A stretch of 64,000 nucleotides of DNA from Oscillospiraceae bacterium (lineage in GTDB: Bacteria > Bacillota > Clostridia > Oscillospirales > Acutalibacteraceae), in contig JALCPP010000001.1 in the NCBI GenBank assembly GCA_022650485.1, positions 248,001 to 312,000 of the forward strand. Reading direction: 5' to 3'. Of the stretch, positions 1 to 64,000 are shown one piece after another (position 1 is the stretch's first letter; each line of letters starts with the position of its first letter). A program made the translations under genes and the position numbers. The notes beneath the pieces are model-generated. The model worked only from the letters and a program-made list of their open reading frames with translations, was not told the DNA's origin and made no database searches.

Positions 1-1046
1 GCTTCTTCCTCAGATGAAGCGTGAGTTTCTTCTTGAGCTTCTACCGTTCCGGTTTCGTTTTTATTTTCCAAATCCTGTTCAGTTTTCTCAAATTCTGCCT
101 CTCCGGCATCTGCTGCTCTGACTTCTTCAGTGTCAGCAAAAATTGTGCTTGTTCCGTCGCTTATATTGCTTTCTTCAATTTCTTCCGGTTTGACTTTATC
201 AACAATAGAGTTCAGTTCCATAATTTTGCGTGAACCGCAGCCGGTCAAAACCGTTCTGTTTCTGAAAACCACCAAAAGCACGATGGAGGCAATGACTGCG
301 GCGGCTGCCACAACTTGAGAAACTCGAAGCGGAACAACCGGGGTAATCAGGCTGTCGGTACGAAGTCCCTCGATAAAAAAGCGCCCTGCTCCGTACCACA
401 GGATATAAAGCAGAAAAATCTGACCGTCATATCTTCTGTATTTTCTGCTGATAATATGTAGCAGGATAAAACCAAGGATGCACCAGAGGGACTCGTACAG
501 AAAGCATGGGTGTACCCCGTTTGCGGAGATCAGGTCTGTATTTTCACTGACCATTCTCCACGGCAGATTCGTTGCGGTTCCGAAAGCCTCTTGATTAATA
601 AAATTGCCCCACCGGCCAATGGACTGTCCGATTAAAAAGCCAAGGGAAGCTAAGTCCAGTACGGCTGGAATAGGGAGCTTGCGGAATTTGGCCATCAGTG
701 AACCAAACAGCAAGCCGCCGATAATGCCGCCGTAAATACCAAGCCCGCCGTTCCAGATATAAAAGATACTGACAGGATTATCGATATATTGACTGCTGGA
801 ATCAAACAAAACAAAATACAGGCGTGCTCCGATAACACCAAAAATAATTCCCACCATCACAACATCGATAAAGCGGTCAGAATCGACCCGGAACTTTTTG
901 CAGCTCACCATTGCATAGAGAAACGCCAGCAGAAATCCGGTTGCAATAATAATTCCATACCAGGCAATCGGATGGCTCCCTATTTTAAAAGCAATGGGAT
1001 TCAGGGTAACGTCGAAACCCAATCCCGGAAATTGAACATGATACAT
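1..1046 (-). CDS. lgt: Prolipoprotein diacylglyceryl transferase, C-terminus cut by window edge
   Basis: Membrane enzyme that moves diacylglycerol from phosphatidylglycerol to the lipobox cysteine of prolipoproteins, the first step of lipoprotein maturation. The reading frame begins MYHVQFPGLGF at 1046, after a GGTGGTG ribosome site, and stays open to base 1, giving at least 348 codons. The Lgt signature GRWGNFINQEAFG and the HPCFLYES and YGAGRFFIEGLR motifs are present, with several hydrophobic helices between. After the last helix (about residue 270) there is an unusual tail of 75 or more residues, rich in Glu, Asp, Ser and Thr, that continues past the edge. Typical Lgt proteins end soon after the last helix. 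It lies downstream of the two M16 genes on the same strand. Identity is secure; the tail's role is unknown. Confidence 0.95.
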   Translation of the reverse strand, partial: MYHVQFPGLGFDVTLNPIAFKIGSHPIAWYGIIIATGFLLAFLYAMVSCKKFRVDSDRFIDVVMVGIIFGVIGARLYFVLFDSSSQYIDNPVSIFYIWNGGLGIYGGIIGGLLFGSLMAKFRKLPIPAVLDLASLGFLIGQSIGRWGNFINQEAFGTATNLPWRMVSENTDLISANGVHPCFLYESLWCILGFILLHIISRKYRRYDGQIFLLYILWYGAGRFFIEGLRTDSLITPVVPLRVSQVVAAAAVIASIVLLVVFRNRTVLTGCGSRKIMELNSIVDKVKPEEIEESNISDGTSTIFADTEEVRAADAGEAEFEKTEQDLENKNETGTVEAQEETHASSEEE

Positions 1047-1137
1047 TTTGCACCACCATTTCTCCACGCAACACAAGTACTTCACAATTCGTCTCGCCGG
1101 GCTTCAGCGTGGAAAGCATCGGCGGTATTTAATTCTA

Positions 1138-2418
1138 TTATTTTGGCAATACGACGGAAAGAGAAGAAAGTTCTGGGCGAAGCTGGTCTTCCAGTCTGGC
1201 CATCACAGAATTTTCATCCGCATCTGCTACCGCATCAAAATATTCAAATAATTCCCGCCCTGAAAATGCCAGCGAAACAAGAGAATTTGCAATGCTGCTC
1301 ACATGGTTCAGCGAAGCGATATTTTTTCCGTAAACAGCCTTTTGGGCACGCTCGAAAATCTGGCGGTCAAATCCGTTTCTTCTAATACTCTCAATCTCTT
1401 TCTTGATCTCCTGCGCAACCCGCTCCGGGTCCTTGGATTCCCCAGAGAAAATAACGGAGGCATAGCCAGGCCCTTCAAAATATTCGTTTCCGAAAGACGC
1501 TTCATTAATTAAGTCCGCATCCAGCAGGCGGCGGAACAAAGGCGAGGCGTTCGAAGACAACGCTTCCAGCAGAATTTCGGTTTGGGCAATCTGCTTGGTG
1601 GAAGCTCGTTTTTCAGTATTGAGTTCTTTAAATCCCAATTCAAAAAGTGGTACGGCAACAGAAAGTTTTTGTTCCACCCTGGCTTTTACAATGTGATTCG
1701 GTTCTTTTTCAAAGATGCGGTCAATCTGAACGGACTTTGATGGTTTGAGCATTTTATCGCAGATTTCTGCCACTTTGTCCGGCTGAATGTTGCCGGCAAT
1801 GCACAGGACCATATTGTTCAGATTATAAAACGTATTGTAACATTGATATAAAAGGTCCGGCGTGATTTTGGCAATGCTGTTTACCGTGCCGGCAATATCC
1901 AGCTTTACCGGGTGATTCTGGTAAAGCGCACCCAATAAGTTAAAAAGGACGCGCCATTGAGGGTCGTCGTCATACATCTTGATTTCCTGCCCGATGATGC
2001 CCTGTTCCTTTTGCACGGTTTGCTCTGTAAAATAAGGGGATTGAACAAAATCAAGCAGAATTTCTAAAGATTCATAGACTTTTTTCGTGCAGGAAAACAG
2101 ATAGCATGTCATATCAAATGAGGTGTAAGCATTTGCCGATGCGCCGGTTCTCGCAAAACGTTCGAACGCGTCTCCATCCTTACACTCAAACATTTTGTGC
2201 TCCAGATAATGAGCAATTCCGGCCGGAACCCGCTGAGGTTCGCTTTCTTCCTGTATTTTAAAACAATTGTCAATCGAGCCGTATTTCGTTCCGAACACAG
2301 CGTAAGTGGAATTGTTTTTTTCCTTTGGATAAACGGTAACCGTCAGCCCGGAAGAATGTTTTCCGGTAAAATAATAATCCCCGGTACGGTCACTGGTTAC
2401 TTTTTTCAGCCAATTCAT
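1138..2418 (-). CDS. M16 family zinc peptidase (YmfH-like, catalytic subunit)
   Basis: Pitrilysin/insulinase-like metallopeptidase of about 426 residues, related to Bacillus YmfH. The inverted zinc motif HYLEH (HxxEH) lies near residues 70-74, and a downstream glutamate-rich stretch (GIIGQEIKMYDDDPQWR) supplies the usual third zinc ligand. The chosen ATG at 2418 directly overlaps the TGA of the upstream M16 gene (TGATG), so the two are translationally coupled; a TTG one codon earlier is also possible. M16 proteins of this kind act as pairs with a non-catalytic partner, which is what the neighbouring gene encodes. The substrate cannot be told from the sequence; peptide or signal-peptide turnover in the cytoplasm is an inference. 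Confidence 0.9.
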   Translation of the reverse strand: MNWLKKVTSDRTGDYYFTGKHSSGLTVTVYPKEKNNSTYAVFGTKYGSIDNCFKIQEESEPQRVPAGIAHYLEHKMFECKDGDAFERFARTGASANAYTSFDMTCYLFSCTKKVYESLEILLDFVQSPYFTEQTVQKEQGIIGQEIKMYDDDPQWRVLFNLLGALYQNHPVKLDIAGTVNSIAKITPDLLYQCYNTFYNLNNMVLCIAGNIQPDKVAEICDKMLKPSKSVQIDRIFEKEPNHIVKARVEQKLSVAVPLFELGFKELNTEKRASTKQIAQTEILLEALSSNASPLFRRLLDADLINEASFGNEYFEGPGYASVIFSGESKDPERVAQEIKKEIESIRRNGFDRQIFERAQKAVYGKNIASLNHVSSIANSLVSLAFSGRELFEYFDAVADADENSVMARLEDQLRPELSSLSVVLPK

Positions 2419-3710
2419 CAATCTTTCACCCCGTTTCCTTCCAAGCGATAAACAGTGTCCAGCGTGACTTTTCGTGCTGCTTCCACAACCTGTTCATGCG
2501 TTACATTGCGGACTAACTCCGCTTCTTCCTCCGGCTTTTTGACCGCCGGACGAAATGTCTGCGAAAGGTACCAGGCCTCCAGCCCGTCAAGAGAATCGGA
2601 AAGAGTCCGGTAGCTGTTACAAAGGCTCAGTTTGGCAGTTGCCAAATCATTGTCATCAAAGCTGCCGTTTTGCACCTCTTCGAGTTGATGAAGGATTTCC
2701 TGCTTTGCCCGGTCGACATTCTTTGTTTCGACTCCGCTTTGAACCAGCATAATTCCCTTCATCGGGTTAAACATCGAACTGCAATAGTAGCAAAGGCTCA
2801 GTTTCTCACGAACATTTAAAAACAGCTTGCAGCTTGTTGTTCCGCCATAAATCGCATTAAAAAGCTTCATAGCGGGGACTTCAACGGATGGCTCCGCGCA
2901 TGCGGTGCGGAAGCCCATTACCAGTTTGGACTGCACCACATCCATTTTTTCAGTGGTTTCAGCCATTTTCTGTACCGACGGAATCACTGTGTTCGGGCAC
3001 AAAACAGGATTTGTTCGGGCCAGATTATGAAAAGCCGCGTAAAAATCGTGATAAATGGGTTCTGGGTCACAATCCCCAAGAACCATAATCTCCACCGGTG
3101 CGCGGTGAATCAAATTTTCCCATGCCGGTGTCAGTGCATCAAGCTGCAAATCCTTAATTTGCTGCCGGGAGCCACATCGGCTGAGTCCATACGGCTCTTT
3201 GGCACACATCAGCTGTTCACATTTTAGCTTGGCATACAATCGCTTATCATTAAATTCTGAATCCAGCATCTCGAGCATCTGCCGTTTTTCCTGGTTGAAC
3301 CCTTCCAAGGAAAAGCAGCCGTTTTCGAGCGGCGGATCAAATATAATACTGCAAAGCAGTTTGGCGAGCTGTGCGGAAACAGGTTCGCCTTTTAAGGTAT
3401 AACGGTCGGCAATTCCGGATGCGGATATCGATAAGACCTGAACATCCCCCAGCTTCTGTACATGAACGGATAGTGTTGCACCATAGAGTTCTGCCAGATG
3501 CGCATTTAATTTTGTAAAGTCGGGATATTTTCTGCTTGCGCGGCTTAGGAGAAACGGAAGAATAGAATTTGCGGAAACCGTTTCCTTTGTAAGAGGCCAT
3601 AAAAAATGAACGGACATGCGAATTGTTTTAAAGCGTTCATCTCGAATACTGCTGAAATTCACGCCGTTACAAACAGCCCGCTGTTCAATTCCTATCATGT
3701 TAAAATTCAT
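2418..3710 (-). CDS. M16 family peptidase-like protein (YmfF-like, non-catalytic partner)
   Basis: Second M16-type protein, about 430 residues, resembling Bacillus YmfF. It has the overall M16 fold signature (FLLSRASRKYPDF, ALYGGTTSCKLFLNVREKLSLCYYCSS) but no HxxEH zinc motif in the N-terminal domain, so it should be catalytically inactive and serve as the partner of the following gene. The start is uncertain: TTG GAG ATG at 3716-3708 and another ATG four codons further on all lie close to the only GGAG. Transcription probably starts at an extended -10 element (TGGTATAAT) whose TATAAT occupies 3741-3746 on the minus strand. Confidence 0.85.
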   Translation of the reverse strand: MNFNMIGIEQRAVCNGVNFSSIRDERFKTIRMSVHFLWPLTKETVSANSILPFLLSRASRKYPDFTKLNAHLAELYGATLSVHVQKLGDVQVLSISASGIADRYTLKGEPVSAQLAKLLCSIIFDPPLENGCFSLEGFNQEKRQMLEMLDSEFNDKRLYAKLKCEQLMCAKEPYGLSRCGSRQQIKDLQLDALTPAWENLIHRAPVEIMVLGDCDPEPIYHDFYAAFHNLARTNPVLCPNTVIPSVQKMAETTEKMDVVQSKLVMGFRTACAEPSVEVPAMKLFNAIYGGTTSCKLFLNVREKLSLCYYCSSMFNPMKGIMLVQSGVETKNVDRAKQEILHQLEEVQNGSFDDNDLATAKLSLCNSYRTLSDSLDGLEAWYLSQTFRPAVKKPEEEAELVRNVTHEQVVEAARKVTLDTVYRLEGNGVKD

Positions 3711-3740
3711 CTCCAAAACAGATTCGGTTAATCAAAAATA

Positions 3741-3769
3741 ATTATACCACAACTCAACAATATAGAAAA
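3741..3769 (-). promoter_or_regulatory. Extended -10 promoter of the M16 gene pair
   Basis: Minus-strand TGGTATAAT, with TATAAT at 3741-3746. It is a TG-N-TATAAT extended -10 element; the -35 hexamer at the 17-base position (TTTTCT) is poor. It lies about 30 bases ahead of the first M16 start codon. Confidence 0.5.
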
Positions 3770-3831
3770 GAATGATTCGCCAGGATTCCGTTAAAATTTA
3801 AATAATAGAAATGAAAGCGATTTGTTCTTCC

Positions 3832-3860
3832 TTGCCGATTTTCAAATGGAATGTTATAAT
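3832..3860 (+). promoter_or_regulatory. Sigma-A-type promoter of the EamA gene
   Basis: TTGCCG at 3832-3837, a 17-base spacer and a perfect TATAAT at 3855-3860. Transcription should begin near 3867, so translation cannot use the more upstream in-frame ATG at 3811. This supports the TTG at 3892 as the start. Confidence 0.65.
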
Positions 3861-3891
3861 GTTGTTTCATAAAAATAATAGAGGTGTCATT

Positions 3892-4809
3892 TTGAAGTTT
3901 CTGCAAAATCGGTCATTTGCTGCTGAATTGGGAATTGTCCTTGTCACTATGATCTGGGGAAGCAGTTTTGTTGTTGTAAAAAATGCAACGGATACCATCC
4001 CGCCTGAAGCAATCATTGTGTTTCGGTTTGGTATTGCATCCGTTTTTCTCTGTCTTTTCTTTTTTCGCCGCCTGAAAGAAATTCAGATATCCCATATCAA
4101 ATGGGGACTGCTGATTGGTCTTCAAAATTTTATCGCATATGAATTGCAGACGGTTGGAGTAAAATACACAACCGCCGGGAACAACGCCTTTCTGACTGCC
4201 GTTTATTGCGTCATTGTACCGTTTTTATATTGGGCTGTAAAAAAGCAGAAACCGCGTCTTTTCCATCTGATATCGGCGTGTTTGTGCATGATTGGAGTAG
4301 GTCTGATTTCCATTAAAAGCGGGCTGTCCATCAATCCGGGAGATCTGCTTTCCCTTGCCTGTGGACTGTTTTTCGCCATTCAGATTGTAACTATCAGTAT
4401 TCTAACCGAAAAAAATGACCCTATACTGCTCTGTATTACACAGTCGGTGGCAACCGTGATTTTTGCGTTGCCGTTTGCACTTCATTCCAGAAACTTTTCC
4501 GCTTTATTGCCGGCTCAATCCATTGTGTCTCTTCTTTACCTTGGGTTGATTGGGACCATGCTGACAACGGTTTTACAGACCATCTGCCAAAAATACACCC
4601 CGCCGTCGAAAGCGTCTTTAATTATGTCTTTGGAATCCGTATTCGGCACAATCTGTGGAATTATCTTTCTGCATGAATCACTCACGCTGCGTTCTCTTGG
4701 TGGATTTTTGCTGATTTTTCTTGCAATTCTTCTTTCGGAACGTGGGGATCTGCTGTTTGCTGTCAAAGAGAAGCTGAAAACACATCAAAGCAGTAAAACC
4801 CGGATATGA
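3892..4809 (+). CDS. EamA/DMT-superfamily membrane transporter
   Basis: Integral membrane protein of about 305 residues with ten predicted hydrophobic segments arranged as two EamA repeats (IWGSSFVVVKNA near the first helix; TMLTTVLQTICQKYTPPSKA and SLESVFGTICGIIFLHESL in the second repeat). Members of the drug/metabolite transporter superfamily usually export amino acids or other small metabolites; the substrate is not readable here. The TTG start at 3892 is chosen because AGAGGTG precedes it by about five bases and because the promoter lies upstream of it but downstream of the 3811 ATG. It is a single-gene unit ending in a strong hairpin. Confidence 0.85.
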   Translation: MKFLQNRSFAAELGIVLVTMIWGSSFVVVKNATDTIPPEAIIVFRFGIASVFLCLFFFRRLKEIQISHIKWGLLIGLQNFIAYELQTVGVKYTTAGNNAFLTAVYCVIVPFLYWAVKKQKPRLFHLISACLCMIGVGLISIKSGLSINPGDLLSLACGLFFAIQIVTISILTEKNDPILLCITQSVATVIFALPFALHSRNFSALLPAQSIVSLLYLGLIGTMLTTVLQTICQKYTPPSKASLIMSLESVFGTICGIIFLHESLTLRSLGGFLLIFLAILLSERGDLLFAVKEKLKTHQSSKTRI

Positions 4810-4820
4810 TATAGCGGAAA

Positions 4821-4849
4821 GGCTCTCAGCATAAAGCTGAGAGCCTTTT
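4821..4849 (+). terminator. Intrinsic terminator between EamA gene and metY
   Basis: GGCTCTCAGC (4821-4830) pairs with GCTGAGAGCC (4836-4845) over a five-base loop and is followed by TTTT. The two genes converge here; on the minus strand the stem is followed by TTTCC, so it may work weakly for metY too. Confidence 0.85.
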
Positions 4850-4865
4850 GTGTATGGTTTGCTAA

Positions 4866-6137
4866 TTAGAGCTTTTCCAATGATCCACGGATATCGTTGA
4901 GAATATCTTCTACATTTTCAATTCCAACGGACATACGGATCATATTCGGACTGATACCGGCAGCCTTCAGCTGTTGTTCGTTCAGCTGGCGGTGCGTTGT
5001 GCTGGCAGGGTGAAGAACGCAGGTGCGCAAATCTGCGACATGAATGACAATAGAGGCGAGTTTCAGGTTTTCCATGAACTTTGCCGCCGCTTCTCTTCCA
5101 CCTTTTACCCCAAAGGAAATCACGCCGCAGGTGCCGTGGGGCATATATTTCATGGCTAGTTTATGATACTTGCTGCTTTCCAGTCCAGGGTAATTGACCC
5201 ATTCAATTTTATCGCTGTTTTCCAAGAACTGTGCAACTTTCATTGCATTGGAACAGTGACGTTCCATGCGAAGCGCAAGCGTTTCCAGGCCAAGATTCAA
5301 AAAGAAAGAATTCATTGGCGAAGACTGTGCGCCAAGGTCGCGCATTAAATGAACGCGTGCTTTCACAATATATGCGCTTTTGCCAAACGCTTTTGTATAG
5401 ATTGTGCCGTGATAGGATTCGTCGGGTTCGGTCAACATCGGGAATTTTCCGTTTTCCCAGTTGAATTTACCGCTGTCTACAATGACTCCGCCGATTTGCA
5501 GTGCATGACCATCCATATATTTGGTGGTAGAATGCACAACGATATCCGCTCCGAATTGGAAAGGATGGCAGTTAATCGGCGTTGGGAAGGTGTTGTCTAC
5601 AATCAGCGGAACCCCATGTGCATGGGCAGCTTTCGCAAACAGCTCCAAATCCGTTACAATCAGGGACGGATTTGAAAGGGTTTCTGCAAAAACACAGCGC
5701 GTATTCTCTTTGAATGCCGCATTCAATTCCTCTTCGGTACAATCAGCGGAAACAAAAGTGCATTCAATTCCCATTTCTCTCATTGTTTTATTAAATAAAT
5801 TAAATGTTCCGCCGTAAATTGCACTGCAGGCTACAAAATGGTCCCCCGCATGGCAGACATTCATCACAGACATCAGGGAAGCAGCCTGACCGGCGGAAGT
5901 CAGCAGTGCTCCTACGCCGCCTTCCAGAGCCGCAATTTTCTTTTCTACAGCATCGACGGTAGGATTGCTGATTCTGGTATAAAAAAAGCCGTCTGACTTT
6001 AAATCGAAGATTTCGCCAAGCTGCTGGGCACTGTCGTATTTAAAGGTTGTACTCTGAACTATCGGAAGGACTCTCGGTTCCCCATTTTTCGGTTCATATC
6101 CTGCATGAATACAGTCCGTATCAATATGATATCCCAT
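4866..6137 (-). CDS. metY: O-acetylhomoserine sulfhydrylase (aminocarboxypropyltransferase)
   Basis: PLP-dependent enzyme of 423 residues that makes homocysteine from O-acetylhomoserine and sulfide in direct sulfhydrylation for methionine synthesis. It shows the Cys/Met-metabolism PLP family signature, including TRISNPTVDAVEKKIAALEGG near residue 55-75, the aspartate in PLIVDNTF, and the Schiff-base lysine in VHSTTKYMDGH near residue 210. Length and the long insertion with TIYTKAFGKSAYIVKAR fit MetY rather than MetB/MetC. An AAGGAG site lies 12 bases before the ATG. No SAM riboswitch or T-box is visible in the 48-base gap upstream, so its control is not evident from sequence. Confidence 0.93.
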   Translation of the reverse strand: MGYHIDTDCIHAGYEPKNGEPRVLPIVQSTTFKYDSAQQLGEIFDLKSDGFFYTRISNPTVDAVEKKIAALEGGVGALLTSAGQAASLMSVMNVCHAGDHFVACSAIYGGTFNLFNKTMREMGIECTFVSADCTEEELNAAFKENTRCVFAETLSNPSLIVTDLELFAKAAHAHGVPLIVDNTFPTPINCHPFQFGADIVVHSTTKYMDGHALQIGGVIVDSGKFNWENGKFPMLTEPDESYHGTIYTKAFGKSAYIVKARVHLMRDLGAQSSPMNSFFLNLGLETLALRMERHCSNAMKVAQFLENSDKIEWVNYPGLESSKYHKLAMKYMPHGTCGVISFGVKGGREAAAKFMENLKLASIVIHVADLRTCVLHPASTTHRQLNEQQLKAAGISPNMIRMSVGIENVEDILNDIRGSLEKL

Positions 6138-6185
6138 TTCTCTTTAAAACTCCTTTTGTTTGAATATGTCTGACCGTCTAGTATT

Positions 6186-6695
6186 TTATCCATATAAATT
6201 TGAAAAAGCTGATTTTATAAAATTAATACAAGTATCTGCTAAGGTCACAACAACCCAGACCAAGATAAGAAACGCAATGGCTGATGCAATGCGAACAAAA
6301 ATACGCTTTCTGCGGCTCATGGAACCCGACTCCAGGTCTTCTTCCTGCGTTTGCACCTTATCCGGTTTAGAAGTTCCATTTTCGCCCAGTACTCCGATCC
6401 CTATCAGAATCTCCTCGCAGTGCTCCATTTCCCCGTACGGCACAAAAACATGATAGAGCGAGCTTGGCATTCTTCCATACAAAACAGAAGGCGGCGCACC
6501 GGGCCCGCACATTCGTTCTTCATGTGGAATACCGCTCTCATCAAAAGCAGCACGAATCATACTGCATTTCAACTCATCCGCCGTACAAATCAAAACAGGG
6601 TCGTTTGCCTGAACCTCGCGCAGCTTTTTACTGCCGCAGGATGGGCATGCGACCCCTGTTTTGGCCAGAACCTGACATTTGGAACAGTAGCACAT
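6186..6695 (-). CDS. Zinc-ribbon, DUF2007-like, C-terminally anchored small protein
   Basis: Protein of about 169 residues, family not certain. The N-terminus holds a two-CxxC zinc ribbon (CSKC, CPSCG). The middle (about residues 30-95) reads like the DUF2007 'putative signal transducing' fold: a value/aggregate pattern with AAFDESGIPHEE and a later HCEEIL helix. Near the C-terminus a basic RRKRIFVR stretch leads into one hydrophobic helix (IASAIAFLILVWVVVTL), suggesting a membrane anchor with the zinc ribbon in the cytoplasm. The start at 6695 is preferred because GGAAGTG precedes it; an ATG at 6710 is possible. It sits between dpaB and metY with no evident partner. Function unknown. Confidence 0.75.
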   Translation of the reverse strand: MCYCSKCQVLAKTGVACPSCGSKKLREVQANDPVLICTADELKCSMIRAAFDESGIPHEERMCGPGAPPSVLYGRMPSSLYHVFVPYGEMEHCEEILIGIGVLGENGTSKPDKVQTQEEDLESGSMSRRKRIFVRIASAIAFLILVWVVVTLADTCINFIKSAFSNLYG

Positions 6696-6758
6696 TGATT
6701 TCACTTCCATTTCTTTTCACATCATAACAAGTTTTACATGGAATTTCAAGTATTTTCC

Positions 6759-7337
6759 CTACTGCCAAATAGGTTGAATCTGTTCTCCTTTTAGCGCAAC
6801 CAGAGCAGTGGGCAGAATCAGACTGAATTCGGCAACTGCTGAATTTGGTTTTTGCCCAGGATTATCCTGATGCATGGGAACAAAGTAAATATGTTTTCTA
6901 TTCATTAATCTTCCAAGATTCTGTGCAGAAGCTGCAAGCGCATCGTTAGTTGCCGGTGCAAGGACAACCGGAATGCCAATTCTAAGGCACGATTTTACCG
7001 CCATGGTGACCGCGGTGTCTGTAATGCCATTTGCCAGTTTTGCCAGTGTATTGCCGGTACAGGGCGCGACAATCATCAGGTCTACCAACTTTTTCGGACC
7101 GATTGGCTCTGCTCCTACAATGCTTGTAATAACCTCTCTGCCGCAAATCCCACTGACTTGCTGAACGAAATCTTTCGCATTTCCAAAACGCGTATCGGTA
7201 GAAGAAGCATTTTCAGACATAATCGGTAAAAGGTGATACCCTTTATCCGCAATTTTTTTCATCTCTTCTAACACGGTGCCGAACGTACAGTACGACCCGC
7301 ACATGGCAAACCCAAAAGTCATCTCATTCAAATTCAA
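6759..7337 (-). CDS. dpaB: Dipicolinate synthase subunit B (SpoVFB)
   Basis: Flavoprotein subunit, 192 residues, of the two-subunit enzyme that makes dipicolinic acid from dihydrodipicolinate in the mother cell late in sporulation. It has the flavoprotein decarboxylase-like fold with FAMCGSYCTFG at the N-terminus, IVAPCTGNTLAKLANGITD in the centre and PVVLAPATND after it. The start is a TTG at 7337 with AGGAGG nine bases upstream; it overlaps the end of dpaA by 14 bases, indicating coupled translation. No other start has a good ribosome site in this frame. Confidence 0.93.
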   Translation of the reverse strand: MNLNEMTFGFAMCGSYCTFGTVLEEMKKIADKGYHLLPIMSENASSTDTRFGNAKDFVQQVSGICGREVITSIVGAEPIGPKKLVDLMIVAPCTGNTLAKLANGITDTAVTMAVKSCLRIGIPVVLAPATNDALAASAQNLGRLMNRKHIYFVPMHQDNPGQKPNSAVAEFSLILPTALVALKGEQIQPIWQ

Positions 7338-8202
7338 GGCGCTGTCCCTCCTTTAACATGTGATAAATGGTATCCTTTATGATTTCCCCCGCAGCTTTTG
7401 GCGCAATCTTGCCGGGAAGTGCAAGCGCCTGAATGACGCAAATTCCCTTTTCTTTTGCCGCAGTCAGGTCTATGCCGCCCGGCAAAGAGGCCAAATCAAT
7501 CATCAATGGACAGCCTTTCATTTCCATGAGCACCGAACGGCTGAACACAAAAGCGGGGACTGTGTTAAAAACAAGGTCATATTTCCCTTCTCCCGCCTGC
7601 TGTGTCAGCACAGCAGAATAGCCGCAGGACTTGATCCAAGCAAGATCAGGGAGCTTTCGCGCACTGACGGTTACGTTTGCCCCAATTCCCCGAAGCATCC
7701 ATGAAAGCACTTTCCCAATTCGTCCGAAGCCGGTTACCAGGCAGTGACTGCCGTTTAACGTGCCTGGAAATTCCCGGATTGCAATTTCAATTGCTCCTTC
7801 CGCTGTCGGAACTGCATTTTTTACAGCAAATTCTTCCCGCAGGCTATAATCGTGGGTATCAAAGGTTTGCCAAAGCGTGCTTGTCTGTGAAAGATGTTCC
7901 ATTCCGCCGCCAAATACCCGTTTCTTATAAAAAAGTTTTGCAAAAGCATCATTCAGGACAATTTTTTCGTTGCTGTAATCCATTTTTAAATGGACCCCGT
8001 CCCTCGTAACCGGTAAAGGAAGAATGATATTTTCGCAGCTTTTTACGGTGTCTTTTAAATCTGCCTTTTTAATCTTTCCCAAAAAGTCCACGTTGTCAAA
8101 GCCGAAGGCAGTAACCGCATATCCGTCTGAAGCAATGGATTCCGCCATTGCAATCTGCCGTGCATCACCGCCCAAAACCCCAAAGCCGCTTTCAAACTTC
8201 AT
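7324..8202 (-). CDS. dpaA: Dipicolinate synthase subunit A (SpoVFA)
   Basis: Dehydrogenase-like subunit, 292 residues, of dipicolinate synthase. The N-terminus (GVLGGDARQIAMAESIASDG) and the Rossmann motif CLVTGFGRIGKVL near residue 155 are typical of the SpoVFA family, as is PLMIDLASLPGGID. Together with dpaB it indicates a spore-former that uses the classical SpoVF route; some clostridia lack these genes and use an EtfA-type protein instead. The ATG follows AGAGGTG. A candidate mother-cell promoter lies at 8230-8258. Confidence 0.95.
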   Translation of the reverse strand: MKFESGFGVLGGDARQIAMAESIASDGYAVTAFGFDNVDFLGKIKKADLKDTVKSCENIILPLPVTRDGVHLKMDYSNEKIVLNDAFAKLFYKKRVFGGGMEHLSQTSTLWQTFDTHDYSLREEFAVKNAVPTAEGAIEIAIREFPGTLNGSHCLVTGFGRIGKVLSWMLRGIGANVTVSARKLPDLAWIKSCGYSAVLTQQAGEGKYDLVFNTVPAFVFSRSVLMEMKGCPLMIDLASLPGGIDLTAAKEKGICVIQALALPGKIAPKAAGEIIKDTIYHMLKEGQRLEFE

Positions 8203-8229
8203 GCAAGCACCTCTCTTTCATTCTTTTCA

Positions 8230-8258
8230 CATATTATGGAAAGCAATGCGGCGGTGTG
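8230..8258 (-). promoter_or_regulatory. Candidate sigma-K-type promoter of dpaAB
   Basis: Read on the minus strand, CACAC (8258-8254) and CATAATATG (8238-8230) match the AC / CATAnnnT(A/G) pattern of the late mother-cell sigma factor with a spacer of about 15-16 bases. In Bacillus the equivalent operon depends on sigma-K. The assignment is by eye only. Confidence 0.45.
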
Positions 8259-8292
8259 ATTTTAATAAAGAACTGCAAAAATATATTTTCTG

Positions 8293-8321
8293 TTGCATAT
8301 CTTTCAAAAGATGATTATTAT
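8293..8321 (+). promoter_or_regulatory. Sigma-A-type promoter of murC
   Basis: TTGCAT at 8293-8298, 17-base spacer, TATTAT at 8316-8321. A second TTGACA at 8330 lacks a good -10 partner. The leader to the murC ATG is about 60 bases. Confidence 0.5.
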
Positions 8322-8388
8322 AAATATGTTTGACAATATACTTATTTGAGCGAACTCATCGCAAAAAAGACGGTAAGGAGTAAGACGA

Positions 8389-9774
8389 ATGGAATATAAC
8401 GACATTCTGTCGAAGGTTAAAAAAATACATTTTATTGGAATCGGCGGTTCGGGTATGTGCCCGATTGCCGAAATTCTACTTCACCGGGGATTTGAATTGA
8501 CCGGTTCCGACATCAGTGAATCGGATACGCTGGAACGCGTTCGTTCCTACGGTATTCCTGTTTTTATGGGTCAGAAAGCAGAAAATATTAACGGTGCTGA
8601 GCTGGTGGTTTATTCTGCCGCTGTAAAACAGGATAACCCGGAGCTGGTAGCGGCTCGAGAACAAAATATTCCCGCAGTGGAACGTTCCGTCATGCTTGGA
8701 ATGGTAACGCGGCGTTACCGAAACGCTGTGGCTGTTTCCGGAACCCATGGAAAAACGACGACGACCGCCATGATCACCCAGATTCTTCTGGGAGCTGGGA
8801 AAGACCCTTCCGCCATCATAGGCGGCAAGCTTCCTCTTATCAAAGGAAACGGGCGTGTGGGCCATTCAGATACCATTGTGTGTGAAGCCTGCGAATACGT
8901 TGATACCTTTCTTCAGCTTTACCCATCCATTTCTGTTATTCTGAATATTGACAACGATCATCTGGACTATTTCGGTACCGTGGAGAACACAATTCATTCT
9001 TTCCATCGCTTTGCCGAACAGACCTCTCAGCTGATTGTGGCAAACGGGGATAATGAAAACACCAAAAAAGCGGTTGAGAATATTCAAGGCCGGGAAATTG
9101 TGACCTATGGTTTTGGGCATGATAATGATTATTACGCAGATGAAATCAGCGATTCCATGCGGGCACGCGAACAGTTCAGCGTCTTTCATCACGGTAAAAA
9201 GTTAACCCAAGTTGCACTGAGCGTTCCAGGCAAACATAACATCTACAATGCGTTGGCTGCCTTTGCAGTTGCAGATGCTTTGGGTGTGGACGCACCGATG
9301 ATTGCGGAACATCTGCATCGGTTTACCGGGGTTCACCGCCGGTTTGAACGTCTAGGCGAATTTGGGGGAGTGATGGTTGCGGACGATTTTGCCCACCACC
9401 CAACCGAGGTGGAGGCAACGTTGACCGCAGCAAAACACATGGGCTTTGCTCGCGTCTGGGCGGTTTTTCAGCCGCACACATATTCCAGGACTTATCTTCT
9501 TCTAAACGAATTTGCACAAGCACTTCAAATAGCGGACCGGGTGGTTCTGTCGGAAATTCTGGCGGTGCGTGAAACAAATACGTACAATATTTACGCAAAG
9601 GACCTTGCCGCAAAAATTCCAGGCAGTATCTGGTTTAAGACATTTGATGAAATTGCCGGTTATATGGTAGAAAATACAAAAGACGGAGACTTGATTTTGA
9701 CCCTTGGCGGCGGCGATGTTTATAAATGTGCAAATTTGATTGTTCAAAAACTTCAAGACAAATATGAAAAATAA
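8389..9774 (+). CDS. murC: UDP-N-acetylmuramate--L-alanine ligase
   Basis: Cytoplasmic ATP-dependent ligase of 461 residues that adds the first amino acid, L-alanine, to UDP-MurNAc in peptidoglycan synthesis. The N-terminal UDP-binding motif HFIGIGGSGMCPIAE, the P-loop VSGTHGKTTTTAM near residue 115, the central NIDNDHLDYF, and the C-terminal AVFQPHTYSRT with LTLGGGDVYK all match MurC; length is normal. AAGGAG lies eight bases ahead of the ATG. It stands alone, divergent from dpaAB, rather than in a dcw cluster. Confidence 0.97.
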   Translation: MEYNDILSKVKKIHFIGIGGSGMCPIAEILLHRGFELTGSDISESDTLERVRSYGIPVFMGQKAENINGAELVVYSAAVKQDNPELVAAREQNIPAVERSVMLGMVTRRYRNAVAVSGTHGKTTTTAMITQILLGAGKDPSAIIGGKLPLIKGNGRVGHSDTIVCEACEYVDTFLQLYPSISVILNIDNDHLDYFGTVENTIHSFHRFAEQTSQLIVANGDNENTKKAVENIQGREIVTYGFGHDNDYYADEISDSMRAREQFSVFHHGKKLTQVALSVPGKHNIYNALAAFAVADALGVDAPMIAEHLHRFTGVHRRFERLGEFGGVMVADDFAHHPTEVEATLTAAKHMGFARVWAVFQPHTYSRTYLLLNEFAQALQIADRVVLSEILAVRETNTYNIYAKDLAAKIPGSIWFKTFDEIAGYMVENTKDGDLILTLGGGDVYKCANLIVQKLQDKYEK

Positions 9775-9873
9775 GACTTGGATTCCTGTTATAACCGTAC
9801 AAACAGCAGACTGAATGTTTGAGCAAAACGGTATTTCAGATCAACCTGTTTCAACACAAGTTACGATACAAAT

Positions 9874-9910
9874 GCAGCACTCTCCCTTACAATGAAAGGG
9901 AGAGTGCTGC
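9874..9910 (+). terminator. Long hairpin downstream of murC
   Basis: GCAGCACTCTCCCTT (9874-9888) pairs perfectly with AAGGGAGAGTGCTGC (9896-9910), a 15-bp stem with a seven-base loop. It is about 100 bases after the murC stop. No good U-tract follows on either strand, so it is a probable rather than certain terminator. Apart from this and the next hairpin, the gap 9775-10043 shows nothing recognisable. Confidence 0.5.
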
Positions 9911-9992
9911 ATTATGTTACCGAGAGTCTAAAATTTTACAATAATAATGCTATGTTTGCTTTTTTCGGCGCATGATTTGCTGCATGGGAAAA

Positions 9993-10015
9993 GGCCATGG
10001 CGATTCGCCATGGCC
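9993..10015 (-). terminator. Intrinsic terminator of the araBAD operon
   Basis: GGCCATGGC and GCCATGGCC (9993-10001 and 10007-10015) form a nine-bp stem with a five-base loop. On the minus strand the stem is followed by TTTTCCC. It lies 28 bases after the araD stop. Confidence 0.75.
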
Positions 10016-10043
10016 AGGGAAAAAATATGGAAAAAAGCTCTTG

Positions 10044-10739
10044 TTATCCATTTTGTCCGTAATAAGCGTGAGCCCCATGTTTGCGCAAGAAGTGTTTGTC
10101 AAGCAGCTCCTGCTGCATCGGTTTCGCCGGAGCAGCGGCAATCTGCCGCGTATGCCATGCCATCATGGCTAATTCTTCCAACACGACGGAATTATGCACC
10201 GCTTCGCAGCAATCTTTGCCCCAGGTAAATGGCCCGTGAGAATGCACCAGAACGGCAGGGATATCGGCGGGGTCTTTTCCTTTAAAAGTTTTCACAATTA
10301 CATTTCCGGTTTCTGCTTCATAGGCACCCTTGATTTCTTCCGGAGTCATTTTTCTGGTACAGGGAATCGGCCCGTAAAAATAGTCGCCGTGCGTCGTTCC
10401 ATAAGCCGGAATGGACTGCCCAGCCTGTGCCCAGATCGTTGCCCAGCGGGAATGAGTATGGACGATTCCTCCGATTGAAGAAAAGTTTCGATACAGAACA
10501 CAGTGTGTCGGCGTATCGGAAGAAGGATTAAGTTGACCTTCGACCTTTTCCCCATTCAGATTTACCACAACCATGTCCTTTGGTTTGAGCCTGTCATATT
10601 CTACGCCGGAGGGTTTAATGACAAACAGCCCTGATTTCCGGTCGATTCCGGAAACATTTCCCCATGTGAATACCACCAGATTGTGGGCAGGAAGCTGACG
10701 GTTTGCCTCACAAACCTGTTCCTTTAATTCTTCCAGCAT
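10044..10739 (-). CDS. araD: L-ribulose-5-phosphate 4-epimerase
   Basis: Zinc-dependent class II aldolase-family enzyme, 231 residues, that converts L-ribulose 5-phosphate into D-xylulose 5-phosphate, feeding arabinose into the pentose phosphate pathway. [10 protein letters not shown], the phosphate-site KPSGVEYD, zinc histidines in [11 protein letters not shown] (HTH) and a third in VLVHSHGPF are all present. Last gene of araBAD, 20 bases after araA; AAAGGATG precedes the ATG. Length is that of the family. Confidence 0.96.
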
Positions 10740-10759
10740 TTAGAATCATCCTTTCCGGA

Positions 10760-12241
10760 TTACTTTTTGAGCTTCCAGACCAGATCGTTCCAGGTCAACT
10801 CCTTGCGAAGTTCGTTGATCTTGGTTTCCCTGCCGATATGAATAAACTCAATATCCATGATTTCAGCAAAATCACGCAGTTCTTCCGCTGTAAGCGAATA
10901 ACTGATAACAGAATGGTGAGCACCGCCCGCGTAAATCCACGCTTCCGCGGAAGTCTGAAGATTCGGGAGCGGTTTCCAGAGAACGGCTGCCACCGGAAGG
11001 TTCGGCATTTCGTGAATCTGCTTTTGACATTCCACATCATTTACAATCATACGGAACCGGTCGCCCATATCAATGATTGTTGCAAGCACAGCCGGACCGG
11101 ACTTTGCTTTGAAGGTCAGGCGTGCCGGGTCTTCGCGGTCTCCGATTCCAAGAGGAACCACCTTGATTTTGGGGCGTTCCGCTGCGACAGTCGGGCATAC
11201 CTCCAGCATATGGGAACCCATATTCATGCCGCATGCCGGGTCAAAGTTGTAAGTGTAATCCTCCATAAACGCTGTGCCGCCGGTACAATCGGCCGTCATG
11301 AGTTTCATAATGCGGCAGAGCGCTGCGGTTTTCCAGTCGCCCTCCCCTGCAAATCCGTAGCCCAGGCGCATCAAATCCTGTGCGGCAAGGCCGGGCAGCT
11401 GGCGGAGCTGCTGTAAATCCTGGAAATTGGTATGAAAAGCACCAAATTTTTCTGATTCCATGAATTTGCGAAGCGCCACTTCTTCCCGCGCCTGATAGCG
11501 TACGGCTTCAAGACGATCCGTTGCCATATCGTAAACTTCTGCGTATTGTTCCATCTGGGCGTCAATTTCATCCTCGGTGACGGCTTCCACCAGGCGGATC
11601 AGATCGCCGACACCGTAATGGTCAACCTGCCATCCGAATTTGATGTGTGCCTCAACCTTATCGCCGTCCGTCACAGCCACTTCACGCATATTATCACTGA
11701 TGCGGAGCACGCGCAGCCTGCGGCTTTCAAACGCACCCACCGCCGCACGCATCCAGCGGCCCATACGGTCACGCATTTTGGCATCCTTCCAGTAACCGGA
11801 AATTACCTTCTGCGGAATGCGCATACGCGCCAGAATAAATCCATGCTCCCTGTCACCGTGAGCAGACTGATTCAAATTCATAAAGTCCATGTCGATGCTG
11901 TCCCACGGAATGTCGCGATTGAATTGTGTATTGATGTGAAGCAGCGGTTTCTGCAGGACAGAAAAACCGCGAATCCACATTTTTGACGGAGAAAAGGTGT
12001 GCATCCAGGTAATAATTCCCGCGCACTGGGGGGCATTATTTGCTTCTGTAATCACCTGATAGATTTCATCGGAATTGCGCACCACAGGCTTAAAAACCAA
12101 GGTGCATGGAATGGATGGGTCCGTGTTCCACTCGTCTACCATCGTTTTGGAATGCTGATCAACGGTTTTCAGTACATCGTCCCCGTAAAGATCCTGGCTG
12201 CCAACCACAAACCAGAATTCATATTTTTTTAAAGCTGCCAT
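10760..12241 (-). CDS. araA: L-arabinose isomerase
   Basis: Manganese-dependent isomerase of 493 residues that interconverts L-arabinose and L-ribulose. The N-terminus EFWFVVGSQDLYGDD, CAGIITWMHTFSPSKMWI and the metal-binding GEGDWKTAALCR and MEDYTYNFD segments are diagnostic. A GGAGG site lies six bases before the ATG. It is in an operon with araB upstream (37-base gap) and araD downstream. Confidence 0.97.
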   Translation of the reverse strand: MAALKKYEFWFVVGSQDLYGDDVLKTVDQHSKTMVDEWNTDPSIPCTLVFKPVVRNSDEIYQVITEANNAPQCAGIITWMHTFSPSKMWIRGFSVLQKPLLHINTQFNRDIPWDSIDMDFMNLNQSAHGDREHGFILARMRIPQKVISGYWKDAKMRDRMGRWMRAAVGAFESRRLRVLRISDNMREVAVTDGDKVEAHIKFGWQVDHYGVGDLIRLVEAVTEDEIDAQMEQYAEVYDMATDRLEAVRYQAREEVALRKFMESEKFGAFHTNFQDLQQLRQLPGLAAQDLMRLGYGFAGEGDWKTAALCRIMKLMTADCTGGTAFMEDYTYNFDPACGMNMGSHMLEVCPTVAAERPKIKVVPLGIGDREDPARLTFKAKSGPAVLATIIDMGDRFRMIVNDVECQKQIHEMPNLPVAAVLWKPLPNLQTSAEAWIYAGGAHHSVISYSLTAEELRDFAEIMDIEFIHIGRETKINELRKELTWNDLVWKLKK

Positions 12242-12278
12242 ATGTAGCCTCCGTTTATTCCAAATTTGAAGAATTGCT

Positions 12279-13940
12279 TTAATGATTTTCTTTTATGGAT
12301 TTCAGGCGCTTCATCACATCATTTTTGCCACGGCCAAAATAGTCATGCAGGATACGATATTCCCGGAACAGCGCATTATATCGTTTTGAGTTTTCGGGGA
12401 TTGGATCATAGATGGTGTCTTTGATTTTTCCCATTGCGCGAGCTGCGTCAAACACGCTGTCATAGCCGCCGGCTTCCTTTCCCGCAGCAACAGAAGCAAA
12501 AATTGCGGAGCCGAGCGCAGGTCCTTGAAGGGAACCCGCGATCTTCACGGGCATTTGAATCACATCAGCATAAATCTGCATGGTCATCGGATCCTTCTGC
12601 GAAATTCCACCAGAAGCGAAAAATTCTTCGACCGGAACGCCATGTTCACGGTAATTTTCAATAATCATGCGTGTGCCGTAGGCGGTTGCCTCAATTAACG
12701 CACGATAAATTTCCTCCGGCTTGGTCTGGAGCGTCATGCCCACCATCATACCGCTCAGATCAACGTCGACCAAAACCGAACGGTTTCCGTTCCACCAATC
12801 AAGCGCAAGCAGTCCGCTTTGCCCAGGACGCAGCCGTTCTGCTTTTTCCCGCAGATACTGATGAATGTTTTTGTTTTGCCGCTGCGCCTCCGCACGATAG
12901 GAAGCCGGCAGGCAGTTGTCGATAAACCACGCAAAATGGTCCCCAACACAGGACTGTCCGGCTTCATAGCCAAAATAGCCCGGCATGACACCGTCTTCCA
13001 CTACACCGCACATTCCCGGAACCTGATGTTCCTCTTTTCCCATCATAATATGGCAGGTAGAAGTTCCCATAATAGCAAGCATTTTGGACGGCCCGTCTAT
13101 TCCAACCGCAGGCACACACACATGTGCGTCCACATTGCCGACAGCGACCGCGGTACCTTCCCTTAGACCGGTGAGCTTTGCCGCTGCCGAGGTTAGTGTG
13201 CCCGCCCTGTTTCCAAGCGGAAGAATATTTTTAGAAAGCTTTTCTTCCACCACATGCTCAAGCTTCGGATGTAGGGCCTTGAAAAAATCGCTGGAGGGAT
13301 AACCCGAACGCTTATTCCAAATTTCCTTGTAGCCCGCTGTGCAGGAATTGCGGGTTTCTTTTCCGCAAAGCTGCCAGATAATCCAGTCCGCCGCTTCGAT
13401 AAAACGGTCCATCGCGTCATAGATTTCCGGGTCTTCTTCAACAATCTGCATGATTTTTGGAATGGCCCATTCCGAAGAAATTTTCCCCCCATAGTTTTGC
13501 AGCCACGGTTCGTGCCTTGCCGCCGCAATGTCATTCAGGCGGTTTGCCTGATCCTGCGCGGCGTGGTGTTTCCAGAGCTTTACATAGGCGTGCGGTCGGT
13601 TTTTATACGCCGGAAGAAAGCTTAACGGTGTTCCATCCGATTTGACCGGTAAAACGGTGCAGGCTGTAAAATCCGTTCCAATTCCGATTACATCATCCGG
13701 AGATACACCGGATTTCTTCAGGACCGCCGGAACTGTCTCGGCCAGCACATCAATATAATCCTGCGGGTCCTGCAGAGCCCAATCATGGCCGAGCGGTGTT
13801 CCGTCCGGCAGAGCTTGATCCATGACCGCATGCGGATACTCATAAACAGAAGAAGCAAGTTCCTTTCCGGTCTGAATCTCCACTAGAACCGCCCGGCCGG
13901 AAAGTGTGCCATAGTCAATTCCTACTGTATATTTCGACAT
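12279..13940 (-). CDS. araB: Ribulokinase
   Basis: FGGY-family kinase, about 553 residues, that phosphorylates L-ribulose at O5. The ATP-binding start [15 protein letters not shown], the central [14 protein letters not shown] and the FGGY-type [16 protein letters not shown] plus [12 protein letters not shown] motifs support the call. The ATG at 13940 is chosen over an in-frame one at 13973 because GAGG sits eight bases before it and because the upstream codons overlap the AraR operator at 13961-13975. First gene of araBAD. Confidence 0.95.
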
Positions 13941-13960
13941 AACAACATCCTCTATCAAGA

Positions 13961-13975
13961 AATGTACGTACAACT
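13961..13975. promoter_or_regulatory. AraR-like operator in front of araB
   Basis: AATGTACGTACAACT contains the palindrome TGTACGTACA and closely matches the AraR consensus ATTTGTACGTACAAAT known from Bacillus. It lies about 21 bases before the araB ATG and downstream of araR. I see no clear -35/-10 pair around it, so it might act as a roadblock or overlap a weak promoter. Confidence 0.75.
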
Positions 13976-13985
13976 TTGTTGAAAA

Positions 13986-14009
13986 CAGAAAGGCCTTTCA
14001 GCCTGTTTC
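13986..14009 (-). terminator. Possible terminator after araR
   Basis: On the minus strand CAGAAA-CA-GGC pairs with GCC-TTTCTG (two-base bulge) and is followed by TTTTC. It would separate araR from araBAD, consistent with the operator sitting just downstream. The stem is imperfect. Confidence 0.45.
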
Positions 14010-14019
14010 TGCCTTTTGC

Positions 14020-15096
14020 CTACGCCAGCGTTCTGACGGACTTGCGTGTTACAATCGTCGGTTCAAAATCAACCGTAGCTTTAAATGTATGATCCTGTAT
14101 CAGGTGCAGAAGGTTTTCCGCCGCGACTTTTCCCAGCACATTCATCGGATGAGCGACAGAGGTAAGAGGAATCTCACAAAGCTCGGCAAGATCGGAATTA
14201 TCAAAACTTACCAGAGACAGATCATCCGGAACTGCGATGCCGTTCTTTTTCATAATGTCCACCATTTGCATGGCAATTTCATCGTTATAGCAAATTAGAG
14301 CGGTGCAGTCCTTGACACGCCGCAGGATAATTTCCGGAAACTGTGTCAGGTCTGGGATATCCTCCGTAGAATACCAGAGCACATTTTCATCATGAATCTC
14401 ATACCCCGCTTTCAGCAGAGCATCTAAATACCCGGCATAGCGCAAATGCCCCTGGTGGTCATCCGACTTGAAAATTCCCGCAATCCGCTTGTGGCCCGCA
14501 TTGATGAGGTGCTGCGCGGCAATTTGGCCAGCCATGCGGTCGTTCATGGATACATGTGGTATCTTAATGCCCGGATAGGTACTGTTAATAAACAACACCG
14601 GAATTCTTTGCCGTTGGATTTCCTCATAAATTTTAAAGTTTGGATTTGGCAGGCCGCTTTGGGTCGGTTCAATAATCATCCCGTCCACGCCTTTTTCCAA
14701 CATAGAGCGCAGGACTCTGCTTTCGTTCTGAACCTTGTTGTGTGTAAATGTAAGCTGCATGGAGTAACCGGCCGTTGTCAGTACGTTTTCAATTCCACGG
14801 ATAATCTGAGGAAAAATGTATGCGCCCACATAAGTAGTGGCCACACCGATGGTCATGGTGGGTTCCCGCTTGGCAGATGCGTTGAAAATGATATAGGTAC
14901 CGCTGCCCTGCCGGCTCTCAAGATATTTGTCCTGTACCAGAATATTGATTGCCTGCCGAACCGTCTGCCTGCTGATCCCGAACATGGAGCCCAGCTCGTT
15001 TTCGGAATACAGCTTTTCACCGTATTTGAGTTCTCCCATTTCGATTTTATTTTTGATCCAAGTAACCAGAGTCATATATTTGGGCATTTCCATCAC
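14020..15096 (-). CDS. araR: AraR-type arabinose repressor (GntR DNA-binding domain, LacI sensor domain)
   Basis: Regulator of about 358 residues with the hybrid layout of AraR. Residues 10-75 are a GntR-family winged helix (ELGSMFGISRQTVRQAINIL; QGSGTYI), and from about residue 80 a LacI/periplasmic-binding-type sensor follows (IGVATTYVGAYIFPQIIRGIE; AAQHLINAGHKRIAGIF; CYNDEIAMQMV; SFDNSDLAELCEIPLTSV). In Bacillus such proteins repress ara genes until L-arabinose binds. The position between the transporter and araBAD, and the matching operators, support this. The start may be the GTG at 15096 or the adjacent ATG at 15093. Confidence 0.93.
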   Translation of the reverse strand: MMEMPKYMTLVTWIKNKIEMGELKYGEKLYSENELGSMFGISRQTVRQAINILVQDKYLESRQGSGTYIIFNASAKREPTMTIGVATTYVGAYIFPQIIRGIENVLTTAGYSMQLTFTHNKVQNESRVLRSMLEKGVDGMIIEPTQSGLPNPNFKIYEEIQRQRIPVLFINSTYPGIKIPHVSMNDRMAGQIAAQHLINAGHKRIAGIFKSDDHQGHLRYAGYLDALLKAGYEIHDENVLWYSTEDIPDLTQFPEIILRRVKDCTALICYNDEIAMQMVDIMKKNGIAVPDDLSLVSFDNSDLAELCEIPLTSVAHPMNVLGKVAAENLLHLIQDHTFKATVDFEPTIVTRKSVRTLA

Positions 15097-15139
15097 AGTG
15101 CTGCCTTCCTTTTCGTTATGTTTTAGATATTCCTGAATT

Positions 15140-15169
15140 ATGATACAAGGATCTACTCTCAGTTGTCAA
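15140..15169 (-). promoter_or_regulatory. Promoter of araR
   Basis: Minus-strand TTGACA (15169-15164), 18-base spacer, TATCAT (15145-15140). It lies in the gap between the permease gene and araR, so araR can be transcribed separately from the transporter. No AraR box overlaps it. Confidence 0.6.
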
Positions 15170-15196
15170 TATAGTTGAACAGCACTGGCAAATGAA

Positions 15197-16381
15197 TCAA
15201 GAAGCCTTTTTTTTCGAAATCAAGTCGATTGTGACTGCACCCAGAAGGACAAGACCCTTTACGACTCTCTGAATATCGACCGACCAGCCAATCAGTGACA
15301 TACCATTGTTCAGCACGCCCATGATCAGAGCACCGACAACCGCGCCGATAATGGTACCGCTTCCGCCAAGCGCGGCAGCGCCGCCTATGTAACAGGCTGC
15401 GATCGCATCAAGCTCAAATCCTTCGCCGGCTTTCGGTGTGGCCGAAGCATTTCTGGCGGAAAGGACAATGCCGGCTAAAGCACTCATCAGGCCCATACTC
15501 ACATAAATCCAGAACATCACTCTCTGGGTTTTGATGCCGGAAAGCTTTGCCGCCTTCGCGTTGCCTCCCACAGCATAAATTTGGCGCCCGGGAACTGTGT
15601 TGTTGGTAATGAAGGTGTAAATTATAATCAATACCAGCATCAGTGCAAGAACGACCGGAAGTCCATTGTAACAGGCAAGCTTGATGGTAAAGAAATTAAT
15701 AATAAAGATGATAATAACAAGTTTTAAAATTTCCTGCCACGCGGCCGGCACTTCGAATCCATAGGATTTTTTCTTGTTAATGGAACGGATTTCCATGTAA
15801 ATAACAATCAGGGAAGCAATTACGCCGACCAGAATGGAAAGCAGTTCAACCTTCTGACCGCCGATATAGGTATAAATTTCAGGAAGATAGCCCGCACCAA
15901 TCTGTACATAACCTGTTGGCAGCGGGCCCTTTGTCTGACCGCCGAGAATAACCATGGTAAGCCCGCGAAAGACCAGCATGTTTGCAAGAGTCACGACGAA
16001 TGCCGGAACATTCAGGTACGCGATAAAAAATCCCTGCCACGCTCCAATCAGAAGGCCGCACAGCAAAATCATCAAAAACGACACGGCAATTGGAAGATGA
16101 AAGTCTAAAACCATAATGGCACAGGCGGCGCCGGTAAAAGCAACCACGGAGCCAACGGAAAGGTCCACATTGCCGGTTAATACACACAGCAGCATGCCGA
16201 CTGCAAGAATAACGACATAGCTGTTTTGCATAATCAGATTGTTAACATTCATTGAGCTGATATTTTTACCGCCTGAAAGCAAACTAAAGATAAAATAAAT
16301 CAAAATAAGAGCAATCAGCATCCCGTATTGCTTTGCATCTATACTTCCGGATTTTTTCTTTGCAAGCTTTGAATGGCTCAT
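15197..16381 (-). CDS. mmsB: Multiple-monosaccharide ABC transporter permease (GguB/MmsB type)
   Basis: Inner-membrane permease of 394 residues in the ribose/xylose permease family. The family motifs [33 protein letters not shown] and [14 protein letters not shown] plus [20 protein letters not shown] are visible, with about ten hydrophobic helices. The extra loop with [12 protein letters not shown] between helices is typical of the GguB/XylH subgroup. Its start overlaps the end of the ATPase gene by four bases. Given the neighbours, L-arabinose is the likely main substrate; this is inference. Confidence 0.92.
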
Positions 16382-17934
16382 ATCGCCTGCTTCTCCCTTC
16401 TGGTATGTGACATAATGATTTTCATAATCATTTCCTGGGAAAAATCTTTTTTATCCAATTCACCAGCTATTTCGCCCTGATTCAGAACATAAATCCTGTC
16501 GCAGACACCGAGCAGTTCCGGCATCTCGGAGGAAATGAAGATAACCGCCTTACCTGCTTTTGCAAGGCTGTTGATAATCTCATAAATTTCATATTTTGCA
16601 CCTACATCGATTCCGCGTGTCGGTTCATCCAAAATCAAGACATCGGGGTTGGCAAGAATCCATTTGGAGAGAACGACTTTCTGTTGGTTTCCGCCGGAAA
16701 GCGACCCTGTAATCTGTTTAATAGAATTTGCTTTAATATTGAGCTTTCCACGGTATTCTTCAGCAGCTACGATTTCTTCGTTCCGATCAATAACCCAATG
16801 ACGGGAAAATCGGTCTCTCAGACTGGAGAGCGTCATGTTCCAGCGAACATCGTTGATTAGAACCAGCCCGTAATTTTTCCGGTCTTCCGAAGCATAGGCA
16901 ATCCCGTTGCGGATTGCCTCCTGGACATCGTGCAAAACCAGTTTCTTTCCGTCTTTATAAATCTCTCCAGAAATTTTGCTTCCGTAAGATTTTCCGAAAA
17001 TGCTCATTGCAAGCTCTGTGCGCCCAGCACCCATTAGTCCCGCAAAACCGACAACCTCGCCCTTTCTGACATTGAAATTGACATCTTTAAGCATAACACG
17101 TTCAGAATCGTCCGGATGGTGTACCGTCCAGTTTTTGACTTCGAACGCAACGTCGCCCAGCTCGCTTTCGCGGGGCGGATAGCGGTTGGTCAGTTCACGG
17201 CCGACCATCCCTTTAATGATCCGGTCCTCGTTCAGGTCATCCTGCCCTTTTTTCAGCGTTTCAATTGTTTTACCGTCGCGGATTACGGTAATGCTGTCCG
17301 CTACCTGGCTCAGTTCGTTCAGTTTATGAGAAATCATAATGCAGGTAATGCCGCGTTTCTTCAGCCCCAGTATAATATTGAGCAGCTTTTTGCTGTCTTC
17401 ATCATTCAGAGAAGCGGTCGGTTCGTCCAGAATCAGCAACTCTACTTTTTTTGCCAGGGCTTTCGCAATTTCTACCAGCTGTTGCTTGCCAACACTCAGT
17501 TTATTAACCGGTAGATTTACATTTTCGCCGGAAAGGCCGACTTTTTCCAGAATCTCTTTCGACCGTCGTCTTGTCTGGCTCCAATCGATCACATTTTTAA
17601 TATTTGTAATTTCATTGCCGAGAAATACATTTTCCGCAATCGAAAGATAAGGGCTTAAGGCAAGCTCCTGATGGATAATAACAATCCCTTTTCGTTCACT
17701 GTCCCTGATATCGCGGAATTTACATTCCTTGCCGTTATAAATAATTTTACCGGAATAATCGCCATAGGGGTAAACAGCGGACAATATGTTCATTAGGGTG
17801 GATTTTCCTGCTCCATTTTCCCCGCAAAGAGCATGAATCTCGCCTCGTTCCACCGTAAGGTTGACATCGTCCAAGGCTTTTACCCCGGAAAATTCCTTTG
17901 TGATATGTTTCATTTCCAGGATGACATCAGCCAT
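16378..17934 (-). CDS. mmsA: Multiple-monosaccharide ABC transporter ATP-binding protein (GguA/MmsA type)
   Basis: Tandem ABC ATPase, about 518 residues. The first domain has a full Walker A (GENGAGKST), signature LSVGKQQ and Walker [12 protein letters not shown]; the second has a degenerate Walker A (GLMGAGRTE), signature LSGGNQQKV and [14 protein letters not shown], the usual arrangement for sugar importers of this class. The ATG at 17934 has GAGG eight bases upstream and is preferred to the GTG at 17943. It lies between the binding-protein gene and the permease gene and powers uptake at the cytoplasmic face. Confidence 0.93.
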
Positions 17935-18015
17935 GCTACGCACCTCGCTCCTGTTGTATTAATAATTTGAGCGACAGTTGTGACACTGCCGCCCAAACTT
18001 TCAATCTTAAACAAA

Positions 18016-19152
18016 TCAGGAAATATCAGATTCCTTATAATACTCGGAATCAATCAACTCTTTTTGGATATTTTCCTTTGTGATTGCAACAGGCGTGCAC
18101 AGATAAGACGGGACAACCAGTTTCCCGTTGTTGTAGGATTTAGTGTCGTTAATTTCCGGCTCTTTGCCCTCCATCACGGCCTGAACCATGGTAACACACT
18201 TTGACGCAAGCAAACGGGTATCCTTAAAGACCGTCATGGTTTGTTTGCCGGATTTGATATTTTTAATCGCCATTGTTTCAGCGTCCTGGCCGGTAATGAC
18301 AGGCCACTTTGTGCCTACCTTGTAGCCTGCACCTTCCAGAGCGGCTGCAATACCATAAGAAATACCGTCAAACGGGCTCAGAATAACATCAACATTTTTA
18401 CCGGTGCTGTAATAGCCGGACAAAATGTTTTCCATCCTTTTCTGAGCGCTTTCCTGCGACCAGCGCAGAGTGCAAATCTTGTCAAAATCAGTTTGACCTG
18501 AAACAACGTTCAGCTTTCCATTGTCTATATAGGGCTGAAGGACTTCCATGGCACCGGTGTTGAGGAAGTGCGCGTTGTTATCATCCGGGGAACCCGCAAA
18601 CAATTCGATGTTGAAGGGTCCCTTTCCTTCTTTTAAGCCCATTTTTTCTTCTATGTATGTACCAATCAGTGTGCCGACACCCTTGTTATCGAAAGTTGCG
18701 TAGTAAGAAACTGCATCAGTATCCATAAGCAGACGGTCATATGCAATAACCGGAATATTATTTTTCTTGGCTTCTGCAAGGGCATTTACCAAAGCACTGG
18801 AATCAATGGAGGCTACTACCAGGCACTTTGCGCCGCCTGTAATCATATTCTCAATCTGAGAAACCTGCGCCTGAACATCGTCTTCCGCATACTGCAGGTC
18901 AACGGTATAGCCCAGTTTTTCCAATTGGGCTTTCATGTTGTTCCCATCGCGAATCCAACGTTCAGAGGATTTGGTCGGCATAGCAACACCGACTTTTTGA
19001 CCTTTTGCCGCCCCGGAAGGCTGCACTTTGTCAGAAGCAGCAGGCTGGGCATTCGCCGCCTGCGATGTGCTCGGTGCCGAGTCACACGCCGTGGTTGCCA
19101 AAAGCATACATGCTGCAAGAACAATCGCCATCAGTCTTTTGGTCCTTTTCAT
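18016..19152 (-). CDS. chvE: ChvE-type sugar-binding lipoprotein
   Basis: Periplasmic-binding-type protein of 378 residues, exported and lipid-anchored. The signal peptide [23 protein letters not shown] ends in a lipobox-like TTAC, followed by an Ala/Ser/Pro linker. The mature part starts [20 protein letters not shown] and continues [35 protein letters not shown] and [13 protein letters not shown], a near match to the ChvE sugar-binding family (arabinose, galactose, xylose, glucose). First gene of the transporter operon, under a strong promoter flanked by two palindromic operators. Specificity for arabinose is inferred from context. Confidence 0.92.
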
Positions 19153-19214
19153 TCTCTCTCGCTCCTTACATGTTATTAGAACAACTTTTTATAAAACCGC
19201 AATTTACAGCGGAA

Positions 19215-19237
19215 ATATAACATGTATACAGTTATAT
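19215..19237. promoter_or_regulatory. Palindromic operator-like site downstream of the transporter promoter
   Basis: ATATAAC-A-TGTATAC-A-GTTATAT is a near-perfect 23-base palindrome beginning about 20 bases after the expected transcription start. The core TGTATACA resembles an AraR half-site pair but the flanks differ from the AraR consensus, so a different repressor is possible. Confidence 0.5.
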
Positions 19238-19264
19238 TTTGATATACGCTCCATTTGTATTTAC

Positions 19265-19293
19265 AATATACATTAAATCATTGAACATGTCAA
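19265..19293 (-). promoter_or_regulatory. Sigma-A promoter of the sugar transporter operon
   Basis: Minus-strand TTGACA (19293-19288), exact 17-base spacer, TATATT (19270-19265). Near-consensus and about 110 bases ahead of the binding-protein ATG. Confidence 0.8.
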
Positions 19294-19328
19294 TATAAAT
19301 TTCGTTATTTTTAAATATAAATTCATAT

Positions 19329-19344
19329 ATTTGTATGTACAAGT
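19329..19344. promoter_or_regulatory. AraR-like operator upstream of the transporter promoter
   Basis: ATTTGTATGTACAAGT differs from the Bacillus AraR consensus ATTTGTACGTACAAAT at only two positions. It is centred about 80 bases upstream of the expected start of transcription. With the site before araB it ties transport and catabolism to one repressor. Confidence 0.75.
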
Positions 19345-19558
19345 TGTACTATTACAAGTTAAACTTGGTTGTTCTTTATCAGGATAATCCAAATTTCAGT
19401 GTTAACTCAGATTTAGCATACAGATATTCAAACGGTTGTAAAAACCAAGGGGAAATATTAAGCCACGAAAGGAGAAAGTAGGACCCTAATCACGTTGGTA
19501 ACATCGATCAATTCGTAAAGCTGACTGTCCGGAAAGATCAAAAAGGGTATAAAAAATA
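19345..19558. other. Unassigned intergenic stretch
   Basis: About 210 bases between the transporter regulatory region and the uvrA terminator. I find no gene, no clear promoter and no RNA element I can name. A purine-rich patch near 19450-19490 (GCCACGAAAGGAGAAAG) looks structured by eye but matches no riboswitch consensus well. Confidence 0.4.
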
Positions 19559-19578
19559 GCGGCGGAATTTTCCGCCGC
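19559..19578 (-). terminator. Intrinsic terminator of the pyrE-radC-uvrB-uvrA operon
   Basis: GCGGCGGAA and TTCCGCCGC form a perfect palindromic hairpin, followed on the minus strand by TATTTTTTATA. It is 45 bases downstream of the uvrA stop. Confidence 0.85.
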
Positions 19579-19622
19579 ATCCATTTATATAGTTTAGAGC
19601 CGATAACCGGCTTCTGTTTCTT

Positions 19623-22445
19623 CTATAGTAAAATCTTTTTCAGGTACTGCCCAGTATAAGATTCCGGCACCTGTGCCACTTCTTCCGGTGTACCAACAGC
19701 AACAACCTGTCCCCCGGCGTTTCCACCTTCCGGCCCAAGATCGATAATATAGTCCGCTGTTTTAATGAGGTCAAGATTATGCTCGATCACAAGGACTGTA
19801 TTTCCGCCATCCACGAGTTTCTGCAGTACTTCGATCAGCTTATGCACGTCCGCAATATGCAGACCGGTTGTTGGTTCATCCAGAATATAAATGGTGCGTC
19901 CGGTCGAGCGTTTTCCAAGCTCTGCCGCCAGCTTAACGCGCTGCGCTTCCCCACCGGATAAAGTGGTTGCCGGCTGGCCTATTTTCACATAGCCGAGACC
20001 CACATCGTAAATTGTCTGCAGTTTTCGAGCAATGCGTGGAATTTCTGAAAAGAACGCAAGCCCCTCTTCCACGGTCATCTCGAGCACATCGTAAATGCTC
20101 TTTCCTTTATATTTGATTTCGAGCGTTTCCCGGTTATAGCGTTTTCCCTTACATACATCGCAGGGAACATAAACATCCGGCAAAAAGTTCATCTCAATTT
20201 TGATAATGCCGTCACCCTCACAGGCTTCGCACCGTCCACCCTTCACATTAAAAGAAAAGCGGCCCGCTGTGTATCCGCGCAGCTTTGCGTCCTGTGTCGC
20301 GGCAAATAAAGTACGAATATCCGTAAACACACCGGTATAGGTCGCGGGGTTGGAACGCGGTGTACGACCGATAGGCGACTGGTCAATCTGAATCACCTTA
20401 TCCAATGCGCTTAATCCGGTAATCTTTTTAAACGAACCCGGCCGGGCCTTTGCCCGATTTAATTTTTCCGCGAGATATTTATAAAGGATTTCATTAATCA
20501 GCGAAGATTTTCCTGAACCGGAAACACCGGTAACACAAATAAACTCACCCAGCGGAAACTTTACGTTAATATTTTTCAGGTTATTCTGCGATGCGCCGAA
20601 GACAGAAAGTTTTTTCCCGTTTCCCTTCCTGCGTATTGCTGGAATTTCCACTTTTTTGCGGCCGCTCAGGTACTCGCCCGTAACGGAGTTTTTGCATTTC
20701 ATCAAATCTTTTACTTTACCGTTAAAAATAACTTCACCGCCGTGGACACCGGCTCCCGGGCCAATGTCTACAATGTGGTCGGCGGCCAGCATCGTTTCCT
20801 CATCATGTTCAACAACAATTACGGTGTTGCCGATATCACGCAGATGCTTCAAGGTATCCAGCAATTTGGCATTATCCCGCTGGTGCAGGCCGATACTGGG
20901 TTCATCCAGAATATACAATACGCCGGTCAGCGAAGATCCAATCTGCGTGGCAAGGCGGATTCTCTGGCTTTCTCCGCCGGAAAGCGTCCCCGCAGAGCGC
21001 GACAGAGTCAGATATTCCAGCCCCACATTTTTCAGGAATCCAAGGCGGCTGCGAATTTCCCGTAAAATCAGGCGCGCAATCATATTTTCACGGTCTGTCA
21101 ATTGCAGCCCATCAAAAAATTCGAGCGTATCCGTTATGGATTTATTACACAAATCAGCAATATTGGTTCCGCCGACAGTTACAGACAGACTGATGGGAGA
21201 AAGTCGTTTCCCATGACAGGCATCACATGGAATTGCCCGCATATAGGCCTGAATTTCATCCTTAATCCAATTGCTCTGTGTATCGCGATAACGGCGTTCC
21301 AGATTGTTGACGACACCCTCAAATTCCGTTTGATAAACGCTGTGAGCAAACTGGGTGCTGCGCTCCACAGTGATTTTTTCTCCCTTGGTGCCATACAGCA
21401 AAATATCCATGACTGACTTTGGCAGTTTGCCAACCGGAGTATCCAGTGAAAAATGATACTGTTTAGCGAGGGCACGAAAATACATTGACGCAATGGTATT
21501 GCCTTCCATTGCCCATCCTCCGGCCTTGATTCCGCCTTGATTAATTGAAAGGGATTTGTTTGGAAGAATCAAATCCGGGTCGATTTTCATGAATACACCA
21601 AGCCCGGAACATTTGGGGCAGGCGCCATAAGGATTATTAAATGAAAACATGCGCGGCGTCAATTCTTCCACACTGATTCCATGCTCCGGGCAAGCGTAGT
21701 TTTGGGAAAAAACATGGTCTTCCCCATCCACCACATTGATGATGGTCAGCCCGCCGGACAAACCGGATGCAGTTTCAATCGAATCTGCTAATCGGGACCT
21801 CACAGAGGGATGAATGACCAATCGATCAACAACAATTTCAATTGTGTGCTTTTTGTTTTTTTCCAGCTTGATTGTTTCGGAAAGGTCATAGATCATTCCG
21901 TCTGCGCGAACACGAACATAGCCGCTCTTTCGAGCGGCTTCAAAGGCTTTTAAATGCTCGCCCTTTCTTGCCCGCACCACCGGTGCCAAAACCATAATTT
22001 TGGAGCTTTCTGGCAGATTCATTACCTGGTCAACGATCTGGTCTATTGTCTGCTGGCGGATTTCCCGGCCGCAGACCGGGCAATGCGGAGTCCCGATTCG
22101 TGCATACAGCAAACGCAAGTAATCGTAAATTTCCGTTACTGTGCCGACAGTGGAACGCGGATTTTTCGAAGTTGTCTTTTGGTCGATGGAAATGGCAGGA
22201 GAGAGGCCGTCAATGGAATCAACGTCAGGTTTGTCCACCTGACCCAGGAATTGACGCGCATAGGATGAGAGCGACTCCACATATCTGCGTTGTCCTTCCG
22301 CATAGATCGTGTCGAATGCAAGCGAGGACTTTCCGGAACCGGAAAGCCCTGTAAAGACAATAAGCTTGTCACGCGGAATTTTCAAATCGATATTCTTTAG
22401 ATTATGTTCTCTCGCGCCTTTAATCAGAATATTTTTTGCTGGCAT
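19623..22445 (-). CDS. uvrA: Excinuclease ABC subunit A
   Basis: ATPase of 940 residues that finds DNA lesions and loads UvrB in nucleotide excision repair. It has the N-terminal Walker [14 protein letters not shown], zinc module CPVCGREI, the first signature [12 protein letters not shown] with Walker [14 protein letters not shown], the second Walker [14 protein letters not shown], zinc module CEACEGDG and the second [12 protein letters not shown]. Length is normal. A GGAGG site is four bases before the ATG. It follows uvrB by 18 bases. Confidence 0.98.
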
Positions 22446-22463
22446 AATTCCTCCATGTTTTCG

Positions 22464-24428
22464 CTATTTGCCGCTGCTCAGTTCTTTAATGCGGTCGCGC
22501 AGCCAGGCGGCATGTTCAAATTCCAACAGCTTGGCGGCCGCTTTCATCTCTTTTGTCAGCTGCACAATCATCTGTTTCCGCTCCGGCGCGGTCAGGCGTT
22601 TTCGTTTTTTTCGATCATCTGCGCCCTCTTTTTTGGTACTGATCTCTAAAACATCAGAAACGCCTTTAATAATCGTCTTTGGAGTAATCCCGTGTTCCCG
22701 ATTGTACTGCATTTGAATTTTCCGCCTGCGCTGTGTTTCCCGAATGGCAGCCTCCATAGAAGGTGTAACGGAATCAGCATACATGATTACCTGACCGTTC
22801 GCATTGCGAGCCGCCCGGCCGATGATTTGAATCAGTGAACGCTCACTGCGGAGAAATCCCTCTTTATCAGCATCCAGAATTGCTACGAGGGATACTTCCG
22901 GAATATCGAGTCCCTCACGCAGCAAATTAATTCCAACCAGAACATCAAATTCGCCAAGGCGCAGATCACGGATAATCTCCATCCGTTCAATGGTATCGAT
23001 ATCATGGTGCATATAGCGCACACGGATTCCCATAGAATCCAAATAGGCAGTCAGATCTTCCGCCATCTTTTTCGTCAAAGTGGTAACCAGAACACGTTCC
23101 TTTTTTGCGGTTCTCAGGTTAATTTCTGAAATCAGGTCATCAATCTGCCCGTCCGGCGGTTTCACGATAATCTCCGGGTCAATTAATCCGGTCGGGCGTA
23201 TCACCTGCTCGACAATCTGGGCCGATTTTTCCTTTTCCAGATCACCCGGCGTCGCACTGACAAAAACCGCTTGATGAATATGCCGATAAAATTCATCAAA
23301 ATTCAAGGGGCGGTTGTCATAGGCCGACGGAAGCCGAAACCCAAAGTTTACCAGCGTATCCTTGCGTGCCCTGTCCCCTGCATACATAGAGCGAACCTGC
23401 GGCAATGTCACGTGGGACTCATCTACAAAAAGGATAAAATCCTTTGGGAAATAATCCAGCAGAGTAAACGGTGAACTGCCGGGTTCGCGGCCGGAAAGAA
23501 TCCGGGAATAATTTTCAATTCCTTTGCAAAAGCCAATTTCGCCCAGCATTTCCATATCGTAGCGGGTACGCTCCTGAATACGCTGCGCTTCAATCAGCTT
23601 TTTCTGGCTTTGGAACTGTGCGACGCGTCCTTCCATTTCCCGGTCAATATCCGCGATGGCCCGCTGCATTTTTTCTTTCGGAACAATATAATGGGACGCG
23701 GGATAGATCGCAATATGCTTCAGGTCAGCTTTGACTTCGCCCGTCAGAGGATTGATTTCACGAATCCGGTCGATTTCATCGCCGAAAAATTCGATTCGCA
23801 CCGCAGTATCGTTGGACTGCACGGGGAAAATTTCAACCACGTCACCATGAACGCGAAACTTGTTGCGGATAAAATTGACGTCATTTCGCTCATACTGTAT
23901 TTCAACCAGCTTTTTTAAAAGGTCATCCCGATTTTTTTTCATCCCAGGCCGAAGCGAAATCACCATGGTCCGATAGTCAATCGGGTCGCCTAAACTGTAG
24001 ATACAGGAAACACTGGCAACAATAATTACATCCCGGCGTTCAGAAAGTGCGGAAGTCGCGGAATGCCGCAGCTTGTCGATTTCGTCGTTGATTGCGGAAT
24101 CTTTTTCAATATAGGTATCCGTTGTCGGAATGTAGGCTTCCGGCTGATAATAATCGTAATAACTGACAAAATACTCTACGGCGTTTTCCGGGAAAAACTC
24201 TCGAAATTCAGAGCAAAGCTGGGCTGCCAGTGTTTTGTTATGAGCCAAAACCAGCGTGGGTCGGTTCATCTGCGCAATAACGTTGGCCATAGTAAATGTT
24301 TTACCGGAACCGGTTACCCCCAGCAAAGTCTGCTCCCGGTCCCCGCTGCGCAGACCGTCGATCAGCTGACGGATCGCTTTCGGCTGGTCACCGGTCGGCT
24401 GATATTTGGAAACTAATTTGAAATCCAT
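22464..24428 (-). CDS. uvrB: Excinuclease ABC subunit B
   Basis: Helicase-like damage-verification subunit, 654 residues. Walker [14 protein letters not shown] near residue 40, the beta-hairpin [21 protein letters not shown] (motif II), the C-terminal helicase motif [12 protein letters not shown], and a C-terminal UVR motif ([20 protein letters not shown] onward) that contacts UvrC are present. GGAG precedes the ATG by six bases. It lies three bases after radC; uvrC is not in the window. Confidence 0.98.
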
Positions 24429-24431
24429 ATT

Positions 24432-25175
24432 TTACTCCAGTTCAGAGTTAAACAATTCCGGCATCAACTGACTCTGTGCAATAGAGAGATAGTCGTTGCC
24501 GCTGATAATGATATGATCAATCAGCCGGACCTCCACAGTATCCAGTGCCTCATAGACCCAGCGTGTTGTACTCAAATCCTGTTTAGACGGCAGACAGCTT
24601 CCGCTCGGGTGGTTGTGGGATAAGATTGCATAACATGCATCGTACTGCACAGAAATTCGTACGATCTTTTTAATATAGAGATTGGCTGAATTGACCGTTC
24701 CTTCCTCTACAACATCACAATAAAGCAGACGGGTCTTACTGTCCAAAAGCATCAAAATTACCACTTCATTTGGTCTGCCGATAAATTTGTTAATCAGGCG
24801 CTTCCCCGCTTCATCATGACTGTAAATGACAATTTTATCTCTATCAAGATCCTCTTCATACCGTCTGCAAAGCTGAGGAATCAGCTTAATCAGTGTTGCC
24901 GCCGATTTGCCGATTCCATCAACTTTCAGCAGTTCCTCATACGGGGCATCGAAAGTTCCGGACAAAGAACCAAATTTTCGCAGAAGGTGATGCGCAATCT
25001 CATTCGTATCTTTAAGCGGTATCGCATAAAACAGAAGAAGCTCCAAAATCGAATGAGGCTGAAAAGAGTCAAGACCATGTTTTAAAAATTGATTTCGCAC
25101 ACGTTCCCGGTGCCCGCTGTGCAGCGATTTCGCTTCAAGCTGTTTTTTATCGTCCTTTAAGGGTCTTTTCCTCAA
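24432..25175 (-). CDS. radC: RadC/JAB-domain protein
   Basis: Protein of 247 residues with a helix-hairpin-helix region (LLKVDGIGKSAATLIKLIPQL) followed by a JAB1/MPN metalloprotease-like domain carrying SHNHPSGSCLPSKQD, the zinc-binding HxH...D set. The family was named for DNA repair but its biochemical role is unresolved. The start is TTG with GGGAG eight bases upstream; the first ATG downstream would remove most of the N-terminal domain. Co-transcribed with uvrBA, which is at least consistent with a repair context. Confidence 0.92.
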   Translation of the reverse strand: MRKRPLKDDKKQLEAKSLHSGHRERVRNQFLKHGLDSFQPHSILELLLFYAIPLKDTNEIAHHLLRKFGSLSGTFDAPYEELLKVDGIGKSAATLIKLIPQLCRRYEEDLDRDKIVIYSHDEAGKRLINKFIGRPNEVVILMLLDSKTRLLYCDVVEEGTVNSANLYIKKIVRISVQYDACYAILSHNHPSGSCLPSKQDLSTTRWVYEALDTVEVRLIDHIIISGNDYLSIAQSQLMPELFNSELE

Positions 25176-25200
25176 AACAGCCGCTCCCTTTTAGTCAGAA

Positions 25201-25779
25201 TCAGACTTTTCTGCTTCCGGGTTTAATCGGTGCGGGAGCTCCCGCTTTGCATAATGGGCAATCGTGCGGTTCCCAGGATTCGACATCCAGAGAAACAACC
25301 GCCTGATATGGTACTCCGAAATCAATTTTTCCACCGGTGCGGTCCACAATAGAACCAATCCCCGCAACTAAGCCTCCGCTTTGCTGAACCAGGTCCATCA
25401 CTTCCCGCACAGAGCCGCCGGTGGTCACAACATCTTCCACAATCAATACGCGCTGCCCAGGATGAACGACAAAGCCGCGGCGCAAAGCCATTTTTCCATC
25501 TTGCCCGCGCTCTGTGAAAAAGTTTTCGCACCGGAGCGCACGGCTTACCTCATAAGCCATTTGAACCGCACCCATTGCCGGCCCGATTACAACTTCGATC
25601 TCTTCGTTTTGATATTTTGCCGCAAGGGCGGCGCAAAGCTCTTCACTGTATTTTGTATTGCGAAAAATTTTAGCACATTGAAGGTAGCGGCTGCTGTGCC
25701 GTCCGGAAGTCAGCTTAAAGTGCCCTTCCAACAGCACGCCTGCTTCCTTAAATATTTCCAAAGCTCGTTCTTGAGTCAT
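25201..25779 (-). CDS. pyrE: Orotate phosphoribosyltransferase
   Basis: Enzyme of 192 residues that joins orotate to PRPP to give OMP in pyrimidine synthesis. The PRPP-binding motif VLIVEDVVTTGGSVREV and the preceding GPAMGAVQMAYEVSRAL and FTERGQDGKMALRRGF loops are clear. AAGGAG lies eight bases before the ATG. First gene of a four-gene unit with radC, uvrB and uvrA, away from other pyr genes. No PyrR-type attenuator is evident in the leader. Confidence 0.95.
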   Translation of the reverse strand: MTQERALEIFKEAGVLLEGHFKLTSGRHSSRYLQCAKIFRNTKYSEELCAALAAKYQNEEIEVVIGPAMGAVQMAYEVSRALRCENFFTERGQDGKMALRRGFVVHPGQRVLIVEDVVTTGGSVREVMDLVQQSGGLVAGIGSIVDRTGGKIDFGVPYQAVVSLDVESWEPHDCPLCKAGAPAPIKPGSRKV

Positions 25780-25823
25780 AAGTGAATTCTCCTTTATTTT
25801 TTCATCCTGTGCATCTTTTCCCT

Positions 25824-25852
25824 ATTATATACTAGAATATTTTTTTTGAAAA
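25824..25852 (-). promoter_or_regulatory. Promoter of the pyrE operon
   Basis: Minus-strand TTTTCA (25852-25847), 17-base spacer rich in A, TATAAT (25829-25824). The -35 is weak but the A-rich spacer and perfect -10 are convincing. Confidence 0.55.
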
Positions 25853-25863
25853 GCCTTTTCGCC

Positions 25864-25892
25864 TTTTCGATCATCTCAAATCGTGTTATAAT
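25864..25892 (+). promoter_or_regulatory. Promoter of the pseudouridine synthase gene
   Basis: TTTTCG at 25864-25869, 17-base spacer, TATAAT at 25887-25892, divergent from the pyrE promoter. Confidence 0.5.
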
Positions 25893-25933
25893 CGATTTTA
25901 AGCCTATAATCTGCAGGAGAATGCATAAATATT

Positions 25934-26905
25934 ATGAAAACAGTTGTAATTGGTACCAATGACGCGGGACAGCGTCTGGATAAATTTTTAACCAAAACAT
26001 TTCCAAATCTTCCAAAATCCATGTTGTATAAAAGCATCCGCAAAAAGAACATCAAACTCAACGGCAAACGCTGTGACATTTCGGTTAAGCTGTTGGAAAA
26101 CGATGTTCTTACAATGTATCTGAAAGATGAATTTTTTCAGACAAAGCCCAAGGAATATGATTTTCTGAAAGCGCCAAACCGGCTGAACATCGCCTATGAA
26201 GATCAAAATCTGCTGGTTTTGGACAAAAAGCCTGGGCTGATTGTCCATCCGGATGAAACGTATCATTTTGATTCTTTAATTGCAAGGGTTCAGCATTATC
26301 TTTACGCAAAGGGAGAGTACAATCCGGACGACGAAAATTCTTTCGCCCCTGCGCTTATTAACCGCATTGACCGCAACACAGGCGGTCTTGTTCTGGCGGC
26401 TAAAAATGCGGAAGCACTGCGCATCATGAATGAAAAAGTCAAACAGCGTGAACTACAGAAGCTATACCTTTGTGTTGTCTGCGGTGTTCCGCAAAAAAAA
26501 GAAGCGCTGCTGGAAGCATACCTCCAAAAAAATGAAAAGCAAAACCGGGTATATATTTCCCATCATCCGGTGCGTGATGCGCGGATCATCCGGACAAAAT
26601 ACCGGGTTTTGGCACAGCGGAAAGCATTCAGTCTGCTGGAAGTCGAACTGCTGACCGGACGGACACACCAAATCAGGGCGCACCTTGCCTTTCTGGGCAA
26701 CCCACTGGCAGGGGACGGGAAATATGGAAAAAATGCGTTGAATAAGGCTTCCGGTTTTCCCTATCAAGCTCTATATTCTTACAAATTAAAATTTTGTTTT
26801 GCATCAGATGCCGGAATACTCAACTATCTGAATGGAAAAGAGATTGAGGCAAAGGATATCTGGTTTTTAAAGGAATTCTACCGCTTCCCTGAAAAGGGAC
26901 AGTAA
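25934..26905 (+). CDS. RluA-family pseudouridine synthase
   Basis: RNA-modifying enzyme of 323 residues. An S4 RNA-binding domain at residues 10-60 (AGQRLDKFLTKTFPNLPKSM) is followed by the catalytic domain with RIDRNTGGLVLAAKN, whose aspartate is the nucleophile, and LLTGRTHQIRAHLAFLGNPLAGD. It is of the RluC/RluD class that modifies 23S rRNA uridines; the exact site cannot be read from sequence. The AGGAG site is 14 bases from the ATG, rather far. Followed by a methyltransferase gene 35 bases later. Confidence 0.93.
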   Translation: MKTVVIGTNDAGQRLDKFLTKTFPNLPKSMLYKSIRKKNIKLNGKRCDISVKLLENDVLTMYLKDEFFQTKPKEYDFLKAPNRLNIAYEDQNLLVLDKKPGLIVHPDETYHFDSLIARVQHYLYAKGEYNPDDENSFAPALINRIDRNTGGLVLAAKNAEALRIMNEKVKQRELQKLYLCVVCGVPQKKEALLEAYLQKNEKQNRVYISHHPVRDARIIRTKYRVLAQRKAFSLLEVELLTGRTHQIRAHLAFLGNPLAGDGKYGKNALNKASGFPYQALYSYKLKFCFASDAGILNYLNGKEIEAKDIWFLKEFYRFPEKGQ

Positions 26906-26940
26906 TTGATGAGTATATATTTTTAGGAAGGATGAAGTTT

Positions 26941-27573
26941 ATGCTTTCACAGGAAGGATTCGATCAATGGGCACCGGATTACGACAAAAGCGTATCCGAA
27001 ATTGAAAAAGAGGAATCTTATCCATTTGCCGGGTACCAAAAAGTACTGGCAACGATCTATCAAAAAATTCGTTCTGGCCGCGGCACGACTGTGTTGGACC
27101 TGGGTTTTGGAACTGCCGTTCTTCCGTCACGCCTTTACAAAGATGGATACAAAATTTTCGGAATTGATTTTTCTGAAGAAATGCTGCGGCTCGCGCAGAA
27201 AAAAATGCCGAAAGCCACACTGGTACACGGTGATTTCACAAGTGAACTTCCGGCTGAGCTGCAGTCGCAGGCCTATGATTTTATCACAGGGACTTACTCG
27301 TTTCACCATGTTCCTCCCACTCAGCGGGGAGATTTTTTTGTTCATCTTGCAAAACATCTGAAAAAAGATGGAAAAATCATGATAGGCGACATTGCCTTTC
27401 CCACTGCCAAAGACTATCGTGCATGCCACGAAAAATTTAAAAACATCTGGGATAAAGTAGAAATCTATTATACAGCGGATGAATTCATCCGCCAAATGAG
27501 GGAACTCGGTCTTGCCTGCTCCTTTGAACGCATTTCGATCTGTGCGGGAATCTTGACCATTGAGCGCGGTTAA
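26941..27573 (+). CDS. Class I SAM-dependent methyltransferase
   Basis: Soluble methyltransferase of about 210 residues. SAM-binding motif I VLDLGFGTAVLPSRLY, the acidic end of strand two GIDFSEEML, and GDFTSELP and FITGTYSFHHVPP (motifs II/III) mark the Rossmann fold. The N-terminus (FDQWAPDYDKSV) is like UbiE/YrrT-type small-molecule methyltransferases, but the substrate is unknown. The ATG at 26941 is preferred over 26932 because AGGAAGG lies the right distance before it. Confidence 0.85.
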   Translation: MLSQEGFDQWAPDYDKSVSEIEKEESYPFAGYQKVLATIYQKIRSGRGTTVLDLGFGTAVLPSRLYKDGYKIFGIDFSEEMLRLAQKKMPKATLVHGDFTSELPAELQSQAYDFITGTYSFHHVPPTQRGDFFVHLAKHLKKDGKIMIGDIAFPTAKDYRACHEKFKNIWDKVEIYYTADEFIRQMRELGLACSFERISICAGILTIERG

Positions 27574-27575
27574 TC

Positions 27576-28490
27576 TTACCGCTTGATTTCAGGTCGCTTT
27601 TCCGTTTCCATAAGAATTTTTACCATTTGTTTTGCCGCCGCGCTCAGGGGATTTTGTCGGTCGCGAATAACACAAATATACCGTGGCGGAATAGTCTCTT
27701 CCAACTCAATTTGAACCGCTTTGCCACGTTTTACGGCTTCACAGGCCAGCTCTTCCGGCACAAACCCGACCCCCAGATTTTTTTCAACAAACGGCAGAAG
27801 AAGGTCAGCGGTAGCCAGTTCGATATCGGGTTGAAACGGTACGCCGTGCCTGACATAAAATTCAGAATAGAATCGGTATGTCACGGTAGAGCCGGAAAGA
27901 CAAATCAGAGGATAACGGCTTAAATCGCAAAGCTTGACTTTCCGCTGGTCCGGTTGTACTAAATTGGGTCCCCCGACTAAGACATCGCGGAATTTTTTAA
28001 TCCGGGATATCTGCAGCCGCGTTTCTTCCGCAACCGGAGTTGTGACAACTGCCAGGTCGATTCTTCCGTTCTTTAAGTCATGAAGGATCGGCGGTGTCGT
28101 TGCGTTGGTAATTTTAATTCCCACATGCGGATAGGCGCGGTGGAACTGCTCCAGTTTTTCCAGCAGAAAGCAATGAATGGCCGTTTCGGTCGCACCGAGA
28201 TACACAGAGCCGCTTTGCAGACTAAGCGCACTGCCCAATGTTTCCTCTCCTTTGAAAATCAGTTCGCAGGCAGGGGAAACATGACGGTACAGCGTTTCGC
28301 CTTCCGGCGTCAGCTTTACCCCTTTTGTGGACCGGATAAAAAGGCGGCATCCCAAATGATATTCCAGATTTTTAATGCAGCGCGTAACAGAGGGCTGACT
28401 GGTGGACAAAGCCCTTGCCGCCAAAGTGAAATTCTGGTATCTGGCCACATAATAAAAAATTTTATAGGATTCAAAACTAATATTCATCAT
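27576..28490 (-). CDS. LysR-family transcriptional regulator
   Basis: Regulator of about 304 residues: N-terminal winged helix (FYYVARYQNFTLAARALSTSQPSVTRCIKNLE) and a C-terminal effector-binding domain from about residue 90 (LGATETAIHCFLLEKLEQF; PHVGIKITNATTPPILHDL). The target genes and effector are unknown; the divergent neighbour, a PQ-loop membrane protein, is the obvious candidate. The start is unsure: ATG ATG at 28490/28487 fits the family length but has no clear ribosome site, and an upstream TTG at 28511 is possible. Confidence 0.9.
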   Translation of the reverse strand: MMNISFESYKIFYYVARYQNFTLAARALSTSQPSVTRCIKNLEYHLGCRLFIRSTKGVKLTPEGETLYRHVSPACELIFKGEETLGSALSLQSGSVYLGATETAIHCFLLEKLEQFHRAYPHVGIKITNATTPPILHDLKNGRIDLAVVTTPVAEETRLQISRIKKFRDVLVGGPNLVQPDQRKVKLCDLSRYPLICLSGSTVTYRFYSEFYVRHGVPFQPDIELATADLLLPFVEKNLGVGFVPEELACEAVKRGKAVQIELEETIPPRYICVIRDRQNPLSAAAKQMVKILMETEKRPEIKR

Positions 28491-28525
28491 ACGTTTTTGA
28501 TATAACAGCAATGCATTATTTTTAT

Positions 28526-28554
28526 TTTACGAATGGGTCTATGCCTAGTATAAT
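28526..28554 (+). promoter_or_regulatory. Promoter of the PQ-loop gene
   Basis: TTTACG (28526-28531), 17-base spacer, TATAAT (28549-28554), in the divergent gap with the LysR gene. Confidence 0.6.
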
Positions 28555-28617
28555 AAAAAGAGTTGTGAAAATCAACCGCCCAGCCAAATTGATATATGAA
28601 ATAGGAGCGAATTGTAA

Positions 28618-28962
28618 ATGTCCGAATTATTGGAAGCAGCTATGATATTGTGTTTTGGGCTGTCCTGGCCCATATCAATCTACCGTTCTTACGTTTCGCA
28701 GACGGCAAAAGGAAAGAGCCTGTTCTTTGAGGTATTCCTGTGGATTGGCTACATATTTGGAATCGTTCGTAAATTTCTTCAGTTTTCTGCCGGTGACGGT
28801 GGCAGCATGCTGTTTTACCTTGGATGGTTTTTCTACGTGCTGAACTTGGTTGAAATTTCAATAGACATGCTTCTTTATTTCCGCAATGTCCGGCTTGATC
28901 GGGAACGCGAAAATGAAGTTGTGGTAGAAGAAGAGACCGTTTTAATTGAAGACCAGGAATAA
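28618..28962 (+). CDS. Small PQ-loop-like membrane protein
   Basis: Membrane protein of 114 residues with three hydrophobic helices and a highly acidic tail (EVVVEEETVLIEDQE). The segment LCFGLSWPISIYRSYVSQTAKGKSLFFEVFLWIGYIFGI has the SWP...KGKS pattern of PQ-loop/SemiSWEET-like proteins, which form small sugar or metabolite transporters as dimers. The ribosome site AGGAG is ten bases ahead. Transport function is plausible but not shown. It ends in a strong terminator. Confidence 0.7.
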   Translation: MSELLEAAMILCFGLSWPISIYRSYVSQTAKGKSLFFEVFLWIGYIFGIVRKFLQFSAGDGGSMLFYLGWFFYVLNLVEISIDMLLYFRNVRLDRERENEVVVEEETVLIEDQE

Positions 28963-28974
28963 AACCAATTTTAA

Positions 28975-29010
28975 AATGCCGTTCGGATTGCAACTCCGAA
29001 CGGCATTTTT
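28975..29010. terminator. Bidirectional terminator between PQ-loop gene and hisE
   Basis: AATGCCGTTCGGA (28975-28987) pairs perfectly with TCCGAACGGCATT (28995-29007), a 13-bp stem with TTTT after it on the plus strand and TTTT after AATGCC on the minus strand. It ends both the upstream plus-strand gene and the his operon. Confidence 0.9.
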
Positions 29011-29336
29011 TATGTGTTTTTGTCAACCTGATGAAATTGTTTCAGATTACCTGTTTTTTCGCTTCTTTTTTCAAGTTCTGCCTGAACCTCGTCCAATGGA
29101 ATTCCTTCGCTGACCATCAACACGGTCAGATGGTAAAGCAGATCTGAAATTTCTGCAACCGTGTCTGTATTTTTGCCGTTCTTGGCGGCGATGATTACTT
29201 CGCTGCACTCTTCCCCGCATTTTTTTAGAATTTTATCGATTCCCTGTTCGAACAGATAGCAGGTATAAGAACCCTCACGGTGTTCGTTTTTGCGGCTGAG
29301 TACGGTCCGGTATAAATTCTGCAAGACGTCACTCAT
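29010..29336 (-). CDS. hisE: Phosphoribosyl-ATP pyrophosphatase
   Basis: Second enzyme of histidine synthesis, 108 residues, hydrolysing PR-ATP to PR-AMP. It is an all-alpha MazG-like fold with [15 protein letters not shown] and [12 protein letters not shown] metal-binding glutamates and aspartate. The start at 29336 ([12 protein letters not shown]) is chosen because longer in-frame extensions only overlap hisI. It overlaps the hisI end by eight bases. Last gene of the operon; separate from hisI, whereas many bacteria fuse them. Confidence 0.94.
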
Positions 29337-29688
29337 CGGTATCCCTCCAAATCTCATTAAAAAAGCAGCTGTGCGCACCGGTATGGCAGGCCGCACCGGT
29401 CTGGTGAACTTGAACCAGCAAGGTGTCGCTGTCACAATCCCCGAAAATGCGTATTACCTTTTGCACATGACCGGAGGTTGCCCCTTTATTCCACAGTTCT
29501 TGGCGTGAACGGCTGTAAAACCAGGTGTAACCTGTTTCCAGTGTTTTGCGCATCGATTCCCGATTCATATATGCCAGCATCAGCACTTCACCGGTCTCCG
29601 CTTCCTGAACAATTGCCGGAAGCAGAGATCCTTTTTGAAAAAAAGATTCGATCTCACTTTCCGTAAGATTGCTTCGGTTCAGATTCAT
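29329..29688 (-). CDS. hisI: Phosphoribosyl-AMP cyclohydrolase
   Basis: Third enzyme of histidine synthesis, about 119 residues, opening the purine ring of PR-AMP. Diagnostic [38 protein letters not shown], and zinc/magnesium-site [21 protein letters not shown] are present. The start at 29688 ([10 protein letters not shown]) has AGGGA upstream and overlaps hisA by about 35 bases; an earlier start at 29721 would overlap more. Confidence 0.93.
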
Positions 29689-30418
29689 TTGTCCCTGGTT
29701 CCCCTTTCTTACAGTAAGCAACAGCTTCTTTTAAGTCAAGAGCTCCGGCATAAAGTGATTTGCCACAGATAGTACCGTATAAATGCAGATTGCACAGGTC
29801 GGCGATATCTTGTAAACCACTGACGCCGCCGCTTGCAATAATGTTACAGGAAACACTGTTTTGAAGTCGTTTCAGCATGGTAAGATTCGGTCCCGCTAAA
29901 GTGCCGTCTTTAGATATATCTGTAAAGATAATATACTTTACACCTGCTGCTTCCATGTGCTTTGCCATACTGATATAATCAATCAAAGCGGTTTGCGTCC
30001 ACCCCTTCTGCGCGACTACACCATCCCTTGCATCAATACCCACCGCAATTCTGTCCCCGTATTTTTCGACGGCAGCGACAACAAATTCGGGGTTTGTAAT
30101 TGCTGCTGTCCCAAGAATCACCCGGGAAACACCATGGTTCAAGTAATCATCAACAGTTTCCATATTGCGGATGCCACCGCCGACCTCTAACTGAAGTTCG
30201 GACGTTTTCTGAATTTGAAACATCAAATCGGCATTTACCGGCTTTGCGGCTTTTGCCCCGTCCAAATCAACCACATGAAGCCATTCGGCCCCGGCCGACC
30301 GAAAAGACCGTGCTGTTTCCAACACATCGCCGGCTACCCGGTGTGCCGTGCTGTAATCTCCCTGAAACAGACGAACGCACTCCCCGTCTTTTAAATCAAT
30401 TGCAGGTAACAGTATCAC
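29654..30418 (-). CDS. hisA: ProFAR isomerase (HisA)
   Basis: TIM-barrel isomerase of 254 residues acting on the aminoimidazole carboxamide ribotide intermediate. The N-terminus [21 protein letters not shown], the [10 protein letters not shown]-like [19 protein letters not shown] and [11 protein letters not shown] near the C-terminus are HisA rather than HisF features. The start is GTG at 30418 with AAGGAGG nine bases upstream. Follows hisB after only 16 bases; hisH, normally between hisB and hisA, is absent, and hisF does not follow it. Confidence 0.95.
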
Positions 30419-30434
30419 ATCGGTTCCTCCTTTT

Positions 30435-31010
30435 TTACAGGGTTCCCTTTGTTGAAAGCGGTCCTTCCCCGGCGGGTGCAGCGGCAAGCCGCAGCGCATG
30501 TCCCATCGCTTTAAACACAGCTTCTGTCTGATGATGCGCATTGGTTCCATATTCCACCGAAACATGAAGGGTGATTCCGGCATTCATGGCAAACGCCCTC
30601 ATAAATTCTTCTGTTAAGCAGGAATCATAGTCACCGATCCGCTCCTGACGAAAATCAGCCTGAAAGACCAAATAGGGACGTCCGCTGATATCTACAACGG
30701 CTCGTGCCAAAGATTCATCCATGGGTACTGTAAAGCTGCCAAAGCGCGCGATACCTGACCGATCGCCCAGCGCTTGCGCAAATGCCTGGCCCAAAACAAT
30801 CCCCGTGTCTTCCACCGTGTGGTGACCATCAACCTTCAAATCCCCGCAGACGGAAACTTTCAGTCCGAATCCCCCATGAACGGCAAAGGAACTCAGCATG
30901 TGGTCAAAAAAACCGATTCCGGTGGCAATATCTATTTTCCCGCCATCCAGATTCAGCTGAACCGTACAATCTGTTTCCCTGGTTTTACGAACCTGCTCGG
31001 AAGTTCTCAT
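30435..31010 (-). CDS. hisB: Imidazoleglycerol-phosphate dehydratase
   Basis: Manganese enzyme of 191 residues. The two family signatures are present: GFFDHMLSSFAVHGG with DGHHTVEDTGIVLGQA, and GTNAHHQTEAVFKAMGHALR. ATG at 31010 with AAAGGAGG upstream. It is the monofunctional form without the phosphatase domain, so a histidinol-phosphate phosphatase must be encoded elsewhere. Confidence 0.97.
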   Translation of the reverse strand: MRTSEQVRKTRETDCTVQLNLDGGKIDIATGIGFFDHMLSSFAVHGGFGLKVSVCGDLKVDGHHTVEDTGIVLGQAFAQALGDRSGIARFGSFTVPMDESLARAVVDISGRPYLVFQADFRQERIGDYDSCLTEEFMRAFAMNAGITLHVSVEYGTNAHHQTEAVFKAMGHALRLAAAPAGEGPLSTKGTL

Positions 31011-31026
31011 GGAATATACCTCCTTT

Positions 31027-32076
31027 TTACAGAACCGACTCAATCTGTCGGATCACCTGCATGTTTTCTTCGTGAGTACCGGCGGTAATACGAAGAAAAT
31101 CGCCCAGGCAACGGACAACGGTTCTGGTTTTCATCAGCTCTTCAAAGATGCGCCCGCTCTCCGCAAAACGAACCAGCGTAAAATTTGTTACGCTGTCAAA
31201 AACCCGAAGCTGCTGCGGGTACTGATTTTCCAATGTGCGAAGCATGGAAAAAAGTTCTTTCTGCGATGCTTTTATTTCCGCTAGACCGGAAGCAATCCAA
31301 TCCTTTTCCCGCAATACAACGGAACCGATTTTCTGTGAGCACGCGTTGACATTATACGGGGATTTCACGGCCCGCACGGCACTGGTCAGTGCTGGATTCG
31401 CAACGGCAAATCCCAAGCGGAGTGCCGCCATTCCAAACATTTTTGAACAAGTGCGCAGAAGAATCAAATTATCGAAATTCGCTGCTTCCCGTATCAGGGA
31501 TTGATCCCAAAAGTCCATATACGCTTCATCCAGAACAACCAGAGCATGAACGGAACCGACCAGTTTTCGCACTTCTTCCCTGGTGAGTCCCAAACCGGTC
31601 GGATTACAGGGATTAGAGAAAATCAGCAACCGGACATTTCGCTCCCGAACAGATGAAATCAGCTTATCTAAATCAACTGAAAAATCTGAATTTTTCTGGT
31701 ACTCCAGACATTTTACTTCATTTAAATGCCCATAAAAGCGGTACATGGAAAAGTCGGGGGACAGTGTCATAATTGTGTCCCCTTTCATAACAAAAGCACT
31801 GAGAATTACAGAAATCAGCTCATCGGAACCGTTACCGGCGGTGACGGTCGATTCATCTACCCCATAATAATCGGCAAAACAGGAGCAAAGCTCTTTCGCA
31901 TAAGGGTCTGGATAACGGTTAAAAGCAACATTCGCCGCGGCATCTTTAATTTTTGCCAGCAATTCTTTTGTTGGTTGGCAGAAAGACTCATTTGCATCCA
32001 GACGAATCGAATAATGCCCGACAACCGGCTCATAAGGCTTTAAATCCCTGATTTTCGCATTGAGATTAAACATCAT
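31027..32076 (-). CDS. hisC: Histidinol-phosphate aminotransferase
   Basis: PLP enzyme of 349 residues. IRLDANESF at the N-terminus, FSNPCNPTGLGLTREEV, DEAYMDFWDQS, and the PLP lysine in LLRTCSKMFGMAALRLGFAVA mark the family. Start overlaps the hisD stop by four bases (ATGATG; either ATG possible). Uses glutamate to form histidinol phosphate. Confidence 0.96.
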   Translation of the reverse strand: MMFNLNAKIRDLKPYEPVVGHYSIRLDANESFCQPTKELLAKIKDAAANVAFNRYPDPYAKELCSCFADYYGVDESTVTAGNGSDELISVILSAFVMKGDTIMTLSPDFSMYRFYGHLNEVKCLEYQKNSDFSVDLDKLISSVRERNVRLLIFSNPCNPTGLGLTREEVRKLVGSVHALVVLDEAYMDFWDQSLIREAANFDNLILLRTCSKMFGMAALRLGFAVANPALTSAVRAVKSPYNVNACSQKIGSVVLREKDWIASGLAEIKASQKELFSMLRTLENQYPQQLRVFDSVTNFTLVRFAESGRIFEELMKTRTVVRCLGDFLRITAGTHEENMQVIRQIESVL

Positions 32077-33365
32077 CCATTCCCCCCTCTTACGCGGATT
32101 GAATTGGCGTGCGCGGTCAGTCCCTCTGCCTGTGCAAGCGCAATAATATCGTCTTCTGCCGCTTTCAGCGCCGGCTTGGTGTAATATAAAAAGCTAGACT
32201 TTTTAATAAAGCTGTCCACAGAAAGCGGCGAAAAAAAGCGTGCGGTTCCGCTGGTGGGAAGTACGTGATTGGGACCCGCATAATAATCGCCGAGAGGTTC
32301 CGGGGAATATTCGCCAAGAAAAACCGAACCCGCGTTGTCAATACTTCCAAGGTACTCCATCGGATTTGAAACGCAGAGTTCAAGGTGTTCCGGCGCAAGC
32401 TGATTGGCAAAGGAAACCGCGTCCTCCAAGCTGCCGCACAAAACAACGGCACCGTAATTTTCCAGTGATTGTTTGATCTGTTCACGGCGGGAAAGGGTTT
32501 GAATCTGACGTGAAATTTCCGCAATCGTTTTTTCGGCGACATCGCGGGAAGTGGTGAGAAGGATCGCGGAAGCCAAAACATCATGCTCCGCCTGGGACAT
32601 CAGGTCGGCGGCCAGGAAAACGGGGTTTGCGGTTTCATCCGCCAAAATCAGAATTTCACTTGGCCCGGCAACCATATCGATTCCAACCGTCCCGTAGAGC
32701 TGCTTTTTCGCCGTTGCCACATAGATATTTCCCGGGCCGACAATCTTGTCGACCATGGGAACGGTTTCGGTTCCAAACGCCAGCGCGGCCACTGCCTGCG
32801 CCCCGCCAATCTGAAAGACTCGGTCCACACCGGCGGCATAGGCGGCAGCCATGATATTGGGGTTTGGTCTGCCGTGTTTTCCCGGCGGCGTCGTCATGAT
32901 AATCTGCCCCACACCGGCAATCTTTGCGGGAATCGCATTCATCAGTACCGAGGAAGGATAGGCCGCTGTGCCGCCCGGAACATAGATGCCGACGCGCGCC
33001 AATCCCCTGACACGCTGACCCATCATCACGCCGTCTGGACTTGTTGTAAACCAGCTCTGCTGTCTTTGACGTTCATGAAATTCCGTAATGTTTTTTGATG
33101 CCCGGTCAATTGCTTTCAGAAAAGAAGAATTGCAGCTCTGTACCGCTGCTTTCATTTCCTTTCGGCCCAGCTCCAACGGCTCTGGCAGTGAACCGTCAAA
33201 TTTCAGGGTATACTCGCGGACCGCCTTGTCCCCATGACTTCTGACCTCTGCGATAATTTTCGCAACAGACTGCTCAATTTGCGGGTTGGACTTGCCCGCC
33301 CGCTCTTTAAGCTTAGAAATCAATTCCCGTCCGGTACCGCCTTTTGCATCCAAAATCTTCAGCAT
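32073..33365 (-). CDS. hisD: Histidinol dehydrogenase
   Basis: Zinc enzyme of 430 residues that makes the last two oxidations from histidinol to histidine. VGIYVPGGTAAYPSSVLM, VDKIVGPGNIYVATAKK, DMVAGPSEILILAD with DLMSQAEHD and the C-terminal EHLEL and GDYYAGPNHVLPTSGTARF are clear. GGAAGG precedes the ATG. Co-transcribed between hisG and hisC. Confidence 0.97.
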   Translation of the reverse strand: MLKILDAKGGTGRELISKLKERAGKSNPQIEQSVAKIIAEVRSHGDKAVREYTLKFDGSLPEPLELGRKEMKAAVQSCNSSFLKAIDRASKNITEFHERQRQQSWFTTSPDGVMMGQRVRGLARVGIYVPGGTAAYPSSVLMNAIPAKIAGVGQIIMTTPPGKHGRPNPNIMAAAYAAGVDRVFQIGGAQAVAALAFGTETVPMVDKIVGPGNIYVATAKKQLYGTVGIDMVAGPSEILILADETANPVFLAADLMSQAEHDVLASAILLTTSRDVAEKTIAEISRQIQTLSRREQIKQSLENYGAVVLCGSLEDAVSFANQLAPEHLELCVSNPMEYLGSIDNAGSVFLGEYSPEPLGDYYAGPNHVLPTSGTARFFSPLSVDSFIKKSSFLYYTKPALKAAEDDIIALAQAEGLTAHANSIRVRGGNG

Positions 33366-33395
33366 ACTCTTTACATTCCTTCCTCAGGCAACCGT

Positions 33396-34022
33396 TTAAC
33401 AGACAAATTGCTCCATCCGGTCCGTCAGCGCTTCAATCTCTGTTTTTCTGAGTTTCATGCTTGCCGCATTAACAATCAGCCGCGCGGAAACATCACAGAT
33501 TGTATCAATTACTTCCAACCCGTTTTCTTTCAGGGTGGTTCCTGTTTCCACGATATCCACAATTGCGTCGGCAAGGCCGAGAAGCGGAGCCAGTTCAACA
33601 GATCCCTCTATTTTGATGATGCGGACATCCATCGCCTTGCTTTCAAAATAGTTGCGCGCAACACCGGGATATTTGGTTGCAATTGTTTTGGCGGAATAGC
33701 CACTGAAAAAGCTGCCCCCTTTCGGTCCTGCCAGCGCAAACCGGCATCGGCCGAATCCAAGGTCAAGTACTTCATAGAAATTTCCGCCCTGATTCAGAAT
33801 GGTATCTTTACCAACCACGCCCAAGTCACAGACCCCGTACTGCACATAAGTAATGACATCCGCCGCTTTTGCAAGGACGACTTCCAGTCCGTCCCCAACC
33901 GGAAGAATTAATTTTCGTCCTTTGTTCCGGACTGCGGAACAGTCATAGCCGATTTTTTCAAACAGGTTTACCGTGCTGTCTTCCAATCTTCCCTTGGTCA
34001 AGGCGATTCTGAGCGGTTTCAT
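33396..34022 (-). CDS. hisG: ATP phosphoribosyltransferase, short form
   Basis: First enzyme of histidine synthesis, 208 residues, joining ATP and PRPP. The short HisG lacks the C-terminal regulatory domain and works as a hetero-octamer with HisZ, whose gene lies just upstream. RIALTKGRLEDSTVNLFEKIG, GVCDLGVVGKDTI and the PRPP-binding DAIVDIVETGTTLKENGL are present. AGGTGGG precedes the ATG; gap to hisZ is 12 bases. Confidence 0.97.
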   Translation of the reverse strand: MKPLRIALTKGRLEDSTVNLFEKIGYDCSAVRNKGRKLILPVGDGLEVVLAKAADVITYVQYGVCDLGVVGKDTILNQGGNFYEVLDLGFGRCRFALAGPKGGSFFSGYSAKTIATKYPGVARNYFESKAMDVRIIKIEGSVELAPLLGLADAIVDIVETGTTLKENGLEVIDTICDVSARLIVNAASMKLRKTEIEALTDRMEQFVC

Positions 34023-34034
34023 TTTTTTCCCACC

Positions 34035-35231
34035 TTATATCAGATTGACTGTTTTGATGGTTTCGCCAACAAAATCGATTCGTTTGATTCCGCTTGTCTG
34101 TGCATAATCAATCGCTTCGTCCTGCGTTTTAAACACACTGGTTTCGCAGTGAAGACCTTTCGCAATCAAGTCGGCAGCATATTCCAGCGCCTGCACTTCA
34201 TAACCATCATCCCCGTGAACCATAATGTCCATCGGAAGGACCGGACTCACATTGCCGCGGTCCAGCAAGGTCTTGGCAATCGCATCCACATTCACCGCAA
34301 AACCGATTGCCGGCGTCGGCTGACCAAAATGGCCCAGCAAATTGTCGTAGCGGCCGCCCAGTAACACGGCGTCGCCAAATTCTTCCACATAAGCGCTGAA
34401 TACAATCCCCGTGTAATAATCATTTCGCTGAACCAGTCCCAAGTCAATCATCAGCTTTCCGCTTTGGTCCAATGCGGAAAGAGAACGGTAGATTTTACGC
34501 AGATAATCCAGAGTACCGGTCATCTTAGCGCTGTTTTGCAGACAAGAAGCACGCTCGAACACTTCTTCGCCGCCAAACAGCCGCGGCAGTTCCCGTAAGG
34601 CACGGGCGTCTTCACTTGCCGGCAGTGTGTCAAGGATTCTGTTTAAACGTGCATAATTTTTTGTTTCGATTGCACCGCGGATTTTTTCCCGCAGATTTTC
34701 CCCGGCGGGAATTTTTTCCGCAAGAGACCGAAAAAAGCCGGCATGACCAATTTCCAGCCGGAACCCCGGCACGCATTTTCCAAGCGCTTCCAACGCAGTG
34801 GACATAACGTCCAGATCGGCACGAATTCCCCCCGCACCAAGGAGCTCGATTCCGGTCTGCACCGATTCGTCACTTTGCCCCGTTAAACCGGGATGATTCC
34901 TGTAAATCGGCTGTGTGTAAAAGAGCCGGATCGGCTTTGGCAGATTCTGCAGCCGGGTAGCGGTCAGGCGTGCAATCGGCAGTGTGGAATCCGGGCGCAT
35001 CACAACCAAACGCCCGTGTTTATCCGACATTTTATACATCACATTTTGAGAGATGCCGGAAAAATCGGGGTCGAAAACATCGTAAAATTCCAACCCCGGC
35101 GTTACCACCTCATGAAATCCATGGGAAGAAAAAACATCCCCTATGGTTCTTTCAATATACCGCCGGGTCAAACATTCTTCAAATAAAAAATCTTTCGTGC
35201 CTTCCGGTGTGATTCTGTCATTTTTTTTCAT
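34035..35231 (-). CDS. hisZ: ATP phosphoribosyltransferase regulatory subunit
   Basis: Class II histidyl-tRNA-synthetase-like protein of 398 residues that activates short HisG and mediates histidine feedback. ITPEGTKDFLFEECLTRRYIE, RPDSTLPIARLTATR (motif 2 region) and DLGLVQRNDYYTGIVFSAYVEEFG with GGRYDNLLGHFG (motif 3 region) are visible. It lacks the tRNA-binding C-terminal domain of true HisS, and its position beside short hisG decides the call. AAGGAG lies eight bases before the ATG. First gene of the his operon. Confidence 0.95.
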   Translation of the reverse strand: MKKNDRITPEGTKDFLFEECLTRRYIERTIGDVFSSHGFHEVVTPGLEFYDVFDPDFSGISQNVMYKMSDKHGRLVVMRPDSTLPIARLTATRLQNLPKPIRLFYTQPIYRNHPGLTGQSDESVQTGIELLGAGGIRADLDVMSTALEALGKCVPGFRLEIGHAGFFRSLAEKIPAGENLREKIRGAIETKNYARLNRILDTLPASEDARALRELPRLFGGEEVFERASCLQNSAKMTGTLDYLRKIYRSLSALDQSGKLMIDLGLVQRNDYYTGIVFSAYVEEFGDAVLLGGRYDNLLGHFGQPTPAIGFAVNVDAIAKTLLDRGNVSPVLPMDIMVHGDDGYEVQALEYAADLIAKGLHCETSVFKTQDEAIDYAQTSGIKRIDFVGETIKTVNLI

Positions 35232-35251
35232 GGATGCCGCTCCTTATATTC

Positions 35252-35270
35252 CACGATGCACTTTATCGTG
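35252..35270. promoter_or_regulatory. Inverted repeat at the his operon transcription start
   Basis: CACGAT (35252-35257) and ATCGTG (35265-35270) flank a seven-base centre, lying at or just after the expected start of transcription. Its position suits an operator for a histidine repressor. No T-box is present; the leader is too short. Confidence 0.4.
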
Positions 35271-35275
35271 CTAAT

Positions 35276-35304
35276 AGGATAGCATACTAAAATATCGTTG
35301 TCAA
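35276..35304 (-). promoter_or_regulatory. Promoter of the his operon
   Basis: Minus-strand TTGACA (35304-35299), 17-base spacer, TATCCT (35281-35276). The -35 abuts the polC stop codon, and no terminator is seen between polC and hisZ. Confidence 0.7.
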
Positions 35305-38300
35305 CTAGAACAACGACATTTGACTGCTTTTGGGCAAATCTTTCAGAACTCCTGCTTGTTCAAAGGTTTCAATCACAGATTTTGAGACTTTCGAGCGGGC
35401 CTGCAAATCATCCACAGAGATATATGCCCCTTTCTTTCCGGCTTCCGCCAGACTTTTGGCAGCGGCTTCGCCGACCCCGGATAGGGAAAGGAACGGAAGG
35501 CGAATCTTTCCGTTTTCCACCAGATATTTTTTGGCATCGGATCGGTACAGGTCAATGGGCAGCGTTTCAATTCCACGGGCCAGCATTTCATTGACGATCT
35601 GCAAAGTCGCATAAGCGGCTGTTTCTTTTGCAGACGCCTCTTTTCCCTTCATGGCGATTTCGCTCATTTTTCGCCGGACCGCCTCGCGGCCCTGCATCAC
35701 CAGCGCTCCGTCAAAATCTTCACCGCGAACGGTGAAATAGGCGGCGTAATATTCCACGGGCTTATGGACCTTGTACCAACCAAGACGAAGAGTCGAAATC
35801 ATGTACGCCGCGGCGTGCGCTTTCGGGAACATATATTTGATCTTCATACAGGAATCGAGATACCACTGCGGTACATCGTGATCTTTCATCGCCTGAATAT
35901 AGTCCTGTGTCAATAACTTCGGTGCCTTTCCCTTTCTGGTAATTTCCATAATCTTAAATGCCATTTTCGGTTCCAGACCTTTGTGCAGCAGGTATGTCAT
36001 GATGCTGTCGCGCGTTCCGATGACTTCTGAAATCTTGCAGGTTCCGTTTTTGATCAGTTCCTGCGCATTGCCAAGCCAGACATCCGTGCCGTGGGACAGA
36101 CCGGAAACCTGCAATAAATCGGAAAAAGTCTGCGGATTGGAATCAATCAACATCTGGCGGACAAAATTTGTGCCGACTTCCGGCAGGGAAAATGTGCCTG
36201 TTTTCGAATCGATATCCTCCGGTTTCACGCCAAGCGCTTTTGTAGAAGTAAACAGAGACATCACCTGTGGGTCGCTCATGGATACGTCCATCACTGGAAT
36301 TCCTGTATAATCCTCCAGATAGCGGTAGATCGTCGGAACATCATGCCCCAGTTCATCCAGTTTGCAAATGGTATCGTGAATGGAATGGAAGTCGAAATGG
36401 GTTGTGATACTGTCTGATTTTTGGTCGTTAGCCGGGTGTTGAACCGGGCAAAAATCAAAAACCTCTTTTCCTTTCGGGACGACAACCATGCCGCCGGGGT
36501 GCTGACCCGTGGTACGCTTAACGCCGGTGCAGCCCGCCGCCAAACGCAATTCTTCCGCACGGTGCAGAACCAGACCCTTTTCCTCTTCATATTTTTTAAC
36601 AAAACCAAGCGCCGTTTTATCCGCCACCGTGGCAATGGTTCCAGCTTTAAACACGTGATCCTTACCAAACAGTGTTTCTGTGTAGCGATGGGCGCTTGAC
36701 TGGTATTCACCGGAAAAGTTCAGGTCGATATCAGGGGTTTTGTCACCGTCAAATCCAAGAAATGTTTCAAAAGGAATGGTATGCCCGTCGCGGTTATAAT
36801 CCGCACCGCAAACGGGGCATTTTTTCGGAGGAAGGTCAAACCCGCTTCCAATGCTGCCATCGGTGATAAATTCGCTGTTCTTGCAGTTTGGGCATACATA
36901 ATGCGGCACAAGCGGATTTACTTCCGAAATACCCGCCAGATTCGCGACAAACGACGAACCGACCGAACCACGCGAACCAACCAGATATCCGTGTGCTACG
37001 GAATCTGCAACCAGCTTCTGCGCAATCATATACAAAATGGAAAATCCGTGCTTGGTGATGGAACCGAGCTCCCGTTCCAGTCTTTTCTGAACCAGCTCCG
37101 GCAGCGGATCCCCGTACACCTCTTTGGCGCGCGTCCAGGTGATTTCGGTCAACTGCTCCTCTGCGCCCTCAATAAACGGAGGAAATGTTCCTTCCGGAAT
37201 CGGGCGGATTTCTTCCACCATATCGGCAATTTTATTCGGATTTGTCACAACCACCTCATACGCTTTTTCTTTGCCCAGATAAGAAAATTCACGCAGCATT
37301 TCCTTCGTGGTTCTGAAATAGAGAGGAGCCTGCTCGTCCGCATCTTTAAAGCCAAGCCCCTGCATCAAAATCTTACGGTAGTCGCCGTCTTTTGGGTCAA
37401 GAAAGTGAACGTCACAAGTTGCAACTACGGGCAGATTCAGCTTTTCCCCCAGTTTTATTACCGTGCGGTTAAAATCCCGGATTTTTTCTTCATCCGGTAC
37501 CATTCCTTCGCGCACCATAAAACGGTTGTTCCCAACCGGCTGAATCTCCAGATAATCGTAAAACGATGCAATTTTACACAGCGTAGACCACGGCTGAGCC
37601 CCGGAAATTGCCCTGTAAAGCTCCCCAGCTTCACAGGCGCTGCCGACCAGCAGGCCTTCGCGGCATTTCATCAATTCCGATTTTGGAATCCGCGGGTTGC
37701 GATAAAAATATTCCAAATGAGATTTTGAGATCAGCTTATACAGATTCTTGAGGCCGGTCAGATTTTTTGTCAGCAGAATCATGTGGTAGGATTTCATTTT
37801 TTTGATATCTCCGCCGGCAAGGCAGCTATTGATATCCTGCACCGTTTTTGCGCTGGTATCCTCTTTCAGCTGCTGAATCAGCTTTAAAAAGATTTGACCC
37901 AGCACCGCGGCATCGTCACAGGCGCGGTGGTGGTTAAACGGGTCTAGTTTTAAATATTTTGCAACTGTATCTAATTTTACATTTTTAATTCCTTTTAAAA
38001 GTGAGCGGCACATGGGAACCGTGTCAATATACGTATTGGTAAAAGAAAGCGCGCTCCGCTCTGCGGCCACCCGGATAAAAGAGGTATCAAAGTCGGCATT
38101 ATGGGCAATTAAAAGCGCATTTTCCCCGCAGTACTCAAAAAAATCTTTGAGCGCCTGGGATTCCGACGGCGCGTCTTTGACCATATTGTCTGTAATTCCG
38201 GTCAATGCCGTAATCTTCGCCGGAATTCCGCGTTCCGGGTTGACAAATGTATCAAACGAATCCTTTACTTCTCCGTTCACAATGCGAACCGCACCGATTT

Positions 38301-39645
38301 CCGTAATACGGTCCGTCGTCGGGCTTAATCCCGTGGTTTCAATATCGAACGAAATGAATTCGCCGGAAAGGTCACGGTTGTCATTTCCTTTTACCGCCGG
38401 CACCAAATCGTTGACAAAATAGGCTTCCGTACCATAGAGGACCTTAATTGGCTGACCTTTCTTTTTCAGTTCCTCCGCGGTATTCATCGCATCCGGAAAT
38501 GCCTGCGCAACACCATGATCGGTTACCGCAACCGCCTGGTGCCCCCATTTTGCCGCCCGGCGAATCAGACTGGAAACGGAACTGACTCCATCCATTGCGG
38601 ACATATTGGAGTGAAGATGCAGCTCCACTCGCTTTTCCTGCGCATCGTCCACCACTTCAACTTGCCGGACTGTCGCAATGCTTTTCGGCCGCAGAACAAT
38701 TTCATGGTCGTATTTATCATACTCCACATCCCCGCGAACCAGAATAGACATTCCCTTGGCCAGCGTGTCCAGCATTTTACACTGGGTTGCCAGTTCAATA
38801 ATTTTCAGCGTAAAAGAACTGGTATAATCCGTGATATTAATTGAGTAAATTTTTCGCTGTCTGTCACGTGTGGCCCGTTGCTCTACAGAAAAAATTTCGC
38901 CCCAGATGGTAGCACTTCCAATATCCTGTGAAAGGTTGGAAATTGGAATTGGCTTGGAGCGCGGCAAATGCCCATAGATTTCTCTGGCACTGTCCAGAAT
39001 AATCGTTGGATACAGGGTTTCCCCTTCCCTCACACTAATGGTTTTGGCGGTCGTTTTTTTCTGAAGAGAGCGTTGTGCGGAATCCACCTGCTCGGTCACT
39101 TCTTCTCTGCGGCGGGCTTCTTCCTTTACCAGCTTTTTATTGATAAAGGTCGCTGCCCCAGCCTCGGCCTTCAGCACACCGCCGAATGTGACAGTAAGGC
39201 TGATTCCAAATTCCTCGCGAATCAGCTCTGAAAGCATCCGGTCCACATGCCGGGTTTTCAAGATTTCTCCTCCGCCGTGCTTTAAGGTAATGAACAGATT
39301 CCCGTGTTCCAGCTTTGCTTCGGAACCCGTCAGCGTTCCATTCAGGCTTGCCTCACGGCGCTTCAGTTCCGCAATTAAACTTGGATAATAGTCAATTGAA
39401 AAAGAAGCCTGCGGAAAAGCAGGCTTCACGCAGGCTTTAGAAAGTCGGAGCGGTTTGCAGGAAACTAGACTATGTTCCACATGGTCCAATATGTGACGTT
39501 CTACCAAATCAGGAAACTGAACCTTTGCCGTAAGCGTTCTGACGGCTGAGTTGATCTGCAGGGATGCAATTGTTCCGTCCCGCACTGGCTCCGGAAACTG
39601 AGAAACATCTATGTATTCGTGAAAAAATTCGGCAAACTTCTTCAA
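35305..39645 (-). CDS. polC: DNA polymerase III alpha subunit, PolC type
   Basis: Replicative polymerase of low-GC Gram-positives, 1446 residues. An OB-fold region is near residues 235-300, a PHP domain begins VELHLHSNMSAMDG (about 335) and is split by the proofreading exonuclease FISFDIETTGL...DFDTSFIRVAAE (about 425-600). The polymerase part shows GSRGSVGSSFVANL, the zinc-binding CPNCK and CPVCGADYN, catalytic PDIDLNFSGEYQ and HPGGMVVVPKG. The start must be the TTG at 39645 because a TAA is immediately upstream in frame and no Met follows early; AAAGGATG precedes it. It ends the isoprenoid/lipid cluster, 13 bases after ispG. Confidence 0.98.
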   Translation of the reverse strand: MKKFAEFFHEYIDVSQFPEPVRDGTIASLQINSAVRTLTAKVQFPDLVERHILDHVEHSLVSCKPLRLSKACVKPAFPQASFSIDYYPSLIAELKRREASLNGTLTGSEAKLEHGNLFITLKHGGGEILKTRHVDRMLSELIREEFGISLTVTFGGVLKAEAGAATFINKKLVKEEARRREEVTEQVDSAQRSLQKKTTAKTISVREGETLYPTIILDSAREIYGHLPRSKPIPISNLSQDIGSATIWGEIFSVEQRATRDRQRKIYSINITDYTSSFTLKIIELATQCKMLDTLAKGMSILVRGDVEYDKYDHEIVLRPKSIATVRQVEVVDDAQEKRVELHLHSNMSAMDGVSSVSSLIRRAAKWGHQAVAVTDHGVAQAFPDAMNTAEELKKKGQPIKVLYGTEAYFVNDLVPAVKGNDNRDLSGEFISFDIETTGLSPTTDRITEIGAVRIVNGEVKDSFDTFVNPERGIPAKITALTGITDNMVKDAPSESQALKDFFEYCGENALLIAHNADFDTSFIRVAAERSALSFTNTYIDTVPMCRSLLKGIKNVKLDTVAKYLKLDPFNHHRACDDAAVLGQIFLKLIQQLKEDTSAKTVQDINSCLAGGDIKKMKSYHMILLTKNLTGLKNLYKLISKSHLEYFYRNPRIPKSELMKCREGLLVGSACEAGELYRAISGAQPWSTLCKIASFYDYLEIQPVGNNRFMVREGMVPDEEKIRDFNRTVIKLGEKLNLPVVATCDVHFLDPKDGDYRKILMQGLGFKDADEQAPLYFRTTKEMLREFSYLGKEKAYEVVVTNPNKIADMVEEIRPIPEGTFPPFIEGAEEQLTEITWTRAKEVYGDPLPELVQKRLERELGSITKHGFSILYMIAQKLVADSVAHGYLVGSRGSVGSSFVANLAGISEVNPLVPHYVCPNCKNSEFITDGSIGSGFDLPPKKCPVCGADYNRDGHTIPFETFLGFDGDKTPDIDLNFSGEYQSSAHRYTETLFGKDHVFKAGTIATVADKTALGFVKKYEEEKGLVLHRAEELRLAAGCTGVKRTTGQHPGGMVVVPKGKEVFDFCPVQHPANDQKSDSITTHFDFHSIHDTICKLDELGHDVPTIYRYLEDYTGIPVMDVSMSDPQVMSLFTSTKALGVKPEDIDSKTGTFSLPEVGTNFVRQMLIDSNPQTFSDLLQVSGLSHGTDVWLGNAQELIKNGTCKISEVIGTRDSIMTYLLHKGLEPKMAFKIMEITRKGKAPKLLTQDYIQAMKDHDVPQWYLDSCMKIKYMFPKAHAAAYMISTLRLGWYKVHKPVEYYAAYFTVRGEDFDGALVMQGREAVRRKMSEIAMKGKEASAKETAAYATLQIVNEMLARGIETLPIDLYRSDAKKYLVENGKIRLPFLSLSGVGEAAAKSLAEAGKKGAYISVDDLQARSKVSKSVIETFEQAGVLKDLPKSSQMSLF

Positions 39646-39658
39646 TTATCTTCATCCT

Positions 39659-40699
39659 TTACATTCGGTTGATTTCTTCTATGAGAGATTCAACCAGCTT
39701 GTCCTCCGGAACTTTGCGAACGATTTTCCCTTTTTTAAAAATCAGCCCTACTCCGTCTCCGCCGGCAATTCCAATATCCGCCTCTCTGGCTTCGCCAGGT
39801 CCATTAACGGCACAGCCCATTAAAGCTACCGTCAAATCCTTATCAAATCCCGCAAGGCGTTTTTCCACTTCATTCGTGATAGAAATCAGGTCAATTTTCG
39901 TTCTGCCACAGGTCGGGCAGGACACAATCCGCAAGCCGCCGCGCAGAGAAAGCGCTTTCAGCAAATCAATTCCGGCAACGACTTCGCGCACCGGATCGGC
40001 TGTCAGCGACACGCGAATGGTGTCACCGATTCCTCTTTGCAGCAAAGAGCCAATCCCAATTGCCGATTTAATCAGCCCCATCCGTTCACTGCCCGCCTCT
40101 GTCACACCGAGGTGAAGCGGATAAGCGCACTGATTCGCCGCCAGTTCGTTTGCCCGGATCATCCGGTCCACGTCGGACGACTTAATCGAAATGACAATAT
40201 CTTCAAAATGAAATTTTTCCAGCAGGGATACATGGTGCAGTGCGCTTTCCGCCAGCGCCTCCGCCGTTGGTCCCCCGTATTTTTCCAGCAGATCTTTTTC
40301 CAAAGAGCCTGAATTAACCCCAATCCGGATGGGAATTCCACGGTCAGAACAGGCTGCGGCCACTTCCCGGATACGTTGGTCCGAACCAATATTGCCCGGA
40401 TTAATCCGGATGGCGTCAACCCCCGCCGCCGCACAGGCGAGGGCAAGCCGATAATCAAAATGAATATCCGCGACAAGGGGAATTTTTACCGCTTCTTTGA
40501 TGGCGGGTACTAATGCGACCGACTGGCTGTCCGGAACCGCGACGCGCAGGATTTCGCACCCCGCTCGCTCCAGCGTTTCCGCCTGCAGTACATTTCCTCG
40601 CAGATCGTCCGCCGCCCGGCTCAGCATAGATTGAACCGTGATTCTGGCCCCTCCCCCAACGGCGACAGAGCCAACGTGGACCGTCTTTGAGATTCTCAC
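39659..40699 (-). CDS. ispG: 4-hydroxy-3-methylbut-2-enyl diphosphate synthase
   Basis: Iron-sulfur enzyme (GcpE), 346 residues, of the MEP isoprenoid pathway, reducing MEcPP to HMBPP. GSVAVGGGARITVQSM at the N-terminus, VADIHFDYRLAL, INPGNIG and the cluster ligands in SCPTCGRTKIDL and MGCAVNGPGEA are diagnostic. Start is GTG at 40699, two bases after the rseP stop. With dxr in the same operon it shows the organism uses the MEP route. Confidence 0.97.
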   Translation of the reverse strand: MRISKTVHVGSVAVGGGARITVQSMLSRAADDLRGNVLQAETLERAGCEILRVAVPDSQSVALVPAIKEAVKIPLVADIHFDYRLALACAAAGVDAIRINPGNIGSDQRIREVAAACSDRGIPIRIGVNSGSLEKDLLEKYGGPTAEALAESALHHVSLLEKFHFEDIVISIKSSDVDRMIRANELAANQCAYPLHLGVTEAGSERMGLIKSAIGIGSLLQRGIGDTIRVSLTADPVREVVAGIDLLKALSLRGGLRIVSCPTCGRTKIDLISITNEVEKRLAGFDKDLTVALMGCAVNGPGEAREADIGIAGGDGVGLIFKKGKIVRKVPEDKLVESLIEEINRM

Positions 40700-40701
40700 G
40701 C

Positions 40702-41778
40702 TCAGCCCAGCCCCTTTCCGGTAATCAGCCTTAAAATATCACTGTACGTCACCACTACCATAAAACCCATCAGCAAGCAGAAACCTGCAGTTTCCACAAT
40801 GCCGACATATTTCTGCTGCAGCGGCTTGCGGCGGATCGCTTCCACAAGGAGGAATAAAACCTTACCGCCATCCAAAGCCGGGAACGGCATCAGATTAACC
40901 ACGCCAAGGTTAACCGTTAAAATCATAACCATATAAAGAATATTATTAAGCCCGGCCACAAAACTCTGCGCAAGCCCGACGGAAGCTGCCTGATTAATTG
41001 CGCTGACCGCCCCAACCGGACCGGCAACGTCATTGAACCCGAATTTGCCGGTCGCAAATCCAACCAAGCTGTACCACACCATGCGAACGGTGGAAACCGT
41101 ATCCTGAGCAGATTTCGTGATGAGAGTTCCAAAATTCTTTTGAATCGGCATCACATAAAAATCGAGGGTCAGATAATTCTTTCCTTTGACGTTCCGGCTG
41201 TGAAATTTCACATCATTAAACGTCAGAGCTTTGCCATCACGTAGAATTTCAATATCGACAGAGTCCGGATTTGCCGTAGCCAGTGCAAAACTGAGGTCAC
41301 GATCTCCGTAAATCCGGTAATGATCGACAGCAATAAATTCATCCCCGCGCTGGAGACCTGCCTGCTCAACGGCAGAATTGTCGGAAAACTGAGAAATTGT
41401 AGTGGAAGAAAACGCGGTTTCCTGCCCCAAAATAATCATCATCAGAACAAGACCAAGCACAATATTCATCACTGCGCCCATCACAACAACCAAAAAGCGT
41501 TTCCAAACCGGTTTCCTGCCAAAAGACCGCTGATCGCCGCTTTCTTCATCTTCGCCTTCCATGGCGCAGAATCCACCAATCGGCAGCAGCCGCAGGGAAT
41601 AACGTGTTTCTTTTCCTTGTTTATGAAACAGAGTCGGACCCATTCCGATTGCAAACTCATTCACACGGATTCCGCATAATTTTGCTGTAAAGAAATGCCC
41701 GAACTCATGAATAAAAATCATAAATCCAAACAGAAGAACTGCAATAATAATCAGAATTGCCTTTATGATGATACTCAC
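40702..41778 (-). CDS. rseP: Site-2 intramembrane metalloprotease RseP
   Basis: Membrane zinc protease of 358 residues. The first helix carries IFIHEFGHFFTAKLCG (HExxH variant HEFGH), a PDZ domain spans about 110-190 (VEQAGLQRGDEFIAVD), and the last helices carry NLMPFPALDGGKVLFLL with the third zinc ligand. Members cleave anti-sigma factors or remnant signal peptides within the membrane; the local substrate is unknown. Start is GTG at 41778, three bases after dxr. Confidence 0.94.
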   Translation of the reverse strand: MSIIIKAILIIIAVLLFGFMIFIHEFGHFFTAKLCGIRVNEFAIGMGPTLFHKQGKETRYSLRLLPIGGFCAMEGEDEESGDQRSFGRKPVWKRFLVVVMGAVMNIVLGLVLMMIILGQETAFSSTTISQFSDNSAVEQAGLQRGDEFIAVDHYRIYGDRDLSFALATANPDSVDIEILRDGKALTFNDVKFHSRNVKGKNYLTLDFYVMPIQKNFGTLITKSAQDTVSTVRMVWYSLVGFATGKFGFNDVAGPVGAVSAINQAASVGLAQSFVAGLNNILYMVMILTVNLGVVNLMPFPALDGGKVLFLLVEAIRRKPLQQKYVGIVETAGFCLLMGFMVVVTYSDILRLITGKGLG

Positions 41779-41781
41779 CTC

Positions 41782-42936
41782 TTAAATCTTAACTTTTTGA
41801 AGAACAAAACTCCGCGCACGCGCGTCCGCCTCCAGAATCTCCTCTACCTCATTTACCCTTTCGACATCCGGCTGACGTTCCATTGCCTCCCATACCAGGT
41901 CGGCAATTGCACAAAAAGAAATTTTGTGGTTCAGAAACAGCTTTACCGCAGCTTCATTTGCCCCGTTCGCCGCCGCAGGTGCAAGACCGCCGCGCCGCAA
42001 AGCGCGCCTGCAGGCTGCAAGACAGCGAAAGGTCTTTTCGTCCGGCCTTGCAAAAGTGAGCGAACCATAAGCTGCCAAATCCAGTTCTGCCGTTTGGGAC
42101 GGAATCCGTTCCGGATACGTAATAGCGTACTGAATCGGCAGCCGCATATCCGGTACGCCCATCTGGGCAATCACGGAATGGTCCTGAAATTCCACCATGG
42201 AATGGACCACGCTTTCCCGCTGAACCAAAATATCAATTTTTTCATCTGGAACACCGAATAGCCACGAAGCTTCAATCACTTCCAGACCCTTGTTCATCAT
42301 GGTCGAAGAATCAATGGTAACTTTGGGCCCCATATTCCAGTTTGGGTGCTTTAAGGCCTGCTCCGGAGTAACGCTTTGCAGCTCTTCCCGCGTTTTGCCA
42401 AAGAAAGGACCGCCGGAAGCCGTCAGCAGAATGCGGCGAACCGCACGTTTTCCGGGGCTGCCCTGTAAGCACTGAAAAATGGCGGAATGCTCACTGTCAA
42501 CCGGGAGGATTCTGACATGGTGCTTTTCTGCTTCCCGCATAACCAGTGCGCCGCCGGCAACCAGTGTTTCCTTGTTGGAAAGAGCAACATCTTTCCCCGC
42601 ACGAATTGCGGCAAGCGTCGGTTTCAGGCCGACCATTCCAACCACAGAATTGCAAACGAGGCCTGCCGTTGGCAGGCAGGCCGCTTCACATAAGCCGTCC
42701 ATTCCCTGCACTACCTTTACAGGCAGGTCCTTGACTGCTGTTTTCAATTGTTTCGCGGCAAGCGGGTCAAAAACTGCGGCGATCTGCGGCTGAAATTCTC
42801 TGATCTGTTTTTCAAGCAAAACGATATTTTTCGCCGCCGCCAGCGCGCAGACGTTTAATCCAAGTCCCCGCACCACTTCCAAAGTTTGTGTGCCGATGGA
42901 CCCAGTAGAGCCCAGAATAGATAAAGATTCTTTCAT
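41782..42936 (-). CDS. dxr: 1-deoxy-D-xylulose-5-phosphate reductoisomerase
   Basis: NADPH-dependent enzyme of 384 residues that commits DXP to the MEP pathway. The Rossmann start LSILGSTGSIGTQTLEV, DVALSNKETLVAGG, VDSEHSAIFQCLQG, TASGGPF and NWNMGPKVTIDSSTMMNKGLEVIEA are the family's substrate and metal motifs. ATG at 42936. Between cdsA and rseP on the same strand. Confidence 0.97.
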   Translation of the reverse strand: MKESLSILGSTGSIGTQTLEVVRGLGLNVCALAAAKNIVLLEKQIREFQPQIAAVFDPLAAKQLKTAVKDLPVKVVQGMDGLCEAACLPTAGLVCNSVVGMVGLKPTLAAIRAGKDVALSNKETLVAGGALVMREAEKHHVRILPVDSEHSAIFQCLQGSPGKRAVRRILLTASGGPFFGKTREELQSVTPEQALKHPNWNMGPKVTIDSSTMMNKGLEVIEASWLFGVPDEKIDILVQRESVVHSMVEFQDHSVIAQMGVPDMRLPIQYAITYPERIPSQTAELDLAAYGSLTFARPDEKTFRCLAACRRALRRGGLAPAAANGANEAAVKLFLNHKISFCAIADLVWEAMERQPDVERVNEVEEILEADARARSFVLQKVKI

Positions 42937-42980
42937 TATTATTCACCAATTGCTTTGATTATTGCAGTTACACAGCAAAA

Positions 42981-43805
42981 TTATTTTTGGACAATGGGAA
43001 GAAGCTGCACAAGAAAATAGACAAAGGGAGCTTCAAAAATCACACTGTCAAAACGGTCCAGAATACCACCGTGACCCGGAATGATTTCACCGAAATCCTT
43101 AATGTGGCAGCTGCGCTTAATCAGCGAAAAACTCAGGTCGCCAATCACAGAAATCACGGTTCCGAAAATTCCTATTAGCAGTAATGGAAGGTAAGAAACC
43201 CGTACACTGTATGCGTAATAGATCGCATGAAATAAATAGCCGAACACCAGCATGGCAGCCGTATTCAGCAAAAATCCACCCACTACGCCTTCTATCGTCT
43301 TATTCGGACTGATGGTTGGGCACAGTTTGTGCTTCCCAAAAAATGTTCCGGCAAAAAAGGCACCCACATCTGCTGTCCATGCTGAAAAAATACCGATAAT
43401 CACATAGAACATACCGTGTTCACCGCCGATGTCCCTCAGAGTGATAATCGTTCCCAGTGCAGATGGAATCAAGAGGGACATGCTGTAAATCACGCCGATT
43501 TCCCGAAATGTAAGTTTGGAATGGTAAAAAATCAGCGCGGAAAAAATCACGACGGTATATATAAAATAGGCAGCATTATGCCAAAACAGCGTTGGAAGAA
43601 AAGGAAATACCGCCGAAAAAAGAAGGCTTGAAACCAGCAGAATAAGATGTTTGGCCAGGCCCAGCGCAGTGATAATTTCATAAACTGCCAGAACAGAAAT
43701 CAAACCGATCGCAAAATTCAGAGCAAGCGGAAGTGAACGATTGCAAATAACAATTGCACCTAAGAAAATAATCAGAGTAATTGCGGAAGTAACTCTTGTT
43801 CTCAA
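42981..43805 (-). CDS. cdsA: Phosphatidate cytidylyltransferase
   Basis: Membrane enzyme, 274 residues, making CDP-diacylglycerol for phospholipid synthesis. Eight or so hydrophobic helices and the signature SLIKRSCHIKDFGEIIPGHG followed by GILDRFDS at the C-terminus are present. Start is TTG at 43805 with GGGGGGA five bases upstream, touching the uppS stop. Confidence 0.95.
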   Translation of the reverse strand: MRTRVTSAITLIIFLGAIVICNRSLPLALNFAIGLISVLAVYEIITALGLAKHLILLVSSLLFSAVFPFLPTLFWHNAAYFIYTVVIFSALIFYHSKLTFREIGVIYSMSLLIPSALGTIITLRDIGGEHGMFYVIIGIFSAWTADVGAFFAGTFFGKHKLCPTISPNKTIEGVVGGFLLNTAAMLVFGYLFHAIYYAYSVRVSYLPLLLIGIFGTVISVIGDLSFSLIKRSCHIKDFGEIIPGHGGILDRFDSVIFEAPFVYFLVQLLPIVQK

Positions 43806-44513
43806 TCAAATCCCCCCGAAACGCCTGTTGCGAGCGGCGTAGAGTTCCAGTGCACGGTCCAGGTCTTTCGGCTTAAAATCAGGCCAAAGAATATCCATAA
43901 AGACATATTCCGCATATGCGGACTGCCACAAAAGAAAATTGGAAGTTCTTTTTTCCCCGCTTGGGCGAATAATCAGGTCTGGATCTGGCTGACCAGCGGT
44001 ATCAAGCTTCTGTGAAAAAGCTTCTTCTCCGATTTGTTCCGGAAGCAGGACCCCGTTTTGAACATCTCGAGCCAATAACCTTACTGCATTTAAAATTTCT
44101 GACCGGCCGCCGTAATTCAAGGCAATATTCAGCACCATCCCTGTTCTGTTCTTGGAAACTTCAACAGTTTCGTCGATCAATTCCCTTAATCGAGGATCAA
44201 ATGCTGTTTCATCGCCCAAAAAGCGGACCCTTATATTCTCATCAAGAAAGTTTGTGAGCGCATCACTCAAGTATTGCTTAAACAGCTTCATCAGAGTCAG
44301 GACTTCATTCTGAGGCCGCTTCCAGTTTTCCGTGGAAAAAGCATAAACCGTCAGATGCTGAATACCAATTTTGCTGCAGTAACGAACAATATTCTTGAAA
44401 ACTGCAGCACCGGCTGCATGACCGGCAGAGCGGGGAAGTCCCCGCTTTTTCGCCCACCGGCCGTTGCCGTCCATAATAATTCCAACATGTTTAGGCAATT
44501 CCTGTGTAGACAT
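43806..44513 (-). CDS. uppS: Undecaprenyl diphosphate synthase
   Basis: Cis-prenyltransferase of 235 residues making the C55 lipid carrier for cell-wall precursors. HVGIIMDGNGRWAKKRGLPR, GIQHLTVYAFSTENWKRP and DLIIRPSGEKRTSNFLLWQS (with YAEYVFMDILWPDF) are the catalytic signatures. The second-signature residue usually T (RTSGE) is P here (RPSGE). Between frr and cdsA. Confidence 0.96.
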   Translation of the reverse strand: MSTQELPKHVGIIMDGNGRWAKKRGLPRSAGHAAGAAVFKNIVRYCSKIGIQHLTVYAFSTENWKRPQNEVLTLMKLFKQYLSDALTNFLDENIRVRFLGDETAFDPRLRELIDETVEVSKNRTGMVLNIALNYGGRSEILNAVRLLARDVQNGVLLPEQIGEEAFSQKLDTAGQPDPDLIIRPSGEKRTSNFLLWQSAYAEYVFMDILWPDFKPKDLDRALELYAARNRRFGGI

Positions 44514-44518
44514 CGATT

Positions 44519-45073
44519 CTATATCTCCAAAATTTCCTTTTTCTTGGTTTCACAGACCTGTTCTGTTTCTTTGCAATATTTGTCGGTCAGTTCCTGGGTA
44601 TGTTTTTCCGCCGTTTTCAAATCGTCTTCCGTCAGTTCAGAGTTCTTTTTCTTTGCTTTCAGCTTTTCCATGGCATCACGACGAATAGAGCGGATTGCCA
44701 CCTTACACTCTTCTGACATTTTACCGATTTCCTTCACCAGGTCGCGCCGTCTTTCTTCTGAAAGCTGCGGGAAAGTCAGTCGAATCACCTTGCCGTCATT
44801 CTGTGGGTTAATTCCCAAGTCCGACATTTCGATGGCCCGTTCAACCGCTTTGCACAGAGTAATATCCCACGGCTGAATCGTCAGGACACGTGCTTCGCTG
44901 ACAGAAACCGCGGCGATTTGGTTAATCGGGGTCGGGGCTCCGTAATAATCCACCCGAATCTTATTCAGGACGGCAGGATTGGCCCTGCCGGCACGAATTG
45001 CACCGTAATTACTTGAAAGGACGGAAATACTCTTTTTCATACGGCCTTCCGCATCAGACAATACTTCTTTCAT
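44519..45073 (-). CDS. frr: Ribosome recycling factor
   Basis: Protein of 184 residues that, with EF-G, splits post-termination ribosomes. AIRAGRANPAVLNKIRVDYYG, PWDITLCKAVERAI, and RLTFPQLSEERRRDLVKEIGK are family hallmarks. ATG at 45073 has AAAGGAGG seven bases ahead and lies just after the pyrH stop; the longer in-frame extension upstream only overlaps pyrH. Confidence 0.97.
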   Translation of the reverse strand: MKEVLSDAEGRMKKSISVLSSNYGAIRAGRANPAVLNKIRVDYYGAPTPINQIAAVSVSEARVLTIQPWDITLCKAVERAIEMSDLGINPQNDGKVIRLTFPQLSEERRRDLVKEIGKMSEECKVAIRSIRRDAMEKLKAKKKNSELTEDDLKTAEKHTQELTDKYCKETEQVCETKKKEILEI

Positions 45074-45075
45074 GA

Positions 45076-45795
45076 CTAATCCTCCTTTGTATCTTTTACA
45101 ATTGTACCAATTGATTCTCCGCAAATTGCATGAATAATATTTTCCGGCTGATCAATGCTGAAAACCAGAATCGGGATATGGTTATCCATACAAAGGGAAG
45201 CGGCGGTACTGTCCATAACCTGCAGTCCGCGATTGAGCACATCCAGAAAAGAAATGGAACTGAATTTGACCGCATTCGGATGGGTTTTGGGGTCACAGTC
45301 ATAAACGCCGTCTACCATAGTCGCTTTCAACACAATGTCAGCGTCAATTTCAGCAGCCCGAAGTGCTGCCGCTGTGTCAGTGGAAAAGAAAGGATTGCCC
45401 GTACCACAGCCGAACACCACAACTCTTCCTTTTTCCATATGTCTTACAGCCCGGTTGCGAATATACGGTTCCGCAATCTGTCTCATTTCAATGGCGGTCT
45501 GAACACGGACCTGAACACCAAGCTGTTCCAAGGCATCCGCTACGCCAAGCGCGTTAATGGTCGTTGCAAGCATTCCCATATGATCGGCACGCGTGCGGTC
45601 CATTTTACCGCTGCTGCGTCCGCGCCAGAAATTGCCGCCCCCAACAACGATGCCGACCTGTACCCCCATATCGGTACATTTCTTAATCGGTTTGCAAATT
45701 TCCATCACCTTATCAAAATCAATGCCGTGTGTTTTATCCCCGGCCAGACTTTCACCGCTGAGCTTCAGTAATATTCTCTTGTATTTTGGATGCAA
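45076..45795 (-). CDS. pyrH: UMP kinase
   Basis: Hexameric bacterial UMP kinase of the amino-acid-kinase fold, about 239 residues. [47 protein letters not shown] and [16 protein letters not shown] are diagnostic. TTG at 45795 is preferred because AGGAG lies eight bases before it; a GTG at 45804 would be too close. First gene of the pyrH-frr-uppS-cdsA-dxr-rseP-ispG-polC run; rpsB and tsf, often upstream, are not here. Confidence 0.96.
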
Positions 45796-45822
45796 TTCCA
45801 ACACTCCTATCTGGTTTCTCTT

Positions 45823-45851
45823 ATTTTACATGAAGGATTATGCAAAGTAAA
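45823..45851 (-). promoter_or_regulatory. Possible promoter of the pyrH-polC cluster
   Basis: Minus-strand TTTACT (45851-45846), 17-base spacer, TAAAAT (45828-45823). It is the best match in the gap upstream of pyrH. Confidence 0.45.
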
Positions 45852-45941
45852 GCATTTCATCCCTAAATATAGGTATTCTTGCCAAATTGGATACGGCAGA
45901 AACAATTTCAGGGAATTAATCTTTTCACATGACCATAAAAA

Positions 45942-45973
45942 CAGCCGCCCAACTTCTAAACAATTGGCGGCTG
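45942..45973 (-). terminator. Intrinsic terminator of nrdR
   Basis: CAGCCGCC (45942-45949) pairs with GGCGGCTG (45966-45973); on the minus strand TTTTTATG follows. 34 bases after the nrdR stop. Confidence 0.8.
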
Positions 45974-46006
45974 AACATCTGTTTTACAAACGGCAGAGGA
46001 ACGAAA

Positions 46007-46468
46007 TTATTTAGATTTACTTTTTATAATCCGATTTAACTCATCCATGAATGTATTGACATCTTTAAACTGCCGATATACGGAAGCAAAGCGGACATAA
46101 GCCACTTCATCCACCACTTTCAGCTTTTCCATCGCATATTTACCAATCAAACTGGACGGAATCTCACGGTCTAAAGAATTCTGAAGCATATTCTCAATTT
46201 CGTCCACAATTCTTTCCAGGGTTTCAATGGAAACCGGGCGCTTTTCGCAGGCCCGTAAAAGACCGCTCATTAATTTATTGCGGTCAAACGCCTCTCTTGA
46301 TTTATCTTTTTTGATCACGACGATGGGCACCGTTTCAATCACCTCATAGGTGGTAAAACGTTTCGAACACTTCAGGCATTCGCGGCGCCTGCGAATCCGT
46401 TCTCCCTCGTCTGTGGGGCGGGAATCAATTACCTTGCTTTCTGAATAACCGCAATATGGGCACTTCAT
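46007..46468 (-). CDS. nrdR: Transcriptional repressor NrdR
   Basis: Repressor of ribonucleotide reductase genes, about 153 residues. The N-terminal zinc ribbon [18 protein letters not shown]...[12 protein letters not shown] is followed by an ATP-cone ([30 protein letters not shown]) that senses ATP/dATP. ATG at 46468 is preferred over the GTG at 46480 since AGGTG then has proper spacing. A single-gene unit; no reductase genes lie in the window. Confidence 0.97.
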
Positions 46469-46489
46469 CGGTCGGATCACCTCTCTCTT

Positions 46490-46518
46490 ATTATACCAAT
46501 TTTCTCAGACAAGTTCAA
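46490..46518 (-). promoter_or_regulatory. Promoter of nrdR
   Basis: Minus-strand TTGAAC (46518-46513), 17-base spacer, TATAAT (46495-46490). It overlaps the 3' end of the neighbouring isomerase-like gene. Confidence 0.7.
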
Positions 46519-47318
46519 GCAAAACTATGGAATCTTCCCGCTAAATCTTCCACAACGCGTTTTGCGCAAAGCAGCTCCTCACACTGCTTAAAATTATGCC
46601 GGTATACTTCAATAATGAAGTCGCCGTCATAACGGTATCGCTTCAAAATACGCATCAGTGCCGGATAATCCATGGAGCCGCGTCCGGGGAGCAGGCAGTC
46701 GCACCCCGGTTTATTGTCATTCATATGTACATGAACAATTTTATCCCCCATGGCTTCACAAATCTGAAACGGATCCTGGCCGCCGCGGACCGCCTGCTTT
46801 ATATCCAGCACAAAAGCACAGTCCCTGCCACAGTACTTTTTCATCCTTAGCAGAAAGGCGGGATCATCGCTGAGAAATAAGTTAACATTTTCCTGTGCCA
46901 CCGTAATGCCGTATTGTTTCCCAATCTGAAACAACTTCCCATATCGGTCAAAATACTGTGTTTCTGAAATTGGGGAACGCTTATCGCTCCTTTTACCGTG
47001 AAGGACTAAGAAATCCGCTCCCAGCAAATTGCAGACTTCCAAATATCGTTTATAGAACTCCAATCCATCTAAAAACCGTCTTTCATAGTCAGAAAACAGC
47101 AAAAAGCTTTCATACCCGGAAGTAAACGGATGCAGTGATTTGATCCGGCTGCCGGTATCTTCCGCCTTGCGCCGAAGATCTCTGACAAAATCCGGTTTCA
47201 GTTCGCTGAATGTATTGATAAACACTTCGAATTCACGAAACCCCAACTGCAGCAACGTGGAAAAAGCATCTTCCAGCAGCATGGGATACAGGCAGGCAGT
47301 GGAAATGCCAGCTTTCAT
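46515..47318 (-). CDS. Sugar phosphate isomerase/epimerase-like TIM-barrel protein
   Basis: Protein of 267 residues in the xylose-isomerase-like / AP-endonuclease family 2 TIM-barrel group. LGFREFEVFINTF, DFLVLHGKRSDKR, YGITVAQENVN (metal-binding Glu), FVLDIKQAVRGGQD (Asp), VHVHMNDNKPGCD (His, Asp) and DFIIEVYRHN (Glu) form the usual metal site. Members isomerise sugars or cyclitols, or act on DNA; the true substrate is unknown. AGAGGTG precedes the ATG. It stands alone on the minus strand. Confidence 0.85.
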   Translation of the reverse strand: MKAGISTACLYPMLLEDAFSTLLQLGFREFEVFINTFSELKPDFVRDLRRKAEDTGSRIKSLHPFTSGYESFLLFSDYERRFLDGLEFYKRYLEVCNLLGADFLVLHGKRSDKRSPISETQYFDRYGKLFQIGKQYGITVAQENVNLFLSDDPAFLLRMKKYCGRDCAFVLDIKQAVRGGQDPFQICEAMGDKIVHVHMNDNKPGCDCLLPGRGSMDYPALMRILKRYRYDGDFIIEVYRHNFKQCEELLCAKRVVEDLAGRFHSFA

Positions 47319-47426
47319 AAAACCACCTCTGGCTCATTATAGCGCCGACAAGGGAAAAAGTCCAGATTAAAGAGGCTGACAATCGGGCATCCTATAACGT
47401 GTGTAAAAAACAAAGGGGAAGCTGTT

Positions 47427-47864
47427 ATGAAGCAGAAAAAATCAAAAGGTCTGATCACCAGCGAGCTGTTTCGCATTTCCCGGCTGAGCATGGAAGCATC
47501 TGAACTGGTTTTACCGGTCATTCGTGATAAAAATCTTAAATATCAGGTGGAACAGCAGCAGGAAGCGTACCGGGCCACAGCGGCACGCGCCGCCGAAATT
47601 TTACGCAAAAGCGGAATCAAGCCTGCGGAACAGTCTTTGTTTCTGGGGCGCGTCATGCGGGGATCGATTAAAGCAGATACCTCGTGGAATAAAAGCACCC
47701 CACATATTGCACAGATTGCGATCCACTGTACCGATGCCGCGATGCAGGACCTGACCAGAACCATGAACCGGTCTGCCGATGACGGAACAGAAAGCAGAAA
47801 ACTTGCGGAAGAATTCCTAAAAACCGGGCAGAGAGATGTCGATCTTTTAAAACAATATCTATGA
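47427..47864 (+). CDS. Hypothetical helical protein
   Basis: Protein of 145 residues I do not recognise by name. The sequence is almost wholly alpha-helical by eye, with four amphipathic helices (about 10-30, 35-62, 88-112, 120-143) like a ferritin-like or DUF2383-type four-helix bundle. A conserved-looking EQQQEAYRATAARAAEIL stretch and several acidic/histidine positions (HIAQIAIHCTDAAMQD) might bind metal, but this is speculation. AAGGGGAAG precedes the ATG, and codon use matches its neighbours, so it is very likely a real gene. Confidence 0.75.
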   Translation: MKQKKSKGLITSELFRISRLSMEASELVLPVIRDKNLKYQVEQQQEAYRATAARAAEILRKSGIKPAEQSLFLGRVMRGSIKADTSWNKSTPHIAQIAIHCTDAAMQDLTRTMNRSADDGTESRKLAEEFLKTGQRDVDLLKQYL

Positions 47865-47889
47865 GTTCCTGCACGGCATCTTCATTGCC

Positions 47890-47918
47890 TTGATTTCAAT
47901 CTGCGTTTCCGTTATAAT
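47890..47918 (+). promoter_or_regulatory. Promoter of the ABC-F gene
   Basis: TTGATT (47890-47895), 17-base spacer, TATAAT (47913-47918). Leader of about 63 bases to the ABC-F ATG. Confidence 0.7.
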
Positions 47919-47987
47919 AAATGCAAATCATAAATGCGAAAAAAGCGCAGATTTCGCGCCTTTGCAGGTACATAGAAAGGGCATTAC

Positions 47988-49892
47988 ATGGGTTATCTCA
48001 GTGTTGGAAATCTTGAAAAGTCGTTCGGAACCCAAACGGTTCTGAGCGGCATTTCCTTTGAAATACAGGAAAGTGACCGCGTTGGTCTCATCGGCAGCAA
48101 CGGTTCCGGCAAAACGACATTGTTCAAATTGATTGCCGGGGAACTGGCGGCAGACAGCGGAACCATTTCCATGGCGGGAAAAACGACGCTCGGCTATATG
48201 GAGCAGCATGTTTGCCGCGACCTGGATCGGAACGCATTGGATGAAGTCCTGACGGTCTTTTCGCCGTTGATTGCCCAGGAACAGGAATTGGAAAGCATCG
48301 GGAAAACGCTGCGCGGCGGTTGTATAAAAAATATCGACGCGCTCATCGAACGTCAGACCGCCCTGAACGACCGGTTTATTGCAGACGGTGGGTTAACATT
48401 CCGCAGCCGGGCACATTCCGCCCTTTTAGGCCTGGGTTTTACAGAAAGTCAGATTTCTGTTCCCGTTGGAAATTTAAGCGGAGGTCAGCGCGCCAAACTG
48501 CAGCTGGCTAAACTGCTGCTCAGCGGGGCAAATCTGATGCTGCTCGATGAGCCTACCAACCACCTCGACCTCGCGTCCGTTGAATGGCTGGAAGAATTCC
48601 TCCGCTCTTCCAAAGCGGCTTTTCTGGTTATTTCCCATGACCGCTTTTTTCTAGACCGGGTTACAAACCGGACTTTTGAATTGAAGCACCACCGGCTCAG
48701 GCTCTATAAAGGCAGCTACACCGCCTATGTGGAGCAAAAGGGTCTGAATGATCTCTCTGTGACACGGGCTTATGAGAACACCAAAAAGGAAATTGGCCGG
48801 CTGGAAGGCATCGTGGAACAGCAGCGGCGTTGGAACCGCGAAAAAAACATCAAAACAGCGGAAAGCAAACAGAAAATGATTGATCGCCTGGAACAAACGC
48901 TTGTAAAACCGGACGCTCTGGAAAATACGCTCCATTTTCATTTTGGCACCGATGTGCGCAGCGGCAACGATGTTTTGACAGCCAAAGGTCTTGAACTCTC
49001 CTTTGGAACAAACCATTTATTTCAAAATGTTGCGCTGGAGATTCATCGCGGTGATCGAACCTTTCTGATCGGTTCAAACGGCTGCGGCAAAACCTCGCTG
49101 TTCAAAGTGCTTCTCGGTCAAATTCCACCTGACCACGGCTTCTGCCGCATCGGAACCGGTGTAAAAATTGGTTACTACGACCAGCTGCAAACCGGTCTTT
49201 CGCCGGAAAAGCGTGTGATTGACGAGATTTGGGACTACTATCCGCGGCTGACCGAAACGCAGGTGCGCAGCGCCCTTGCGGTATTTTTGTTTCAGGAAGA
49301 CGACGTTTTCAAGCAGGTTTCCGCACTTAGCGGAGGTGAACGGGCCAGAATTCTGCTGCTGCGCCTGATGCTTTCCCGCGACAACTTTCTTCTGCTGGAC
49401 GAGCCGACCAACCACCTGGATCTGCCTTCCTGCGAAGCGCTGGAAGACGCGCTGCAGGATTACGACGGAACCCTGTTTATCATTTCGCACGACCGGTATT
49501 TCATTAATAAAACAGCCAGCCGGATTTACGCCCTAAAGCCTGACGGACTTGCTGATTGCGGTACAAATTACTCAGAGTATTTGGAACAGCTGAAAGCAGA
49601 GCAATCCACTTCACAAACCACGGCCGTTCACGTGGAAAACGATTATAAAAAAAGAAAAAAGCAGGAATCAGCCCTGCGGAAACAAAAATCCGCCATTCGG
49701 CGGCTGGAACAACAGCTTGACCAAAACGAACAGGAAATTTCAACATTGCAAGAAGAACTTTCCGAGCCGGAAATATCCAGTGATTACCAGGCGGCGATGG
49801 AAATCACCGAAAAGATAGATGCGCTGAACAACGAAAACGAAACCCTGTTTGAAAAGTGGGAAGAACTGTCGCAAAGCGCGGAAGAGGCATAA
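47988..49892 (+). CDS. ABC-F family ATPase
   Basis: Cytoplasmic protein of 634 residues with two ABC domains and no membrane segments. Walker A GSNGSGKTTLFK and GSNGCGKTSLFK, signatures LSGGQRAKLQLAKLLL and LSGGERARILLLRLML, and Walker B LLDEPTNHLDL twice are present. A linker of about 85 residues (YENTKKEIGRLEGIVEQQRRW) separates them, and a long coiled-coil (about 545-630) ends the protein, as in the Uup/YdiF branch. ABC-F proteins bind the ribosomal E-site to aid translation or protect from antibiotics; this one's architecture suits housekeeping, but resistance is not excluded. AAAGGG precedes the ATG. Confidence 0.93.
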   Translation: MGYLSVGNLEKSFGTQTVLSGISFEIQESDRVGLIGSNGSGKTTLFKLIAGELAADSGTISMAGKTTLGYMEQHVCRDLDRNALDEVLTVFSPLIAQEQELESIGKTLRGGCIKNIDALIERQTALNDRFIADGGLTFRSRAHSALLGLGFTESQISVPVGNLSGGQRAKLQLAKLLLSGANLMLLDEPTNHLDLASVEWLEEFLRSSKAAFLVISHDRFFLDRVTNRTFELKHHRLRLYKGSYTAYVEQKGLNDLSVTRAYENTKKEIGRLEGIVEQQRRWNREKNIKTAESKQKMIDRLEQTLVKPDALENTLHFHFGTDVRSGNDVLTAKGLELSFGTNHLFQNVALEIHRGDRTFLIGSNGCGKTSLFKVLLGQIPPDHGFCRIGTGVKIGYYDQLQTGLSPEKRVIDEIWDYYPRLTETQVRSALAVFLFQEDDVFKQVSALSGGERARILLLRLMLSRDNFLLLDEPTNHLDLPSCEALEDALQDYDGTLFIISHDRYFINKTASRIYALKPDGLADCGTNYSEYLEQLKAEQSTSQTTAVHVENDYKKRKKQESALRKQKSAIRRLEQQLDQNEQEISTLQEELSEPEISSDYQAAMEITEKIDALNNENETLFEKWEELSQSAEEA

Positions 49893-49936
49893 AAAAGCAG
49901 CGCAGCTCTGCCTAGCTACGCTGTAAAATTAGTTTC

Positions 49937-50185
49937 TTATGATTTCACCGATACGGGATTACATTGGAACTGTTGTATCTTCCTTATAAAATCATCCGCA
50001 TTACTGCTGTCGACTTCAATCTTGAGTGGCTTGGACAAATCAAGACTGAAAACTCCCATAATCGATTTTGCATCGATCTTGTATCTGTCGGTAGCAAGAT
50101 TAATCGGAAAATTATAACTGTTTGTCAAAGTGACAAATTTTTTCACTGCTTCAATGCTGGATAAAAGAATCGAAGTTGTGTACAT
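49937..50185 (-). CDS. HPr-family protein lacking the active-site histidine
   Basis: Protein of 82 residues with the HPr fold. The regulatory-site motif KSIMGVFSL (Ser46 region of HPr) is intact, but where HPr has IHARPA around His15 this protein has SIEAVKK, so Glu replaces His and sugar phosphotransfer is impossible. It is therefore more like Crh, which takes part in catabolite control through the serine only. GGGAGGT precedes the ATG. A strong promoter drives it alone. Whether HPr kinase modifies it is unknown. Confidence 0.8.
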   Translation of the reverse strand: MYTTSILLSSIEAVKKFVTLTNSYNFPINLATDRYKIDAKSIMGVFSLDLSKPLKIEVDSSNADDFIRKIQQFQCNPVSVKS

Positions 50186-50217
50186 ACAGTTACCTCCCTT
50201 AGTTATTTATCATTACA

Positions 50218-50246
50218 AATATATATCAAATTTTGCAAGAGGTCAA
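50218..50246 (-). promoter_or_regulatory. Promoter of the HPr-like gene
   Basis: Minus-strand TTGACC (50246-50241), 17-base spacer, TATATT (50223-50218). Confidence 0.7.
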
Positions 50247-50315
50247 TGTTCAAATTGACTAATAGATTTTTTATTAAGCTAAAACAAAATATCTACTTTT
50301 GTAGAAGGTGTGCAA

Positions 50316-51608
50316 ATGAAAGTATCTTTTATAACCCTTGGTTGTAAAGTCAATCAATATGAATCCCAAGTTCTGCTGAACCGACTTCAGTCGGCCGGCT
50401 TTACCGAATCCAGTTCTCTGGCAGAAAGCGACGTTATTGTTTTAAATACCTGCACGGTGACCTCTGTGAGTGACAGGAAAACACGCCAGATGCTGCACCG
50501 TGCCCGAAGGAAAAATCCGGATTCCGTTCTGATTGTGACCGGATGCCTGCCGCAGGCATTCCCGCAGGCGGCGAACGACCAGCTTGCCGATGCCGACATC
50601 GTTTTGGGAAATTCCAACCGGTCTTCCCTGCTGCCGGATCTGCAGAAATTTCTCATGGACCGGCAGAGGATTGTGGACATTGTCCCCCATGCAAGAGGGG
50701 AAAAATTTGAGTCGATGAGCACAAATGGATTTTATGAACGGACCCGTGCTTTCCTTAAAATAGAAGACGGCTGCAACCGCTACTGTTCCTATTGTATTAT
50801 ACCCTACGCGCGCGGACCGGTTCGATCAAAGCCTTTAAATGAAATGAAAGCAGAACTGAAACAGCTGGCCGCCGGGGGATACCCGGAAGTGGTCTTAACC
50901 GGAATTAACCTGCCCGCCTATGGGCAGGACTTAGGTTTGTCGCTCTGCGATGCGGTGGAAGCAGCCTGCGCAACGGAAGGAATCCAGCGTGTCAGGCTTG
51001 GCTCCCTTGAGCCGGAACAACTGGATGAAGATGTCATTGCACGGCTGAAACGGCAGGAAAAGCTGTGCCCGCAATTTCACCTTTCCCTGCAAAGCGGATG
51101 TGACGAAACTCTGAAACGCATGAATCGGCATTACAATGCAGAGGAATACCGCACGATTGTACGAAATTTACGCCGCGCCTTTCCAAACGCTTCAATGACA
51201 ACCGATATTATGGTCGGCTTTCCCGGGGAAACCGAAGAGGAATTTAAAAAATCCAAAGCGTTTCTAGAAGAAATCGGCTTTGCGAAGGCACATGTTTTTG
51301 CCTATTCCCGCCGGCCCGGTACGGTCGCCGACCGCGCACCAAACCAGGTTGACCCAAAAGTAAAAGAAGACCGCAGTCACCGTATGATCGCCGCCGCTCA
51401 AAAAACACGTTCCGCATTTCTGCAAAGTCAATGCGGGCTTACGGAATCCGTTCTGTTTGAACAGCAGTGTTCCACAGGCGTTTATGAGGGATACACGGCC
51501 AATTATACACCGGTCCGTATTCACAGCGGTGAAGATGTAAGGGGAAAAATTCTGCCTGTTCATATCATGGAATCCACCGAAGAATTCTGCTTGGCAAAAT
51601 TAATTTAG
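50316..51608 (+). CDS. mtaB: tRNA threonylcarbamoyladenosine methylthiotransferase MtaB
   Basis: Radical SAM enzyme of about 430 residues converting t6A37 of tRNA into ms2t6A. The N-terminal cluster-binding domain has the three cysteines (GCKVNQYESQ, LNTCTVTSVSDRKTRQ, TGCLPQ); the radical SAM core has CNRYCSYCIIPYARGPVRSKP; the C-terminal TRAM domain follows. The GCKVN start and DRKTRQ distinguish MtaB from MiaB. The ATG at 50316 has GAAGGTG seven bases upstream; a GTG at 50310 is less likely. A weak TTGACT-based promoter may lie near 50255. Confidence 0.94.
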   Translation: MKVSFITLGCKVNQYESQVLLNRLQSAGFTESSSLAESDVIVLNTCTVTSVSDRKTRQMLHRARRKNPDSVLIVTGCLPQAFPQAANDQLADADIVLGNSNRSSLLPDLQKFLMDRQRIVDIVPHARGEKFESMSTNGFYERTRAFLKIEDGCNRYCSYCIIPYARGPVRSKPLNEMKAELKQLAAGGYPEVVLTGINLPAYGQDLGLSLCDAVEAACATEGIQRVRLGSLEPEQLDEDVIARLKRQEKLCPQFHLSLQSGCDETLKRMNRHYNAEEYRTIVRNLRRAFPNASMTTDIMVGFPGETEEEFKKSKAFLEEIGFAKAHVFAYSRRPGTVADRAPNQVDPKVKEDRSHRMIAAAQKTRSAFLQSQCGLTESVLFEQQCSTGVYEGYTANYTPVRIHSGEDVRGKILPVHIMESTEEFCLAKLI

Positions 51609-52891
51609 GAAGATCGGCCTAAAACTTCCACAACATTTTGAACCTCCTGCTTAGTCTGGTCTGTATTAAGATAATCGCAGGAGTAGAACATAAACCCGTC
51701 GCAAGTAGTCTTTCGCCCATAGGCAACCTGACTGGCCAGAATTTCATTGGAGCCCTTCCAGGTACCGCTGTCCGCATCGGAACCCGCTTTATAAACTGCC
51801 AGCCCGTAATACAGCTTGATATCCTTTCCTGTAACCAGCTGCCGCCATGTTTCCGCGGCGGTGTCAAACGGCAGAACCGGATTTTCAAAGTTGACATAAA
51901 GCTGTGGGCAGATATAATCCACATATCCGGAAACGGAACACCACTCCCGAACATCCGCGCCCATCGCCAGATCGTTTTGAATATTCCCCTGCGGCGCAAT
52001 GCCAAACACCAGCGAAGGCTTTACAGACTTAATTTGCTGATAAACAAGGGAAACCAACGCACTGATATTAGCCCGCCGCCAGTCTGCCAATGACATTGGC
52101 GTTCCAGATTTCGCCGCGGATTCCTGATAGTCCTGATACGCCGTCTGGTCAAAAGAAGCATCCTGCGTCGGATAAAAATAATCATCGAACTGAATCCCGT
52201 CCACCTCATAATTCTGCGCAATCTCTTTTGCTCCGTCCGCAACCATACGACGCACACCGTCATAAGCGGGATTCAGGTATTTTCCATTTTTAAAATCCAC
52301 AACCCACCCTGATTTTTGGGAATCGTTTTTTAAGGTGTTGTAAACACTGTCTACCGCCAATATAGAAGGCGTATTGGAAATCTGAATTCGCAGCGGGTTG
52401 ATCCACGCATGTATTTTCAAGCCCGCCTGATGAGAAGCTTTTACCATATCCGCAAGGGGATCATACCCCGGGTTAACGCCCTGCGTTCCGCCAACGATAT
52501 GGCTCCATGGAAAATACGACGACGGATAAAGCGCATCGGCAAAGGGTCTGACCTGAACAATCAGCGTATTCATTCCGCATTTCTTTGCATTAGAAATAAT
52601 TTGATTAAATTTTTTCAAGAAGGCCTGTTCGCTTTTATCCTCTTCCCTGCTCATGTTCAGGCTCAGATATGGCACCCAGACCGCCCTCATTTCATTCTCG
52701 CTTGCAACCGGAGCCAAGGCCTGTGCCGTTGAATCCGTGCTTTTTTCAGCAGCTGATGCGAAAACTGCCTGCGCAGACGATGGCACAGTCTGACTTCGGT
52801 TAAAATTAACCACCATAGTAACAGCAATCACTGCTGAAAGAAAAATTAAGCAGACAAAAATACTGTGCCGGTTAAATAATCTGATTACCAT
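51605..52891 (-). CDS. GHL10-type glycosyl-hydrolase-like protein, membrane-anchored or secreted
   Basis: Protein of about 428 residues with one N-terminal hydrophobic segment (SIFVCLIFLSAVIAVTMVV), a Ser/Thr/Ala-rich spacer and then a GHL10 (DUF187, YngK-like) domain. EMRAVWVPYLSLNM, MNTLIVQVRPFADALYPSS, KIHAWINPLRI, YEVDGIQFDDYFYP and VFGIAPQGN are the family landmarks. Such proteins are thought to act on extracellular glycans, perhaps cell wall, but activity is not established. Start at 52891 has AAAGG eight bases ahead; 52900 is possible. It overlaps the mtaB end by four bases in convergent orientation. Confidence 0.88.
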   Translation of the reverse strand: MVIRLFNRHSIFVCLIFLSAVIAVTMVVNFNRSQTVPSSAQAVFASAAEKSTDSTAQALAPVASENEMRAVWVPYLSLNMSREEDKSEQAFLKKFNQIISNAKKCGMNTLIVQVRPFADALYPSSYFPWSHIVGGTQGVNPGYDPLADMVKASHQAGLKIHAWINPLRIQISNTPSILAVDSVYNTLKNDSQKSGWVVDFKNGKYLNPAYDGVRRMVADGAKEIAQNYEVDGIQFDDYFYPTQDASFDQTAYQDYQESAAKSGTPMSLADWRRANISALVSLVYQQIKSVKPSLVFGIAPQGNIQNDLAMGADVREWCSVSGYVDYICPQLYVNFENPVLPFDTAAETWRQLVTGKDIKLYYGLAVYKAGSDADSGTWKGSNEILASQVAYGRKTTCDGFMFYSCDYLNTDQTKQEVQNVVEVLGRSS

Positions 52892-52964
52892 TTTTTTCAT
52901 CCTTTCTGTCTTTTTTCAGCAACGGCATTATCTAAATTCAGACTACTTTTTCGGAGGTGGAAAA

Positions 52965-53330
52965 ATGTTTTTCATAATAGGACTGACCAGCGGCACGATG
53001 GAACTTGGGCTGAGAAACTGCGGCCGCTTTCCCTGCTGCTGCATTCGCGGAAGCAGTGCCCTTGTAACCTGTGTTTACAAACAATTTACCTTTTTCTTTT
53101 TGCCTCTGTTTCGTTTCGGGAAAAGATACTTTGTCTCCTGCCCCAGCTGCGGCGCGGTTTATGAAATAAACCGTGAGGAAGGCAGGCGGATTGAACGCGA
53201 TCCGTCGGCAGAAATCGACCCGAACCTGATTTTTCGCGTCTCAGGGCACGCTGCAAGGTTCTGCCCAAACTGCGGAACTCAAGTAAACCCGGAAAGCCGT
53301 TACTGCCCCTATTGTGGAGTAAAACTGTAA
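52965..53330 (+). CDS. Zinc-ribbon domain small protein
   Basis: Protein of 121 residues with two zinc-binding CxxC pairs: SCPSCGAVYEI near residue 60 and FCPNCGTQVNPESRYCPYCG at the C-terminus. The N-terminus has many more cysteines (NCGRFPCCCIRG) and a hydrophobic stretch (FTFFFLPLF). GGAGGTG is seven bases before the ATG. It is followed 25 bases later by a DUF1294 gene. The family is widespread in clostridia with no defined function. Confidence 0.75.
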   Translation: MFFIIGLTSGTMELGLRNCGRFPCCCIRGSSALVTCVYKQFTFFFLPLFRFGKRYFVSCPSCGAVYEINREEGRRIERDPSAEIDPNLIFRVSGHAARFCPNCGTQVNPESRYCPYCGVKL

Positions 53331-53355
53331 CTACAAAACGAATGGGGGGACAACA

Positions 53356-53640
53356 TTGCCTGATTATATATATTGGATTTCCTATCTGATTATTATTAAT
53401 CTTATTTCCGCAGCAGCCACCAAATTGGACAAAAGCAGGGCCCGGCGACATCTGTGGAGAATTCCGGAAAGCAGGCTTTTATTACTGGCTGGACTCGGCG
53501 GATCCCCCGCCATGCTTTTTACCATGCTGTTAATCCGCCACAAAACAAAGCATGTGAAATTTATGGTTGGAATTCCGGTTATCATGCTGTTTCAGGCTTT
53601 CATTCTTTATGTCGGGTTTCAGCTTTTTCACCAGATGTAA
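53356..53640 (+). CDS. DUF1294 membrane protein
   Basis: Protein of 94 residues with three hydrophobic helices. YLIIINLISAAATKLDKSRARRHLWRIPES and GGSPAMLFTMLLIRHKTKHVKF carry the DUF1294 hallmarks (DK-R-A, WRIPE, GGS, RHKT). The start is TTG with GGGGGGA seven bases upstream; there is no ATG ahead of the conserved region. Function is unknown. Probably co-transcribed with the zinc-ribbon gene. Confidence 0.8.
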   Translation: MPDYIYWISYLIIINLISAAATKLDKSRARRHLWRIPESRLLLLAGLGGSPAMLFTMLLIRHKTKHVKFMVGIPVIMLFQAFILYVGFQLFHQM

Positions 53641-53724
53641 ACATGAAAAACTTTCTCTTCGGCTTTTCCGCCTGTTCAAGACGTATGAAAGCTCTGCAAA
53701 AAGCAAATATCGTCAAATTAAGCA

Positions 53725-53753
53725 TTGCTATTTAGTGATATTTTTGCTATACT
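53725..53753 (+). promoter_or_regulatory. Promoter in front of the opp leader
   Basis: TTGCTA (53725-53730), exact 17-base spacer, TATACT (53748-53753). Transcription would start near 53760, about 260 bases before the first opp gene. No better promoter is seen nearer to the gene. Confidence 0.6.
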
Positions 53754-53866
53754 ATTAAAGTTATTGAATTGTGCATACAGAAGTGTGCTTCAAAATTGCA
53801 GTTGAAACTGCTTTGTTTTTACATATTTTAAGTTTTATTTTTATTTATATTCCTGAATTTGTGATC

Positions 53867-53918
53867 ATGAGGATCGCTGTCTTGCCTGCAGGCATGATAG
53901 CGATTCTCATATTTTTTT
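53867..53918 (+). terminator. Intrinsic terminator inside the opp leader
   Basis: ATGAGGATCGCTGTC (53867-53881) pairs with GATAGCGATTCTCAT (53896-53910) with only G-U or single mismatches; the loop holds the palindrome GCCTGCAGGC, and ATTTTTTTGC follows. It lies between the likely promoter and the opp start, so it may act as an attenuator, or end a small RNA. The rest of 53641-54021 is A/T-rich, with a second weak hairpin (GCAGTTGAAACTGC, then TTTGTTTTT) near 53800. Confidence 0.75.
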
Positions 53919-54021
53919 GCTGAAAATTTGCTTACTTTATTTCACAATACACCGGATATGAACGCCGCTGATTAAAATGTACGGCATAAGATTTGAGGTA
54001 CAAAATGATAGGGGTTTTGCT

Positions 54022-55026
54022 ATGATAGAAAATCGAAAAACACAATTATTGAAAAAAACTGGTTTGCGTTTGCTGGGCTTCCTGTTTACAATGTTAATTC
54101 TTTCCATCGTTGTATTCTGCTTTGCAAGGTGGGCACCCGGAGACCCGCTGCAGTCTTTTTACGGTGATGCAGTCGAATCCATGACTTCTGAAGAGCTGGG
54201 CGCTGCCCGCAGCCGCCTTGGTTTAGACGCCCCGCTGCATGTGCAGTATGCCAAATGGGTTACAAACGCACTGGGCGGGAACTTCGGACTTTCTCTAAAA
54301 TACAAAAAAGCGGCAATGGATGTGGTGACTCCATTAATTGGGAACACCTTAATCTTAGGCGTCACCGCCTATCTGCTGGTATTTGCACTGGCAACCCTTT
54401 TGGCAGTTACCTGTGCATTGCATGAAGATACCTGGCTTGACCATATCATCTGCAAAATAGGGACAGGGATTTACTACCTCCCTCCCTTCTGGCTTGGTGT
54501 CGTTTTAGTGCTGATCTTCAGTATCCATTTAAGGTGGTTCCCCAGCAGCGGAGCATATGATATTGGAAAAGCCGGCGATATTTTGAACCGCATTCGTCAT
54601 ATGATTCTGCCGCTGATTGTAATGATTGTCAGCCACCTGTGGTATTACGCCTATATGATTCGAAATAAACTTCTGGACGAGCTCCGTCAGGATTATGTTT
54701 TTCTCGCAAAAGAAAAGGGATTGACAAAACGTCAAATCGTCTGGCGGCATTGTCTTCGCAACGTTGCCCCCACCATCGTCAGTATTATGGCTATCTCCAT
54801 TCCACATGTACTCAGCGGTACTTATATTGCGGAATCCGTCTTTAATTATCCTGGAATCGGCGCTCTGTCCATTGAGAGTGCAAAATATCATGATTACAAC
54901 TTACTCATGATTCTCGTGTTGATTGCGGGGGCTTTAGTTGTTTTGAGCAGCATCGCCGCGCAAACAATCAATGAGATCATTGACCCAAGAATGAAAGAAA
55001 CCGGGGTGTCTGCATGGCAAAGGTAG
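54022..55026 (+). CDS. Oligopeptide-type ABC transporter permease (OppB/DppB type)
   Basis: Membrane permease of about 334 residues. An N-terminal helix (LGFLFTMLILSIVVFCFARWAPGDP) and the binding-protein-dependent transport region with the EAA motif (LAKEKGLTKRQIVWRHCLRNV) identify it. Five further helices follow. ATG at 54022 has AGGGG seven bases ahead; in-frame starts from 53977 are less well supported. First gene of a five-gene importer operon for peptides or, in some relatives, nickel. Confidence 0.9.
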   Translation: MIENRKTQLLKKTGLRLLGFLFTMLILSIVVFCFARWAPGDPLQSFYGDAVESMTSEELGAARSRLGLDAPLHVQYAKWVTNALGGNFGLSLKYKKAAMDVVTPLIGNTLILGVTAYLLVFALATLLAVTCALHEDTWLDHIICKIGTGIYYLPPFWLGVVLVLIFSIHLRWFPSSGAYDIGKAGDILNRIRHMILPLIVMIVSHLWYYAYMIRNKLLDELRQDYVFLAKEKGLTKRQIVWRHCLRNVAPTIVSIMAISIPHVLSGTYIAESVFNYPGIGALSIESAKYHDYNLLMILVLIAGALVVLSSIAAQTINEIIDPRMKETGVSAWQR

Positions 55027-55919
55027 AGAATTCACGCTTTAGAAAAGTTGGCATTGGGTGGAAAAAGGTAGAGCCCGTCGCCCTGAAACCATCACTGAAA
55101 AAGCGTTTAAAAGGGAAACCTGTTTTTTCAGTGATCATTCTGCTTTTCATCGTAACCGGATGCCTCTTTGCCGGACAGCTGGCAAATCATGACCCCGGAA
55201 GTTTTTACCTTCAGAATGTAAATGAGGCCCCAAACGCTGAATTCTATTTTGGAACGGACTCTTTGGGGCGGGACATTTACTCTATGATTTGGTATGGAGG
55301 CAGAGTATCCATCTCCATCGGGCTTATGAGCATGGCAATTATCAGTGTGATTGGCATTACTTACGGATGTATCAGCGGCATTGCCAACGCTAAGATTGAC
55401 GCTCTGATGATGCGGATTGCAGAAATGGCGAACAGCATTCCAAACCTGCTGGTTATTTTGCTGCTGATGGCTGTCATCGGAAAGCAGGATGCCGTCACAC
55501 TCTCTTTTGTGATTGGTATAACCGGCTGGTTTGCGCTGGCCCGTATCGTGCGCAGTGAAGTACGCCAAATCCGCAACAGCGAATATGTCCTCGCCGCACG
55601 CCGCATGGGTGTCGGTTTCCCCCGGATTATGATTCGGCATCTTATTCCCAACTTTGTTTCTTCCATTATGTTTGTTGTCGTGTCTACCATCAGTTCCAGC
55701 ATGTCCATGGAATCGACGTTGAGCTTTCTGGGGCTGGGTTTACCGGTGGACGTTATCTCGTGGGGCAGTATGCTCTCCCTTGCCAATCGGGCACTTTTGC
55801 TTGATACATGGTGGGTCATTATCATCCCAGGTATCTTTTTATTAGTAACGTTGAACTGTATTACAAGCTTAGGAAATTTCTATCGAAAGGGGAATACAAA
55901 AAGGCACAGCAATTTGTAA
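55014..55919 (+). CDS. Oligopeptide-type ABC transporter permease (OppC/DppC type)
   Basis: Second permease, 301 residues. The family features FGTDSLGRDIYSMIWYGGRVSISIGL after the first helix and the EAA loop YVLAARRMGVGFPRIMIRHLIPN are clear, as is STLSFLGLGLP. It overlaps the first permease by 13 bases. A basic N-terminus precedes the first helix. Confidence 0.92.
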   Translation: MAKVENSRFRKVGIGWKKVEPVALKPSLKKRLKGKPVFSVIILLFIVTGCLFAGQLANHDPGSFYLQNVNEAPNAEFYFGTDSLGRDIYSMIWYGGRVSISIGLMSMAIISVIGITYGCISGIANAKIDALMMRIAEMANSIPNLLVILLLMAVIGKQDAVTLSFVIGITGWFALARIVRSEVRQIRNSEYVLAARRMGVGFPRIMIRHLIPNFVSSIMFVVVSTISSSMSMESTLSFLGLGLPVDVISWGSMLSLANRALLLDTWWVIIIPGIFLLVTLNCITSLGNFYRKGNTKRHSNL

Positions 55920-55969
55920 ATCTGGGACGGACTCCATTCTTGTTTATTTACCATATTTAAGGAGGAAAA

Positions 55970-57568
55970 ATGATGAAAATGAAACTTAAAAAGGGAATAT
56001 GCCTGCTTTTGGCATGCGTAATGGTACTTTCTTTCGCCGCTTGTGGAAACAACAGCAGCAATGAAAGCAAACCGGCAGCCACTTCCGGCAGCGCGGATGA
56101 TTTATCTAACACCTTGGTTTACGCAGGTGAATCTGAAAGTACCATTAATCCGCTTTTAAACAGCCATGACGAACTGCCGGACTTAATTTTTTCCGGTCTG
56201 ATGAAGTATGACGGCAACGGAAAACCGGTTTACGACCTGGCAGAAAGTTCTACCTATGACGATGCCACGTACACTTATACCTTTAAACTTAGAAAAGGAA
56301 TTAAATGGCATGACGGAACGGATTTTTCAGCCGATGATGTCCTTTATACCTATAACGTCCTGACGAAGGATGAGACGTTATCTTCCAGCATTACAAGCAA
56401 TTATGAAGACATTGTCAGTATGACCGCACCGGATCAAAACACTGTTGTAATTAAACTGAGCCAATATGATGCCGCCATGATGGACTATTTTACAGTGGGA
56501 ATCCTGCCAAAACATCTGACGGAAGGCCAGGACATTAACACAATGGCCTTTAACCAGACTCCGGTTGGAACCGGCAGGTATAAATTTGTGAAATGGGATA
56601 CCGCCGGAGGCATGATCGTCCTGGAGCGCAACGAAGATTACTACGATAAGGTTCCGAATATTGAACGCGTTATTTATAAAACCGTATCAAATGAAAGCAC
56701 AAAAGCCACGATGCTCCAGTCAGGCGAAGCGGATTTGGCATGGCTTAACTCAAAATACGCAGACAGTTTCCGCAAAAACGACAGTTATAAAAATATTGAT
56801 TTTAAAACTGCTGATTACCGCGGCATATCCATGGACTTCGGAACTGAATTCTGGCAGAATAACGGGGATTCCATCGGCGTTTTAAACGATGCGATCGACA
56901 AGGAAGCAATCGTGAAAAGCGTGTTGGACGGCCACGGTGTCGCCGCTTACAGCCCCATTCAGCTCAATCGTTTTGGCGGAAATAAATCTGCGGATATCTA
57001 TTCCCATGACCTTCAGAAATTTGCAGAGGAAATGGCAAAATTGGGATGGGTCAAAGGCAGCGATGGAATCTATGAGCGCAATGGAGAAAAATTTCATTTT
57101 ACCGTTCAGGTTCGAGACTATGAAGAAGAGCGGGTCGATATCGCCAATCTGTGCGCCAGCCAGCTGAAAGCCGCCGGTGTTGATATGGAAGTAAAGCTCG
57201 TAACCAAATTTGACTGGGACGCCGGCTATAATGGATTCCTTTCAGGGTACGCGGCTCAGTTTGATCCTGACATGTTTTATAAGAACTATGTAACCGGAGC
57301 CAGCGATAATACCATGCAGTATTCCAACACCCGCGTGGACGAACTGCTGACAAACGGGCGGCATACCAAGGAAGAAAATAAGCGCAAAGAAATTTATCAG
57401 GAATTTGAAACGGTCTACGCAGAACAGCCCGGGGTCGTACTGGTTGCTTTTCTGGATGGGTGCTATGTCAGCGTGAAGGGACTGAACGGACTTGATACCA
57501 CACGTGTTTTGGGCCACCATGCTGTTGGCGTAATGTGGAATATAGAAAACTGGACTTTGAACAAATAA
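55970..57568 (+). CDS. Solute-binding lipoprotein (SBP_bac_5 family)
   Basis: Extracellular binding protein of 532 residues. The signal peptide ends in the lipobox SFAAC, followed by an Asn/Ser-rich linker. The mature part has TYTFKLRKGIKWHDGTDFSADDVLYTY, the family signature, and VGTGRYKFVKW. Ligand could be oligopeptide, nickel chelate or other; nothing in the sequence decides. AAGGAGG precedes the ATG. The position after both permeases and before both ATPases is typical of clostridial opp-like operons. Confidence 0.92.
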   Translation: MMKMKLKKGICLLLACVMVLSFAACGNNSSNESKPAATSGSADDLSNTLVYAGESESTINPLLNSHDELPDLIFSGLMKYDGNGKPVYDLAESSTYDDATYTYTFKLRKGIKWHDGTDFSADDVLYTYNVLTKDETLSSSITSNYEDIVSMTAPDQNTVVIKLSQYDAAMMDYFTVGILPKHLTEGQDINTMAFNQTPVGTGRYKFVKWDTAGGMIVLERNEDYYDKVPNIERVIYKTVSNESTKATMLQSGEADLAWLNSKYADSFRKNDSYKNIDFKTADYRGISMDFGTEFWQNNGDSIGVLNDAIDKEAIVKSVLDGHGVAAYSPIQLNRFGGNKSADIYSHDLQKFAEEMAKLGWVKGSDGIYERNGEKFHFTVQVRDYEEERVDIANLCASQLKAAGVDMEVKLVTKFDWDAGYNGFLSGYAAQFDPDMFYKNYVTGASDNTMQYSNTRVDELLTNGRHTKEENKRKEIYQEFETVYAEQPGVVLVAFLDGCYVSVKGLNGLDTTRVLGHHAVGVMWNIENWTLNK

Positions 57569-57584
57569 GGTAAGAAGGTATCCG

Positions 57585-58601
57585 ATGGGAACGATTTTAG
57601 AAGTAAAGAACTATTCCCTCAGCTTTGATACACCCGAGGGAGAAATTGAAGCCGTAAGAGATGTAAACTTTTCCCTTAACGAAGGTGAAATACTAGCCAT
57701 TGTAGGGGAATCAGGCTGTGGAAAAACGGTACTCTGCAAATCCCTTTTAAAACTTCTGCCGCGAAATGCAAGGGTAAAAAGCGGAAAAGCCGAACTTTGT
57801 GGGGAAAACATCACCGCTTTTTCAGAACGCCGGATGCGACAATTACGCGGAAAACAAATTTCCATGGTGTTTCAAGATCCCCTGACTACATTGAATCCGA
57901 CCATTCCCATCGGGAAGCAAATCACAGAATCGATTCGACAGCATCAAAAAATAAGCCATAATAAGGCAAAAGCGCATGCCTTAGAATTACTGGAACTGGT
58001 TGGAATTGACCACGCCGCAGACCGTTTTAATCTGCAGCCCCATTTTTTTTCAGGCGGAATGCGGCAAAGGTGTGTGCTGGCAATTGCGCTTGCCTCACAC
58101 CCCAAAGTCCTTCTGGCCGACGAACCCACAACCGCATTGGATGTTACCGTACAGGCTAAAATGCTGGATTTGCTGCTGTCAATCCGAAAAAGGACCGGAA
58201 TCGCAATTCTCTTTGTCTCTCATGATTTGGGCGTAGTCGCAAGAATTGCAGATCGCGTTGCGGTCATGTATGCGGGAAAAATTGTTGAGATCGGTACTGC
58301 AAATGAAATTTTCTATGACTCCAGACACCCTTATACCTGGGGGCTGCTGGGGGCTCAGCCCGCTTTGGCAATGAAAACCGGTGAACTTCACAGCATACCG
58401 GGGATGCCCCCGGTATTACTCAATCCACCACCCGGAGACACGTTTGCCGTTCGCAACAAATATGCCCTGGCAATCGACTATGAAGAAGCCCCGCCAATGT
58501 TTCAAATTTCCCCGACACATTTCGCCGCGACCTGGCTGCTTGACCCGCGCGCACCCCACATTGATCCGCCAATTTTCACCAAAAGGAGACGGGAAGAATG
58601 A
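57585..58601 (+). CDS. Oligopeptide-type ABC transporter ATP-binding protein (OppD/DppD type)
   Basis: ATPase of 338 residues. Walker A GESGCGKTVLCKSLL, signature FSGGMRQRCVLAIAL, Walker B VLLADEPTTALDVTVQ and the C-terminal family extension with HPYTWGLLGAQP are present. The usual iron-sulfur or cysteine-rich C-terminus of some OppD proteins is absent. It overlaps the next gene by four bases (ATGA). Confidence 0.93.
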   Translation: MGTILEVKNYSLSFDTPEGEIEAVRDVNFSLNEGEILAIVGESGCGKTVLCKSLLKLLPRNARVKSGKAELCGENITAFSERRMRQLRGKQISMVFQDPLTTLNPTIPIGKQITESIRQHQKISHNKAKAHALELLELVGIDHAADRFNLQPHFFSGGMRQRCVLAIALASHPKVLLADEPTTALDVTVQAKMLDLLLSIRKRTGIAILFVSHDLGVVARIADRVAVMYAGKIVEIGTANEIFYDSRHPYTWGLLGAQPALAMKTGELHSIPGMPPVLLNPPPGDTFAVRNKYALAIDYEEAPPMFQISPTHFAATWLLDPRAPHIDPPIFTKRRREE

Positions 58602-59497
58602 ACCAAACGGCGATACTGGAAGTCAAAAATCTGAAGCAATACTTCCCTGTCAGCAAACATTTAACCGTGAAAGCGGTGGACGATATCAGCTTTCAGATAC
58701 GGAAAGGTGAAATTTTTGGGCTTGTGGGCGAAAGTGGTTCCGGCAAATCCACGGTGGCCCGCTCTATTATGGGACTCTATCAATTGACGGATGGTGAAGT
58801 CTGGTTTCAGGGAAATAAGATATCAGACCCCAAAGTCTTTCGCAGCAACAGACGCGACATACAAAAAAATATGCAAATTATCTTTCAGGATTCCGCAGCC
58901 GCTCTGAATCCCAGAATGACAGTGCGGAATATTATCGCCGAGCCGATGCAGGCCTGCCGTATGTTTGTAAAAAACAAAGAAGCAATGGATGCAAAAATCG
59001 ACAAGCTGTTAGACCAAGTTGGTTTGGCAAAAAGTTTTCGTTCAAGATATCCCGGTGAACTTTCCGGCGGACAGCGCCAAAGGGTTGCCATTGCAAGAAG
59101 CATAGGAACAAATCCTGATATTATCATTGCAGATGAGCCAATCGCCTCTTTGGATGTGTCCATTCAGGCGCAGATTCTTACATTATTTCAAAACCTTCAG
59201 CAGGAATACGGGTTTGCATTTCTTTTTATTGCGCATGATCTTTCTGTGGTACGGTTCCTCAGCAATACAGTCGGAGTTATGCTGCATGGTAAAATTTTAG
59301 AAATGGCTGAAACGGAAGAACTGTTTCAAAACCCGCTTCATCCCTACACAAAGGCTTTGTTATCCGCCGTTCCTGTGGCAGACCCAATCTATGAGCGAAG
59401 CAAAAAAATCCTGTATTATGACCCGAGCAAACTCTCTTTAACCGGTTCATTGCAACAACTGTCCCCAAAGCACTGGATGTTTTGTTCACCAAAATAA
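58598..59497 (+). CDS. Oligopeptide-type ABC transporter ATP-binding protein (OppF/DppF type)
   Basis: ATPase of 299 residues, the partner of the preceding gene. Walker A GESGSGKSTVARSIM, signature LSGGQRQRVAIARSI, Walker B IIIADEPIASLDVSIQ, and HPYTKALLSAVPV are clear. AAAGGAG precedes the ATG. It ends the operon and is followed by a very long hairpin. Confidence 0.93.
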   Translation: MNQTAILEVKNLKQYFPVSKHLTVKAVDDISFQIRKGEIFGLVGESGSGKSTVARSIMGLYQLTDGEVWFQGNKISDPKVFRSNRRDIQKNMQIIFQDSAAALNPRMTVRNIIAEPMQACRMFVKNKEAMDAKIDKLLDQVGLAKSFRSRYPGELSGGQRQRVAIARSIGTNPDIIIADEPIASLDVSIQAQILTLFQNLQQEYGFAFLFIAHDLSVVRFLSNTVGVMLHGKILEMAETEELFQNPLHPYTKALLSAVPVADPIYERSKKILYYDPSKLSLTGSLQQLSPKHWMFCSPK

Positions 59498-59547
59498 AAT
59501 CACTATGAATCATACTGATTATTTTCACTGAACGTTGTTTAAGAACA

Positions 59548-59601
59548 GATAAGGACACACAAAAGCGCAGGAAAATTCCTGCGCTTTTGTGTGTCCTTAT
59601 C
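59548..59601. terminator. Bidirectional terminator with a 26-bp perfect inverted repeat
   Basis: Arms 59548-59573 and 59576-59601 are perfectly complementary with only two bases between. The core GCGCAGGAA/TTCCTGCGC is followed on either strand by TTTTGTGT, so it can stop transcription from the opp operon and from the hydrolase gene that converges on it. Confidence 0.8.
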
Positions 59602-59653
59602 GTCTTATATCTGCCTGCTAAACAGCCGTAAATCAAAGTGAGCCCAAGATTGT

Positions 59654-60178
59654 TTAATCGGCAACCGTAATCTGCAAACCGCGCATCACGTTTAAGGCCT
59701 GCCTGTTTATGTCTGCATCCGCACTGTCCGTACAACGTGAATCAACCATAATTTCTGCTTCCGGAAGAGCCGCCTTTGCAAGAACCGCATTGGAAAGGAC
59801 ACAGATGTTGGACACAAGCCCGACCAGTTCCACCCGGTCGTACTGGTTTTGGGAAAGATATTCAGCAAGCTGAAAAGAACCAAACGTTTTCTTTTCAAAA
59901 CATAGGTCGGAATCATTGCGCAAAGCGGCAATTTTTCCGTACAATTCCCATCCCGGGGTTCCCCTCAGGCAATGAGGGACCGGCAGCTTCCGCCCTTCCT
60001 GTGTGCTCATGTAGTTTTCTTCATGTGTGTCGAAAGTAAACGCGACTTCCCCGCCGGTTTTCCGATATTCCACGATTTTTTCCGCGATTTCATCTTCCAG
60101 ACAAACTGCATTTGGAAACCCAAGACTTCCAATTACAAAATCATTCTGGTAATCTACAACAATCAGGATTTTTTTCAT
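59654..60178 (-). CDS. Nicotinamidase/isochorismatase-family cysteine hydrolase
   Basis: Protein of 174 residues with an isochorismatase fold. The catalytic Asp is in ILIVVDYQNDFV, the Lys in CFEKKTFGS, and the Cys in VGLVSNICVLSNAVLA. Possible metal-binding residues lie in TFDTHEENY. The most likely activity is nicotinamide to nicotinate, feeding NAD salvage, but other amide hydrolysis is possible. ATG at 60178 has GGAGG seven bases before it; upstream in-frame codons lack this. Confidence 0.85.
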   Translation of the reverse strand: MKKILIVVDYQNDFVIGSLGFPNAVCLEDEIAEKIVEYRKTGGEVAFTFDTHEENYMSTQEGRKLPVPHCLRGTPGWELYGKIAALRNDSDLCFEKKTFGSFQLAEYLSQNQYDRVELVGLVSNICVLSNAVLAKAALPEAEIMVDSRCTDSADADINRQALNVMRGLQITVAD

Positions 60179-60247
60179 TCTGGTTCCTCCATCCTTGCTT
60201 GTTCTGGTTTCCTCTTGAATGAAAGGCAATGCTTCTAAAAAGCAAAA

Positions 60248-60276
60248 TTAGGCCGCTCTGTTGCAGAGCGGCCTAA
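60248..60276 (-). terminator. Intrinsic terminator of the nadD-yqeK-rsfS-leuS operon
   Basis: TTAGGCCGCTCTG (60248-60260) pairs with CAGAGCGGCCTAA (60264-60276) over a three-base loop; on the minus strand TTTTGC follows. Eight bases after the leuS stop. Confidence 0.85.
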
Positions 60277-60284
60277 ACAGCATG

Positions 60285-62690
60285 TTACCGAACCACCAGA
60301 TTAATCAGTTTTGCCGGAACATAAATTTCTTTTATAAGATTTTTACCGTCAATCTCCGCAGAAATTTTCTCGTTTGCCTTGGCCTGAGAAAGAGCATCTT
60401 CTTTGGCAATATCTGCCGGAACATTCAGATGAGCCCTCACCTTACCGTTCACCTGCACAACAATTTCAATGGTCTTGTCAACACATTTTGCCTCATCATA
60501 CTTTGGCCAGTCCTGCAGACAAACCATGCCGCCGAACTTCTGGTTTTTCCATACTTCTTCACAGACATGCGGCGCAAAAAGGTTGAGCAGCAACGTGAAT
60601 ATACGAAGTTCTCCCCGCGTGATGGAACCAACCGCAGTAATGTCATTAATCAGTGACATGAGAGCAGCAATCGCAGTGTTAAACTTCAGGTTCTCGACAT
60701 CTTCGCCTACTTTTTTAATGGCTTTGTTAAACGGAACCTCCAATTCCTTGCGAATGCTGTCCCCTTCACAAAGAATATCCTGCAAGTTCCAGAACCGCTC
60801 CACAAACCGGCGGCATCCCTTGATGCCGTGTGTATTCCACGGCGCTGCTTTTTCAAAGTCGCCGATAAACATTTCATACAGACGCATGGTGTCGGCACCG
60901 TATTCGCTGACAATATCGTCCGGGTTCACAACGTTACCGCGGGATTTGCTCATCTTTTCCCCGTTTTCGCCAAGGATCATCCCGTGGCTGGTCCGTTTCG
61001 CATACGGCTCCGGAGTCGGCACGACACCGATATCGTAAAGGAATTTATGCCAAAAGCGGCTGTACAGTACATGCAGCGTCGTATGTTCCATGCCGCCGTT
61101 GTACCAATCGACAGGCATCCAGTATTTCAGCGCTTCTTTTGAAGCCAGCGCATCATGGTTGTGCGCATCGGCATACCGCAGGAAATACCAGGAAGAGCCG
61201 GCCCACTGGGGCATTGTATCGGTTTCGCGCTTCGCGGGGCCGCCGCAGTGCGGGCAGGTGGTATTAACCCAATCGGTCATATGTGCAAGAGGCGATTCGC
61301 CGGTGTCGGTCGGTTCATAAGACTTTACATTCGGCAGACGAATCGGCAATTCGCTTTCGGGCACAGGCACATAACCGCATTTCGGGCATTTGATGATCGG
61401 AATCGGTTCGCCCCAGTAACGCTGGCGAGAGAAAACCCAGTCGCGCAGTTTGAAGTTTATTTTTGCACGCCCGATTCCCTTTTCTGTTAAATACTCAATG
61501 ATTTTTTTCTTTGCCTCTTCCACCGGCAGTCCGTTTAAGATACCGGAATTAACCAAAATGCCGGTTCCACAGTCTGTAAAGGCTTCTTCCTGTACATTGC
61601 CGCCCTTGACGACTTCAATGATAGGCAAATCAAACTTCTTCGCAAATTCCCAGTCGCGGGTATCATGCGCCGGAACAGCCATGATGGCACCGGTGCCGTA
61701 AGAAACCAAAACATAGTCGGAAATAAAAATCGGAATTTTCGCTCCGTTGACCGGGTTGACAGCACTGACTCCGTCCAGCCGGACTCCGGTTTTATCCTTT
61801 GCAACTTCTGTGCGCTCAAAATCCGACTTTTTGGCGGCTTCTTTCTGATACGCGGCAACCTCGTCAAAATTCTTAATCTGCCCTTTCCATTTTTCAAGGA
61901 ACGGGTGTTCCGGGGAAACGACCATATAAGTGACACCGTAGAGCGTATCAGGCCGCGTGGTGTAAACCGTAAGCTGGTCCCCCGCCGTAGTGGCAAAATC
62001 GACTTCCGCGCCCGTGGAACGTCCAATCCAGTGGATCTGCTGCGCTTTGACACGATCCGGATAATCGACGAGCGTAAGGTCATCAATCAGACGCTGGGCA
62101 TATTCCGTGATTTTCAGCATCCACTGGGATTTTACCTTGCGGACGACTTCGCTGCCACAGCGCTCGCAGACTCCGTTTACAACTTCCTCGTTTGCCAATA
62201 CGCATTTACAGGAAGTGCACCAGTTTACGGACATTTCTTTTTTATATGCCAAACCGTGGTGAAACAGCTGAAGAAAGATCCACTGCGTCCACTTATAATA
62301 CTCCGGGTCTGTCGTGTTAATTTCACGTGTCCAGTCAAAAGAAAGGCCCAGGGATTTGAGCTGTTCTTTAAACCGCGCGATATTTTTTTTCGTTACTTCG
62401 GACGGATGGACATGGTTCTTGATGGCATAATTTTCACTGGGAAGTCCAAACGCATCCCAGCCGATTGGGAACAGCACGTTGTACCCCTGCATGCGCCGTT
62501 TCCGCGCAATGATATCCATCGCCGTGTATGACCGCGGATGCCCCACGTGAAGTCCCTGCCCGGAAGGATAGGGAAATTCGATCAGTGTGTAATATTTCGG
62601 CTTGTCGTAACAGTCGGAAGCATGAAATGCCCCGGCCTCTTCCCAACGGTCCTGCCATTTCTTTTCAATCTGTTTGTGATCATATTTCAT
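60285..62690 (-). CDS. leuS: Leucyl-tRNA synthetase
   Basis: Class I synthetase of 801 residues. The HIGH-type motif [16 protein letters not shown], the zinc-type [22 protein letters not shown], the editing domain ([14 protein letters not shown]), and KMSKS ([12 protein letters not shown]) are present. Length is typical of bacterial LeuRS. No T-box is seen; the 63-base gap to rsfS contains only a weak hairpin. It is the last gene of the operon. Confidence 0.98.
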
Positions 62691-62753
62691 TGATTCATAC
62701 GCCCCTAAGTTTGTATCATTTACCCGGTGGAAAAAGATGCGCCGGGCCGCTCA

Positions 62754-63107
62754 TCAATTCAGATATTGGGAAAGATCTACAATTTCTCCATCCTGCCAGA
62801 GCCGATCCAGATCATAAAATTTTCTGGACTCTTCGGTGAACACGTGAACCACAACATTGGTATAATCAAGCAGAACCCAGGAGTTTGAACGATACCCTTC
62901 CTTATGCGCAGGGGTACATCCGGATTCTTCCAGCTGAAATTCCGCCTCATCCGCAAGCGCTTTGACATGTGTGCTGCTGGTACCGGTTGCAAGAACAAAA
63001 TAATCGGCAAGAATCGATACATCCCCGATTCCAATTACCTTAAGATCCTTTGCCTTTTTGCTGTCCAATACTTTCGCAGCCTTTACGGCCAGTTCCAGTG
63101 AAGTCAT
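62754..63107 (-). CDS. rsfS: Ribosomal silencing factor RsfS
   Basis: Protein of 117 residues (Iojap/RsfS family) that binds L14 and blocks subunit joining under starvation. LKVIGIGDVSILADYFVLATGTSSTHV, and WVLLDYTNVVVHVFTEESRKFYDLDRLW are the family signatures. ATG at 63107 has AAAGG nine bases ahead and is preferred to the ATG at 63131. Downstream of yqeK. Confidence 0.95.
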   Translation of the reverse strand: MTSLELAVKAAKVLDSKKAKDLKVIGIGDVSILADYFVLATGTSSTHVKALADEAEFQLEESGCTPAHKEGYRSNSWVLLDYTNVVVHVFTEESRKFYDLDRLWQDGEIVDLSQYLN

Positions 63108-63134
63108 TCTCAACAACCTTTCTGATTCCATTTT

Positions 63135-63704
63135 CTAAGATTGATTCTGCAAAATTGCCTGATTATAAGCGGCAATCGTGTCGGGATGAATGGGAGTTTT
63201 TAAGTTTGCCAAATCCTGAATGGTAAAGGCAATCCCTTCAATGATGGCATCTTCCAGACTCTTTTTCGCCACTTGCCGCAAGTGTTCCACGCCGGGGTAA
63301 TCCCTGTCGTCTGAAATAAAATCGGCAATAAATAACGTCTTGTCCAGAAGAGTCATATTTTCCCTTGCCGTCGTGTGGTAACGCACAGCCTGTAAGATTT
63401 CAGAATCCGCTACCCCGAGTTCACGGCGGATATACTCCGCGCCCAGAATCGCGTGCCACAGTTTCGGGGCATTCCGCTCCACTTCGGTCAGCTGGATTCC
63501 ATACTGATTCATCAGCTTTACCTGCTCCTGCTGGGGAAGATCTTTCATAATATCGTGAAGAATTCCCGCCGTTTCAGCCTTTTCCTCATCTGCGCCGTAC
63601 AATTTTGCCAGCTGTACCGCTGCGCGGGAAACACACAGGGAATGCTCGTAACGCTTGTCCCCTAAGAGACCTCTGATTGCTGTTTGATAGGACTTAAAAT
63701 CCAT
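63135..63704 (-). CDS. yqeK: HD-domain hydrolase YqeK (diadenosine tetraphosphatase type)
   Basis: Protein of 189 residues with an HD domain: RYEHSLCVSRAAVQLAKLYG, GILHDIMKD, WHAILGAEYI and VRYHTTAREN supply the metal-binding His/Asp set. YqeK proteins hydrolyse Ap4A symmetrically to ADP. The ATG at 63704 follows GGAGG and overlaps the nadD end by 11 bases; longer in-frame starts lie inside nadD. Confidence 0.94.
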   Translation of the reverse strand: MDFKSYQTAIRGLLGDKRYEHSLCVSRAAVQLAKLYGADEEKAETAGILHDIMKDLPQQEQVKLMNQYGIQLTEVERNAPKLWHAILGAEYIRRELGVADSEILQAVRYHTTARENMTLLDKTLFIADFISDDRDYPGVEHLRQVAKKSLEDAIIEGIAFTIQDLANLKTPIHPDTIAAYNQAILQNQS

Positions 63705-64000
63705 GTTGCTCCTCCGAATAGAGATGATGTTGGTAAATATAGTTGGCAACTGGGGGCGGAACAAAGCCTGAAAGATCTTCGTGCTTCCGTGCAGCATTCC
63801 GAACCATAGTGGAAGAAATCGGCAGATAATTGATATTGCAGATCATCGTTTTTGCACCCATTCGTCCCACTTTTTCAGCATATTCGTTCAATGCCGTACA
63901 GCCCCGTTTGCTTCTCGGTGCGGCGCAAACTGTTGCCAGTGAATAAATGGTTTCCGGTTCGTGCCATTCCTCTAAAGTGAGGAACATATCTTCCCCCGTG
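63694..64000 (-). CDS. nadD: Nicotinate-nucleotide adenylyltransferase, N-terminus cut by window edge
   Basis: The last about 100 codons of NadD, which makes NaAD from NaMN and ATP in NAD synthesis. The frame is open to base 64000: TGED-MFLTLEEWHEPETI matches the G-D-M-LTL--W segment, and ISSTMVRNAARKHEDLSGFVPPPVANYIY is the C-terminal SxTxxR ATP-site motif. The N-terminal GGTFDPxHxGH lies beyond the window. First visible gene of the operon with yqeK, rsfS and leuS. Confidence 0.93.
   Translation of the reverse strand, partial: TGEDMFLTLEEWHEPETIYSLATVCAAPRSKRGCTALNEYAEKVGRMGAKTMICNINYLPISSTMVRNAARKHEDLSGFVPPPVANYIYQHHLYSEEQHGF

Follow-up and report, generated by a model that had tools for sequence, protein, structure and literature searches.

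A putative ANTAR-like dual-hairpin transcription attenuator in front of a peptide/nickel-type ABC operon of an Oscillospiraceae bacterium

The NiCo (czcD) riboswitch is a nickel- and cobalt-responsive leader RNA of Firmicutes, built around a four-way junction and found mainly on exporters. Tandem small hairpins with ACGR loops are typical of the guanidine-II (mini-ykkC) riboswitch, and the core of CsrA sites is GGA. The targets of ANTAR proteins, as presented in the part of PMC3369931 consulted, comprise two small stem-loops with hexanucleotide loops carrying A1 and G4, the second stem-loop being mutually exclusive with a terminator. For nickel and cobalt uptake, regulation independent of NikR was inferred in PMC2667541 (part consulted), and how such uptake is controlled in Bacillota without NikR is the question addressed by the leader described here. 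Our search of open-licence papers found no description of a leader of this kind, none was found in the consulted parts of the transcriptome papers PMC5651825 and PMC12456013, and the terms nickel, cobalt and ABC transporter are absent from the main text of the 2010 candidate-RNA list (PMC2864571).

The window, i.e., the whole stretch of DNA analysed, is 64,000 nucleotides long (G000:C1:248001-312000, G000 being the genome that carries it). It contains a five-gene peptide/nickel-type ABC operon on the + strand, starting at 54022 and separated from the upstream DUF1294 gene by a gap of 381 bases on the same strand, in which the following features were located:

53356-53640, + strand: upstream gene DUF1294 (PF06961), by profile
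53725-53753, + strand: promoter-like site, TTGCTA, 17 nt, TATACT, with TG before the -10 (9 of 12 matches; a class of site not above chance)
53773-53788, + strand: P1 hairpin, GCAUAC-AGAA-GUGUGC, the first NGAA-type hairpin, by sequence and folding
53798-53811, + strand: extra hairpin, GCAGU-UGAA-ACUGC, followed by TTTGTTTTT, by sequence, terminator scan and folding
53861-53877, + strand: P2 hairpin, GUGAUC-AUGAG-GAUCGC, the proposed antiterminator, by sequence, folding and descriptor
53867-53910, + strand: intrinsic terminator stem-loop (-30.4 kcal/mol, z -5.6)
53912-53918, + strand: T7 tract of the terminator, one A away from the stem-loop, by sequence
54022-55026, + strand: first permease, BPD_transp_1 (best NCBIfam models Opp4B, Opp2B, Opp1B and NikB, all under their cut-offs)
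55014-55919, + strand: second permease, by profile
55970-57568, + strand: solute-binding protein SBP_bac_5 (Opp4A and NikA models under their cut-offs)
57585-58601, + strand: OppD/NikD-type ATPase, by profile
58598-59497, + strand: OppF/NikE-type ATPase, by profile

As all NCBIfam matches fall below their cut-offs, they do not fix the substrate of this transporter. An earlier sequence-only reading had pointed out a strong hairpin with seven T residues between a promoter and the first permease, and this proved correct: the stem-loop folds at -30.4 kcal/mol, shuffled versions average -14.9 (sd 2.75) with none of 200 equalling it, and the tract lies 103 bases from the permease ATG. The 171-nt leader as a whole gave a folding z of -4.3. 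When the leader is taken only up to 53880, its fold consists of P1, the extra hairpin and P2 and is no better than that of shuffled sequences (z -0.23). Bases 53867-53877 are common to P2 and to the 5' arm of the terminator, and the two structures are therefore mutually exclusive, one at a time. A simple terminator scanner did not list the stem-loop at 53867-53910, probably because of its internal mismatch, and flagged instead the weaker terminator-like hairpin at 53798-53811, which may be a second NGAA-type hairpin or a weak early terminator, providing a second early stop.

The description of the site at 53725 as the only good promoter holds in part, the site being present, but an equal match (9 of 12) lies within the leader at 53802-53829, and neither exceeds chance, with 6 such sites per 2.4 kb against 4.3 (sd 2.0) expected. 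In the scan of the + strand from 53919 to 54021, a weak method, no site passed, so that the separate promoter which might have served the operon downstream of the terminator did not appear there. The statement that no known riboswitch can be recognised also stands, since the Rfam search of the whole window at the gathering threshold gave 0 matches, a permissive search limited to 53640-54060 yielded 10 matches, each far under its gathering score, and searches of 10 and then 13 related loci found no family at gathering score at the leader.

We regard as reasonably probable that the leader is a cis-acting dual-hairpin transcription attenuator, ANTAR-like in its logic, in which a factor holds P1 and P2 and so controls a nickel/cobalt-type uptake operon. 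RNA polymerase would start near 53760, as we infer from the promoter-like site, and would make P1, then P2 and then the terminator. P1 and P2 are weak alone and the terminator is strong, which would make termination the default and implies that something must hold P2; by default the much more stable terminator would prevail and transcription would end near 53918, yielding a product of about 160 nt that may in addition serve as a small RNA. A factor gripping both P1 and P2 through their small NGAA-type loops would prevent the terminator from forming and allow the operon to be transcribed. Judged by the genes that carry this layout elsewhere, the operon would be part of a regulon for nickel/cobalt-type uptake, with a switch that most likely opens under metal shortage. 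Since the targets are uptake genes, binding by a protein under metal scarcity would be the most economical explanation.

The comparison with relatives started from the first permease, with which genome contigs were scanned; the best 80 of the 249 relatives obtained were used (L005-L084). Among them, P2 with its terminator recurs before orthologous operons. The permease of Faecalispora jeddahensis (L005) is 83% identical to the first permease of the window, and a P2 and a terminator lie between larB (LarB profile 288 bits, cut-off 175) and this permease, in the same place as in the window, where the two leaders align. Its P2, GUGACC-AAGAG-GGUCGC, differs from that of the window by a change of U-A to C-G. 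A P1-like hairpin, GCACGC-AGAA-GCGUGC, shows a change of A-U to G-C relative to the P1 of the window; it is situated at 5805-5820 within the last codons of larB (5052-5825), and its likeness to P1 may therefore be due to chance. A further terminator, which carries GUACC-UGAA-GGUAU and was not scored by the descriptor, stands before larB in the same locus.

Twelve other relatives (L006, L007, L008, L009, L011, L013, L014, L016, L020, L021, L026 and L029), from lineages including Desulfosporosinus, Acetobacterium, Sporomusa and others, carry CC-AYGRA-GG on the 5' arm of a terminator that precedes the permease, or the methyltransferase or DUF3842 gene upstream of it, and CCAYGAAGG, which forms a hairpin by itself, is the P2 of these leaders. 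In total, such leaders were recognised before this operon in 20 of 81 loci (the window and L005-L084), six of them by the descriptor. Only two of 60 relatives were matched by the leader DNA in a BLAST search, in each case weakly and over a short length, and the leader was absent in this search from all three other genomes of the window's genus. At positions 5201-5255 of L019 a leader before a methyltransferase gene shows a long-stem variant of P2, CGCAAUGC-UGAA-GCAUUGCG, which the covariance models did not list.

Covariation in the P2 helix was scored in twelve leaders (alignment A3), which had been found by motif and terminator and aligned once P2 was known, the motif including the inner pairs of P2; the score was 0.513 against 0.250 for shuffled alignments, with none of 500 shuffles equal, and the terminator helix in the same twelve leaders scored 0.385 against 0.259. 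For P1 and P2 together, in a set of 22 leaders whose P1 rows were selected for pairing, two-sided changes were observed in 11 of 12 pairs (score 0.867, against 0.216 when shuffled and at most 0.135 when slid).

The spread of the layout was assessed with covariance models. The first, R1, was built from 12 rows, with L005a (misaligned), L005b, L016, L021, L026 and L031 omitted, and matched 42 of the 391 Clostridia genomes searched at E 0.01. Fifty of the 60 R1 class matches were read, and P2 was present by an RNA-only rule in 28; by reading of the neighbours, 26 of these stand before a gene for transport, a methyltransferase or FmdE, or before the operon of such a gene (for L140 and L145, counted among the 26, only the second gene is visible), and the other two lie before a radical SAM gene (L130) and before no clear gene (L107). 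Among the 22 P2-negative matches, L100, L117, L126, L128 and L141 precede the same kinds of genes and the other 17 look like ordinary terminators.

Run at E 0.01 on 394 genomes of the window's order, the second model, R2 (54 rows), matched 20, many of its matches being ordinary terminators by reading; at E 0.001 it matched 69 of 398 genomes of a phylum-wide draw, with up to 9 matches per genome when antisense matches at the same place are counted. Thirty phylum loci, and copies in ten regions, were read; P2 was found in 30 of 30, and by reading 19 precede transporter (11), CobN (4) or methyltransferase (4) genes, the methyltransferase being in one case the first clear gene, 549 bases downstream. 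The remaining 11 stand before MinD-type ATPase (two), HdrA-like (one) or NikL-like genes below cut-off (two), before an OppF-like ATPase 996 bases on (one), or before genes that are unclear (five). The phylum set is not wholly independent, because a contig of genome G1097 equals that of L011 in length and has the same leaders, and L011 was in the training. A small number of rows in alignments A5 and A6 are antisense or nearly duplicated (L243 is a repeat of L011, and L229 of a copy in L239).

The frequency of P1 is a fairer test of that hairpin than the covariation. An upstream NGAA-type hairpin of at least 6 pairs occurs in 16 of 45 P2-positive matches, whereas shuffling gives a mean of 0.9 (maximum 3 in 60 shuffles). 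Under the same rule it occurs in 13 of the 26 distinct leaders that the phylum search provided, with a model that excludes P1 (shuffle mean 0.62, maximum 4 in 100 shuffles); the latter count becomes 14 of 26 when the loop rule is widened by CGGA, a change made after L227 had been seen. A P1-type hairpin is also present in 5 of 25 P2-negative matches, three of which (L117, L128 and L141) precede the same kinds of genes.

Several observations concern the arrangement of copies. Two tandem P2-terminator units stand before one gene in L117 (1442-1553), L204 (1501-1731) and L241 (4433-4556). In two genomes (L236-L239) several leader copies occur per 20-35 kb, before Opp-type, FmdE, ZnuA-like or DUF3842 units, and three copies in L239 share the leader plus the preceding bases. 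A 6S RNA (RF00013, 64.3 bits) was found at 2610-2785 of L138, outside the leader and about 1.1 kb or less from the ECF S leader.

The downstream genes were identified further by profile: CbiM in L098, L103, L119, L126, L218 and L226; SBP_bac_5 in L100, L016 and L224 (in L100 and L016 the best NCBIfam models are those of NikA, below cut-off); an Opp-type permease in L203; the ECF S component PF12822 in L211 and in a fragment of the L097 protein; FmdE in L236 and in a fragment of the L102 protein; Peripla_BP_2 in L106, L129 and L222, and ZnuA in L236; CobN in L204 and L227; and methyltransferases in L131, L202, L209 and L225. The PDGLE domain, which we take to mark NikN, is fused to CbiM in L098, L119 and L126 and encoded next door in L103 and L221. 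In the consulted part of PMC2667541, CbiN is described as the partner for cobalt and NikN as that for nickel. As CobN and CbiM leave cobalt possible, we use the wording nickel/cobalt-type. Three identifications were not retained: CooC, considered for the ATPase behind L206 and L207, which is of MinD/CbiA type with NCBIfam matches below cut-offs; NikL for L215 (34.6 of 100 bits, below cut-off); and HdrA for L216, a partial protein with 623 of 1100 bits, likewise below cut-off.

The most viable alternative, which we nevertheless consider unlikely, is a protein-free riboswitch, whose two NGAA loops would bind Ni2+/Co2+ or a metal chelate directly. In its favour, the target genes indicate one ligand class, and 5 of 24 carrier genomes have no domain over cut-off of ANTAR, the only protein class known to act by this logic. 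Against it, P1 was not recognised in 26 of the 45 P2-positive leaders, nor, with at least 4 pairs, in 10 of the 26 phylum leaders. Its distance from P2 varies from 31 to 136 nt, and the conserved positions are limited to a few bases of the loops, which are tetra- or pentaloops of NGAA type, mostly ending in GAA (29 of 30 P2 loops in the phylum loci) and closed mostly by C-G. Such variable spacing, so few conserved bases and a P1 that often goes unrecognised are unlike a compact aptamer, and an antiterminator held by metal would turn uptake on when metal is present.

The second alternative is that the hairpin is a plain intrinsic terminator, ending the DUF1294 transcript or none in particular, and that the operon promoter lies elsewhere. 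The stop codon of DUF1294, on the same strand, lies 226 nt before the start of the terminator, the upstream promoter does not exceed chance, and R3, a covariance model made from 90 matches with the window and L005 excluded, detects neither the leader of the window nor that of L005, which lack the sequence core CC-AYGAA-GG. The core of P2 in the window is UC-AUGAG-GA and would fail a strict GAA-loop rule, and the scores of the window with the other models (34.9 bits for R1 and 27.6 bits for R2) were obtained with the window in the training of both. Against this alternative, a descriptor run on 993 other terminators of the window and L005-L084 found a P2-like hairpin on the 5' arm in 18 and P1 as well in just 3, figures that serve as a background rate rather than as a blind prediction, since the loop rule was drafted with the loops of the window and L005 in view, both of which carry P1 and P2 by this descriptor. 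The true background is lower, as 6 of the 18 (L019, L038, L045, L047, L049 and L053) and 2 of the 3 (L038 and L053) stand before this operon family, the six including cases before its methyltransferase. The gene upstream of the leader also differs, being DUF1294 in the window and larB in Faecalispora, and the scan of 53919-54021 offered no substitute promoter. Because the leader tracks the operon and not the upstream gene, and has a P2 and a P1 that are conserved elsewhere, a mere DUF1294 terminator is quite unlikely.

We therefore return to the attenuator and judge the leader of the window to be a diverged member of the class. This assignment is made by architecture (P2, with an NGAA/AYGRR-type loop, shares bases with the 5' arm of the terminator, and a second NGAA-type hairpin, P1, lies upstream), by position before an operon that has core-class leaders elsewhere (L006-L009, L011, L013, L014, L016, L020, L021 and L029), by the orthology of that operon and by the P2 change in Faecalispora. 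The attenuator layout proposed from the sequence is thus supported by the other lineages, in which P2 excludes the terminator and P1 lies upstream.

Repressor sites in the DNA, with the inverted repeats acting as operators and not as RNA hairpins, are highly improbable: G-tract palindromes do occur at the promoter of the same operon in other lineages, but hairpins with reversed loops and at least 6 pairs were found in 0 of 45 P2-positive matches and 0 of 26 phylum leaders, and a loop that stays constant and asymmetric in a constant orientation, while the stems vary with compensation, indicates RNA rather than a DNA operator. These G-tract palindromes, which presumably resemble operators of CsoR/RcnR type, are found near the promoter of the orthologous operon or methyltransferase instead of the leader in Blautia (L012 and L015), L017, L018, L039, L040 and L051, and lineages seem to swap attenuator for repressor before this operon. 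A strict ANTAR-target RNA read by an ANTAR protein is similarly very hard to sustain, as the two-hairpin logic with its exclusive terminator (PMC3369931, part consulted) and the one ANTAR domain over cut-off in G000 are set against loops of four or five bases, mostly ending in GAA, in place of six-base A1/G4 loops, and against the 5 of 24 carriers with no domain over cut-off, among them G177, G201 and G377, which have high-scoring leader copies. A leader peptide (ATG AAG GTG ...) was also rejected, ACG replacing ATG in 12 of 30 P2 loops.

One gene family accompanies the leader. DUF3842 was found in every chosen carrier (24 of 24 and 30 of 30, together 54 of 54), compared with 12 of 26 and 15 of 30 other genomes (27 of 56), giving a pooled Fisher p of 3e-11, uncorrected for phylogeny. 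The carriers were G000 with 23 of the 42 R1 genomes and 30 of the 69 phylum genomes, and the non-carriers were likewise chosen, the first set being mostly close relatives of G000, so that the samples differ in ancestry. Leader copies stand directly before a DUF3842 gene in L011, L014 and L237. The predicted structure (seven sequences, pLDDT 88.8) is Rossmann-like, with a best listed PDB TM of 0.54; no RNA-binding relative is among the best 50 PDB matches listed for the model, the sequence itself gave no PDB match, and DUF3842 was not mentioned in the open-licence literature searched. It may be a member of the regulon rather than its sensor, and a sensor role stays a guess.

In the genome of the window itself, an ECF S-like component comes directly after DUF3842 in L146 (G000:C8:30978-31361 and flanks). 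The leader of this locus has no T tract, finishes with CCGCC-UGAAA-GGCGG close to the ribosome site and is perhaps a translational version.

The leader is compact, absent from Rfam 15 and placed before CbiM/PDGLE, Nik/Opp-type, ECF, FmdE, CobN and LarB genes, which makes these a candidate regulon, and it offers a switch that can be tested directly in acetogens and other anaerobes with nickel-dependent key enzymes. Tentatively, and with more doubt than confidence, we suggest that it may represent a new metal-responsive antitermination class, in which an undescribed RNA-binding sensor would recognise the tandem NGAA hairpins when nickel/cobalt is short and would so take the place of NikR in many Bacillota. 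DUF3842, which hereby gains its first functional context, would be the first candidate for that sensor.

Among the known systems, the NiCo (czcD) riboswitch matched neither the window nor any of the loci searched with Rfam. Guanidine-II (mini-ykkC) has no match in the window or in the 13 loci, and its loop, closing pair and target genes presumably differ from those of the class described here. CsrA sites of the TwoAYGGAY type were rejected, since 29 of 30 P2 loops have GAA and not GGA and RF01731 has no match in 13 loci. The repression of nikABCDE by NikR likely does the same physiological job, but NikR is a DNA repressor, and it was set aside as the regulator here, NikR_C not being found in 21 of 24 carrier genomes, that of the window included. 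The nearest parallel is the ANTAR dual hairpin of EutV/eutP and NasR/nasF: as there, the second hairpin of the window is mutually exclusive with a terminator, and, unlike there, the loops of the class are not A1/G4 hexanucleotides. As far as its sequence and the comparison with other lineages can tell, the leader would therefore work like an ANTAR target without being one by its loops, and it is this attenuator reading that the comparison supports.
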